Assembly: GCA_913061055.1 (NCBI GenBank)
Contig: CAJXVA010000020.1
Coordinates: forward strand, 1 to 41,312
DNA from: an uncultured Pseudomonadota bacterium
GTDB lineage: Bacteria > Myxococcota_A > Polyangia > Nannocystales > Nannocystaceae
Reading direction: 5' to 3'
DNA: 41,312 nt
The translations under genes and the position numbers were made by a program. The notes under the pieces were generated by a model. That model was not told the origin of the DNA. It saw only the letters and a program-made list of their open reading frames with translations, and made no database searches. Below are positions 1 through 41,312 of the stretch, one piece after another. Positions within the stretch are counted from its first letter, which is position 1. The number at the start of each line of letters is the position of its first letter.

Positions 1-47
1 GAGATGTAGAGAGGTCTCGTGGGCTCGGAGATGTGTATAAGAGACAG
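1..47. other. Nextera i7 adapter and index left on contig end
   Basis: Positions 14-47 match the Nextera read-2 transposase adapter (GTCTCGTGGGCTCGG then AGATGTGTATAAGAGACAG). The five bases GAGAT at 1-5 are the end of the P7 flow-cell oligo and GTAGAGAG at 6-13 fits an 8-nt i7 index; from memory it is the oligo form of index N707. This is library-preparation sequence, not genomic DNA. It truncates nuoH. Confidence 0.97.
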
Positions 48-1839
48 GGGCGTAGACGACGATGGCTGTGAGCACGATGTTTGCGAGCGACAACGGCAGC
101 AAGCCCTTCCAGCCCAGGCTCATCAGCTGGTCGTAGCGGAAGCGCGGCAGGGTCCAGCGGATGAGCAGCTGTAGCCAGCACAACGCGTAGACCTTGATGC
201 CCCAGGTCAGCATGCCGACCACAACGACCATCACGTGCGGGAGCTCGGTACCCCAGCCGGTGAATACCGAGTAGATCGCGACGCAGACGTGCAGCACGCC
301 CACGGCCAGCATGGTCGCGCCGACGAACTGGGCGTGCTTGGACGCCCGCCAAACGGCGATGCCTGTCGCGGCGATCGCGAGTCCGGCGACGGCAAAGAAG
401 AGTTGCGCGACCCAAGGGGCCGCGAAGCCGGATGCACCGAACATGTCCAGCGGGAGTGCCCAGCCTCCGAGGAACAAGGTCGTGACCAACGCCGAGACGA
501 AGACGACTTCGATGAACTCGGCGAGGAAGAACAGCCCGAAGCGCATCCCGGAGTACTCGACGAAGTAGCCGAGAATCTCAGACTCGCCCTCGGGGAGGTC
601 GAACGGCGCCCGCTTGGTCTCCGCGATGGCCGCGGTGAAGAACAAGATGAACGCGACCGGCTGCAGCAGAATGCCCCAGGAACTCTCGAGTTGCGCATGG
701 ACCAGCGCGTGGGGCTCGAGCGTGCCGTAGACGAGCAGGGCACCGACGATGGTCAGGCCGATAGCGACCTCGTACGAGACCATCTGTGCCGAGGCTCGCA
801 GCGCCCCGAGAATCGCCCACTTGTTGTAGCTCGCCCATCCGGCCAGCGTCGCACCCCACGTCGCAAGCGATGCGATCGCGAAGTAGAACAGCAAGCCAAT
901 GTCGATGTGGGCGACCTGCAGCGGGGTCCCGCCGCGGCCCGCTGCGCACTGGTCGACGTCCGCTTGGTGCAGAACGTCGAAGAGGTGCTCGTAGCAGAGC
1001 GCATCCCCGAACGGCACGATCGCAAAGACGACCAGCGCAGGCATGAGCGCCATCACCGGAGCGAGCGTGTACAGGGCTCGATGCGCCCGGCGTGGGATGA
1101 AGTCCTCCTTGAAGAACATCTTCAACCCGTCGGTTGCGATGTGAAGCAGTCCCCACAGGCGGATCGTGATGCCGCCGAGGGTGATCCTGGCCATGTTGGG
1201 CCCGACCCGGTCCTGCATCATCGCGCTCTGTTTGCGCTCCTGCCACAGCAGCAGGGATGCCAGCGGCATGATGAAGCCCATGACGAGCAGCATCACCTTG
1301 AGGACTCCCGGAACGAGCGTGGTGACGATCCACGAGGGGTCTTCGAAGCGGAGCGGCACGGTGCGGTCTTCCCCCGCAACGTTGAACTCGAGCACGGCCT
1401 GACCGTTGCGGTACGCCTCGGGGTCGATGTCTTCGGCTTGGCCCTCCGTTTCGACCACGCTTGGCGGCGTGGTTCCCTTGAAGGTGGGGGCGTCGGCGGC
1501 GACTGTGAACGTCATCGCGCGGCCCGGCATGACCATCCGAGGATTGAGGGGCTCGACGATGGAGAAACTCGCCCAGTCGTTGCCGGAAATCCCGAAGCCC
1601 TGCACGGGAACCGGTCGCTGGCCCTCGTTGAGGATCGTGACGCGGATAGGCGGCGTCTCGGGGTGGAAGACAAGCTCGCCGGGCTCGAGCAGAACCCGGA
1701 CTTCAGCTGCGGCGTCGGGGTCTGGCGCGCACGCGGAGAGGGTGAGGGCGCAGGGAAGCAGCAACAGCAGCGCCCACGGTCCGAAAGCACGCCGGAGGTT
1801 CGCGAGGAGTGTGGTGATCATGCGGGCTCCGGAGGTCAT
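48..1839 (-). CDS. nuoH: NADH-quinone oxidoreductase subunit H with N-terminal lipoprotein-like extension (3' end cut)
   Basis: Membrane subunit of complex I next to the quinone site. One uninterrupted frame of 597 codons runs from an ATG overlapping the nuoG stop (ATGA) to the adapter, so the C-terminus is missing. The core is unmistakable: WQERKQSAMMQDRVGPN from about residue 199, then GWASYNKWAILGALRASAQM, AETKRAPFDLPEGESEI and the late RWTLPRFRYDQLM. Before it lie about 170 unusual residues: a hydrophobic signal with lipobox LSAC (residues 34-37) and a soluble stretch (38-170) of short beta-like segments, resembling an Ig-like or DUF1573-like fold. Ordinary NuoH starts near the first membrane helix at about residue 174 here. 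An alternative start is M7. The core identity is certain; processing of the extension as a lipoprotein is inference. Confidence 0.93.
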
Positions 1840-3632
1840 CCGCGGGAGTTGCCGAACCGAAGCAGGCGCGGTCGAGACGGTTTGGGGTCTTGCAGCAGCG
1901 AGGAGAGTTCCACCCCACCGGGGGTGTGGTCATGAGCCTCTGCCAAGGCACGGGATTGCTCGCGGCCGGTGCCGATGTCCTTGCCACCGAGGGCCAGTAG
2001 GAGCTCCCGGACGAGGTCGGCGCGAGGTCGGCGGTCGCCCTCAGGGCGCCAGGCGGGTCGGATGATCCGCAGCGCCCCCTGGCGGTTGGTGTAGCTTCCG
2101 AGAATCTCGGCCCAGCTCGCGGCGGGCAGCCGGATGTTGCAGGCGTCCGAGAGGTCGTTCTTGCGGTCCGAGAGAATGACGGAGGTCAGTGAGGACAGGC
2201 TGGAGCGGACGACCTGGGAGACTTCTCCCTCGTCATCGAGGAACACCACGGCTTCGTAGGCGCGCCCGGCGAGCTGCAGCGACAGCTCTGCCTCGTGGCG
2301 GACTCGGTCGCCGGCTGCCCCGTGGGCGCCCCGTGTGTTGGGGTTCTTGTCGACGTCGCGCAACATCGCGTCGGCCTTGCCGGGAGGTCGCCCCAAAACG
2401 AAGCGGTCGGCGTCCAGGTGCTCGGCCAGCGCGGCGAGAGCGAGGTTGGCCTCGTTCGTGGCGGTGCTGCTGAAGACGACTGCGGTGTTCTTGCCGTGCA
2501 GCCGCTTGGCTGTCGTTTCGATCGCCTGGTCTACGGGAAGCACCTTGCCGTCGACGCTCGCCGCTTGGGTGCGGGTCTCGGGTTCGAGTTCTTTGTAGGT
2601 GTAGCGGCCCTCGTCGCACATCCAGTGGCCGTTGACGTCCCCGTCAAAGCGCGGAACGACGCGGTATGCCTGCTCATGCTTGGTGTGGAGCTCGACCGAA
2701 CATCCGGTCGCGCAGCCCGGACACGTGGTGTCGGTACTCGCAAGCTCCCAGGTGCGGATCGAGAACCGGAAGTCCTTCGAGGTGAGCGCGCCCACCGGAC
2801 AAATGTCGACGACGTTGATCGAGTAGGCGTTGTCGAGGCGGTGTCCGTCGGAGATATCGAGGAGCTCCCGGTCACCGCGGCGAAGCATGGTGAGTTCGCC
2901 GGTCTCGGGGAGTTCCTCGCAGAACCGGACGCACCGCGAGCAGAGGATGCATCGCTCGGCGTCCAGAACGATCTCGCGCCCGATGTCCTTGTGCTTGGGC
3001 TTGCGGATCTTGGGCACGTCGACGCGGGTCAGCGTGTGGTCGTGATCCATGTAGTGCCGCTGAAGCGTGCACTCGCCGGCCTTGTCACAGATCGGGCAGT
3101 CGATGGGGTGGTTCTTGAGCGTGAACTCGAGCAGGTCGTGACGCGCCTGTTTGACCCGGTCGTTCTTGGTGTGCACGACCATCTCGTCACGGACCGAGAC
3201 CTGGCACGAGGGCTGGAGCTTGCCCATGCCGTCGATCTCGACCAGGCACTGGCGGCAACTCGCGGCGATCGACAGACCCTGGTGGTAGCAAAAATGACAG
3301 ATGTCCTCGCCGGCCAGCTTCGCGGCTTCGAGGACGTTCGTCCCTTTTCGAACGGTGATCGGCGCCCCATCGATCGACAGCGTGACGGTCGCTTCCCCCT
3401 CGACCGGCTCTGCGGCGAGGTTTGGGGAGGCCGGAGCTGGAGCGTCGACCGGGGAGAGGTCGGGTCCCATGGAGACGGGCGTGGGCCCCATGCTCGGCGC
3501 CGACATTGGAGGGGGTGGCTCCGGGGCCAACGGCGGGATCGTAGCGGAACTCCGTGAGCGGCCAGGAGAGACCACGGGAGACTTGGCGGGGGGATCGGCC
3601 GGAGGTTTGGGCGGTGGAGTTGGGTCAGCCAT
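1836..3632 (-). CDS. nuoG: NADH-quinone oxidoreductase subunit G
   Basis: Peripheral-arm iron-sulfur subunit of complex I, 598 aa. Cluster ligands are readable in order: [2Fe-2S] C115-x10-C126-x2-C129-x13-C143; His-Cys [4Fe-4S] H175-x3-C179-x2-C182-x5-C188; a further [4Fe-4S] at C228, C231, C234 with C278; and an N7-type set C304-x2-C307-x3-C311-x27-C339, which only some bacterial NuoG proteins keep. The first 80 residues are a Pro/Ala/Ser-rich extension ahead of the ferredoxin-like domain. The molybdopterin-fold C-terminal part is short, so the protein is smaller than E. coli NuoG (about 900 aa). It follows nuoD by 30 nt and overlaps nuoH by 4 nt. No nuoE or nuoF precedes it, so its electron donor subunits must be encoded elsewhere or be replaced. 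Confidence 0.95.
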   Translation of the reverse strand: MADPTPPPKPPADPPAKSPVVSPGRSRSSATIPPLAPEPPPPMSAPSMGPTPVSMGPDLSPVDAPAPASPNLAAEPVEGEATVTLSIDGAPITVRKGTNVLEAAKLAGEDICHFCYHQGLSIAASCRQCLVEIDGMGKLQPSCQVSVRDEMVVHTKNDRVKQARHDLLEFTLKNHPIDCPICDKAGECTLQRHYMDHDHTLTRVDVPKIRKPKHKDIGREIVLDAERCILCSRCVRFCEELPETGELTMLRRGDRELLDISDGHRLDNAYSINVVDICPVGALTSKDFRFSIRTWELASTDTTCPGCATGCSVELHTKHEQAYRVVPRFDGDVNGHWMCDEGRYTYKELEPETRTQAASVDGKVLPVDQAIETTAKRLHGKNTAVVFSSTATNEANLALAALAEHLDADRFVLGRPPGKADAMLRDVDKNPNTRGAHGAAGDRVRHEAELSLQLAGRAYEAVVFLDDEGEVSQVVRSSLSSLTSVILSDRKNDLSDACNIRLPAASWAEILGSYTNRQGALRIIRPAWRPEGDRRPRADLVRELLLALGGKDIGTGREQSRALAEAHDHTPGGVELSSLLQDPKPSRPRLLRFGNSRG

Positions 3633-3662
3633 GCGAGAGCCGCAACGAGGGAGTGCGCCGCA

Positions 3663-5006
3663 TCAGCGGTCGCACTCGCCTCCGATCATGTTGATGCCGC
3701 CGAAGATCGGAACGACGTCGGCGAGGTTGGCTCCGACGATGAGCTGACGAAGCGCGGCGGTCGTGTAAAACGAGGGGGGGCGGCAGCGGCACTTGAACGG
3801 GCGCCCGGTGCCGTCGGAGACGATGTAGAACCCGAGTTCTCCGTTGCCCGCCTCGGTGAAACTGTAGGCCTCGCCGGGCGGCACCCGCAGGCCGTCCATG
3901 ACGTGCTTGAAGTGGGCGATCATGCCCTCGATCGAGTTGTAGACCTCGCGTTTGGCCGGGAGCGCGATCGCGGGGTCGTTGATGATCACAGCGCCGGGCG
4001 GGATCTGGACCATCGCTTGCTCGATGATCTGCATGCTCTGCTCCATCTCCTCGATCCGCACCAGGTAGCGCGCGAGGTTGTCTCCGCCGTCGGCGATGGG
4101 AATCGCGAAGTCGAAGTGGTCGTAGACGGAGTAGGGCTTGTCCTTGCGGACGTCGTAGTCGACGCCGCTGGCCCGGAGCACGGGACCGGTGATGCCGTAG
4201 CTGACCGCGTCCTCACCCGAGAGCGTTCCGACGCCTTCCATGCGATCGAGGAAGATGCGGTTGCGCTCGACGAGGGTGCGCGTGTCGTCGATGAGCTTGC
4301 GGACCTTGGTGATCTTCTCCCGGCACTTGGGGATGAAGTCTTCGGTCAGGTCCCACGCCACGCCGCCGATGCGGCAGTAGCTGTGCGTCATGCGAGCGCC
4401 GGAGATGTCCTCGAGCAGCTCCCAGAAGTGCTCGCGGGCCCGGATGCCGTAGAAGAACGCCGTGAAGCCGCCCAGCTCGGCCAAGCTGGCCACGATACAG
4501 GTCAGGTGGTCGCAGACACGAGCGAGCTCGCCGGCGATGACCCGGATGTACTCGGCTCGCTCTGGGATACGCTCGGTGATGCCGAGCAGCTTCTCGACCG
4601 CCATCGCGTAGCCGACGTTGTTGAGCATCGGCGAGACGTAGTTGAGCCGGTCGACGTACGGGAAGATCTGGTTGTACGTCGCGTTCTCGGACTCTTTTTC
4701 GAACCCGCGGTGCAGGTAGCCGATCTGGACGTCGGCGTCTTTGATCGTCTCGCCATCGATGCGGAGCACCACCCGAACGGTGCCGTGCATCGCCGGGTGA
4801 GACGGCCCCATGTTGATGATGACCTCGTCGGTGGGCAGCCGTCTGGCTTGCTCGGCGAAGGCTTCCATCGAAGGAGAGAGCCGGTTTTCGCCGGCTTGGC
4901 GTCCGGAGGGCTCGAAGGTGTCGGCCAACGAGTGAGCCACTGGAGCGGCGCCGGGGACGTCCTTGTGGCCAGAGACCGTGGCGTCCTTATGGGAAGTGGC
5001 AACCAT
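3663..5006 (-). CDS. nuoD: NADH-quinone oxidoreductase subunit D
   Basis: The 49-kDa-type subunit that forms the quinone-binding cavity with NuoB; 447 aa. Family landmarks: INMGPSHPAMHGTVR near residue 70, IGYLHRGFEK, YVDRLNYVSPMLNNVGYA, CDHLTCI, the GGVAWDL region, and the C-terminal PPSFYTTAALRQLIVGANL followed by DVVPIFGGINMIGGECDR. The ATG at 5006 lies 8 nt after the nuoC stop and is preferred to the longer upstream frame, which would overlap nuoC. Even from this start about 65 residues of low-complexity sequence precede the conserved core. It is separate from nuoC, unlike the fused nuoCD of enterobacteria. Confidence 0.95.
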   Translation of the reverse strand: MVATSHKDATVSGHKDVPGAAPVAHSLADTFEPSGRQAGENRLSPSMEAFAEQARRLPTDEVIINMGPSHPAMHGTVRVVLRIDGETIKDADVQIGYLHRGFEKESENATYNQIFPYVDRLNYVSPMLNNVGYAMAVEKLLGITERIPERAEYIRVIAGELARVCDHLTCIVASLAELGGFTAFFYGIRAREHFWELLEDISGARMTHSYCRIGGVAWDLTEDFIPKCREKITKVRKLIDDTRTLVERNRIFLDRMEGVGTLSGEDAVSYGITGPVLRASGVDYDVRKDKPYSVYDHFDFAIPIADGGDNLARYLVRIEEMEQSMQIIEQAMVQIPPGAVIINDPAIALPAKREVYNSIEGMIAHFKHVMDGLRVPPGEAYSFTEAGNGELGFYIVSDGTGRPFKCRCRPPSFYTTAALRQLIVGANLADVVPIFGGINMIGGECDR

Positions 5007-5014
5007 CGTGAAGC

Positions 5015-5566
5015 TCAGCCGGAGGTGCGGCGGTCGTGGCTGTCTTCGAGCAGCCGGGTGGTCTGGTCGTCGGTCGGGGTGGCGTCGGGGCGTCGCAGCA
5101 GCGGCTGCCGAGCGTTTTGCGGGTAGTCCTTCCGCAACGGGTGTCCGACGAACTCGTCGTACATCAGGATGCGGCGCATGTCGGGATGACCCTCGAAGCG
5201 GACGCCGTACAGGTCCCAGGCTTCGCGCTCGGCCCAGTTGGCGGCGTGCCAAAGTCCGGTGGCGGTCGGGACCCAACACTGCTCGGGTGCTTCGTCGACG
5301 TGCACCTTGAGTCGCACCCGGTGTTTCTTGGACAAGCTGTAGAGCTGGTAGACGACTTCGAAGCGCGGGGTCTGCTCGAGATAGTCGACGACGGTGAGGT
5401 CGGTGAGCATGGCGAAGGCCATGTCTGGGTCGTCGCGCAGGAAGGTGAGGACGGCGACGAGCTGCTCGCGAGCGACAATGGCGATCTCGTCGCCAACGTA
5501 CGTGCCGGTCTCGAGGATTGCGTCGCCGAAGCGCTCGGTGAGGGCGGTGAGGACGGATTCGGCCAT
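5015..5566 (-). CDS. nuoC: NADH-quinone oxidoreductase subunit C
   Basis: The 30-kDa subunit of the complex I peripheral arm; 183 aa. The diagnostic C-terminal block is complete: ANWAEREAWDLYGVRFEGHP, then RRILMYDEFVGHPLRKDYP. The N-terminal half has the usual pattern around LTDLTVVDYL and FEVVYQLYS. A 30-nt gap separates it from the nuoB stop and 8 nt from nuoD, in the standard A-B-C-D order. About 30 polar residues follow the conserved block and look dispensable. Confidence 0.95.
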   Translation of the reverse strand: MAESVLTALTERFGDAILETGTYVGDEIAIVAREQLVAVLTFLRDDPDMAFAMLTDLTVVDYLEQTPRFEVVYQLYSLSKKHRVRLKVHVDEAPEQCWVPTATGLWHAANWAEREAWDLYGVRFEGHPDMRRILMYDEFVGHPLRKDYPQNARQPLLRRPDATPTDDQTTRLLEDSHDRRTSG

Positions 5567-5596
5567 CGGTACCTTCGGGGTCAGTCGCGGGTCGGG

Positions 5597-6184
5597 CTAC
5601 AGAACGCGGCCGTCCTTGGGCATGCGTTCGTCTTCGTCGAGGGTCATGCTCGTGCCATCGGGGACGATGGGAAGACGCCGACGGTCATGTGGGGTGAACG
5701 CGGCCGTGTTGCCAAGCTCGCGCTGGCTGTGGCCGCGGTGGTCTTGAATCCTGCGCTGCAGCGTCATGAGCCCATCGAGGACCTGCTCGGGGCGGGGCGG
5801 GCAGCCAGGGATGTAGACATCGACGGGGACGACCTGGTCCGCGCCGGGCATGACGGTGTAGTTCTGATAGAAGCCGCCGGTGCTCGCACAGACCCCGAAC
5901 GCGATCACCCACTTCGGGTCGGCCATCTGGTCGTAGATGCGGCGCAAGATCGGGCCTTGGCGCTCGGTGACCGTGCCGACGATCAGCAGAAGGTCCGCCT
6001 GCCGGGGTGAAAAGCGGGGAAACTCGGCTCCGAACCGGGCGATGTCGTACTTGCCCGCCATCGTCGCCATGAACTCCATGGCGCAGCAGGCCGTGGCGAA
6101 CGGGTAGGTGAACAGCGAGTACTTCTGCGCCCAGTTGATGGCGTCTTGAAGCTTGGTGGGGACGTATCCGGGATGGTCTGGCAT
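5597..6184 (-). CDS. nuoB: NADH-quinone oxidoreductase subunit B
   Basis: Carries the terminal [4Fe-4S] cluster N2 that passes electrons to quinone; 195 aa. The four ligands are visible: the adjacent pair C33-C34 in ATACCAMEFMAT, C99 in AFGVCASTGG and C128 in VYIPGCPPRPEQ. The start is the ATG at 6184 (MPDHPGY), with AAGGACC about 9 nt upstream as a ribosome-binding site. A longer open frame upstream overlaps nuoA and is not credible. The C-terminal 35 residues are charged and unconserved. Confidence 0.96.
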   Translation of the reverse strand: MPDHPGYVPTKLQDAINWAQKYSLFTYPFATACCAMEFMATMAGKYDIARFGAEFPRFSPRQADLLLIVGTVTERQGPILRRIYDQMADPKWVIAFGVCASTGGFYQNYTVMPGADQVVPVDVYIPGCPPRPEQVLDGLMTLQRRIQDHRGHSQRELGNTAAFTPHDRRRLPIVPDGTSMTLDEDERMPKDGRVL

Positions 6185-6216
6185 GGGCGGCGGTCCTTGC
6201 TTCACGGGTCGGCGGC

Positions 6217-6621
6217 TCAGGCCCAGTCGAGCGCTCGCTTGCGCCAGACGTAGGCGAGGCCGAGCGTCAGGATGCCAATGAAGATGAACATCTCCACCAG
6301 CCCGAACAGGGTGGGGGTGCCCACGCACGCGCCGGCTGCATTGAGCGTGCCCTCGCAGGAGAGTTCGCGGAACAGCGAGGCCCACGGGTAGAGGAACGCG
6401 ACCTCGATATCGAACACCAAGAAGAGGATCGCGACCTGGTAGAATTTGACGCTGAACTTGACCCTCGGACTTCCGATGGGCTCGCTGCCGCACTCAAACG
6501 GCTCGTCCTTGATGGCCGAGGTGCGCTTGGGCCCCAGCACCATGGCGATACCGAGGTTGGCGCCCGCGAAACCGAGGGCGAAGATGACGAAAAATAGCGC
6601 TGGCAGGTACGACTCAGCCAT
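6217..6621 (-). CDS. nuoA: NADH-quinone oxidoreductase subunit A
   Basis: Small membrane subunit of complex I, 134 aa, first gene of the cluster. Three hydrophobic helices are apparent (about residues 5-28, 63-85, 105-125). Family motifs: KDEPFECGSEPIGSPRVKFS, the quinone-site loop, and FLVFDIEVAFLYPWA with its conserved Asp-Glu pair. The ATG at 6621 follows a 97-nt gap after the macrodomain gene, where the operon promoter must lie unless transcription reads through. nuoB follows after 32 nt. Confidence 0.96.
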   Translation of the reverse strand: MAESYLPALFFVIFALGFAGANLGIAMVLGPKRTSAIKDEPFECGSEPIGSPRVKFSVKFYQVAILFLVFDIEVAFLYPWASLFRELSCEGTLNAAGACVGTPTLFGLVEMFIFIGILTLGLAYVWRKRALDWA

Positions 6622-6672
6622 CGAAGCGAACCCACGGGTATGGAACCCGCGTCCGGCCCGGTCTTAGCATAG

Positions 6673-6684
6673 GCTTGCGCAAGC
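6673..6684. promoter_or_regulatory. 12-bp perfect palindrome upstream of nuoA
   Basis: GCTTGCGCAAGC is perfectly self-complementary and lies 52 nt before the nuoA start, in the gap after the macrodomain gene. It could be a regulator half-site pair or chance in GC-rich DNA. No convincing -35/-10 pair was found around it. Confidence 0.3.
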
Positions 6685-6718
6685 GTCTTGGACCCTACAG
6701 GCCCCTTTTTCGACGTTT

Positions 6719-7243
6719 TCAGCCGTTGCCTTCGATAGCCAACTCGAAGACTTCGACCTCATCCGCGTCTTTGGCCATCAACAGCACGGAAAGTGCCCGT
6801 CCGCCCTTGTAGGAGCGGAGTTCGCTGTGGATCGCTCGCGCCGCTTCCTCCGCCGGGATCCCCCGCTCAAACGCTCCCATCAGGGGAATCGCCAGCGAGG
6901 AGAAGCCCTTGGTGTCGGCCGCGATGATGACCGCTGCGGTGGCCCGCAACACATCCTCCACCTGGACCTTACCGCCCGGCTTGTCGGTGTTGGGCACGTG
7001 AATGACGTGTCGGGCCTTCATGCCGCCGCCGGGGGTGACAAGCGCCGCGCCGACGGCCAGCGGTGTGTGCGCGCGGACCTGCGTTTCGACCTGAGGGCCG
7101 GCGAGGTCGCGAACCTTGGACGCGGGGTAGTGCGTCATCCGGCCTTCGGAGTTGGTCGGGCACACGAACGCATCGACCTCGACTTCGCCCCAAGGGTCGG
7201 TGGAGATCGTAATTGCGAGCTGCTGGCTGGAGTCGACGGCCAC
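6719..7243 (-). CDS. Macrodomain (Appr-1''-p processing) family protein
   Basis: 174 aa, about the length of a single macrodomain. Supporting signals: an early VEVDAFVCPTNSEGRM (the usual 'D-A-I-V-N-A-N' strand, here with PTNS), PLAVGAALVTPGGGMKARHV in the middle (the usual G-x-A-x2-T-x-G-x2-L segment followed by I-H-V), and the later LAIPLMGAFERGIPAEEAA (P-x-x-G-x-x-G-x-P loop). Macrodomains bind or hydrolyse ADP-ribose derivatives; the canonical catalytic Asn is not obvious here, so binding rather than hydrolysis is possible. It sits between cdnL and nuoA on the same strand, with no clear functional tie to either. Confidence 0.75.
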   Translation of the reverse strand: MAVDSSQQLAITISTDPWGEVEVDAFVCPTNSEGRMTHYPASKVRDLAGPQVETQVRAHTPLAVGAALVTPGGGMKARHVIHVPNTDKPGGKVQVEDVLRATAAVIIAADTKGFSSLAIPLMGAFERGIPAEEAARAIHSELRSYKGGRALSVLLMAKDADEVEVFELAIEGNG

Positions 7244-7397
7244 GGTCGGCTTGAGTAGCCGGGATCGGGGCAGGGGGTCAATGACGGACTTGACCGCCCC
7301 TCCGAACAGCGCACACAGCGCCCAACCTCATCACCCTCCACGACGCAAAGCGACCACGAAGAAGGGGGCCCCGCACTTCGCGACTTGTCGCGAGCGG

Positions 7398-7420
7398 GGG
7401 AGGGGCGGCGCGCCCCTCCC
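7398..7420 (-). terminator. Stem-loop after cdnL
   Basis: GGGAGGGGCG and CGCCCCTCCC form a perfect 10-bp stem with a 3-nt loop, starting 5 nt past the cdnL stop in the direction of its transcription. No T-tract follows, so it is either a weak or factor-assisted terminator or an mRNA 3' stabiliser. Confidence 0.55.
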
Positions 7421-7425
7421 ATAGA

Positions 7426-7917
7426 CTAGTTCTGGAAGAAGGACTCGAGTTCGGACTCGACGTCCTCTTCACTTTTGTCCTGGACGCAGGCCACTTCCTT
7501 CACGAGCAACTCCTTGGCCGTATAGAGCATCTGACGCTCGCCATGGCTGAGGTTCTTGCTGAGTCGAAGCAGGGCCAGGTCGCGGTAGACCTCTCCGACT
7601 TCGAACAGCGAGCCGGTGCGAATCTTCTCCATGAAGGCGCGATAGCGACGGTTCCACGTCTGCCGATCGGCCGGTACGTCGCGGTCTTGCAGGAGCGAGT
7701 AGAGCTGGTCCAGCGCGCCGTGGTCGGCGACTGGGCGCATGCCGTTCTCCTGCGCCTTGGCGACAGGGACGATGATTTTCAGGCCGCTCCCGCAGACCTG
7801 GAGGTGGTAGCAATCGATGGCGTGCTCGCCGATCGTCTTGCTCTCCATGCCGACGACCTCTGCGACTCCGCGAGCGGGGTAAACAGCTTTGTCTCCGACG
7901 TTGAATGACGTTTGCAT
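7426..7917 (-). CDS. cdnL: CarD/CdnL-family RNA polymerase-binding regulator
   Basis: 163 aa, the size of CdnL proteins. The N-terminal Tudor-like RNAP-interaction domain begins FNVGDKAVYPARGVAEVVGM and includes CYHLQVCGSGLKIIVPVAKA; the helical C-terminal domain has NRRYRAFMEKIRTGS, FEVGEVYRDLALL and LSHGERQMLYTAKELLVKEV. CdnL binds the RNA polymerase beta subunit and stabilises open complexes at sigma-A promoters; in Myxococcus it is essential. The start is well supported by GGAGG about 8 nt before the ATG. A 206-nt leader separates it from the UbiA gene. A stem-loop follows the stop. Confidence 0.93.
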   Translation of the reverse strand: MQTSFNVGDKAVYPARGVAEVVGMESKTIGEHAIDCYHLQVCGSGLKIIVPVAKAQENGMRPVADHGALDQLYSLLQDRDVPADRQTWNRRYRAFMEKIRTGSLFEVGEVYRDLALLRLSKNLSHGERQMLYTAKELLVKEVACVQDKSEEDVESELESFFQN

Positions 7918-8123
7918 CTCTGAGCCTCCAGGGTTGGGGTGAACCTGCGCAGCCTGTACGCAAACCGCGTGCCTTACATGTCGGTCCTTTGACTTCAGGC
8001 GCTTCCATGTGTGCGCCGGCCCCGCGGTGGCGAGTCACGTAGCCAGTTCGGGAGCCGCCCGGCTACGAAACTGGCCAGGGGGCGCCAAGACCGGCGCGAG
8101 AACGCGCTCTACAGCGTTGCAGG

Positions 8124-8984
8124 CTACGAGAGCTGGAAGATTCCGAGCCGCCAGACGAAGTGCATCGTCGCCAACACCACCAGGTTCCAGCCGACAAAGA
8201 ACACCTTCGTGAAGGAGACGGGGTAGCGCGCGGGGCCGGCGAGGGCGTCGACCGCAAAGAAGACCGCTCCGGCGCCCATGAACGCGGCGACGTACCAGCC
8301 CGAGAACCACCGCCAAGCGATTCCAGCCTCGACCGCGAGGATCAGCACGAGCAGCGCCTTGGTCGGGCGCGGTCCAAGCACGACCGCCGTCGACCGGCGT
8401 CCAGCATCGCGGTCTTGATCGAGATCCATGAGCTGTCCAAAAACGTGGCTGAGCATCGCGAACAGAGCGCTGAACGCCACGGCCGCGGGGTTGAGCTGCG
8501 GGACGTCGCACAGCCAGCTCGCCAACACGAACACCAGGACGTAGCCGGCCTGGTTGAGCACGTCGAGCACCGGGCGCGCCTTGAATCCCAGGTTGTTGTA
8601 GGTCGCGTTGGTGAGCAGGACCGCCGCAAACCAGCCGAGCATTTTCACTCCGGCGACCGCCACGAACGCGGCGAGGAACGGCAGCTGAACCGCGGCGATG
8701 ATCCACGGCAGGCGGCGGCGCAGGGTCTCGCCCGGTCGCGCTCCGAAGATCCAGCTGTCCTTGCGCGGGTTCGCGGCGTCGGTTTGCGCGTCGCCGATGT
8801 CATTCCAGCCATACAAGAGCAGGCCGAGCGGAAAGCAAACGTACGTGGCGCCCAGCCAGAACGCTGGGGTCTCGAACATGTGCCGTCCCGCAAACGGGAG
8901 GATGAAGAACCACAGCGTGGTGGGCCAAAACCCCGGTCTCGAGACTTTGACCAGCGCAAGGACGGATCGAAGGAGCGCTTGCAC
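8124..8984 (-). CDS. UbiA-family prenyltransferase
   Basis: 286 aa integral membrane protein with about eight hydrophobic segments. Both Asp-rich prenyl-diphosphate/Mg motifs are present: NDIGDAQTD at residues 61-69 followed by NPRKDSW, and DLDQDRDAG at about 187-195. This is the UbiA fold, which attaches a polyprenyl chain to an aromatic or polar acceptor (quinone, chlorophyll or lipid pathways). The acceptor cannot be told from the sequence. The start is GTG, 25 nt after the lipoprotein stop, so it is probably the last gene of a nadB-lipoprotein-UbiA operon. Confidence 0.88.
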   Translation of the reverse strand: MQALLRSVLALVKVSRPGFWPTTLWFFILPFAGRHMFETPAFWLGATYVCFPLGLLLYGWNDIGDAQTDAANPRKDSWIFGARPGETLRRRLPWIIAAVQLPFLAAFVAVAGVKMLGWFAAVLLTNATYNNLGFKARPVLDVLNQAGYVLVFVLASWLCDVPQLNPAAVAFSALFAMLSHVFGQLMDLDQDRDAGRRSTAVVLGPRPTKALLVLILAVEAGIAWRWFSGWYVAAFMGAGAVFFAVDALAGPARYPVSFTKVFFVGWNLVVLATMHFVWRLGIFQLS

Positions 8985-9009
8985 GCGGTTGAGCGCTCCG
9001 GAGGGGCGA

Positions 9010-9648
9010 CTACTCCAACGCGGTGATCCGCCAGCCTTGTGGCGTCTGCTCGAGCGTGAGTGCTTTGCCCGTGTCGTAGCGAAGCTCGGCCTGGCGAAGG
9101 TCGGGGCTCAACTCGATGCTACCGGGCCGGTCGAGCGCTTCTTCGATCGCGTCGACCCGAGCCTGCCAGTCTTCGGAGAGGGCTTCGGCCAGCGTGTCGC
9201 CCAGCAGCGCACGAACGCCGCCGAGGTCGGCCTCCCGCACCGCCGCGATGAGTGCATGAACGGTCTGCGCCGGGGTTGTCGATTGCGGCGTTCCCGGCAA
9301 CCCGGAGGTGACGTAGTAGACGCCATCGAGTTCGGACCAGGTCAGGACCTTGCCGCCTTCGTGTGCCGTCGTGCCGCCGCGCAAGCCCACCGCGTCTTCA
9401 GGGGACAGGGCGCGTGCCGTCTTCGCCCGGGTCTGGCGCTCGGCGGCCTCGGACTTCCAACGGGCTTCGAACTCTTCGAGGGAAACCTGCGACTGCACCT
9501 CGGGGGTGAGCATCGCGTACGCTGCCTTGGCGTCGTCGCCCCCGAGCGCCTCGACATACGATTCGCGCAACTGCTCGGGGCTGCGGTGTTGAACCCCGGA
9601 GCACCCGGCAAGCGTAGAGGCGATGAAGATGGCGGCGGTGAGTCTCAT
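9010..9648 (-). CDS. Putative lipoprotein, unknown function
   Basis: 212 aa. The ATG at 9648 overlaps the nadB stop as ATGA and gives a short signal peptide with lipobox LAGC (Cys16), so this start is favoured over a longer upstream frame. The mature part contains two similar helical blocks: SPEQLRESYVEALGGDDAKA with YAMLTPEVQSQVSLEEFEARW, and later HALIAAVREADLGGVRALLG with ALSEDWQARVDAIEEAL. This recalls the NTF2-like/DUF4878 kind of fold, but no family is claimed. Probably exported and lipid-anchored. Confidence 0.78.
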   Translation of the reverse strand: MRLTAAIFIASTLAGCSGVQHRSPEQLRESYVEALGGDDAKAAYAMLTPEVQSQVSLEEFEARWKSEAAERQTRAKTARALSPEDAVGLRGGTTAHEGGKVLTWSELDGVYYVTSGLPGTPQSTTPAQTVHALIAAVREADLGGVRALLGDTLAEALSEDWQARVDAIEEALDRPGSIELSPDLRQAELRYDTGKALTLEQTPQGWRITALE

Positions 9649-11243
9649 GGCCCTTCCCAGCGGTTGAGGATCGTGTCGTGGGCCTGCGAGGGATCGGTAT
9701 CCGGATAATCGAGCGTGTGGTGCAAGCCTCGGCTCTCCCGTCTTCGGGTCGCGCATTCGATGATCAAGTGCCCTGTGAGCGCGATGTTCCGAAGCTCGAG
9801 CATGTCCTTGGTGATGCGGAACCGCGTGTAGTACTGGCGAATCTCTTCACGAATGAGTTCGATGCGCCGCTCGGCTCGGCGCAGGCGTTTGTTGCTGCGC
9901 ACGATGCTGGCGAAGTTCCACATCAGCGCGCGGACTTCCTGCCAGTTCGCACTCACCATGATCGCCTCGTCGGAATCCACGGTGTCGCTGCTGTTCCAGT
10001 TGTTCACGTGTTCGGGCGGCTCGCGACCGAAGGTGTCGCAGACCTCGTTGGCACCGGTCGCCAGCACCAGCGCTTCGAGCAAGCTGTTGCTCGCCAAGCG
10101 GCAGGCCCCGTGCATCCCCGACATCGCGACCTCGCCGATGGCCATGAGCCCTGGCATGTCGGTCCGTCCAAAACGATCGACCACGACCCCGCCACACATG
10201 TAGTGGGCCGCAGGGACGACCGGCAGCGGGTCGGTTCGCATGTCGAGGCCCAGCTCGAGGCAGCGGTTGTAGATGCCCGGAAAGCGCTCGACGATGAAGT
10301 CACCGGGCAGATGTGTGACGTCGAGGTGGACAAACTCCGTGCCGGACCGCTTGAGCTCGCCGTCGATCTCACGGGCCACGATGTCCCTCGGAGCCAGGCT
10401 CTTCATCGGGTGCTTGCCCTCCATGAGCTCGCTGCCATCGACCCGGCGCAGGATGCCCCCTTCGCCGCGGACCGCCTCGGAGACCAGGAAACTCTTGGCG
10501 CCGGGGTGGAACAGGCAGGTGGGGTGGAACTGCATGAACTCGAGGTTGGCGACCTTGGCCCCGAGCCGGTAGGCCATGGCGACCCCGTCGGCCGTCGCGA
10601 CGTCGGGGTTGGAGGTGTAGCGATACACCTTGCCCGCGCCACCGCTGGCCAGCACGGTCACCGGCGCGATGTGGACGCTGATCGTGTCGGAGTCGAGGTC
10701 GAGGCTGTAGGCGCCGAAACAACCCCGAGTGCCGTCGACTTTGGACCAGCTGAGCAAGTCCACGACCATCTGCCGCGGAATGATGGTGATGTTGGGGTGC
10801 TTGCGTGCGGCCGCCAGCAGCGAACGCATGATCTCGGCGCCGGTCGTGTCGAGGTGGTGCACGACCCGTCGATGGGAGTGCCCGCCCTCGCGTCCGAGCT
10901 TGAAGTCGCCGTCGTCTTGGCGGTCGAACGCAGCGCCGTAGTCGGTCGCGAGCCGCCGGACCAGGCCAGGGGCCATCTCTACACAGCGCTCGACCATCGC
11001 CTCGTTGCACAGGCCTGCGCCGACGCGCAGCGTGTCCTCGACGTGGGACTGCAGCGAGTCGTCGTCGCCCAGGACCGCCGAGATGCCGCCTTGGGCCCAC
11101 CGGGTGTTGGAGTCGAGCGGCTCGGCTTTGGTCAGGATGGTGACCGTGCCGCGCTCGGCGGCTTGCAGCGCGAAGTACAGCCCTGCGAGACCACTGCCGA
11201 TCACGAGGTACTGGGCACGAACGATGGGAGTGGCCTGGCGCAC
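9645..11243 (-). CDS. nadB: L-aspartate oxidase
   Basis: First step of de novo NAD synthesis: FAD-dependent oxidation of L-aspartate to iminoaspartate for NadA. 532 aa, normal length. The FAD-binding GSGLAGLYFALQAAERG starts near residue 17; then SNTRWAQGGISAVL, REGGHSHRRVVHHLDTTGAE, LEFMQFHPTCLFHPG, SEAVRGEGGILRR, HYMCGGVVVDRFGRTDMPGL and GACRLASNSLLEALV, all typical of NadB rather than SdhA. The C-terminal helical cap is present. It reads divergently from the lytic transglycosylase with 80 nt between starts. nadA and nadC are not in the window. Confidence 0.95.
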   Translation of the reverse strand: MRQATPIVRAQYLVIGSGLAGLYFALQAAERGTVTILTKAEPLDSNTRWAQGGISAVLGDDDSLQSHVEDTLRVGAGLCNEAMVERCVEMAPGLVRRLATDYGAAFDRQDDGDFKLGREGGHSHRRVVHHLDTTGAEIMRSLLAAARKHPNITIIPRQMVVDLLSWSKVDGTRGCFGAYSLDLDSDTISVHIAPVTVLASGGAGKVYRYTSNPDVATADGVAMAYRLGAKVANLEFMQFHPTCLFHPGAKSFLVSEAVRGEGGILRRVDGSELMEGKHPMKSLAPRDIVAREIDGELKRSGTEFVHLDVTHLPGDFIVERFPGIYNRCLELGLDMRTDPLPVVPAAHYMCGGVVVDRFGRTDMPGLMAIGEVAMSGMHGACRLASNSLLEALVLATGANEVCDTFGREPPEHVNNWNSSDTVDSDEAIMVSANWQEVRALMWNFASIVRSNKRLRRAERRIELIREEIRQYYTRFRITKDMLELRNIALTGHLIIECATRRRESRGLHHTLDYPDTDPSQAHDTILNRWEGP

Positions 11244-11323
11244 CGTTGCCGCAGGCTAGCAGCCCGTGGCGAAACCCGACACGTGCCGGTTTTCTTGGGT
11301 GTCGGGGACGCTGCGCTACACTC

Positions 11324-12073
11324 ATGCTCGTGCGGCTCCGGCTCCTCAGCGCCCGTCAGACTGGCTGGTTGTTCAGCTTCGCGGCGCTCGTCGCCGGGCT
11401 GGGCCTTGGCGCGGCGGCCTCCGCTCGTCCGGCCACCTCACGCAACAACTACTACAGCTACACCGACGACAGCGGGACGCTCCATGTCACCAACGTGCCC
11501 AGTCGCAGTCGCGGCTCCTGGACGTTGTGGAAGAGTCTCGAAGGGGGCCCGGAAGCTCGGGCGTCCCATGGGCGCCAGGCGCCCACGGGCGTGGGTCGCT
11601 CGAGTACCGTCAAGCTCGGTTCGGAGCGCTTCCATCGCTACGACACGTTCATTCGCGGCGCCGCATCGCGGTACCAGCTGCCCGAGTCCCTGATCCGGGC
11701 CGTGGTGCACACCGAGAGCAACTATCACCCGCGGGCGACGTCGCGGGCGGGCGCGTCGGGCTTGATGCAGCTGATGCCCAAGACGGCTCAGGCCCTCGGG
11801 GTCGGCGACTCCTACGATCCCAAGCAGAATATCTTCGGGGGATCTCGCTATCTGCGGTTGCTCGCGAACCGCTACAACGGCGACATGGTCCTGGTGCTCG
11901 CGGCCTACAATGCCGGCGCTGGAAACGTGCAGAAGTACGGTGGCGTGCCGCCGTTTGCGGAGACCCGGGCGTACGTGCGGGCAGTGCTTCGCCGCTTCTA
12001 CGCCTACGAGCGTCAGGCACAGCTGGGCGTCGGCGCCCAGCGTCGGGGCCCCGCCCGCAACATCGCGCCGTAG
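11324..12073 (+). CDS. Lytic transglycosylase with DUF4124 and SLT domains
   Basis: Cleaves peptidoglycan glycan strands. From the ATG at 11324 (249 aa) there is an N-terminal hydrophobic signal (to about residue 35, AAASA), a DUF4124-type segment NYYSYTDDSGTLHVTNVP, and a C-terminal Slt70-type domain with catalytic E131 in AVVHTESNYHP, then ASGLMQLMPKTAQALGV, YLRLLANRYNGD and LAAYNAGAGNVQKYGG. A longer in-frame start at 11246 would put charged residues before the signal and is rejected. TTGGGT-N16-TACACT just upstream resembles a promoter but would start the mRNA inside the gene. Confidence 0.92.
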   Translation: MLVRLRLLSARQTGWLFSFAALVAGLGLGAAASARPATSRNNYYSYTDDSGTLHVTNVPSRSRGSWTLWKSLEGGPEARASHGRQAPTGVGRSSTVKLGSERFHRYDTFIRGAASRYQLPESLIRAVVHTESNYHPRATSRAGASGLMQLMPKTAQALGVGDSYDPKQNIFGGSRYLRLLANRYNGDMVLVLAAYNAGAGNVQKYGGVPPFAETRAYVRAVLRRFYAYERQAQLGVGAQRRGPARNIAP

Positions 12074-12121
12074 GACCGCTGGGGCGAGGATCCTCGCGAA
12101 GCCGGCCGGCCCGCGACTGGT

Positions 12122-12802
12122 ATGGTGCGACGAACCATGACGGCCGAGCAGCAGCAGCACAGCGGCGACCCCGGAGAGATCCCCGGGGTGACCGCATTTG
12201 CGTTCGCCCGGCTGCTCAACCCAACACCCGACGCCGCGTCACTCTCGCTGACGAGCGACGGCCACTTGATGGTCACGGTGTCGGGCGAGGTCATGTCACG
12301 CACGGACGATTTGCTGCTGTGCTCGGAGAACCTCGATGCCCGCCCGCTCAATCGGCGCATGCAGGGCCGCGCGGTGCCGGAGGTGTTTCAGCGGTTGGTT
12401 TCGCTGGAGGGGCAGGGCCACATGGTGCTCTCCCGCGGTGAGGAGCGCTTCTACCCGCTGCGGCTGATGCGAGACCTGTGCTTCTTCGTCGAGAGCTACA
12501 TCTGGGCGCTCGAGTCCACGTTGATGTGGGACGTGGGTCGCCTCCCCGGCACCCGCCTGCACAACCCCATGTCGCTGGTTCGGGTCGCCGGCGAGGGGGC
12601 TGTCGCGCTGCGCGTCCACGGAGAGCTGGTGGCCGTCAAGATCGCGCCCAGGCGGCCGTACCGGGTGCGTACTGAAGGCTTCGTCGGTTGGGTCGGCAAC
12701 GTCGTCCCCCGGGTCGACCTCGGTCGGGACCCCGATTTCTTGGTCTGCGAAGGCGAGGGGGCCGTCCTGGTCAGCCTCCCCGGGAGTCACCAAAATACGT
12801 GA
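12122..12802 (+). CDS. AIM24-like protein
   Basis: 226 aa soluble beta-rich protein. The C-terminal half reads like the AIM24/TRAP-like beta-sandwich: SLVRVAGEGAVALRVHGELV, KIAPRRPYRVRTEGFVGWVG and FLVCEGEGAVLVSLPG. The role in bacteria is not established. No clear ribosome-binding site marks the start; the second ATG at 12137 is an equal candidate. The stop is embedded in the pgsA start (GTGA), so the two are probably translated in sequence. Confidence 0.7.
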   Translation: MVRRTMTAEQQQHSGDPGEIPGVTAFAFARLLNPTPDAASLSLTSDGHLMVTVSGEVMSRTDDLLLCSENLDARPLNRRMQGRAVPEVFQRLVSLEGQGHMVLSRGEERFYPLRLMRDLCFFVESYIWALESTLMWDVGRLPGTRLHNPMSLVRVAGEGAVALRVHGELVAVKIAPRRPYRVRTEGFVGWVGNVVPRVDLGRDPDFLVCEGEGAVLVSLPGSHQNT

Positions 12803-13395
12803 GCGCCTACGAGAGCCTCAAGCGGGAGATGTTGAATCTCCCAAACATGATCACGCTGGGCCGGCTGTTCTTGATTCCGCCGGTCATCTGGCTGATCGAC
12901 CCTACCGACCCGGTGCGAAACCTCTACGCGAGCCTGATCTTCGCGGCCGCTTCGCTGCTCGACATCCTCGATGGCTACCTCGCTCGCAAGCAGGGGCTCG
13001 TCACGGTGTTCGGCAAGTTTGTCGACCCGCTCGCGGACAAGCTCATGGCCATGTCGGCGATGATCTACCTCGTCGTCGTGAACCTGCTGCCCGCCTGGCT
13101 GGTCGTCGTCATGTTGGGCCGCGACCTGTACATCAACGGCATCCGGCAGATCGCGGCCGAGCGCGGCATCGTGATCGCGGCCGGGGAGGGCGGGAAGATG
13201 AAGACGGTCTTCCAACTGGTCGGAATCTGTTGCGTGCTCGCGCGCTACCCCTATCGCCTGCCATTCTTCGACGCTCCGTTCGACTTCCACGCGGTGGGGA
13301 TGCTGTTCCTGTACCTCGCGCTGGCGCTCTCGTTGCTCTCGGCGATGACCTATACGGTCGCCTTCCGAGACGGTCTCCGCACGAACGCGGACTGA
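12799..13395 (+). CDS. pgsA: CDP-diacylglycerol-glycerol-3-phosphate 3-phosphatidyltransferase
   Basis: Makes phosphatidylglycerol phosphate, the committed step to anionic phospholipids, at the inner membrane. 198 aa with several membrane helices. The CDP-alcohol phosphotransferase signature D-G-x2-A-R-x8-G-x3-D-x3-D is present as DGYLARKQGLVTVFGKFVDP followed by LADK. It starts NLPNMITLGRLFLIPPVI, as PgsA does. The start is the GTG at 12799, overlapping the upstream TGA by 4 nt; a longer frame from 12688 would lie inside the AIM24-like gene and encodes arginine-rich nonsense. pabB follows after 7 nt. Confidence 0.92.
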   Translation: MSAYESLKREMLNLPNMITLGRLFLIPPVIWLIDPTDPVRNLYASLIFAAASLLDILDGYLARKQGLVTVFGKFVDPLADKLMAMSAMIYLVVVNLLPAWLVVVMLGRDLYINGIRQIAAERGIVIAAGEGGKMKTVFQLVGICCVLARYPYRLPFFDAPFDFHAVGMLFLYLALALSLLSAMTYTVAFRDGLRTNAD

Positions 13396-13402
13396 CGCGG
13401 TC

Positions 13403-14638
13403 GTGCCTGCTCCCGACGACTGGGGCCGGCAGGTGCTGGCCTGTGCAAGCACCGGCGCATACCCCCAGCTCTCCTGGCTCGACGGGGGCCCACGGGGGCG
13501 AAGCATCGTCGGGCTGTCCCCCGCGCAAGAGGTTCGCAGCGACGACCTCGCGGTCGTGTCCGAGCTGCCTTCGGGCTACTGGCTGGGCTGGCTCACCTAC
13601 GAGGCCGGCGTCGACGCAACCCTGGGCCGAGCACCACAGCCCCGGGCGCTGCCTGGGGTGTGCCTGCGACGCTTTGATGGACTGCTCGCGTGGGGCCCCG
13701 CGGGCGTCGAGCACCTCGGTGATCCGGCGGCGGCCCTGGGCATCGAGCGGCAGCTCGAGTCGGCACCACCGTGGATGCCGGGCCCGTGGCCGTTGGAGCG
13801 ACTGCGCGCCGGTGTTGCTCCGGCCGAGTACCGCCGCCGGGTTGAGGCCGTGCTGGAGGAGATCCGAGCCGGCAACACGTACCAGGTCAATCTCTCGCAG
13901 CCGTTTCGCGCTTCATTCACAGAGGCCGCCCGCGGCGGGCCGTGGTGCCACGCAGTGGCGGCGCTGTACCACGGGCTTCGGTCCGACACGCCCGCGCCGC
14001 TGGGCGGGCTGCTGTTCGACGGCGACCGAGCACTCGTCTCCAACGCACCCGAAACGTTGATGCACTGGGAGGGGGGGGTGGTGACATCGAGCCCGATCAA
14101 AGGGACACGTCCCCGCGGCGCGACGCCACGCGATGATCAGGCCAATGTCGACGCACTGTTGGCCAGCCACAAGGACGCAGCCGAGCACGTGATGATCGTC
14201 GATCTGGTGCGCAACGACCTTGGCCGCATCGCGGCGCCGGGATCCGTCGTGGCCTCCGGGCGTCCTGAGTTGGTCACGTTGCCCACGGTGCACCATCTGG
14301 TCACGGACGTGCACGCTCGGCTCGCGGACGGGTTGGGGCTGGGCGCACTGCTCGCCGCGTTGTTTCCTGGCGGCTCCATCACCGGAGCGCCCAAGATCGC
14401 CACGCTGGGCATCATCGAGCGGCTCGAGACTGTCCCTCGAGGGCTGTATTGCGGCGGCCTCGTGCTGATCACACCCGAGCGGGTCAGCGTCAACATCGCA
14501 ATCCGCAGCGGCCAGTGTGATCGGGACGGGCTCACCGTGCACGGCGGCGGCGGCATCGTGCTCGACAGCGACCCAGAGGGCGAACGCCTGGAGTCGATCG
14601 CCAAGGTGCGAGCGTTCGACCGCGGCGAAAGCTGCTAG
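13403..14638 (+). CDS. pabB: Aminodeoxychorismate synthase component I
   Basis: 411 aa chorismate-binding enzyme: with a glutamine amidotransferase partner it makes aminodeoxychorismate for folate. Motifs in order: YRRRVEAVLEEIRAGNTYQV with NLSQPF, SNAPETLM, the catalytic-site PIKGTRPRG, MIVDLVRNDLGRIA, LFPGGSITGAPK and GGGIVLDSDPEGERLESIAK. PIKGT with the active-site lysine favours PabB over anthranilate synthase TrpE (PIAGT). It starts at a GTG 7 nt after pgsA. The usual partners pabA and pabC are not nearby. Confidence 0.92.
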   Translation: MPAPDDWGRQVLACASTGAYPQLSWLDGGPRGRSIVGLSPAQEVRSDDLAVVSELPSGYWLGWLTYEAGVDATLGRAPQPRALPGVCLRRFDGLLAWGPAGVEHLGDPAAALGIERQLESAPPWMPGPWPLERLRAGVAPAEYRRRVEAVLEEIRAGNTYQVNLSQPFRASFTEAARGGPWCHAVAALYHGLRSDTPAPLGGLLFDGDRALVSNAPETLMHWEGGVVTSSPIKGTRPRGATPRDDQANVDALLASHKDAAEHVMIVDLVRNDLGRIAAPGSVVASGRPELVTLPTVHHLVTDVHARLADGLGLGALLAALFPGGSITGAPKIATLGIIERLETVPRGLYCGGLVLITPERVSVNIAIRSGQCDRDGLTVHGGGGIVLDSDPEGERLESIAKVRAFDRGESC

Positions 14639-14648
14639 GAGGGAAGTG

Positions 14649-14771
14649 ATGCACGCCGCACTCGCACCGGGCTCGGTCGGTCCCCTCGCGTTGCGCAGTG
14701 CGAGCACTGCAACCTGTGCGTGGCCGAGATGGACCCGGGCGTGCGTTGCGTACGCTTCGCGCGCTGACTAG
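14649..14771 (+). CDS. Possible small ORF behind a strong ribosome-binding site, maybe frameshifted
   Basis: AGGAGG lies 6 nt before this ATG, directly after the pabB stop. The frame encodes 40 residues with no recognisable content. A different frame through the same DNA (14690-14767) reads VAQCEHCNLCVAEMDPGVRC then VRFAR and stop: a Cys-rich, protein-like sequence without its own start codon. One single-base indel would join the two. It may be a real small Cys-rich protein hidden by a sequence error, or chance. Confidence 0.3.
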   Translation: MHAALAPGSVGPLALRSASTATCAWPRWTRACVAYASRAD

Positions 14772-15094
14772 AGCGCATCCAGGCCGCGGAAGAGCAACAT
14801 CAGCAAGCCGAATCCCAGCCACGCGCCAAGCCCTCCGCCGCGCGACTCCGTCTGCGCGGCTAGGGCGCTGAGGATGAGGGTCGTGATGAATGCGAGGGCG
14901 ACCGGTACGGCGTGAACGAGAAAACCGGCGGCGCCGTCCATGCCGACCGCGGCGACAAGGGGAGCGAGCAGTCCGAGTACCAACCGGCTCAGGCCGCCGA
15001 CGATCGCGACGATCGCGACGCTCAGCCCGAGCGCCCGCAGCTCCCACGGCGGTTTCTGTTTCTTCGCCGGTGGTGCAGGCGGTGACACGTCCAC
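14768..15094 (-). CDS. Small membrane protein, unknown function
   Basis: 108 aa. A short Pro/Lys-rich N-terminus (PPAPPAKKQKPPWE) is followed by three hydrophobic segments (about residues 20-47, 55-80 and 88-105). No family recognised. It lies convergent to pabB and downstream of the exonuclease-family gene, in an otherwise empty gap of that strand, which supports it being real. Confidence 0.55.
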   Translation of the reverse strand: MDVSPPAPPAKKQKPPWELRALGLSVAIVAIVGGLSRLVLGLLAPLVAAVGMDGAAGFLVHAVPVALAFITTLILSALAAQTESRGGGLGAWLGFGLLMLLFRGLDAL

Positions 15095-15223
15095 AGTCTA
15101 CCGTCCGCCCGGCAAACCGCGGAGTGTCTCGGGCGGAACGACGGGCTGTCTCGGGGAGTCATCGAGCCCGAACAACGTGCAGAGGGTCCGGGCGCAGCGT
15201 CGGCGAGACCGCTTGGTCGGCCC

Positions 15224-16111
15224 CTAGCCCTCAGCGAACCGCAGATCGACGAGACGCGGCCGGTGGTCGGACGCCGCTGAGGCTGGTGTCCGGCAGTCCA
15301 GGGCGAGCATGTCGCGCGAGGTCCAGATGTAGTCGAGCTGCAGGACCGGCAAGCTCGCTGGCCAGGTGGGACCCCCGCGCGGACATGCGTCCTGCAGCAC
15401 GGACTCCATCGCATCGTACTCGGGGCCCTTGGGTGTCGCGTTGAAGTCCCCCATCACCAACACGCGCTGCTTGCCGCTCGCGAGCTCGGCAGCGGCCGTC
15501 GTCTCAGCCAGTCGAAGAGCGTCAAGCCGGGTGCGGCGTTTCGGAGGGTCTCGAGGATCTGTGGGGTGCGTGTGCACGACGATCACGTGCAGCGTTCCAC
15601 TCGCGGATTGCACATCGGCGGTGAGCATCGCCAGGCCGCTTCGAGGGGCGGCTTCCCGTTTGACGTTGTGGATCGGCGTGCGACTCAACAGGGCCACACC
15701 GATCTCACCGCCCTGGTAGCGGCGGTGTCGCACGAACGCGTGGTGCATCCCCAGCCGGCGTCCGAGCTCGCTTGGAAGGTCGACTCGTTCGAACCTCCGG
15801 GTGTTCACGTCCACCTCCTGAAGCGCGATGACATCGGCCTCCATCGCGGCGAGCGTGTCGACGAGGCCGTCGATGCCACGCTTGGCTGCGAGGATGTTGT
15901 AGGTCGCGGCCCGAAGATCGGGTGGCGGCTCAGGCTCCGGCTGCGCGGGAACCGAGCCTCGAGCCGGGACGACCAGCGGCCCGAGCAGGGGGCGTATGGG
16001 CTCGGGCGAGGGAGCGCACCCGTGCAGAGGCAGCGCGAGGAACAGGGCCGCGAGCGCCCGACCGAGTTCAGGTCTCGGCGACGGCGTCGTCGGCGTCCGC
16101 GGCCGCGGCAC
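15224..16111 (-). CDS. Endonuclease/exonuclease/phosphatase-family lipoprotein
   Basis: 295 aa from the GTG at 16111 (an ATG at 16129 is also possible). After a hydrophobic stretch with lipobox LPLHGC comes a Pro-rich linker and a full EEP domain: RAATYNILAAKRG, the metal-binding Glu in DVIALQEVDVNTRR, VVHTHPTDPRD, VMGDFNATPKG, LQLDYIWTS and the catalytic ASDHRPRLVDL. The family covers secreted nucleases, phosphodiesterases and sphingomyelinases; the substrate is unknown. The start overlaps the end of the upstream lspA, an Asp-rich coding repeat, so the first 25 residues are an out-of-frame reading of that repeat. The lipoprotein signal next to lspA/lgt is fitting but not proof of a link. Confidence 0.82.
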   Translation of the reverse strand: MPRPRTPTTPSPRPELGRALAALFLALPLHGCAPSPEPIRPLLGPLVVPARGSVPAQPEPEPPPDLRAATYNILAAKRGIDGLVDTLAAMEADVIALQEVDVNTRRFERVDLPSELGRRLGMHHAFVRHRRYQGGEIGVALLSRTPIHNVKREAAPRSGLAMLTADVQSASGTLHVIVVHTHPTDPRDPPKRRTRLDALRLAETTAAAELASGKQRVLVMGDFNATPKGPEYDAMESVLQDACPRGGPTWPASLPVLQLDYIWTSRDMLALDCRTPASAASDHRPRLVDLRFAEG

Positions 16112-16733
16112 TCTTGTCGTCCTGCGCATCCTTGTCGTCCTGCGCGTCCTCACCCTTGTCGTCCGCGTCGGCGGTCTTCTTGCCGTCGAGCGCGTCGCCG
16201 TGGCGCGTGAGAAAGATGAACAGCAAGCCGACACCGACCACCAGAGCAACGTCGGCGATGTTGAACGTCGGCCAGACCTTGTCCTCCCAGTAGTGGACCT
16301 TGATGAAGTCGACGACGCCGTAGTGCATCTCGCCGCGGATATCGAGCTGGCGGACCAAGCGGTCGTGCAGGTTGCCCAGAGCGCCGCCGGCGACGAGTGC
16401 CACCGCCATGAATGCGGTGCGGAACTTGGTGGGCATCGTCCACGCGAGCCGAGCCATGTAGATCAGCGCCAGGATCGTGACCCCGATGAACACCATGCGG
16501 GCGTAGGAGGCGTCTCGCAGGAAGCTGAACGCAGCACCGGTGTTGAAGCCGAATTCGAACTCGAACCAATCCTTGATGATCTCCTTCTTGACCGGAGGAT
16601 CGCGGAGGTTCTCCCACGCCCAGGCCTTGGACCACAGGTCGAGGGCGAGCGTGATCGCCATGACGACGACCGTCTCGATGAGGCGTTGCTTTCGAGAGGG
16701 GGCGGCCGCGCTGGAGGATGAGGCGTCGGTCAT
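16068..16733 (-). CDS. lspA: Lipoprotein signal peptidase, copy 1, with acidic tail
   Basis: Cleaves signal peptides of diacylated prolipoproteins in the inner membrane. 221 aa, about 50 longer than usual. Conserved sites: FNTGAAFSFL, GGALGNLHDR, the catalytic Asp in HYGVVDFIKV and the second Asp in FNIADVALVVG. Four hydrophobic helices are seen. The extra length is a C-terminal Asp/Ala/Lys-rich tail containing two DAQDDK units encoded by a tandem DNA repeat. The ATG at 16733 is 49 nt after the lgt stop. With the second lspA and lgt it forms a lipoprotein-processing cluster. Confidence 0.93.
   Translation of the reverse strand: MTDASSSSAAAPSRKQRLIETVVVMAITLALDLWSKAWAWENLRDPPVKKEIIKDWFEFEFGFNTGAAFSFLRDASYARMVFIGVTILALIYMARLAWTMPTKFRTAFMAVALVAGGALGNLHDRLVRQLDIRGEMHYGVVDFIKVHYWEDKVWPTFNIADVALVVGVGLLFIFLTRHGDALDGKKTADADDKGEDAQDDKDAQDDKSAAAADADDAVAET
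16113..16148. repeat. Two tandem 18-bp repeats in lspA copy 1
   Basis: CTTGTCGTCCTGCGCATC is followed at once by a copy with one base changed (17 of 18 identical). On the minus strand each encodes DAQDDK in the acidic LspA tail. Such in-frame units can expand or contract by slippage without breaking the frame. Confidence 0.85.
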
Positions 16734-16782
16734 GGCGGTGCGGGAGCATAGCGCACCACCTCGGCGGACGCAGGAGCTGGTT

Positions 16783-17667
16783 TTACGCTTCGATATCGGG
16801 TGCTTGGCGCGTTTTCCAGAGCCCCCACGCACCCAGCGCAATCATTCCGAGCGCGGTGATCTGGGAGATCGAAAGCAGCAGGGGATGGGCAGGCGGAAGG
16901 GACAGTGCCCTGGAAAGGGCAGGCGCCGTGAACTCGAACAGGAACCCCCGAGACGCGTCCCCGCGAAACACCTCGACCAGCGCTCGCAGGACGCCGTAGC
17001 CCACCGCGTATCGGCTGGCCATTCGCCACGGAGGCTCGACGCCGCGGCGCACCCGGATCGCCCACGCCATGCCGAGCAACGCGAGCAAGCCGAACGCTTC
17101 GTAGAGCTGGGTCGGGTGCAGCGGGAGTGTCGTGAGTGTGTCGCCCCCGCCGACCACCGGCGCGCCCGAGGTGAGGACCACGAGCGAGTCGGGGCCAAAC
17201 CGCAGACCGCGACCCCCGGTGTGCACACCGCCCCAGCAACAGCCGGCCAGAAAACAACCGAACCGGCCCGCGGCGTGACCCAGCGGAAGCCAGGTCAGGC
17301 CCATGTCCCAGACCGAGCCCACGTTCAGGCCGTAGCGGCGAGCGACCCAGATCCAGCCGCCGGCGACCGCGAGCAGGCTGCCGAAGAACACGAAGCCGGT
17401 GCTGTCGACCGCGATCAGCTTGGTCGGGTCCTCGGCGTACACGCCGGGAACGGTCAGGACGTGCAGCAAGCGCCCTCCGAAGAACGCGCCGACAACGATG
17501 ACCAACCACAGGTCTACGAGGAAGGACAGCCGTCGCTCACGCGGAATGCCTCGTTTCCGGGCGTCCCAAGCCGTCATCGGCAGACACAGCAGCCCGCCGA
17601 TCATGATCAGGGTGCCGTACGCATTCACCTCCGTGCCCCACGGCAGTGTGAACAGGTGCGGATGCAT
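16783..17667 (-). CDS. lgt: Prolipoprotein diacylglyceryl transferase, divergent type
   Basis: Transfers diacylglycerol from phosphatidylglycerol to the lipobox Cys before LspA acts. 294 aa, about seven hydrophobic segments. Family landmarks: the start MHPHLFTLPWGTEVNAYG, FFGGRLLHVL, GRFGCFLAGCCWGG, and LHPTQLYEAFGLLALLG. Two sites differ from E. coli Lgt: the region of His103 reads TGFVFFGSLL with no His, and the Asn146 position (GRIGNF) is Cys. The GRxGCFLAGCC form is, from memory, found in other members of the family. The ATG overlaps the lspA-2 stop by 1 nt (TGATG), so the two are probably co-translated. Confidence 0.88.
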   Translation of the reverse strand: MHPHLFTLPWGTEVNAYGTLIMIGGLLCLPMTAWDARKRGIPRERRLSFLVDLWLVIVVGAFFGGRLLHVLTVPGVYAEDPTKLIAVDSTGFVFFGSLLAVAGGWIWVARRYGLNVGSVWDMGLTWLPLGHAAGRFGCFLAGCCWGGVHTGGRGLRFGPDSLVVLTSGAPVVGGGDTLTTLPLHPTQLYEAFGLLALLGMAWAIRVRRGVEPPWRMASRYAVGYGVLRALVEVFRGDASRGFLFEFTAPALSRALSLPPAHPLLLSISQITALGMIALGAWGLWKTRQAPDIEA

Positions 17668-18197
17668 CAGCCGGGCTCCGCCCTCATCCGTCCGCGCAAT
17701 CCCAGGAGCAGCAGGCCAACACCGGCCGCGAGGGCGACGTCCGCGACGTTGAACGCGGGCCACGACCGCTCTCCCCACGACAACACGATGAAGTCGACCA
17801 CGCCGTACTGGTCTCCACGATCGAAGAACCACATGTGGCGCACGAATCGGTCGTGCAGGTTGCCCAAGGCGCCGCCGGCGAACAGGCCGACCGCCGCGAA
17901 TGAGACCGGGGCGGTCGTCGGCAGGCGTCTGAGCATCCGGCCGAGGTACAGCAGAACGCCAATCGTAATTGCGATGAAGACCAGCCGCGCGGAGCTCACG
18001 TGATCGGCGAGTCCAAAGGCGGAACCGGTGTTGAACGCAAACTCGAAGCGCAGCCAGCCCTCGACGACGACACGCGGCCGCTGGCCCCGAAGATGCTCCC
18101 AGACCCAAGCTTTGCTCGCGAGGTCCAACGCGAGCGCCGCCACGCAGAGCGCAGCGGCGAGGGCGACCCGTCGGGCCCGTGACGGGGAAGGGGACAC
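17667..18197 (-). CDS. lspA: Lipoprotein signal peptidase, copy 2
   Basis: 176 aa, normal length. Four membrane helices; conserved FAFNTGSAFGLA, GGALGNLHDR, catalytic Asp in QYGVVDFIVL and in FNVADVALAAG. It is related to but clearly different from copy 1, so not a recent duplicate. The start is GTG at 18197; the ribosome-binding site is not obvious. It is the first gene of the lspA-lgt-lspA run. Confidence 0.92.
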   Translation of the reverse strand: MSPSPSRARRVALAAALCVAALALDLASKAWVWEHLRGQRPRVVVEGWLRFEFAFNTGSAFGLADHVSSARLVFIAITIGVLLYLGRMLRRLPTTAPVSFAAVGLFAGGALGNLHDRFVRHMWFFDRGDQYGVVDFIVLSWGERSWPAFNVADVALAAGVGLLLLGLRGRMRAEPG

Positions 18198-18260
18198 GAG
18201 GGGCGAAGCATAGCGCAGCGGGCAACCGCGTCGTCCGCTGGCTGCCGGGCGCGCCGTGGA

Positions 18261-19196
18261 TCAGGAGGTGCGAAGCAGGTCGTACAGGGCCGGGCGTCGC
18301 CGACGGGGCCATGCGGACTCGGTGCGAGCCAACGCGCGTCGGCCCCGGGAGACCCGTTGGTCCATCGCCTGACGCGACATGCCTTCGAGCGCGACGGGGC
18401 GGTCTTCTTGGAGTTCCACCAGACCCATCCGATCTCCACCGAGCAGCCCGGACAGGGCGTTCTCGAGCAGGACCGATTCTGGCAGTCGCAGCTCGCGAAG
18501 GGCGGAGCGAAGCTTGGCGCGCATCCCGAGCTCTTCACGAAGGTCGTCGCCCACGTGATTGAGGGCGTCGGCACGCTCGGCCGCGTCGCGGGCCAGGCTG
18601 ACCGACGCGGACGCGAACATCACTTGAAGGGGCCGGACCTCGGGCAGCAGCACGGCGGGGTCGGCCAGGATCGCCTCCACCTCTTCCCATGCGATGTCGT
18701 CGACGTCGGATTCTTCGCCCCCGAGTTGTTCGAAGGTCTGGCTCGACCACGACGCGACGAGCAGGCGCAGCCGGATCGCTTCGAACACGAGCAGCTCGGC
18801 CAGCGCCTGTTGCTGGGCCGACGCGAGCGGGTCGAGGCCGGAGTCTTCATCTTCGGGGTGGGCGACGGCGGTCAGTGCCCGGCCCAGTGCCGCAGAACCT
18901 TGGGCGCCGGCGGGCTCACGCAGTCCGTCGACCCAGGGCTGCAGCTCCTTGGGGATCTCGACGAACATGGCGTCGCGGAGGTCTTGGTGGAACTGGTGCA
19001 GGGCGGTGAAGCGGGGGTCGCGGGTCGCCTCGGCCAAGCCGAGTCCTTCGCTTCGCGCCTGCAGCGCCTCGGCCGACACGGCCTCGAGTTCGTCTCGCAG
19101 TTCGCTCTCATCCACGCCGACGCTGGCCGGGAGCGACGCGAGCTGGGTGGGAACGAGGGCGGACGAGACGGCGTCGGTGACGTTGGCTGGGTTCAT
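18261..19196 (-). CDS. Hypothetical protein, mostly helical
   Basis: 311 aa from the ATG at 19196 (MNPANVTDAV), which has GGAG 8 nt upstream. Rich in Leu, Ala, Glu and Asp with amphipathic helices throughout; no signal peptide or membrane segment. An acidic stretch (SGLDPLAS preceded by HPEDED) lies near the middle and a basic Arg cluster (RRRRPALYDLL) at the C-terminus. No family recognised. It is followed after 63 nt by lspA copy 2, possibly in the same transcript. Confidence 0.65.
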   Translation of the reverse strand: MNPANVTDAVSSALVPTQLASLPASVGVDESELRDELEAVSAEALQARSEGLGLAEATRDPRFTALHQFHQDLRDAMFVEIPKELQPWVDGLREPAGAQGSAALGRALTAVAHPEDEDSGLDPLASAQQQALAELLVFEAIRLRLLVASWSSQTFEQLGGEESDVDDIAWEEVEAILADPAVLLPEVRPLQVMFASASVSLARDAAERADALNHVGDDLREELGMRAKLRSALRELRLPESVLLENALSGLLGGDRMGLVELQEDRPVALEGMSRQAMDQRVSRGRRALARTESAWPRRRRPALYDLLRTS

Positions 19197-19267
19197 GGCG
19201 AGCTCCGAAGGCGACGGGCAGGGTTTAAGCACGCAGTGCGCTCCCGCAAGCCCCATTCCCTCCAACG

Positions 19268-20101
19268 TCACCGATGCACGGGATGCTTCAGTCGAACGCC
19301 GAGTTCTAGCTTTAGCCTCAGATTGGACACTCGCTTGCCCACAGGCGCATTTACGGGGTGCAACGGGCGCTCCCACGCCAGCGGATCGAGGCCCTGTGTT
19401 TTTGCGACGGCGTCGTACATCAACCGCCGCGGGGTGTGATCGTCGTCGACGACGTGCACCACCCCGCCCACGTGGGCAGGCGCACTCAAGGCCGCAAGAC
19501 TGGCCTGGACCGCGTCTTCGAGGTGGACGAGGTTCGTGGGAACGTTGCCGTCGCCGGGCAGGGGCCCATCGTGCCGTTTGCGATACAGCCGTCCGAGGGC
19601 CCGGCCTGGGCCGTACAAACCGCCGAGCCGAAGCACGAGCGTCGGGATGCTGTGGGCGGTGCCGTGCGCGAGGACCTGATCCTCGGCCTCCCTTTGCACC
19701 TGGCCGCGCTCAGCGTCGGGGCGCCGGGGGTCGGATTCGAACACCCATCCGTCGACCGGGGGGAGCGCCGAGGTCGAGCTGACGTACACGATGCGTTTCC
19801 ACGACGCGCGGGCGCTCTGCTCGAGCAGTCGGGCGGTGCCCTCGACGTACAGCCCTCGGCGGGAGGCGCCACGGCTACCCGGCGCGACCGCGATGTGCAG
19901 GGCATCGCAGTCGAGCAGGGGGTCGAGTGCGGGTGTGTCCGTGGTGAGGTCGAGCGCATGCATGTGGATGCCCCGCGGGGGCTCTCCTTCGCGCCAGGTT
20001 CCGGAGCGAGTCGCGACGACCGTGCCTGCTCCAAGTGCGCGGGCAAGTGCCATCCCCAGAAAACCGCCGCCGACGAGCCCAACCTTCACGGAGGCGAGCA
20101 T
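19268..20101 (-). CDS. NAD(P)-binding epimerase/dehydratase-like protein
   Basis: 277 aa from the ATG at 20101. The Rossmann glycine motif VKVGLVGGGFLGMALARALG is at the N-terminus, followed by KRIVYVSSTSALP (the extended-SDR Ser region) and RLGGLYGPGRALGRLYR, where the Tyr is in the expected place, and NLVHLEDAVQASLAAL. This is the pattern of NAD-dependent epimerase/dehydratase proteins of the YeeZ kind; substrate unknown. Its start codon overlaps that of the divergent dusA: the two ATGs share the bases CATG. No ribosome-binding site precedes it, unlike dusA; a TTG at 20125 is the only alternative. Confidence 0.8.
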   Translation of the reverse strand: MLASVKVGLVGGGFLGMALARALGAGTVVATRSGTWREGEPPRGIHMHALDLTTDTPALDPLLDCDALHIAVAPGSRGASRRGLYVEGTARLLEQSARASWKRIVYVSSTSALPPVDGWVFESDPRRPDAERGQVQREAEDQVLAHGTAHSIPTLVLRLGGLYGPGRALGRLYRKRHDGPLPGDGNVPTNLVHLEDAVQASLAALSAPAHVGGVVHVVDDDHTPRRLMYDAVAKTQGLDPLAWERPLHPVNAPVGKRVSNLRLKLELGVRLKHPVHR

Positions 20102-21134
20102 GCGGCCCGTGCCGGCGTTCGACAAGCTGTCCGTGCTGCTTCATCCTCCGCGCGTGCACGCGTACCGCTTCAGCGTGGCGCCCATGATGGAGCGCACCGA
20201 CCGGCACTTTCGAGCGTTGGCCCGAGCCGTCTCGAAACGTTGCCTGCTGTACACCGAGATGGTGATGGGCCGGGCGGTCCTGAGCGGACGCGCGGAGCGG
20301 GACCTGGCCTTTGATCCGGCGGAGCTTCCTTTGGTGATGCAGGTTGGCGACAACGACCCCGGGCGTCTGGCTCAGTGTGCTCGTATCGCCCAGGACCGCG
20401 GATTCACCGAGCTGAACCTCAACTGCGGATGTCCGTCCTCCGCCGTTCGGGACGGAGCCTTTGGCGCGCGCCTGATGATGGAGCCGGGCCGGGTTGCGGA
20501 CGCTGTCGCCGCGATGAAGGGGGCGTGCTCGCTCCCGGTCACCGTGAAACATCGGATCGGGGTCGACGAACTCGACCGCTACGAGGACATGCTGCGCTTC
20601 GTCGATGTTGTGACGGAGGCGGGCTGTGATGCGTTCATCGTGCACGCGCGCAAGGCTTGGCTGCATGGCTTGAGCCCCAAAGAGAATCGCAACGTCCCGC
20701 CGCTTCGGCCGCAGGACGTGCATCGCCTCAAGCGGGAGCGCCCCTCGCTCCGCATCGAACTCAACGGGGGCATCGAGAGCTCCGATGCCGTGGTCGCGGC
20801 ACTCGAGCACGACGATGCGGTCGACGGTGTGATGGTGGGCCGCGCGATCTATCGAGACCCTCTGGCGTTTGCCGATGTGGATGCTCGGGTCTACGGCGAC
20901 CCGGAGCCCGCTGTGACGACCGAGCACGTCCTCGAAACGATGCTGGAGCACACGCGTCGCTGGGTCGAAGGCGGGGGCCGCGTCCACGACGTGTCGCGCC
21001 ACATCCATGGTCTGTTCCTGGGCAGGCCCGGCGGTCGCAAAGCTCGACGTGTCCTGGCAGAAGCCGGAGCTGGTGCAGATCTGAGCACCCTTCGACGCGC
21101 CGCCGGGATGCTCAACGCAGACCGTACGCCTTGA
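20100..21134 (+). CDS. dusA: tRNA-dihydrouridine synthase, DusA type
   Basis: Reduces uridine 20/20a in the tRNA D-loop using FMN and NADPH. 344 aa. Motifs: YRFSVAPMMERTDRHFRAL at the N-terminus, LYTEMVMGRAVL, NLNCGCPSSAVRDGAFGARL with the catalytic Cys, VTVKHRIGVD, FIVHARKAWLHGLSPKENR (with the DusA-type KAWL-GLSPKENR signature) and IELNGGI. GGAGG lies 5 nt upstream of the ATG at 20100, which decides this start. The 3' end overlaps the convergent regulator gene by 23 nt. Confidence 0.94.
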   Translation: MRPVPAFDKLSVLLHPPRVHAYRFSVAPMMERTDRHFRALARAVSKRCLLYTEMVMGRAVLSGRAERDLAFDPAELPLVMQVGDNDPGRLAQCARIAQDRGFTELNLNCGCPSSAVRDGAFGARLMMEPGRVADAVAAMKGACSLPVTVKHRIGVDELDRYEDMLRFVDVVTEAGCDAFIVHARKAWLHGLSPKENRNVPPLRPQDVHRLKRERPSLRIELNGGIESSDAVVAALEHDDAVDGVMVGRAIYRDPLAFADVDARVYGDPEPAVTTEHVLETMLEHTRRWVEGGGRVHDVSRHIHGLFLGRPGGRKARRVLAEAGAGADLSTLRRAAGMLNADRTP

Positions 21135-22551
21135 GGCGTCGGTACAGCGTGGCACGGCCGATGCCCAGCGCCTTGCCCGCAGCGGTCACGTTTCCGTTCC
21201 AGCGTTCGAGCTCCTGCTCGATCGCCTCGCGCTCCAACTCGGCGGGTGTGCGGGTCGAGAACCGGATGTTCGCCGGTCCCCCGTCCGTGCCCCCGAACTC
21301 GTCAAAGCTGCGACCGGTTCGATCCGAGGTCTGTGGGACCTCATTGGCCGCTCGTTCGGACCCGCGGAAGCGCATCTGCAGCGGGAGGTCGTGCGGACGA
21401 ATCCACTCGTTCTCACATGCGACCACCACGTTGCGGATCAGGTTGCCAAGCTCGCGCTCGTTCCCAGGCCAGCGATGGTCGCAGAGGATGCGCAAGGCGG
21501 CGTCGTCGAAGCGCGGCACGGTCCCGCCAGGCGCGACGGCTCCCCGCAGGAGGTGGTCCACCAAAATGCGGACGTCGCCGGCGCGTTCTCGCAACGGCGG
21601 TACCTCCAGCTCGGCCGCTGCGATGAGCACGTAGAGGTCTTTGCAGAACTCACCGCGCGCCACCATGGATCGCATGTCGCGATGGGTCGCCGTGATGAGC
21701 CGGAAGTGGGACCGCATCGAGTCCGTCCCACCCACGCGCTGGAACCGACGCTCTCGCAGCACGTCCAAGAGCTTCGCTTGGGAACCCGGGGAGAGTTCGG
21801 CGACCCCATCGAGGAACAGGGTGCCGCCACGAGCCCGCTCGAAGTGTCCGCGTCGGATCGCTCTCGTGCCGGTGAACGACTCCTTCTCGTGTCCGAACAT
21901 CTCCGTGCCGAACGTCGAGTCGGGGATGGCAGCACAGTTGACCGCCACGAACGGCCCGCCCGCGTACTCACTGGCATTGTGGACTGCTCGCGCCACCCGC
22001 TCCTTGCCGGTGCCACGTTCTCCACGGACCAGCACTGGGGTGTCGCTGGGAGCGACCCCGTTCATCTGCGCAAACAGTCGCCGGATCTGCGGCGACCGAC
22101 CCGGGATGCTCGCGAAACCGTTGTCTCGAGCCTGGCGCTTGACCGAGAGTCGGTGACGCTCGCAAGCGTTGCGAGTCGTCGTCAGGAGCTTGGTGCGATC
22201 GATGGGTTTGGGAACGACGTCGTAGGCGCCCTCGCGCAAGAGGTCGACCACGCTCGACGCCTGACGAGCTCCGGCGAGCACGACGACTGGGACCGCGCCG
22301 TGTCGGGCGCGAGTCTCACGTAGCGCGTCGAGGCCGCTGAGTCCGGGGAGACCCAGGTCGATCAGGACCAGATCGGGGACCGAGGTGGATAGGGCATCGA
22401 GCAACGCCTCGGCCGTGGACGCAGCCAGCACTCCAAACTCCGCCTCTTCCAGCCACCGGACGAGGGCGGGGTCGGCGTCGGCGACGAGGACCAGGGGGAC
22501 GTCGTCGTATTTCCCGGATTCCCGTCCCGCTCGGGTTGGTGTGGCCGTCAT
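21112..22551 (-). CDS. Receiver-AAA+-Fis regulator with degenerate ATPase
   Basis: 479 aa from the ATG at 22551. Residues 18-120 are a response-regulator receiver with acidic D25/D27, phosphoacceptor D65 (LIDLGLPG) and K115, though the switch Ser/Thr is Ala93. Residues 150-385 are an NtrC-type AAA+ domain with a good Walker A (GERGTGKE, 177-184). The rest is eroded: the sigma54-contact loop GAFTGA reads ESFTGT (224-229), Walker B LFLDE reads LFLDG (245-249), and the arginine-finger stretch FREDLYYRL reads FCKDLYVLI (302-310), losing both Arg. The C-terminus is an intact Fis-type helix-turn-helix (GNVTAAGKALGIGRATLYRR). It probably binds DNA but is unlikely to remodel sigma54-RNA polymerase. 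A longer frame to 22830 runs into the upstream terminator and is rejected. Confidence 0.88.
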   Translation of the reverse strand: MTATPTRAGRESGKYDDVPLVLVADADPALVRWLEEAEFGVLAASTAEALLDALSTSVPDLVLIDLGLPGLSGLDALRETRARHGAVPVVVLAGARQASSVVDLLREGAYDVVPKPIDRTKLLTTTRNACERHRLSVKRQARDNGFASIPGRSPQIRRLFAQMNGVAPSDTPVLVRGERGTGKERVARAVHNASEYAGGPFVAVNCAAIPDSTFGTEMFGHEKESFTGTRAIRRGHFERARGGTLFLDGVAELSPGSQAKLLDVLRERRFQRVGGTDSMRSHFRLITATHRDMRSMVARGEFCKDLYVLIAAAELEVPPLRERAGDVRILVDHLLRGAVAPGGTVPRFDDAALRILCDHRWPGNERELGNLIRNVVVACENEWIRPHDLPLQMRFRGSERAANEVPQTSDRTGRSFDEFGGTDGGPANIRFSTRTPAELEREAIEQELERWNGNVTAAGKALGIGRATLYRRLKAYGLR

Positions 22552-22871
22552 CGTGCGGGGCAGTTGTGCAAATGCCGAGCCGGCCTCCGCAGCGGGTGCG
22601 GCCGAAGCGGCGCGGCGGGCTCGATCCCCCGCGGGGCGGGCTCGTACGGGCGAAGTCGTGCCTGCGTCTGCATCGCCGGTGGTCTCTCCCGGTTCGACGC
22701 GCGAAAAACCGGAGCGAGGAGCCTTCGCATCAACGCCTCGCTTTGGAACGTCTTGACCCCGGGATTGGGACGGTTCCGTGTCGGTGTGGAACGGTCCATC
22801 GTCGCGCCCCACACGCAAAAACGCCCCCACTCCGTCGGAGCGAGGGCGCCTTCGTGTCTACGAGGGGTCGA
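22552..22871. other. Gap of 320 nt upstream of the regulator
   Basis: Contains the intrinsic terminator of the upstream lipoprotein gene at 22817-22848. Positions 22552-22816 hold no gene I can support; the regulator's frame stays open here but encodes arginine/alanine/glycine-rich sequence with no domain. The regulator promoter is expected in this stretch; no clear -35/-10 pair was seen. Confidence 0.5.
22817..22848 (-). terminator. Intrinsic terminator after the lipoprotein gene
   Basis: On the minus strand CGCCCTCGCTCC and GGAGTGGGGGCG pair as a 12-bp stem (two G-T wobbles) with loop GAC, followed directly by TTTTT. It begins 23 nt past the stop of the lipoprotein gene at 22872. Confidence 0.85.
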
Positions 22872-23930
22872 TCACTGCGGGGCTGCAGCGCCACCGGGCG
22901 CGCCGCCGGGTCCGCCGCCGAGCTGCTTCTTCATGGTCTCGGAGATCTTCTTCATGTCGTCGGCCGAAGCGCTGGCCGACATCGAGACCGCTGCGCCTTT
23001 GGCTTCGATCTTGACGCTCTCCACGACGCCGGCGGGGATTCCGAACATGCCAGCCATGCCCTTCATCTCACCGAACTGCTTGTTGGCCATGCCGGCAAGC
23101 TCGGTGGCTTTGGCGGCGTCGCCGAACTCACCCGAGGCTGCGATGGCCAGGCCGGCCGAGAGGTCGACGGTTCCGGTCACGTGCTTGAGGCCCGCGGTGG
23201 GTCCTTCCTGCATGTCGGCGGTGGCCACCATGCCGAAGTAGATGTGCTTGCTCTGGTCGACCGAGGCGAACACGTCCTTGAGGGAGCCGTCGAGCGCGGT
23301 CTTTCCCGTGCCGCCGAGCAGTCCTTTGAAGGCTTCCTGCGAGTCCGCACCCACGAGGGCGATGACGTCGTCGGACACCGAGTAGATCTTCTGTCCGTCG
23401 TCGCCGCCGGTCACGACCACGCGGCCGTCTTCTTCGCCGACCTCGAACTTCTCTTCGGGCTTCTTCTCTTTGACCTTCTTGCCGATGCAGTCGAGGGTTT
23501 CTTTCTTGCCCACGCCTGTGGCCGACACGACGGCAACGACTTCTTTGTCCTTGTCGGTGTTTCCGCCGACGACGGCGTATTTCCAGGTCGCCATGCCGAC
23601 CTTGCATGCGTCGGCGGCTTCGATCATCTCGCCCGCGTCGCCCTGCTTGAGCATGTCCTGGTTGTCCTTCATCATTGCGGAACCGGCGACCTTGGCCGCG
23701 TCGAGTCCGATGAGAAGGTTCGCCCCGTCGGGGATGTACTTGAGGGCGTCAGCAACGGTGGCACCAGCAGCGGCTTTTTCGTCGCCACCCTTGTCGCCAT
23801 CTTTGCCCTTCTTGTCGCCGTCCTTGCCCTTCTCGCCGGAGGCTTCTTCCTTCTTGTCTTCGCCTTTGTCACAGCCAGTGAAGGGGGCAGCTACGAGTCC
23901 GAGCGCGATTCCGATCGCCAAACGCTTCAT
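22872..23930 (-). CDS. Large lipoprotein, unknown function
   Basis: 352 aa from the ATG at 23930, giving MKRLAIGIALGLVAAPFTGC: a short signal peptide ending in a lipobox-like FTGC (Cys20; Phe at -3 is unusual). Next comes a Lys/Gly/Asp-rich low-complexity linker (residues 21-55, with two KGKDGDK units), then a folded part with IPDGANLLIGLDAAKVAG, WKYAVVGGNTDKDKE and LSAGLAIAASGEFGDA, and a Gly/Pro/Ala tail. Four Cys besides the lipid anchor are few but present. The design suggests an outer-surface or periplasmic lipoprotein; no family recognised. It has its own intrinsic terminator downstream. Confidence 0.8.
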   Translation of the reverse strand: MKRLAIGIALGLVAAPFTGCDKGEDKKEEASGEKGKDGDKKGKDGDKGGDEKAAAGATVADALKYIPDGANLLIGLDAAKVAGSAMMKDNQDMLKQGDAGEMIEAADACKVGMATWKYAVVGGNTDKDKEVVAVVSATGVGKKETLDCIGKKVKEKKPEEKFEVGEEDGRVVVTGGDDGQKIYSVSDDVIALVGADSQEAFKGLLGGTGKTALDGSLKDVFASVDQSKHIYFGMVATADMQEGPTAGLKHVTGTVDLSAGLAIAASGEFGDAAKATELAGMANKQFGEMKGMAGMFGIPAGVVESVKIEAKGAAVSMSASASADDMKKISETMKKQLGGGPGGAPGGAAAPQ

Positions 23931-24023
23931 GGGCGGGAGTGTCGCGGCCCCTGGATGCGGGGTCAACACCGTTTGTGGCCCGGCCCGCTCGGGGCTTGCA
24001 CCAGGAGCGGGAACGGGCCTCGC

Positions 24024-25406
24024 TCACCGGGGAAACGACGGTGTAGGCAGCTTCCCGGGCAATTTCGGTTGCGGATTGAGCGGTTTGTTGGCGCGAGGGA
24101 GCGGCTTCGCCGGGGCGGTGGCCGAGCCATTGGCCTGGTTTGAGCTCTGCGAAACGACCCGCGGCGGATCGATCCATCCCTGAAACCAGGTGTCGTAGGG
24201 GACGTTGGTGGAGCCGGGGTGGCCCCAGCCCATGTGGACCACGAAGCGTTGGTGCCGCGAGCTTCGGGCCCAGCGGCGTTTCGACGCGTCCCACTTCGCG
24301 AACCGAGCGTCCTCGAACCCATACGCGAGCGGGTAGTGGCTGTAGTGGCCGATACCGATCGCCACCACCTGCTTGTCTTCGAGCCGGCGCTTGGCTTTGG
24401 TCTTGCCCTCGTGGGTCATGACGCTGGCGCCGTCATAGTCCGCGGTGAGGTTGGCGGAGACACGGCCGCGCATGAACTTGGTGGCTTGGCCCATGATGTG
24501 TGGCGCGGTGAAGCGACTCCCGCTGGCCGTGCACCCGGACCCTCCCCAGTCGCCGATGAGCCCGCGAATCTCGAGCACGATGTTCGCAGGTCCGGACAGC
24601 AGGTTCGACGTCCCGCGAGAGGTTCGCATTCGGCCCGGCACGTCGTTCCACATCCATTCCGGAGCACCCGCCGGGGTTCCGTTCTTCTTGCCGTCGGTTC
24701 GGTACAGGTTCGCGGCACCAGCCCAGCGGGCGTCCCCGAGTTTCGCCATGTGGTCGGCCCAACCGAACACCATGGCCCACACGGTCGCGCCGCACCCCGA
24801 GGCACAACCCGAGGTGTTGGGTCCGAAGTCGCCGTCCACCTGATCGTACTTTCGGACCTTGCGATAGGCATCGATCGGGTCGTTGCCCGCCCAGCGTCCT
24901 TCGATGCGGCTGGGTTCGCAGTACTCGAGTTCGAACTTCTCCCAGTTGCCCGCGCGGGTGGCCCTCGCGTTGACCTGCCCCTCGACGTTGGCCTGCAGGT
25001 ACCGGCGGTTTCGGGCCCGAAGCGCGATCTTTCCGTTGCTGTAGGTCATGCGCTGAAACACGGCATCGCCTCCGCCGTTGAGGCCGTCGGCCCGCACGAC
25101 GGTGCCGCTTGCGTAGACCCAGTCGCCGTTGCTGGCTTGGAGTTGAACGTTGTGACGACCCACGCGGTGCACGGTGAACACCTCCCAGCCGCCGACCCAA
25201 CCACCGCGGGACTCGAGCGTCGAACCGCCTCCACCTCGCGCATAGACGTAGGTGTCCCAGTTGGATCGCAGCACCGCCTTGCGGCATTCCACAGCCGCGG
25301 TCGCCTTGGGAGCGGCCAGGGCGGCGTTGACCAAACCCCCTGGAGTCTCTCCGGCATCCGTCTCGCTGGCGTAGTCGATCGTTTGCGTGACATCGAAGCG
25401 GTGCAC
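24024..25406 (-). CDS. C-terminal part of a secreted fascin-like/cysteine-peptidase-like protein
   Basis: 460 aa from a GTG. Residues about 40-165 look like a fascin-type beta-trefoil (LRSNWDTYVYARGG, GGWEVFTVHRVGRHNVQLQA, NRRYLQANVEGQV, NWEKFELEYC). Residues about 185-430 resemble a papain-fold or C39-like peptidase: SGCASGCGATVWAMVFGWAD with a candidate nucleophile Cys, and KQVVAIGIGHYSHYP with a candidate His. The tail is Pro/Lys/Asn-rich. The frame is continuous with the gene at 25425-26393, separated only by one TAA, and has no signal peptide of its own, so the two are probably halves of one gene. Domain calls are from pattern recognition and are moderate. Confidence 0.62.
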   Translation of the reverse strand: MHRFDVTQTIDYASETDAGETPGGLVNAALAAPKATAAVECRKAVLRSNWDTYVYARGGGGSTLESRGGWVGGWEVFTVHRVGRHNVQLQASNGDWVYASGTVVRADGLNGGGDAVFQRMTYSNGKIALRARNRRYLQANVEGQVNARATRAGNWEKFELEYCEPSRIEGRWAGNDPIDAYRKVRKYDQVDGDFGPNTSGCASGCGATVWAMVFGWADHMAKLGDARWAGAANLYRTDGKKNGTPAGAPEWMWNDVPGRMRTSRGTSNLLSGPANIVLEIRGLIGDWGGSGCTASGSRFTAPHIMGQATKFMRGRVSANLTADYDGASVMTHEGKTKAKRRLEDKQVVAIGIGHYSHYPLAYGFEDARFAKWDASKRRWARSSRHQRFVVHMGWGHPGSTNVPYDTWFQGWIDPPRVVSQSSNQANGSATAPAKPLPRANKPLNPQPKLPGKLPTPSFPR

Positions 25407-25424
25407 CTCGGACGACCCGTCGCC

Positions 25425-26393
25425 TTAGCGGAGGGTGACGTCGAGCGCGTGCACCTCGCCGCCCGGGATGTGCTCGACGAAGACTCGCAGCGCGCTGTCC
25501 CCTTCGTAGGGGCGCTCATCGATCCGGGTCCGCACGTAGGCCGCACCGGGTCCGCTCACCTCGACTTGGGCGCCGCCGCGGGACAGCAGCGGGACCTCCC
25601 GAAACCATCCGGACTGCAGTCCCTCCCCCGATGCCCGAAAGTCGTCTTGCGCCGCCCAATCGTCCGCCGCACCGCGACGGAGCGCTTCGTGAAGCACGGC
25701 CATGTTGTCCGCGTAGTCGGTGCGCAGCTCGGCCCACGATGCCCAAGTGCCCAGCTCGATCTCGTGCTCGGGCGGCACCGCCACGGTTTGGCCGGTCGCA
25801 GCATCGTGGTGGGTGTGGCCGGCTCGGGGGGATGCGGGGGCGTCGAGCCACGCCATCTCGGCGCGTTCGACCTTCGGCGGAAGCCCGCCCAGGTTGGCGA
25901 GCATGTGCCCATCCGCCGACTCGGCGACCATGGAGACCGGCGACAGAAAATGGACTCGGCTCGCCTGCTCGCCGCGGGGGAGGGCGGCGGCGAGTTCGGT
26001 CGTTCGCCGCGGGCCCGCAGCGGTTGAAACCACGACCGGGTAGTCGTGTTGTCCACTGGCCAGGACCATGAACCCTCGGGCGTCGCCGTGCGGCCCCTGC
26101 ACACCGACCTCATAGTGGGTGGGCTGCGGCTCGCCGGGGCGGAACATCGGGACGACGCGGGTCGAGAGCTGGGCGTCGGCCCATGGCGATCCGGGGCGTT
26201 CTCGCTCGAGCTCCAGGGTGTCGGCCGCTCGGCGATGCAGCGCGATGGGTAGGCTGGCCAGCTCGATCGCGAGATGGTCCATGGATGCCGTCGCGGCCGA
26301 TGCGGCGGACGCCTCGAGTTGCATGCCGGCGTTCGCGGACGGGGCTTGCGCCAGGAGCAACGCGGCGAGCAGGGGCGATCCAAGGCGGGTCAT
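25425..26393 (-). CDS. N-terminal part of the same secreted protein, ending at an in-frame TAA
   Basis: 322 aa. A signal peptide (MTRLGSPLLAALLLAQ then APSANAG) leads into about 280 residues without recognised family, including WADAQLSTRVVPMFRPGEPQ and a His-rich RAGHTHHDAATG. The end RVFVEHIPGGEVHALDVTLR is immediately followed by TAA, then six in-frame codons (GDGSSE) and VHRFDVTQTIDYA of the next frame. The strand-like unit EVHALDVT recurs as EVHRFDVT across the stop, so a beta domain appears to be cut in two. TAC or TAT (Tyr) to TAA is the simplest explanation. It could be a real nonsense mutation, a sequencing error or readthrough. Confidence 0.68.
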   Translation of the reverse strand: MTRLGSPLLAALLLAQAPSANAGMQLEASAASAATASMDHLAIELASLPIALHRRAADTLELERERPGSPWADAQLSTRVVPMFRPGEPQPTHYEVGVQGPHGDARGFMVLASGQHDYPVVVSTAAGPRRTTELAAALPRGEQASRVHFLSPVSMVAESADGHMLANLGGLPPKVERAEMAWLDAPASPRAGHTHHDAATGQTVAVPPEHEIELGTWASWAELRTDYADNMAVLHEALRRGAADDWAAQDDFRASGEGLQSGWFREVPLLSRGGAQVEVSGPGAAYVRTRIDERPYEGDSALRVFVEHIPGGEVHALDVTLR

Positions 26394-26497
26394 CGCGTCG
26401 GTGGTACCGGCCGCACCCCAGGTGTTTCACCCAACCACGAAACAACCCCCGGGGTGCGCGAATCTGCGCTCTCCGGGGGGCGGTGTGCGCCGGAGGC

Positions 26498-27166
26498 CTA
26501 CTTCGCGGGGCAGGTTTCGTTGAAGGACGCGACGGCGGCTTTGCCCTTGTCGTCGGCGCCGAGGGCCTCGCCGCTCTTGTCGACGACCTGCTTGGCCTTG
26601 ATGCATCCCATCGAGACGCTCTTGCCCTCTTCCTTCTCCTTCTTCGCCGTCTCCAGATGCGTGTTCAGGTTGGACAGGGGGACCTCGACTTCCATGACGG
26701 TCTTGGCCTCGGCAGCCACCTTGGCCGCGTCTCCGTCCTTGGGGAACTCATCACCCTCGATGGTCGTCTTGAGGTTGATGATCGCGATGGACTCGACCTT
26801 GCCGGCCTTGATCTGCTCGCGGATCGTCTTGATCTGGGCGGTGGGCATGTCGACGTAGCAGACCTGCGCCAGCGCAGCGTGGGCCTTCTTCTCCGATTCG
26901 TCCTTGGAGGTCGCGAGCGCCTTGTACTTCGCCATGTTGCCCGCGCAGCCGTACTTGATGTCCTCGCCCTTGCCGAGCTTCTCGGTCATCTCAGCCACGT
27001 CCTTTTCGGCGGACTTGGCCTGCTCGGAGGCCCCAGACTCCTTCTTGTCGGAAGCTTTGTCGTCTCCGCCGTCCTTGCTGTCACAGGCGGAGGTGAGGCA
27101 CAGCGCTGCGGCCACGGTGAAAGCGCGGGCGAGTGCAGATGCGTGAAGTCGGTCCGTGATCGTCAT
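26498..27166 (-). CDS. Small lipoprotein, unknown function
   Basis: 222 aa. Signal peptide with lipobox LTSAC (Cys28), then a Lys/Asp/Ser/Glu-rich linker and a mostly helical, highly charged body containing five further Cys (in KYGCAGN, AQVCYVD, SMGCIKA and NETCPAK). Even-spaced Cys suggest periplasmic disulfides. Architecture (lipobox, charged linker, Cys-bearing body) is like the lipoprotein at 22872-23930 but the sequences are not clearly related. No family recognised. Confidence 0.77.
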   Translation of the reverse strand: MTITDRLHASALARAFTVAAALCLTSACDSKDGGDDKASDKKESGASEQAKSAEKDVAEMTEKLGKGEDIKYGCAGNMAKYKALATSKDESEKKAHAALAQVCYVDMPTAQIKTIREQIKAGKVESIAIINLKTTIEGDEFPKDGDAAKVAAEAKTVMEVEVPLSNLNTHLETAKKEKEEGKSVSMGCIKAKQVVDKSGEALGADDKGKAAVASFNETCPAK

Positions 27167-27195
27167 CGGACGCGGACCGTATCACCAGCGGACGG

Positions 27196-27247
27196 TCAGG
27201 ATCCGAGGACGACGCAAAACCGCTTTTCTTGCCCGCCTGAAGGCGGA
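27196..27247 (-). repeat. Degenerate direct copy of the tyrS 3' end
   Basis: By hand alignment about 47 of 53 positions match 29491-29543, including the tyrS stop codon, in the same orientation. One base is missing, so the reading frame shifts: RTLRLQAGKK is in one frame and KRFCVVLGS-stop in the next, against TVRLQAGKKKRFRVVLGS in TyrS. It is a non-functional remnant. Confidence 0.8.
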
Positions 27248-27418
27248 GTGTCCGTTCGCCCGGGGCTGATTTGTGGGCCCGGTTCGGGGGTCTGAGCGGC
27301 ATGTTGCGCACCGAGGCGGGCTACGGCGGCGGCATTACGCCGGCGCCGAGAACAACAGTGATGGGCCGAGTGGTGAGCGGCCACTGGGACCCCTTACGGG
27401 GTCGAATTCGGCGTTTCG

Positions 27419-27444
27419 CAAATACGACAGCGCTGTCGTATTTG
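27419..27444. promoter_or_regulatory. 26-bp perfect palindrome, operator-like
   Basis: CAAATACGACAGC followed by its exact reverse complement, no spacer. Length, perfect symmetry and the TACGACA/TGTCGTA arms resemble operators of TetR-family repressors. It lies 75 nt past the sterol reductase stop and about 250 nt upstream of the lipoprotein gene. As RNA it could also form a hairpin, but with no loop and no T-tract it is a poor terminator. Confidence 0.55.
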
Positions 27445-27518
27445 AAATCCTGCCGACCTCATCGGACACGAGGACGGAGCTTGCGTGCTCGAGTCACACT
27501 CGGAACTCAAGCGGTGCG

Positions 27519-28613
27519 TCAGTACACGCCAGGAATGATGCGGTAGCGAACCCGACGGCAGTACGCCTCCCAGAGCGCGCCATACTTGGCGGCGCAGCGG
27601 CGGTGGTCGTCGCGCTCTCGGGGGACCAACAGAAGCACGTAGTACAGCGGATACATCCAGGGCCCGAGCGCCGCGGGCCACCCGAGCACCCACGCCAACC
27701 CGGTGGCCATCAGAATCTCACCCAGGTAGTTGATGTGGCGAGAGAGGCCCCAAAAACCGCTGCAGAGCAACGCCTGGGAGCGGTCTTGCACGGTCTCGGG
27801 TTCGAAGATCCCCAGGAAGACGTGGCTCGGGTCGAGCTTGAAGAAGAACTTCTGCATGTTGGCGCCCCGGGCCAACATCCACCCGGCGAAGAACACGATT
27901 GCGCCAGCGCTGAGCCACAACATGCCTCGCTCAGGGCTCGGTTGATCGGCCACGTTCCACAGTCCCACCGAGTAGAAGTACGGGTAGAAGGTCAGGCAGC
28001 CCCAGCCCAGCTTGAACCCCACGCGTTCCGCGAAGAGGTCGTAGGTGTAGAGGTGAACGCGCTCGAAGAACAGGTAGTCGAGCAAGAACCAGCCGAACAA
28101 CGCGACGTGCAGCAGAACGCCGAGTGAGGCCGCCGATCCGAAGACGAGGACGTGGTGGGCGGCGAAGGACAGCAGGTTGAGCGCGAGCATGGTGGCGCCC
28201 ACGAGGTAGAGGAACATTTTCGCATCGACGCGACCTCCTGGCGTCTGCGGGTTTTCGCGGCGTCCCAAGAAGAACTCGACGAGGACGCCGCGGCCGGTGC
28301 TCGGAGCGCCCACCATGATGGCGATGGAGAACAGCATCCCGAGGGTGAAGGCGCCCGCGAGTGACGACCAGCGGTGGGTCCAAAGCCAGTCCCAGGGGAG
28401 CCAGCCCAGACGGCATGCACCCGCCCAGGCGCCGACGGTCAGGAGCATGACCGGGAGTCCGTTGAGACGGTAGCCCAGGGGCTCGTCGGTCTCGGGGTGA
28501 CGGGCGTATCCGCGGACCTTGTGAGCGGGCACGAGCACATGAAGTGCAAGGATGAACGCGTAGATGCCCCAAGGAGCGGCGAAGCCGATCAGTTCGATGT
28601 CCATCGCAGTCAC
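27519..28613 (-). CDS. ERG4/ERG24/DHCR7-family sterol reductase
   Basis: Membrane enzyme reducing a sterol double bond with NADPH. 364 aa, many hydrophobic helices. Family signatures: EFFLGRRENPQTPG (the GRELNPR site) near residue 120, CSGFWGLSRHINYLGEIL, and the C-terminal VPRERDDHRRCAAKYGALWE then YCRRVRYRIIPGVY, the classic R-D-x3-C-x2-K-YG-x-x-W-x2-YC block. Family members act as C-14, C-7 or C-24(28) reductases; which one cannot be told here. Sterol synthesis is rare in bacteria but known in Nannocystineae. The GTG at 28613 overlaps the SDR stop as GTGA; ATG 28604 is the alternative. No sterol cyclase or demethylase is in the window. Confidence 0.88.
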   Translation of the reverse strand: MTAMDIELIGFAAPWGIYAFILALHVLVPAHKVRGYARHPETDEPLGYRLNGLPVMLLTVGAWAGACRLGWLPWDWLWTHRWSSLAGAFTLGMLFSIAIMVGAPSTGRGVLVEFFLGRRENPQTPGGRVDAKMFLYLVGATMLALNLLSFAAHHVLVFGSAASLGVLLHVALFGWFLLDYLFFERVHLYTYDLFAERVGFKLGWGCLTFYPYFYSVGLWNVADQPSPERGMLWLSAGAIVFFAGWMLARGANMQKFFFKLDPSHVFLGIFEPETVQDRSQALLCSGFWGLSRHINYLGEILMATGLAWVLGWPAALGPWMYPLYYVLLLVPRERDDHRRCAAKYGALWEAYCRRVRYRIIPGVY

Positions 28614-29410
28614 GTTAGGCTTTTTGTGGACGCAGCCATCACCGCCACGGCCCAGCGCCGGGGCAACAGGCGGCCAATGATGAACCCGGCGATCTTGTTG
28701 AGCCAGCCGGGGGTGATCCGAGGTCCCTTGCCCAGCGCACGGAGCGTTTCATGGGCGACCGCCGCCGGTGGCAACGTACCCGGCGCGGGGCGCTTGGCAT
28801 CGCTGGACGCTTGCGCGTACCCCGGCGTCGCAATCGCCCCCGCACAGCTGACCACGACATCGAGGCCGTGCGCTCGGAGCTCTTTCCAAAGGCCCTCGCC
28901 GAGCACGGTGTTGAACGCCTTGGTGGCCGCGTAGGTGGCAACGCGCGGCGTCCCTTGCGAACCTGCGAGTGACGACATCAATACGACGCCGCCGTGCTCA
29001 CGCCGCTTCATCGAGGGAAGCAACGTGCGCAACACCAGCAATGGGCCGCGCACGTTCACATCGACCGCGCGGAGCAGACAGGCGGGGTCTTGCTCGAGCA
29101 TCGGCCCGACGGGAGCGTACGCAGCGTTGTAGACGATCAGCCCAAACTCGTGCCTCAGCCCCAAGCTCTGCAGGGCGGGCACGACGTTGTCGCTGGCCAG
29201 GTCGAGTGCGCAGGTATGCACCTGCACGCCATGGTCTTTGCGCAACGAAGCCGCAGTGGCTTCGAGGGGCCCTGATCGGCGGGCGAGCAAGACCAGGTCG
29301 AGGCCGCGGGCTGCGAGGGCGCCGGCGAACGCAGCACCGAGGCCCTCGGAGGCGCCGGCGACCAGAGCGACCGGGCCGTAGCGGGCCGCAAACAAAGACG
29401 CGTCGCCCAT
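28610..29410 (-). CDS. Short-chain dehydrogenase/reductase, HSD17B12/ketoacyl-reductase-like
   Basis: 266 aa classical SDR. Cofactor motif ALVAGASEGLGAAFAGALA near residue 15 and LLARRSGPLEA (Arg favours NADPH); YNAAYAP in place of NNAG; catalytic Ser in LMSSLAGSQG and Tyr-x3-Lys in ATYAATKAF. The C-terminus has a hydrophobic basic stretch (IIGRLLPRRWAVAVMAAS), as in membrane-associated 17-beta-HSD12-like reductases. It is translationally coupled to the sterol reductase, so a sterol 3-ketoreductase or related role is a reasonable inference; a fatty-acyl ketoreductase is equally possible. Confidence 0.85.
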   Translation of the reverse strand: MGDASLFAARYGPVALVAGASEGLGAAFAGALAARGLDLVLLARRSGPLEATAASLRKDHGVQVHTCALDLASDNVVPALQSLGLRHEFGLIVYNAAYAPVGPMLEQDPACLLRAVDVNVRGPLLVLRTLLPSMKRREHGGVVLMSSLAGSQGTPRVATYAATKAFNTVLGEGLWKELRAHGLDVVVSCAGAIATPGYAQASSDAKRPAPGTLPPAAVAHETLRALGKGPRITPGWLNKIAGFIIGRLLPRRWAVAVMAASTKSLT

Positions 29411-29490
29411 GTGAGCCGAGGGTATCGCACCACCTTCTGCATCGTTGCGGAAGAGGCCGGCGGCCGACGAGATGCGGAGGGATGGTGCGC

Positions 29491-29543
29491 TCAGGACCCG
29501 AGGACGACGCGAAACCGTTTCTTCTTGCCCGCCTGAAGCCGGA
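29491..29543 (-). repeat. tyrS 3' end, partner of the direct repeat
   Basis: The last 53 nt of tyrS, including its stop, are repeated in degenerate form at 27196-27247. The two copies bracket the sterol-reductase/SDR pair in direct orientation. Confidence 0.8.
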
Positions 29544-30753
29544 CGGTGCCATTTTCGAAAGCCGAAGCTTCGAGCACGAGTCCGAGATCCTTGACCGGCT
29601 CGCCGTCGAGCTTGACCGCGCCCGCTTCGATCCGTGCTCTGGCTTCCCGCTTCGACTTGAAGGCGGCGATCCGGGGATCGACCACGAGCTCGAGCAGCCC
29701 GATGCTGCTGATGCCCAGTTCAACCGCTGGCACCGCGCTCCAATCGTCCCCCCCACCAAAGGCCTGCTTGGAGGCCCTCACGGCCGCATCGGCGGCTTCT
29801 GCTCCGTGGGCAAGGGTGGTGGCCTCCCGCGCGAGCCGGACCTTGACCTCTCGCAGGGCGGAGCCTTGTGCCTTGCACAGCTCACCGATCTCCTCGACCG
29901 AGACATCGGTGTACTTCAGGAGGTGGTTGCGCACGTCGTCGTCGTGGCAGCTCAGCCAGTACTGGTAGTAGTCGAACGGGGAGCACTGCGCCGGATCGAG
30001 CCAGACGGCTCCGTCGGCGGACTTGCCCATCTTGCGGCCGTCCGAGGTCAGCAGCAGCGGCCACGTGAGGGCCTGGGCGCTGGAGGGGCCCTCGATCACC
30101 CTGCGGATGAGCTCGGTCCCGGCGACCATGTTGCCCCACTGGTCACTGCCGCCCAGCTGCATGGTGCAGCCCTGATCACGGTACAGGTGCAGAAAGTCGT
30201 AGGCCTGAAGCAGCTGGTAGTTGAACTCGAGGAACGACAGCGGCTGCTCGTTGTCCAGCCGGTCGCGGTACGTCTTGGCCGCGATCATCCGGTTGACGGT
30301 GAAGTGGGAACCGATCTCGCGGAGGAACTCAAGGTAGTGCAGTCCGCACAGCCAGTCCGCGTTGTCGACGAGCACGGCGTCGTTGGCCTTGCCGCTGTCG
30401 AAGTGCAGGTAGCCGTCGAAGTTGCGGCGAATGCCCGCGACGTTTGCGGACAGGGTCGCATCGTCGAGCATCTTGCGGCTCTCGGTGCGACCCGTGGGGT
30501 CGCCGACCCGTGCCGTACCGCCGCCGAGCAGCACCACCGGCTTGTGGCCCAAGCGCTGCAACAGTCGCTGCACCATGATGCAGGTCAATGAGCCCGCGTG
30601 CAGCGAGGACGCCGTCGGGTCGTAGCCGACATAGAAGGTCACCATCCCCGCTGCGAAGGCGTCATCGATCGCCTTGGCATCGGTCATCGCATCGATGAAG
30701 CCGCGCTCCGCAAGAGCTTGGAGGGCAGGGGACTGAGGTGTGAACTCGGACAC
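29491..30753 (-). CDS. tyrS: Tyrosyl-tRNA synthetase
   Basis: 420 aa class I synthetase. The HIGH-type signature is TASSLHAGSLT near residue 48, the tyrosine-site region includes LEFNYQLLQAYDF and LGGSDQWGNM, and the KMSKS loop reads DGRKMGKS. A C-terminal S4-like RNA-binding domain ends LQAGKKKRFRVVLGS. The start is the GTG at 30753, 12 nt after the zapA stop. Its last 53 nt are duplicated 2.3 kb downstream. Confidence 0.96.
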   Translation of the reverse strand: MSEFTPQSPALQALAERGFIDAMTDAKAIDDAFAAGMVTFYVGYDPTASSLHAGSLTCIMVQRLLQRLGHKPVVLLGGGTARVGDPTGRTESRKMLDDATLSANVAGIRRNFDGYLHFDSGKANDAVLVDNADWLCGLHYLEFLREIGSHFTVNRMIAAKTYRDRLDNEQPLSFLEFNYQLLQAYDFLHLYRDQGCTMQLGGSDQWGNMVAGTELIRRVIEGPSSAQALTWPLLLTSDGRKMGKSADGAVWLDPAQCSPFDYYQYWLSCHDDDVRNHLLKYTDVSVEEIGELCKAQGSALREVKVRLAREATTLAHGAEAADAAVRASKQAFGGGDDWSAVPAVELGISSIGLLELVVDPRIAAFKSKREARARIEAGAVKLDGEPVKDLGLVLEASAFENGTVRLQAGKKKRFRVVLGS

Positions 30754-30765
30754 GAGGCGAAGAGT

Positions 30766-31128
30766 CTACTCGCGAGCGGCCGGCGTGTCGTCCGCGGCGC
30801 TTGCCGACTCTTTGGCCGGGGGCGGCTCGATCGCGTCAACGCGTCGGCCATGTTCGTCGAGCGCGGCGTCGAGGGCCTGCAGCTTCGCCGTGATCTGCTC
30901 GCGGTACCGCCGGTGCAGGTCTTTCTCGCGGAACAGCTCGTCGGCCAGTGCGATGGCGACCAGCAACGCGATGCGCTGGACGTTGAGCGTGGAGCGGCCC
31001 GCGTTGCCCGCGACCTGCTTGAGCTGCGCGTCGACGTACTCCGCCAGTTCCTGGACGTAGCCGGGGCCTTCGTCGGTCCGGATCACCAGCCGCTGGCCGG
31101 CGAGCTCCACTTCGACCGACTGCTTCAC
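30766..31128 (-). CDS. zapA: Cell division protein ZapA
   Basis: 120 aa. The N-terminal ZapA domain reads VEVELAGQRLVIRTDEGPGY, then VQELAEYVDAQLKQVAG and LNVQRIALLVAIALADELF, followed by a coiled-coil helix (REKDLHRRYREQITAKLQAL) and a disordered acidic tail. ZapA bundles FtsZ filaments at the division site. The GTG at 31128 overlaps the prfA stop as GTGA, so translation is probably coupled; the long frame that extends upstream through prfA is a shadow. Confidence 0.9.
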   Translation of the reverse strand: MKQSVEVELAGQRLVIRTDEGPGYVQELAEYVDAQLKQVAGNAGRSTLNVQRIALLVAIALADELFREKDLHRRYREQITAKLQALDAALDEHGRRVDAIEPPPAKESASAADDTPAARE

Positions 31129-32231
31129 TTGCCCTTGTCCCCGTCGTCGTCGTCGGTCCGGCGGTCGAGATCTGTGAGCCGCTCGGCCTCGTCGTGGGCG
31201 CGCAGGGCTTGGATGACGTCCTCGATGTCGCCATCCATGAACCCGTCGAGGTTGTGGCGGGTCAGCTTGATCCGGTGGTCGCTGACCCGGTCCTGCGGAT
31301 AGTTGTAGGTCCGGATCTTCTCCGAGCGGTCCCCGCTGCCGACCTGCGACTTGCGCTGGGCCGAGCGTGCCTTCTCGGCCTTTTGGATCTCTCGGTCGAG
31401 CAGGCGGGAGCGCAGCAGCGCCATCGCGATGTCGCGGTTCTTGGTCTGCGACTTCTCCTGCTGCGACTCGACCGCCAATCCGGTGGGGATGTGGGTGAGG
31501 CGCACCTTGGAGTCGGTGGTGTTGACGTGCTGGCCGCCCGCACCGGAGGCCCGCATCTTCTCGAACTTGATGTCGGAGTCGCGGATCTCGAAGTCGATCT
31601 CCTCGGCCTCCGGCATGATCGCGACGGTGGCGGCCGAGGTGTGAATGCGGCCCTGGGACTCGGTGGCCGGGACCCGCTGAACGCGGTGCACGCCGCTCTC
31701 GAACTTGAGCATCGCGTACACATCCTTGCCCTCGAGCAGCCCGCTGACCTCTTTGAGCCCGCCGGCGTCGGCTTCGTTCATCGACATTGGCGTGAGCTTC
31801 CAGCCCCGCCGCTCGGCGAAGCGGGAGTACATGCGCCACAGGTCGCCTGCGAACAGCGCCGCCTCTTCGCCCCCGGTGCCGCCGCGGATCTCCAAGATGA
31901 CGTTCTTGGAATCGTTGGGGTCCTTGGGCAGCAGCAGCTTCTGGAGGCTGACTTCCAGCTCCGCGACCTCGCCCTGGAGGCGCCCGATATCGTCTTGGGC
32001 GAGCTCCTTCATGTCGGGATCGTCCAGAAGCTCGCGGGCCTCTTCGAGCGCGGTATGCAGCTCTTGGAACTGTGTCCAGGCGTCGACGACCGGCCGGATC
32101 TCGGCGTGTTCCCGCGAGAGCTTGAGAAACTCGGTCTTGTTCCCCGTAATTTCGGGGTCGCACAGCATGTCGCCGAGCTCTTCGTATCGCTCGCTGAGTG
32201 TCTCGAGCTTGGCGCGGATGGAGGCTTCCAT
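31125..32231 (-). CDS. prfA: Peptide chain release factor 1
   Basis: Recognises UAA and UAG and triggers peptide release. 368 aa. The tripeptide anticodon PAT in RVQRVPATESQGRIHTS marks RF1 rather than RF2, and the peptidyl-hydrolase motif GGQ lies in ASGAGGQHVNTTDSKVRLTH. GGTGGEEAALFAGDLWRMY and RTYNYPQDRVSDHRI are also typical. The ATG at 32231 has AGGA at -8 and fits the family start (MEASIRAKLETL). A short Asp-rich tail follows the last domain. First gene of prfA-zapA-tyrS. prmC is not adjacent. Confidence 0.95.
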   Translation of the reverse strand: MEASIRAKLETLSERYEELGDMLCDPEITGNKTEFLKLSREHAEIRPVVDAWTQFQELHTALEEARELLDDPDMKELAQDDIGRLQGEVAELEVSLQKLLLPKDPNDSKNVILEIRGGTGGEEAALFAGDLWRMYSRFAERRGWKLTPMSMNEADAGGLKEVSGLLEGKDVYAMLKFESGVHRVQRVPATESQGRIHTSAATVAIMPEAEEIDFEIRDSDIKFEKMRASGAGGQHVNTTDSKVRLTHIPTGLAVESQQEKSQTKNRDIAMALLRSRLLDREIQKAEKARSAQRKSQVGSGDRSEKIRTYNYPQDRVSDHRIKLTRHNLDGFMDGDIEDVIQALRAHDEAERLTDLDRRTDDDDGDKGK

Positions 32232-32345
32232 GGGGTTCCTCGGCTTTCGGGGCACCGCAGGGGCCGCACCCAAAGCGCGCAGTGTAGACGAAACAGACGC
32301 GCCGGTCATTGCGGCCGGCACCGGCACGGGATAAGACTCGCGACG

Positions 32346-33746
32346 ATGAGCCTGCGCTGGGCTGCCCGCTATGCCTTCTCGGAGGATCTCTGGCGTTCGA
32401 GAGCCCGCGTGGTCCTCGACCCGGCGCTCGAAGACGCGTTGTTGTCGGGCATGCCCGTCGGCGAAGACGCCGAGCCGCTGCGTGAACTCGTCGACGCGTT
32501 GCTCCCGGCACGGCCCGGGGATGACGCGCCCGTGTGGGTCGGGGTCTCCGACGACTCGGTTGCCGCGCGGCTGAGTCGGCTTCGACCGGGGACGAACTTC
32601 GTCGCGACCTCTGGCCTGGCAGAGGTCTTGTCTCGGGTGGGTGAGGAAGCGTGGGAGGTCGCACTTGTCGATCTCGACGCCGCGCCGCGACCGGGGACGC
32701 ACACCAACGAAGCGCTCGACGCCATCGTGGGGTTGGGCCTGACCGGGAGCGTCGCGCGAAGCATCGTCCTATGGGGCGCCAGCTCCGAGGGGGGGTTGGG
32801 CTACGAGAACCTCGCCGAAGCGATGCTCGAACAGCTTCGGGTCCGCGGCTGCACCCAGCGGATCTACGGTCTGTACCGGCCTCCGATGGCCGCCGTGGTC
32901 GACTTTGGTGAGTCGCTCGAAGTCGACGGCGCCGAGGCGGACCTCGAGATCACGCTCAATGTCCGACCCAGCGAGCTCCGCGACGACGATGAAGAGCAAG
33001 ACGTCCCGCTGTACTTCGACAACAGTCTCGGTGCCCAAGAGCCTCCGATCGATGAGTTGATCGGGGTGTGCTCGGCGACCGCGCTGCCCGAGGGGCTTGG
33101 CCTCATCGAGCTTCCGTCCGCGGCGGCGGGACAGCCTTCGGGGTTGCGGGCACAGCTTCATTCCGCGCAACAGCGGGCCCAGCGGTCCGAGGTCGAGCAG
33201 CAGCGGTTGCTCGATCGACTCGACGCGTTGCAGCGTGAGAACCGGGAGCTCCGCGCGGCCGTGGAAGCCGGCCCCGATCCGTTCGACGCCTTGGCCCGGG
33301 ACGAGGCGCTGGAGGCTTCGATGGCTCGCGAGCAGGCTCTGAAGTGGAAGGTCACCGGTCTGGAGCACCAGCTCAGCCAAGCCGTGGCGCGGCCCGTCGA
33401 GGACCTCGAAGCCGACATCGCCCGCCTCTCCATGCTTCCGCTGCCTTCCCAGGCGCCGATCTCCGGTGATTTTGAAGCTGCCATCTCCGCCGCGGAGTCG
33501 GCCTCGCCGCTGGACCCGGAGCCAAACCCGCCGCTCGAGGTTTCGGACGCGGTCCCGGACGAGGCGGCGGCTGAGCCCGTCGTCTTCGTGGTCGAGCAGG
33601 TCCAGCGCGATGAGACCCGGGATCGGGTGCTGGCGGCCCAGATCAACGGGTTGGTGCAGCGGCTCGAACGCGGCGGGATCGGTGTTTTGGCCCTTCGACG
33701 GGCACTCTCGGCGGTCGCCCGCCGACTCCGAACCCCGTCCGCCTAG
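32346..33746 (+). CDS. Hypothetical coiled-coil protein
   Basis: 466 aa from the ATG at 32346 (MSLRWAARYAF). The N-terminal third reads like a globular alpha/beta domain (VWVGVSDDSVAARL, TSGLAEVLSRVGEEAWEVAL, GSVARSIVLWGAS, QRIYGLYRPPMAAVVDFGE). Residues about 270-350 are a predicted coiled coil (LHSAQQRAQRSEVEQQRLLD, LQRENRELRAAVEA). An acidic Pro/Ala-rich linker and a helical C-terminus end RRALSAVARRLRTPSA. The layout resembles myxobacterial scaffold proteins, but no family is recognised. It is divergent from prfA. Confidence 0.72.
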   Translation: MSLRWAARYAFSEDLWRSRARVVLDPALEDALLSGMPVGEDAEPLRELVDALLPARPGDDAPVWVGVSDDSVAARLSRLRPGTNFVATSGLAEVLSRVGEEAWEVALVDLDAAPRPGTHTNEALDAIVGLGLTGSVARSIVLWGASSEGGLGYENLAEAMLEQLRVRGCTQRIYGLYRPPMAAVVDFGESLEVDGAEADLEITLNVRPSELRDDDEEQDVPLYFDNSLGAQEPPIDELIGVCSATALPEGLGLIELPSAAAGQPSGLRAQLHSAQQRAQRSEVEQQRLLDRLDALQRENRELRAAVEAGPDPFDALARDEALEASMAREQALKWKVTGLEHQLSQAVARPVEDLEADIARLSMLPLPSQAPISGDFEAAISAAESASPLDPEPNPPLEVSDAVPDEAAAEPVVFVVEQVQRDETRDRVLAAQINGLVQRLERGGIGVLALRRALSAVARRLRTPSA

Positions 33747-34011
33747 CAGCCCTTCGGGGCGCGTTTGGGGTCGCACTCGACGGATGTGCATCCCCGCTGC
33801 GGCGGGTGGGACGACTGCGGGTGCGGCTCGTGCTTGCCGCGGGCTGGCGCGGCGGACTAGACTGGTTGCACCCGGCGCCCTACCCAGGCGCCTCATTCAA
33901 AACGCTGTACTTGTTCATCGACCCCAACCGCGGCCCGGCTGACCACCGGATCCCGGCCCTGACCAGGCCCGGGACAACCCTGCGGATGGGCTAAAAACCT
34001 AGGAGCGCTCC

Positions 34012-34677
34012 ATGCGAGTCTCACCTACTGCGTCCAAGCCGGATTGGCCGGCCTTGGAAACTGCTTTCGAGCACAACGCCCCCGAAACTCACAGTTACCT
34101 CGACCTTCACACCGGCCAAGTCCTGACGATCGTGGACTCGCGTCCCGAGGACGACGAAAAGCGTCGGCAGATCCGCACGACAACCGGCCGGTACGTTCAC
34201 CTCGATCCTGCGTCCTCTCGGGAGCAGTACCGGTGGATGGAGCGTTTCGTACAGTCGGTCGAAGACCCCTCGCTCTCCGAGCGGCTGGTCTTGGCGATCG
34301 ACGGCAAAGGCGCATTCCGGCGCTTCAAGGACGTGCTGTTGTCCTACCCCGTGGAGCGGGATCGTTGGTTTCAGTACCGATCCAACCTGCTGCACATCTA
34401 CATCAATGGATGGCTCACCGCGCACGACTTCGAGCTGGGAGAGGAGCCGCCGTGGGGCGACCCCGACCAGCCACAGGAGCCGGACATCCCGTTGGAGAAG
34501 CCCACCGGCACGCGCGGGGAGGGACCGACCGAGGCGTTGCGTCGCCAAGCCCGTGAGCTCATCGACGAGATGCCCGCGCTCGAGCTGCCTTCGTTGATCG
34601 CGTACCTCAACTTCCTCCGGGAAAAATCGCCGCCGGTCCACATTCCCGAGGACTTCGAAGCCCCCACGACCGAGTGA
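34012..34677 (+). CDS. UPF0158 family protein
   Basis: 221 aa. Family pattern: HSYLDLHTGQVLTI near the N-terminus, RYVHLDPASSREQYRWMERF, then LSERLVLAIDGKGAFRRFKD followed by LLSYPVERDRWF. The biochemical role of UPF0158 is unknown. AGGAG sits 6 nt before the ATG at 34012. The 265-nt gap upstream contains TTGCCG-N18-TAGACT at about 33834-33863, a plausible but unproven promoter. Its stop overlaps the DUF429 gene as GTGA. Confidence 0.88.
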   Translation: MRVSPTASKPDWPALETAFEHNAPETHSYLDLHTGQVLTIVDSRPEDDEKRRQIRTTTGRYVHLDPASSREQYRWMERFVQSVEDPSLSERLVLAIDGKGAFRRFKDVLLSYPVERDRWFQYRSNLLHIYINGWLTAHDFELGEEPPWGDPDQPQEPDIPLEKPTGTRGEGPTEALRRQARELIDEMPALELPSLIAYLNFLREKSPPVHIPEDFEAPTTE

Positions 34678-35627
34678 CCGACCCGCAACAGCCGGAGTCA
34701 TCCGCCACGAAAGGGCCCGCTTCTGCGCGGCCCTTTCGGCGCTTCATCGGCGTGGATCTTGGTGGCGGCCGCGGAAAGAACACCGCGATCGCGCGGCTCG
34801 AACTGGGAGACGGTGATGCGGGCCTGACCGTGGCCGAGGCGACCGTTCGCCAAGGACACCGCGGGACGGGCAACCACGAGGGCGACGCGTTGTTCCGCGA
34901 CGAGGTGCTCGTGGAGTATCTGCGGCGCTGGACCGACGAGCAGACCGTCGTTGCGATCAATGCTCCTCTGACTCTGCCACCTTGTGTGCGCTGCACGTTG
35001 GCCTGCCCGGGGCTCAAGGTGTGTGATGTTCCCTCCGTCGCGTGGATGCGAACATGGGCTCCGCTGCTGCTCCCGCGCGGCAAGAGTGACCCGTCCAAGC
35101 CGGCGGTCACGCCCTATACCCAGCGCGCCACCGAGGTGTTGTGGACCTCGCTCGGCGCGCGGCCGCGAGAAGCACTCGGGCAGGGGACGGGACCGTTGGC
35201 TGCCCGCGCCACCTATCTACGCCGGGTCCTCTCGCCGCAGCTGCGGCTGCACGAGAACCTGCTCGAGGTCTATCCTCGAGCCACGCTCACCCAGCTGTTT
35301 GGGAGCACCACCGAGCGACGAACTCGGCACGGCGAGACCCAGCGCGTCTGGGACACCCGCAAGGAGGTCCTCGCCGGACTCCGCGAAGGCATCGACTACG
35401 CCTACGTTTGGCCCGAGGTCGTCGTCCGCAACACCCATGTGTTTGGCGCGGTGCTTTGCGCGTACACAGGATTCCTGTGGAGCCGCGGCGGCTGGGCCGG
35501 GCCCCGAGAGTTCGAACAAGCGGACACCGCGGCCGGCGTTCCGCTGCGAGAGGCGGCGCAGGCGTTGGGCGATGCCTGGGTCACCGACGGGTGGATCTAC
35601 GCACCTCCGCCGGCACCTTCGGCTTGA
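34674..35627 (+). CDS. DUF429 family protein, RNase H-like fold
   Basis: 317 aa starting at a GTG inside the UPF0158 stop. The N-terminal FIGVDLGGGRGKNTAIARLE is the first strand of an RNase H-like fold with a catalytic-type Asp; a second acidic-site strand is VVAINAPLTLPP (usual form D-A-P-L). Later LLEVYPRATLTQLFG and VFGAVLCAYTGFLWSRG match DUF429. A Cys cluster PPCVRCTLACPGLKVC in the middle suggests a metal site, which is an unusual insertion. Predicted nuclease; target unknown. Confidence 0.82.
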   Translation: MTDPQQPESSATKGPASARPFRRFIGVDLGGGRGKNTAIARLELGDGDAGLTVAEATVRQGHRGTGNHEGDALFRDEVLVEYLRRWTDEQTVVAINAPLTLPPCVRCTLACPGLKVCDVPSVAWMRTWAPLLLPRGKSDPSKPAVTPYTQRATEVLWTSLGARPREALGQGTGPLAARATYLRRVLSPQLRLHENLLEVYPRATLTQLFGSTTERRTRHGETQRVWDTRKEVLAGLREGIDYAYVWPEVVVRNTHVFGAVLCAYTGFLWSRGGWAGPREFEQADTAAGVPLREAAQALGDAWVTDGWIYAPPPAPSA

Positions 35628-35665
35628 GTTGATCCACCCGGCGGCGGCACTCAGCCGCAGCGCAA

Positions 35666-35887
35666 CTAGGCGGAGTCGAGCGCACGCATGGTCCGGCCCG
35701 TGAGGGCTGGGTCTCGGGGCACGACCAGGGCCATCACCGCGTAGGCCAAGATGCCCGGGCCGCCCAAGAGCACGCCTGCGACGAAGGCGAGACGGACCCA
35801 GACGGGGTCCCATCCGTAGCGTTGGGCGAGGCCGCCACAGACGCCGAGGAGAATGCGCTGGTCATTGGAACGGTAGAGCCGGGACAT
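35666..35887 (-). CDS. PspC-domain protein
   Basis: 73 aa, essentially one PspC domain: LYRSNDQRILLGVCGGLAQR, YGWDPVWVRLAFVAGVLLGG and GILAYAVMALVVP, with one to two membrane helices. PspC domains occur in phage-shock/envelope-stress membrane proteins; a free-standing copy without pspA is common and its role is unclear. Start ATG 35887 keeps the conserved LYRS at the N-terminus; an ATG at 35923 is possible. Confidence 0.88.
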   Translation of the reverse strand: MSRLYRSNDQRILLGVCGGLAQRYGWDPVWVRLAFVAGVLLGGPGILAYAVMALVVPRDPALTGRTMRALDSA

Positions 35888-36070
35888 GGTCGGGAGCTTG
35901 GACCGTGTGCGGGACCCGGACATTCCGCGAAGAAAAAGAAACCCCGGTGGGGTCCGCGGTGTCGTCTCGTGGGTGTGCCCACATCGCCGCCGCTGGGAGT
36001 GGCGCAACCATCCGCGCACGTTCCGCTGCCGGGCGGCGGCCGAGCGGTGCACCGGTGTAGGGTCCAAGGT

Positions 36071-36967
36071 GTGACACACCAGCCGGGCATTCTCGAGCCG
36101 ATCCCCGCAACCGCGCGCTACCTGTTCTTCCGCCGCCGCGCCGGCACCCCAACGTCTACGGCGATCGATGCTCTTTCGGGACTGACCCCGAGCGACGACG
36201 TGATCGCGGTCAGCCCGGGATTCATGGCGGAGTGCGGGGCTGCACAGCGCGTTCCGGGACTCCGCGAGTTCCCGTCGCTGGAGGGCGCATCGCAGCCCAT
36301 CCCGGCCACGCCGGTGGCCGTTTGGTGCTGGTTGCGCGGCGAGGACCCAGGGACGTTGCTACACCGCAGCCGCGCCCTCGAGGCGGCGCTGGCACCTGGT
36401 TTCGAGCTCGAGCGGGTCGTCGAGGGGTTCCGCCACCGCGAGGGGCGGGATCTGACTGGGTACGTCGATGGGACCGAGAACCCCGAAGGAGACGAGGCCG
36501 TTGCGGCCGGCTTGCTCCGCGGTGCCGGTGAGGGCCTCGACGGATCGAGCTACGTGGCGGTTCAGGTTTGGCGGCACGACTTCGACGCCTTCGACGGATG
36601 CGCGCAGGCGGAGCAGGACCACATGATTGGGCGGCGCAGGGCCGACGATGTCGAACTCGACGACGCGCCCCCGACCGCGCACGTCAAACGCACCGCCCAG
36701 GAGAACTTCGACCCCGAGGCCTTCGTTGTGCGTCGGTCCATGCCGTGGACGGACCCCGGTGGGGCGGGGCTGGTCTTCGTGGCTTTCGGGAAGTCGTTCG
36801 ATGCGTTCGAAGCCCAACTTCGGCGCATGGTCGGACTCGACGACGGCATCGAGGACGCGCTGTTCAGGTTCACGCATCCGGAAACCGGAAGCTACGCGTG
36901 GTGCCCCCCTTTGCAGCAAGACGGACGATTGGATTTGCGGGCACTGCGAGAGGGCTCCACCCGCTGA
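36071..36967 (+). CDS. DyP-type heme peroxidase
   Basis: 298 aa. DyP signatures: GRDLTGYVDGTENPEG (the GxxDGTENP motif with the catalytic Asp), YVAVQVWRHDFDAFD, IGRRRADDVELDD, the proximal-His region TAHVKRTAQENF with RRSMPW, and FVAFGKSFDAFEAQLRRMVG. The family oxidises dyes and phenolics with peroxide and is sometimes an encapsulin cargo; no encapsulin gene or typical C-terminal loading peptide is seen. The start is a GTG at 36071, divergent from the PspC gene across 183 nt. Confidence 0.92.
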   Translation: MTHQPGILEPIPATARYLFFRRRAGTPTSTAIDALSGLTPSDDVIAVSPGFMAECGAAQRVPGLREFPSLEGASQPIPATPVAVWCWLRGEDPGTLLHRSRALEAALAPGFELERVVEGFRHREGRDLTGYVDGTENPEGDEAVAAGLLRGAGEGLDGSSYVAVQVWRHDFDAFDGCAQAEQDHMIGRRRADDVELDDAPPTAHVKRTAQENFDPEAFVVRRSMPWTDPGGAGLVFVAFGKSFDAFEAQLRRMVGLDDGIEDALFRFTHPETGSYAWCPPLQQDGRLDLRALREGSTR

Positions 36968-37045
36968 GCAATCCGTGCCGGACTCGGACGTCGAAGCCGT
37001 TGGCTGGGGGCGCGGAACGGTGAGCAGCGCGACGCGGTGTCCGAC

Positions 37046-37594
37046 TCACGCCAGCGGGTAGACCGTCTCGGGCGTGTACTTCGATCCAGCCTGATTCAGG
37101 ATGCTCGAGTACAGCGTGAACGACTCGACCTCGAACGGTGGCGCATCCCACAGCGCGTGCATGCCCAACCACGCGGCGACCTTCTTGCTCGGCGAGCGTT
37201 TGAGGCGGGCGAGGGTGATGTGCGGCACGAACCCTCGCACGTCCGGCTCAAAACCCGCGCTGCGTAGCGCGCCCTCGAGTTGGTCATGCAGATCCATCAG
37301 GGCAGGGGAGTCCTCGAGCCCGAGCCACAGCGACCGCGGCTCCCCACGGGGCGGGAAGTGGCCGCAGCCGCGAATCGTGAGGGCGAACGGACTCGAGCGA
37401 ACCGACCGAAGGCATTCGTCGAGCTCGGCACGTTGCCCTCCATCCACGCTCCCCAGGTAGCGCAACGTGAGGTGGAGCTTCTCGGGTGCTTCCCACCGCG
37501 CGCCCTCGATACCTCCACCGAGCAGTGCCAATTGTTGGGCGAGCAGCGGCGGCAGGGAGAGTCCGACGAACAGGCGGCTGGTCTTGGGAGACAT
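37046..37594 (-). CDS. thpR: RNA 2',3'-cyclic phosphodiesterase
   Basis: 182 aa 2H-phosphoesterase. RLFVGLSLPP opens the domain, and both catalytic HxTx motifs are present: HLTLRYLGSVD and HITLARLKRS. It hydrolyses 2',3'-cyclic phosphates to 2'-phosphates; the original name is 2'-5' RNA ligase. The ATG overlaps the stop of the response regulator by 1 nt (TGATG), so it is the third gene of regB-regA-thpR. A link with redox signalling is not known. Confidence 0.9.
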   Translation of the reverse strand: MSPKTSRLFVGLSLPPLLAQQLALLGGGIEGARWEAPEKLHLTLRYLGSVDGGQRAELDECLRSVRSSPFALTIRGCGHFPPRGEPRSLWLGLEDSPALMDLHDQLEGALRSAGFEPDVRGFVPHITLARLKRSPSKKVAAWLGMHALWDAPPFEVESFTLYSSILNQAGSKYTPETVYPLA

Positions 37595-38175
37595 CACTCT
37601 TCGAGCGGCGCGACACCTTCGCCCGGGCGGCCGCGGGCGAGTTTTCGCTGGAGGCTGCGGCGGTGCATGCCGAGTCGCCGTGCGGCCTCCGAGATGTTGC
37701 CCGCGCAGTCGGTGAGCACCCGCTGCAGGTGCTCCCATTCCACCTCTTCGAGGGAGCGTGGGTTGGCCGACTCCTCGGTGACCTCGGTCGCCGGTTCGGT
37801 GCGGTCGAACGCGGCGAGAACCTCGTCAGGCTCGGCGGGTTTGGTCAGGTAGTGGACGGCGCCGAGCTTCATGGCTTCGACCGCGGTCGCGATGCTTCCG
37901 TATCCGGTGAGCACGACGATCTTCATGCTCGGGTGCTTCTGATGGAGTTCACCGACGACCTCCAGACCGCCGCGTCCGGGCATGCGCAGGTCGACCACGG
38001 CGCGCCCGGGGTTCCACGCCTCGGCCTCGCTGATCGCGTCGTCGTAGTCGTGGGCGACGACGACCTTGAAGCCGCGTCGGCGAAACGCCCCTGTGAGCGC
38101 TGCGCAGAAGGCCTTGTCATCATCGGTGATGAGGATCGTTTCGCCGTCCGGGGTGGTGTCGCTGAGGCTGTTCAT
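37594..38175 (-). CDS. regA: RegA/PrrA-type response regulator
   Basis: 193 aa. Receiver domain with acidic D18-D20 (ILITDDDKAF), phosphoacceptor D62 (VVDLRMPGRGG), T90 and K112 (YLTKPAEPDEVL). The C-terminal Fis-type helix-turn-helix AGNISEAARRLGMHRRSLQR with RKLARGR is the hallmark of the RegA/ActR/PrrA group, which control redox-dependent genes with no AAA+ domain. The ATG overlaps the regB stop as ATGA. Two matching operator-like sites lie upstream of regB. Confidence 0.92.
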   Translation of the reverse strand: MNSLSDTTPDGETILITDDDKAFCAALTGAFRRRGFKVVVAHDYDDAISEAEAWNPGRAVVDLRMPGRGGLEVVGELHQKHPSMKIVVLTGYGSIATAVEAMKLGAVHYLTKPAEPDEVLAAFDRTEPATEVTEESANPRSLEEVEWEHLQRVLTDCAGNISEAARRLGMHRRSLQRKLARGRPGEGVAPLEE

Positions 38176-39464
38176 GTCGAGGCGAGGGGAAAGTTGATGG
38201 TGACGGTGGTGCCGCGGCCCGGTTCGGACTGTGCCGAGATGCTACCGCCGAGCTGACGAAGTTGGGCGCGGGTGAGGTACAGCCCAAGGCCCATTCCGGA
38301 CCCCTCGGGCTTCGTGGAGAAGAACGGGTCGAACGCGGCACCCGCCAGGGCTGTGTCCATCCCTTCTCCATCATCTTCAACCTGGATTCGGGCCATCGCA
38401 TCCGCGACGGAGACCCGGACCCGGATCTCACGTTTGCCCGGGCGACGCCGGCAGGCCTCTGCAGCGTTGGCCAGCAGCTCGCGGAGGATCTGTCCGATGG
38501 CGTCGCGCGGCAGGTCGCAGGATGCGTCTTCACTGCCGCCCTCGAAGCTCACCTCGACAGGAACCTCGCCGGTCGCGCGGCGTTCACTGCGGAGTTCCGC
38601 AAGCGACCAGGGTTCCGCGTCGGCGCCCAACGCCTGCACACGAGCGTCGGGCGTCGACATTCGTTGCACGATCTTCTTGCAGCGAGAGACCTCGTGGCGG
38701 ATGGAACCGGCCGCATCGTCCCGTTCAACGCTGTCCATGTGCGGCAGTTCCGAGGCAAGTACGGCGATCGTGCCCAGCGGCGTGCCGAGTTCGTGCGCTG
38801 CGCCGGCCGCGAGGCTGCCCAAGCTCGCCAGGTGCCGGTCTTCGAGCGCCTGGTCCCGCAACCGAGTGAGCTCGGCCCGCTGACGGGCGACCGACATCGC
38901 GATGCTGTGCACGAAGTAGGTAATGAGCGCGCCGGTCACTCCGAACGAGAACCACATCCCCTGCAGGTGCCCCGCGAAGTGGTGCTCGTGGCCGGGCGGC
39001 CCTTGCGGGAGGGGACCGAGCAGATAGAGCAGTCCAAAGCCAGCGAGCGAGGCTCCGGCGACCGCCCACGTCCAGCGCGGGGAGACTTGCGTGGCGAGGG
39101 TGATCGGGACGAAGTACAGCGTCGTGAACGGGTTGGTCGCGCCCCCGGTCAGGCCCAGCATCAGCGTGAGCGCGGCGGAGTCGGCGAGCAGCTGGAGGCC
39201 CGCAAATGTCACCGTGGCCCGTCCGCTGGGCAGGACCACCCGGGCGACGTACACGTTGAACATCGCCAACGCGACGAGAATCGCGACGAACCCAGCAATG
39301 GTCCCCGAGGTCGGCACCCAGCTGAGGACGGGCGCGACCAGTTGTGGCGCGAACGCCATCAACGAGGCCGCAGCGCCCATCAGGGCGACGGTGACCCATC
39401 GGGCCGTGACCAGGCCGCGCAGGGTCAGAGCGGCCGGAGCGAGGCTAGGTTTGGGAGTGCTCAA
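38172..39464 (-). CDS. regB: RegB/PrrB-type redox sensor histidine kinase
   Basis: 430 aa with six membrane helices in the first 190 residues. GGATNPF (107-113) is the RegB heptad implicated in quinone sensing. The H-box is AAGAAHELGTPLGTIAV with H224, and C262 (HEVSRCKKIVQRMS) lies about where RegB has its redox-active Cys265. The ATPase domain follows with ELLANAAEACRR, DDGEGMD, FFSTKPEGSGMGLGLYL. No ATG fits; TTG 39464 (LSTPKPS) is the best start. It phosphorylates the adjacent RegA; low quinone oxidation would be the expected signal. Confidence 0.9.
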   Translation of the reverse strand: MSTPKPSLAPAALTLRGLVTARWVTVALMGAAASLMAFAPQLVAPVLSWVPTSGTIAGFVAILVALAMFNVYVARVVLPSGRATVTFAGLQLLADSAALTLMLGLTGGATNPFTTLYFVPITLATQVSPRWTWAVAGASLAGFGLLYLLGPLPQGPPGHEHHFAGHLQGMWFSFGVTGALITYFVHSIAMSVARQRAELTRLRDQALEDRHLASLGSLAAGAAHELGTPLGTIAVLASELPHMDSVERDDAAGSIRHEVSRCKKIVQRMSTPDARVQALGADAEPWSLAELRSERRATGEVPVEVSFEGGSEDASCDLPRDAIGQILRELLANAAEACRRRPGKREIRVRVSVADAMARIQVEDDGEGMDTALAGAAFDPFFSTKPEGSGMGLGLYLTRAQLRQLGGSISAQSEPGRGTTVTINFPLAST

Positions 39465-39510
39465 CGCCGGATGAGTGTGCCACGACCCTCGGCCTGGGCC
39501 GTGGACACGT

Positions 39511-39544
39511 GCGACAGCGTGTCGCGACTGCGACGGTCGGTCGC
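39511..39544. promoter_or_regulatory. Two tandem RegA/PrrA-type operator sites
   Basis: GCGAC-AGCGT-GTCGC (39511-39525) and GCGAC-GGTCG-GTCGC (39530-39544). Both are perfect inverted repeats with 5-nt spacers and fit the GCGNC/GNCGC pattern described for PrrA/RegA. They lie 19 nt apart in the 114-nt gap between divergent regB and the diheme cytochrome gene. Confidence 0.6.
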
Positions 39545-39578
39545 AGCGCGTCCAGAGACCATCCCGTAGTCCAAGAAC

Positions 39579-39902
39579 GTGACCTTTGGCGTCCGACCGC
39601 TGGCGTTCGCGCCCTTGTTGTTGGCGATGCTCGGCGCCTGTCTGCCCGCGCTGGCACCGGGGATCCGCGCGTCCGAGCATCACGGCGGTCTGACGACTCA
39701 GACGGAGGACCACACGTGCATGGGCTGCCACGAGGCCGAGCAACAGGTGCTCGAACAGCTCGCGTCGATGCCTGCGTCGAAGCGCGACGCGGCGATGGAG
39801 CACCGGATGCAGGGGGGGGGTGCCTCGCTCGTCGCCCAATGGATGCTGGACGACGCCCGGTCCTGCGCGGGATGTCACGAGCCGCGAGCGGGGTGGCGAT
39901 GA
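39579..39902 (+). CDS. Diheme c-type cytochrome-like lipoprotein
   Basis: 107 aa from the GTG at 39579. A hydrophobic signal ends in lipobox LGAC (Cys21), so it is probably lipid-anchored in the periplasm. Two CxxCH heme-binding motifs follow: CMGCHEAE near residue 47 and CAGCHEPR near residue 96, widely spaced as in small diheme proteins. Its stop overlaps the following outer-membrane protein start as ATGA. The position opposite regB behind two RegA-type sites suggests redox control. Confidence 0.8.
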   Translation: MTFGVRPLAFAPLLLAMLGACLPALAPGIRASEHHGGLTTQTEDHTCMGCHEAEQQVLEQLASMPASKRDAAMEHRMQGGGASLVAQWMLDDARSCAGCHEPRAGWR

Positions 39903-40762
39903 AAGGCATCGCGCCGTGGATCGTCGCCGTGTTCCTTGTGCTGGTCGCTGCTCCGCGCGACGCACGAGCGCATCATGTTCCCGGGCATGGGGCATCGGAG
40001 GGGGTCCGCAACCTCAACAGCCTGGGCGGCGGTGCGGGCCAAGCCACCTCACGCGTGATGCTGCTGCAGGAGTACAGCCGCAACTCCACCAGCCTCAACC
40101 CCGCGACCACGTACAACACGTCGTTGCTCGGCGAGTACGCGCCGCATCCGTGGGTCTCGTTGGGTGCTCAGGCGCCGCTGCTCGTCGTCGACGAGGACGC
40201 GGCACCGCGCAAGGTCGGTTACGGCGACACGCGGGTGTTCCTTCGGCTCACGCCCCACGCCGACAAGCTGATCCACCGCATCATCACCACGGGCATCAAC
40301 CTGTCGGTCCCGACCCGTTCGCTTCGGTTTGAGGCCGACCCTGGCCGCGTGTGGACAGTGTCGCCGATGGCGATGTTTACCCGCACGCACCTGCGCACCT
40401 ACTGGCAGGTCATGGTGCTGGCGACCGCCGAGCATCGCCCCGCAGGGACGGCGTTCGACTTCACCGCGAGCGGCCAGATCGGGTACCGAGCCTTCGGCAA
40501 GCTGGGTCTGAGCCTTGGAGCGCTGGCCGACGTTCGGGCCGCGAACCTGTGCGCTGAGGTCGGGGGTGGGTCGGCCTACTGCGCCGGCAACCGAGCGACG
40601 GAGACCAATCGGCAGGTCGGGTCCGTTCGCATCGCCCACCTCACCGGCGTCAGCTACAGCTTCGCATCGTGGGGCCTGCTCGCGGCCAACCTGCAGCTTC
40701 CCCTGACTCCCAAACGCGATTTCAACGTCGCGGGCAGTCTGAGCGTTCAGTTTCAGTTCTGA
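39899..40762 (+). CDS. Outer-membrane beta-barrel-like protein
   Basis: 287 aa. Signal peptide MKGIAPWIVAVFLVLVAAPR to ARA, then His-rich AHHVPGHGASEG and alternating polar/hydrophobic strands (TYNTSLLGEYAPHPWVSLGA, RVFLRLTPHADK, FDFTASGQIGYRAFGKLGL, FASWGLLAANLQLPL). The last residue is Phe after SVQFQ, the usual outer-membrane insertion signal. It resembles the putative transporter/MetA-pathway barrel type. Cargo unknown; translation is coupled to the diheme cytochrome, so electron transfer or metal traffic at the outer membrane is possible. Confidence 0.78.
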   Translation: MKGIAPWIVAVFLVLVAAPRDARAHHVPGHGASEGVRNLNSLGGGAGQATSRVMLLQEYSRNSTSLNPATTYNTSLLGEYAPHPWVSLGAQAPLLVVDEDAAPRKVGYGDTRVFLRLTPHADKLIHRIITTGINLSVPTRSLRFEADPGRVWTVSPMAMFTRTHLRTYWQVMVLATAEHRPAGTAFDFTASGQIGYRAFGKLGLSLGALADVRAANLCAEVGGGSAYCAGNRATETNRQVGSVRIAHLTGVSYSFASWGLLAANLQLPLTPKRDFNVAGSLSVQFQF

Positions 40763-40780
40763 TCGAGGTCTCCGAACGAG

Positions 40781-40814
40781 AAAAGACCCCGGGCTGCGGG
40801 AGCAGCCGAGGGTC
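40781..40814 (-). terminator. Intrinsic terminator of the S1-domain gene
   Basis: On the minus strand GACCCTCGGCTGC and GCAGCCCGGGGTC pair (one mismatch and wobble in 13) around loop TCCC, followed by TTTTC. It lies 43 nt past the S1 gene stop and sits between two convergent genes, where it may also help end the plus-strand transcript. Confidence 0.75.
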
Positions 40815-40856
40815 CTCGGGATGGGACGGGTGCCGGCATCGTAGCCGGCTGCCGGG

Positions 40857-41277
40857 TTAGCCGTTCTTCGACTTCGAGCCGCCGCCCAGGTCGATGCCCG
40901 CGAGCAGATCGCCCAACGAACCGAGCTTGCCCGCCTTCTGCTTGCCGCCGCTGCCCTTGCCTTGGGACTGCCGGAAGTTCGCGAACGCATTGCGCTCCTC
41001 GGTCGCTGAGACCGCGCGGACCGAGAATCGAAGCTTGCCCTTGGAGCCGCCTCGCATTTGGACAACCTGGACCTCGGCGCCGATCTTGTAGCGGCGGCGC
41101 GGGTCGGAGTTGAGCGGGAGGTCGAGCTCGGCCGTCGGGATGACCCCGGCGCCAGCTTCGGTGGTGACAAGCACGCCGTAGTTCTCGATCTTGTCGACGG
41201 TCGCTGTGACGACCTCGTTCTGCTTGGGCGTGGGTGCGACGTCTCCTTCCTTCTCGAGCGCTCGCATCGAGAGGCTG
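40857..41277 (-). CDS. S1 RNA-binding domain protein, 5' end missing
   Basis: 140 codons from the adapter to the stop. The first residues SSLSMRALEKEGD are the typical end of an S1 domain (usual form R-x-SLSMRALE), so at least one more S1 repeat lay upstream and was lost at the contig end. A complete S1 domain follows: VVTATVDKIENYGVLVTTEA, GVIPTAELDLPLNSDPRRR, YKIGAEVQVVQMRGG, KGKLRFSVRAVSATEER. The C-terminal tail ends LGSLGDLLAGIDLGGGSKSK, a Gly/Lys-rich tail. It resembles ribosomal-protein-S1-like accessory RNA-binding proteins. The internal Met at 41267 is not the true start. Confidence 0.85.
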
Positions 41278-41312
41278 CTGTCTCTTATACCACATCTCCG
41301 AGCCCACGAGAC
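41278..41312. other. Nextera adapter on the right contig end
   Basis: CTGTCTCTTATAC then CACATCTCCGAGCCCACG and AGAC: the reverse complement of the read-2 transposase adapter, with one extra C. Library sequence, not genomic. Any frame crossing it is artificial. Confidence 0.97.

Follow-up and report, generated by a model that had tools for sequence, protein, structure and literature searches.

What does a RegBA-type two-component pair control when it stands beside a diheme lipoprotein and a probable outer-membrane barrel? RegBA is known as a redox and energy regulator, mainly of respiration and photosynthesis. The arrangement was found in a 41,312-nucleotide contig (the window) from an uncultured bacterium of the Nannocystaceae. 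Genome size and an ERG4/ERG24 sterol-reductase gene suggest that it is probably a Nannocystis-like myxobacterium. We propose, with a probability of about 0.68, that in this bacterial family the RegBA-type system regulates copper handling at the cell envelope.

Results

The response regulator gene regA (37594..38175, minus strand) encodes a receiver domain (PF00072) and a Fis-type HTH (PF02954; AARRLGMHRRSLQRKLARG) that is immediately preceded by a Cys (TDC-AGN). According to Pfam it is a short regulator without an AAA+ domain. The membrane histidine kinase gene regB (38172..39464, minus strand), whose stop codon overlaps the regA start, begins with a TTG that is also found in an 84% identical orthologue (L053/L104). 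The best NCBIfam matches were NF033791 (ActR/PrrA/RegA; 182 bits over nearly the full length, cut-off 250) for RegA and NF033792 (ActS/PrrB/RegB; 173 bits over the full length, cut-off 350) for RegB. Residues 136-184 of RegA matched the PrrA effector domain 1umq, and the HTH was identical in nearly all orthologues of the family. The domains and best matches supported the RegBA-type pair that had been recognised in an earlier, sequence-only reading of the window. Since both scores lay below the equivalog cut-offs, and no genome among 141 from the phylum passed the one for RegB, the pair was filed as a divergent RegBA-type system and not as the proteobacterial equivalog.

The quinone-site motif GGxxNPF and a Cys near the redox position had also been claimed for the kinase, and both were found. 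The motif reads GGATNPF and is kept in most orthologues, genus g12 lacking a strict match. The Cys lies 38 residues after the phospho-acceptor His of the H-box (in the orthologues compared, the distance is 38 or 43), and its equation with R. capsulatus Cys265 is by position only. The loop between TM5 and TM6 of the window RegB is His-rich (PPGHEHHFAGH), and orthologue comparison revealed His/Met-rich loops in some genera; such a loop may be an ordinary RegB feature. No senC/SCO gene, a neighbour that characterises RegB/RegA group 1, lies beside regBA in the window. RegBA had been described as best known from alphaproteobacteria and some gammaproteobacteria. RegB-like kinases are common across this phylum, so their presence here is not unusual in itself.

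Two exact GCGAC-N5-GTCGC repeats separate regB, whose likely TTG start is at 39464, from the divergent diheme gene with its GTG start at 39579, as previously described. Operator 1 (39510..39526, no strand assigned; TGCGACAGCGTGTCGCG) has its core at 39511-39525. Operator 2 (39529..39545, no strand assigned; TGCGACGGTCGGTCGCA) is a full 17-bp palindrome of the form TGCGAC-N5-GTCGCA with its core at 39530-39544. They are spaced 19 bp start to start with a gap of 4 bp, and both are kept in the genus mate and in other genera. A sigma-70 promoter scan around the operators found no match. Their position upstream of regB fits the autoregulation suggested earlier, in which they would serve as putative operators of regBA.

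GC-rich DNA could contain such palindromes by chance. The genome scan gave no support to the single motif, with 45 sites in the 10.65-Mb genome compared to 98 for the reversed control; because it is not enriched, the single motif is weak evidence alone, and its genome count was dropped. The shuffled-DNA comparison was divided. Shuffling the window 100 times gave at least two single motifs in 10 cases, but the spaced double array, exact in the window, was recovered in only 2 of 100 even when 3 mismatches were allowed. Operators 1 and 2 are the sole close pair among the 45 genome sites, where by our own arithmetic ~0.005 would be expected if sites were randomly placed. Full palindromes in this genome were intergenic in seven of eight cases, and looser matches were mostly intragenic.

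In relatives, the 450 bp upstream of a gene were searched for sites that had no more than 1 mismatch. A site was found upstream of regB in 15/22 relatives and upstream of mbnP in 15/28. The diheme gene was preceded by a site in 14/18, including genomes in which it is unlinked from regBA, suggesting that the diheme lipoprotein and the probable barrel are under the proposed control. The reversed motif gave 0 in all three sets, and shuffles of these sets gave means of 0.07-0.1 with a maximum of 1-2. Other genes carried a site in 21 of 449 cases (Fisher p = 1e-11 for mbnP, the relatives being non-independent samples). The spacer was exactly 5 in 37 sites, with 0 sites at spacers 0-4 or 6-10. Genus g6 keeps regBA without recognisable sites, and its member G021 also keeps mbnP, the diheme gene and the barrel without them. 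Positional conservation over many genera, unlinked diheme loci included, is the decisive support that the palindromes are real. Together with fixed spacing and zero control matches, it was counted as already refuting chance, which we regard as next to impossible.

The conserved palindromes appear to match the GCG inverted-repeat pattern of PrrA/RegA sites, and to this extent would fit the earlier designation as RegA-type operators. Their strictness and fixed N5 did not fit: neither PrrA, whose site is a degenerate GCG inverted repeat with a variable spacer (PMC4263372), nor Acidithiobacillus RegA (PMC5506826) yielded a strong consensus. This difference speaks for another transcription factor that binds TGCGAC-N5-GTCGCA and coordinates regBA with copper genes. 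Against it, the half-site GCGAC fits the PrrA/RegA repeat, regBA itself has flanking sites in several genera and the RegA HTH is essentially invariant. In addition, two genomes with mbnP and no RegB orthologue (G002 and G003, a small sample) have no site before mbnP. We consider another factor improbable and infer that RegA is the binder.

The divergent operon encodes a 107-aa diheme c-type lipoprotein (39579..39902, plus strand; GTG start, lipobox-like LGAC, haem motifs CMGCH and CAGCH) and a probable outer-membrane β-barrel of 287 aa (39899..40762, plus strand) ending in a C-terminal Phe; the two genes overlap by ATGA. A conserved HH precedes the first haem motif of the lipoprotein. The predicted mature N-terminus of the barrel, HHVPGHGASE, is conserved in the alignment as HHxPGHGxSE, and some barrel and diheme orthologues carry a His-rich tail or insert. 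Of 59 genomes, 18 contain the diheme gene, and exactly these 18 contain the barrel gene. Pfam and NCBIfam gave no match for the barrel, nor did a plasmid search. A structure model of the barrel built from two sequences contained many strands at low confidence (pLDDT 38) and was therefore too poor for a fold search. Neither window protein matched TIGR04052 or TIGR04039, unlike unlinked members of the regulon.

This pairing raised the possibility of an Mtr-like electron conduit that would serve extracellular respiration or the reduction of metals and have nothing to do with copper homeostasis. In Pfam the lipoprotein matched multihaem families below threshold only, among them the MtrC/MtrF domains (E = 0.003), and its obligatory pairing with a probable barrel is in keeping with a conduit. 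However, it has two haems only, its match is far below the gathering cut-off and no periplasmic decahaem partner adjoins. The HHxPGHG N-terminus, the His-rich extensions and an operator common to mbnP-mbnH and His-rich lipoproteins also argue against a conduit, to which we give little credence.

The target set points to copper. The operator also precedes mbnP-mbnH and genes for His-rich lipoproteins. Within the genus of the window it is present at a multicopper oxidase gene and at Cus-type efflux genes too, in few genomes only (multicopper oxidase in 3/20, CusC in 4/14). MbnP (TIGR04052; 241 bits, cut-off 140), MbnH (TIGR04039; 489 bits, cut-off 363) and the RND adaptor (TIGR01730; 151 bits, cut-off 95) were identified above threshold. 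The oxidase has Pfam Cu-oxidase domains with CueO as its best NCBIfam match, and the efflux OEP was identified by PF02321; Pfam and NCBIfam had no match for the His-rich lipoproteins. Several genomes of genus g12 keep tandem operators in front of mbnP-mbnH, at a distance of 29 bp from each other. The mbnP promoter of the window's own genome has two-mismatch sites only, and some full palindromes precede genes without a known copper link. In G056, of the same class and another family, regBA directly adjoins mbnP-mbnH; in G044 a SCO-like gene adjoins regBA. The genes, sites, site conservation and target set are thus established at the sequence level.

The sites could be true RegA operators of a general O2/redox (quinone) regulator, with copper genes merely its most visible redox-linked targets. 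RegB retains GGxxNPF as well as the redox-Cys position, several targets contain haem, the chemistry of copper is tied to that of O2, and in R. capsulatus RegA reacts to Cu in combination with O2 (PMC9147068). In contrast, copper proteins predominate among the identified targets, and COX1 terminal-oxidase and SCO genes were rejected as operator targets, with sites at 0/19 and 1/17, respectively. Azospirillum RegBA, by contrast, adjoins cyoABCD and SURF1. We therefore favour the copper reading over a general redox role, which we judge unlikely. Of the redox-responsive electron or metal module suggested previously, the metal part was supported by the copper genes that share the operator; general redox control and electron export look less likely.

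Discussion

How might RegBA regulate copper handling at the envelope? RegB would sense the redox state of the quinone pool, O2 or copper in the membrane or periplasm and phosphorylate RegA, whose dimers would bind TGCGAC-N5-GTCGCA, single or tandem. From 39511-39544, RegA, acting as activator or repressor, would control its own regBA operon and the divergent diheme lipoprotein-barrel operon. Its targets elsewhere would be mbnP-mbnH and His-rich lipoprotein genes, joined in the window's genus by a multicopper oxidase gene and by genes for Cus-type efflux. From their sequence features we infer a probable role of the two surface proteins, the diheme lipoprotein and the His-headed barrel, in binding, reducing or moving copper at the outer membrane. 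More tentatively, RegBA may be a dedicated copper sensor here: the His/Met-rich TM5-6 loop by the quinone site would read periplasmic copper, and RegA would drive mbnP-mbnH along with an undescribed copper module of the outer membrane, made up of the diheme lipoprotein, the His-headed barrel and a His-rich lipoprotein. RegA of R. capsulatus binds copper (PMC9147068).

The proteobacterial redox systems RegB/RegA, PrrB/PrrA, ActS/ActR, RegS/RegR and RoxS/RoxR have the same domain architecture and adjacent kinase and regulator genes, and share with the window pair GGxxNPF, the Cys after the H-box, the Fis-type HTH and GCG inverted-repeat half-sites. The window pair differs in its sub-cut-off scores, strict N5 palindrome, copper-dominated targets without an operator at COX1 genes and lack of an adjacent senC. 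CusRS and CopRS likewise control Cus-type efflux and multicopper oxidase, but their sensor architecture differs and their regulators are OmpR-type. Mtr conduits, like the window pair with its probable barrel, combine a c-type cytochrome lipoprotein with a barrel; they have deca-haem cytochromes and an MtrB-type barrel, compared to two CxxCH motifs, no significant homology and no adjoining decahaem partner here. In the myxobacterium Myxococcus xanthus, CorSR similarly exerts two-component control over multicopper oxidase and copper efflux genes (PMC3707914), but CorR is a sigma-54 activator with the AAA+ domain that the window RegA lacks.

Of the MbnP/MbnH and MopE-SACCP/CorA-CorB copper pairs, mbnP-mbnH operons are recurrent targets of the window-type operator in this family. 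The CorA-CorB pair is expressed when copper is low (PMC3912023). Here the control is apparently by RegA and outside methanobactin operons, and the window locus itself has the diheme lipoprotein-barrel pair, not mbnPH. Stand-alone MbnP/MbnH pairs were called 'mysterious partners' in a 2013 survey, without data tying them to copper (PMC3621798), and our literature search found no paper connecting RegBA with MbnP/MbnH. Collectively, these results suggest that the RegBA-type system of this family uses a sharply defined operator and that its regulon centres on copper. RegBA thereby becomes a candidate for the control of stand-alone MbnP/MbnH pairs, and the unannotated diheme lipoprotein-barrel pair is predicted to be a surface copper module.

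Results

The window corresponds to contig 20 in a 913-contig genome of 10.65 Mb. On its minus strand, regB (38172-39464, with a likely TTG start) overlaps regA (37594-38175). Divergent from regB, on the plus strand, are a gene for a diheme lipoprotein of 107 aa (39579-39902) and, joined to it by an ATGA overlap, a probable barrel gene (39899-40762). The paired palindromes 19 bp apart that the sequence-only reading had placed between regB and the diheme gene (TGCGACAGCGTGTCGCG and TGCGACGGTCGGTCGCA, in a 114-bp intergenic region) were confirmed at the sequence level.

When the genome was scanned and the window shuffled, the bare motif GCGAC-N5-GTCGC proved unremarkable. The genome showed no enrichment of the motif (45 sites versus 98 for the reversed control), and at least two copies turned up in 10 of the 100 shuffled windows. 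The exact double array was rarer, being matched in 2/100 shuffles even with three mismatches allowed, and apart from the regB/diheme pair no two of the 45 genomic sites lay close together. Full TGCGAC-N5-GTCGCA palindromes in the genome numbered eight, seven of them intergenic; looser matches were mostly intragenic.

The site was also found at regB in relatives from the same family and upstream of diheme genes distant from regBA (loci L040-L044, L047). Counting sites within 450 bp upstream with at most one mismatch gave 15/22 for regB, 14/18 for diheme genes and 15/28 for the copper-linked gene mbnP. The reversed motif gave none in these three sets, and shuffles gave means of 0.07-0.1 with a maximum of 2. 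Among other genes of the fetched loci, 21 of 449 were preceded by a site (Fisher p = 1e-11 for mbnP, conservative in that respect since many loci were fetched for motif or targets and the background is not neutral). The spacer was exactly 5 in 37 sites, with no sites at spacers of 0-4 or 6-10. Relatives are non-independent samples, yet every target has the site in several genera. Genus g6 keeps regBA and lacks sites at the targets tested; its specificity may have drifted.

Genomes of genus g12 carry tandem full palindromes, 29 bp apart, upstream of an operon encoding MbnP (TIGR04052, 241 bits, cut-off 140), a small CxxCH lipoprotein and MbnH (TIGR04039, 489 bits, cut-off 363). The window's genome and its genus mate have full palindromes upstream of genes for a multicopper oxidase, a CusC-like OEP, a CusB-like adaptor and a CobW-type GTPase, and also before one for a small lipoprotein with weak likeness to the LIC13259 family. 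In several genera the operator also precedes His-rich lipoprotein genes; genera g4, g10 and g12 have it between such a gene and a divergent diheme gene. It was absent from all 19 COX1 genes and present at one of 17 SCO genes. The predicted operator targets are mainly copper genes.

Small unannotated His-rich lipoproteins were seen at L112, L111, L115, L155, L206, L241 and L242, most with an operator upstream; some have a C..DC...LICD.H.G.GTCQ..H.H module and others a Cys-rich domain at the C-terminus. Upstream of mbnP in genomes G000 and G008 (L222, L231) are tandem triple degenerate operators spaced 15-16 bp; the positions of such arrays match between G000 and G001. Full palindromes also precede a putative M66-like peptidase lipoprotein (G000:C129, L136) and a secreted protein whose CopC/Ig-like domain is marginal (G000:C133, L137), the latter conserved in the genus mate (L207).

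RegB and RegA best matched the ActS/PrrB/RegB and ActR/PrrA/RegA profiles, both under the model cut-offs; all RegB-like kinases found across 141 genomes from the phylum also score under the RegB cut-off. The kinase has the GGxxNPF motif and Cys previously noted, and most orthologues retain the motif as well as a Cys downstream of the H-box; strict GGxxNPF is absent from g12 RegB. The RegA HTH is nearly invariant among orthologues. The RegB TM5-6 loop, which is periplasmic if RegB has six helices, is rich in His in the window, and in genus g8 it is strongly His/Met-rich. In G008, G016 and G022 (L028, L026, L019) it is a much-lengthened His/Met-rich loop (e.g. MPEMGAMPEMSAMPDMGAAGMGHGHFEGH) resembling periplasmic Cu-binding segments. 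Directly before its HTH, the window's RegA has a Cys in the same region as Cys156 of R. capsulatus RegA. The R. capsulatus protein binds Cu, and its disulfides are promoted by Cu/O2 (PMC9147068).

Outside the family, regB-regA is followed by mbnP-mbnH in G056, an SCO-like gene adjoins regBA in G044, and in G038 a one-mismatch site lies between mbnP and a RegB homologue 1.5 kb away.

The diheme and barrel genes have precisely the same distribution, 18 of 59 genomes, with none outside the family in the genomes sampled. The 287-aa protein is probably a barrel, judging from strand pattern, C-terminal Phe and pairing; its structure model is poor. Aligned barrels share AxA|[HD]HxPGH[GA]xSE, and most start His-His once the predicted signal is cleaved. 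A His-rich tail is present in one barrel, and one diheme protein carries an insert rich in His. These His features are metal-binding-like, and the diheme and barrel proteins are candidate Cu binders.

A Nextera transposase adaptor was observed at both window ends, at 14-47 (exact, minus strand) and about 41278-41312 (one-base indel, by eye), so the S1-domain gene at 40857-41267 is truncated; its genus-mate orthologue has about 400 aa. Adaptor-like peptides (VSYTHLTLPTSDLV, LLYTSDAADE) interrupt CusC-like genes at the ends of G000 contigs C26 and C45 (L125, L127), and this assembly seems to carry adaptor at several contig ends. The segment 16068-18143 has a signal peptidase II gene (PF01252) on either side of a prolipoprotein diacylglyceryl transferase gene (PF01790); this lspA-lgt-lspA arrangement is an unusual duplication, and the host genome is lipoprotein-rich. 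An ERG4/ERG24-type sterol reductase gene (27519-28604; PF01222, 150 bits) suggests bacterial sterol synthesis.

Discussion

Collectively, these sequence data are best read as a RegBA-type system that would regulate itself, recognise a strict operator and govern a regulon centred on copper. Autoregulation and control of the diheme/barrel genes, proposed from the sequence alone, are borne out in part by the operator-like sites, while the redox or electron module proposed with them is redirected to copper. RegA would control its own regBA operon plus a copper-gene regulon via the strict operator. Low copper is the condition in which MopE/CorA-type pairs are expressed (PMC3912023, PMC3621798); on that pattern, mbnPH would be induced by starvation. 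The operator at the multicopper oxidase and Cus-type genes suggests a response to copper excess. RegA may activate some targets and repress others.
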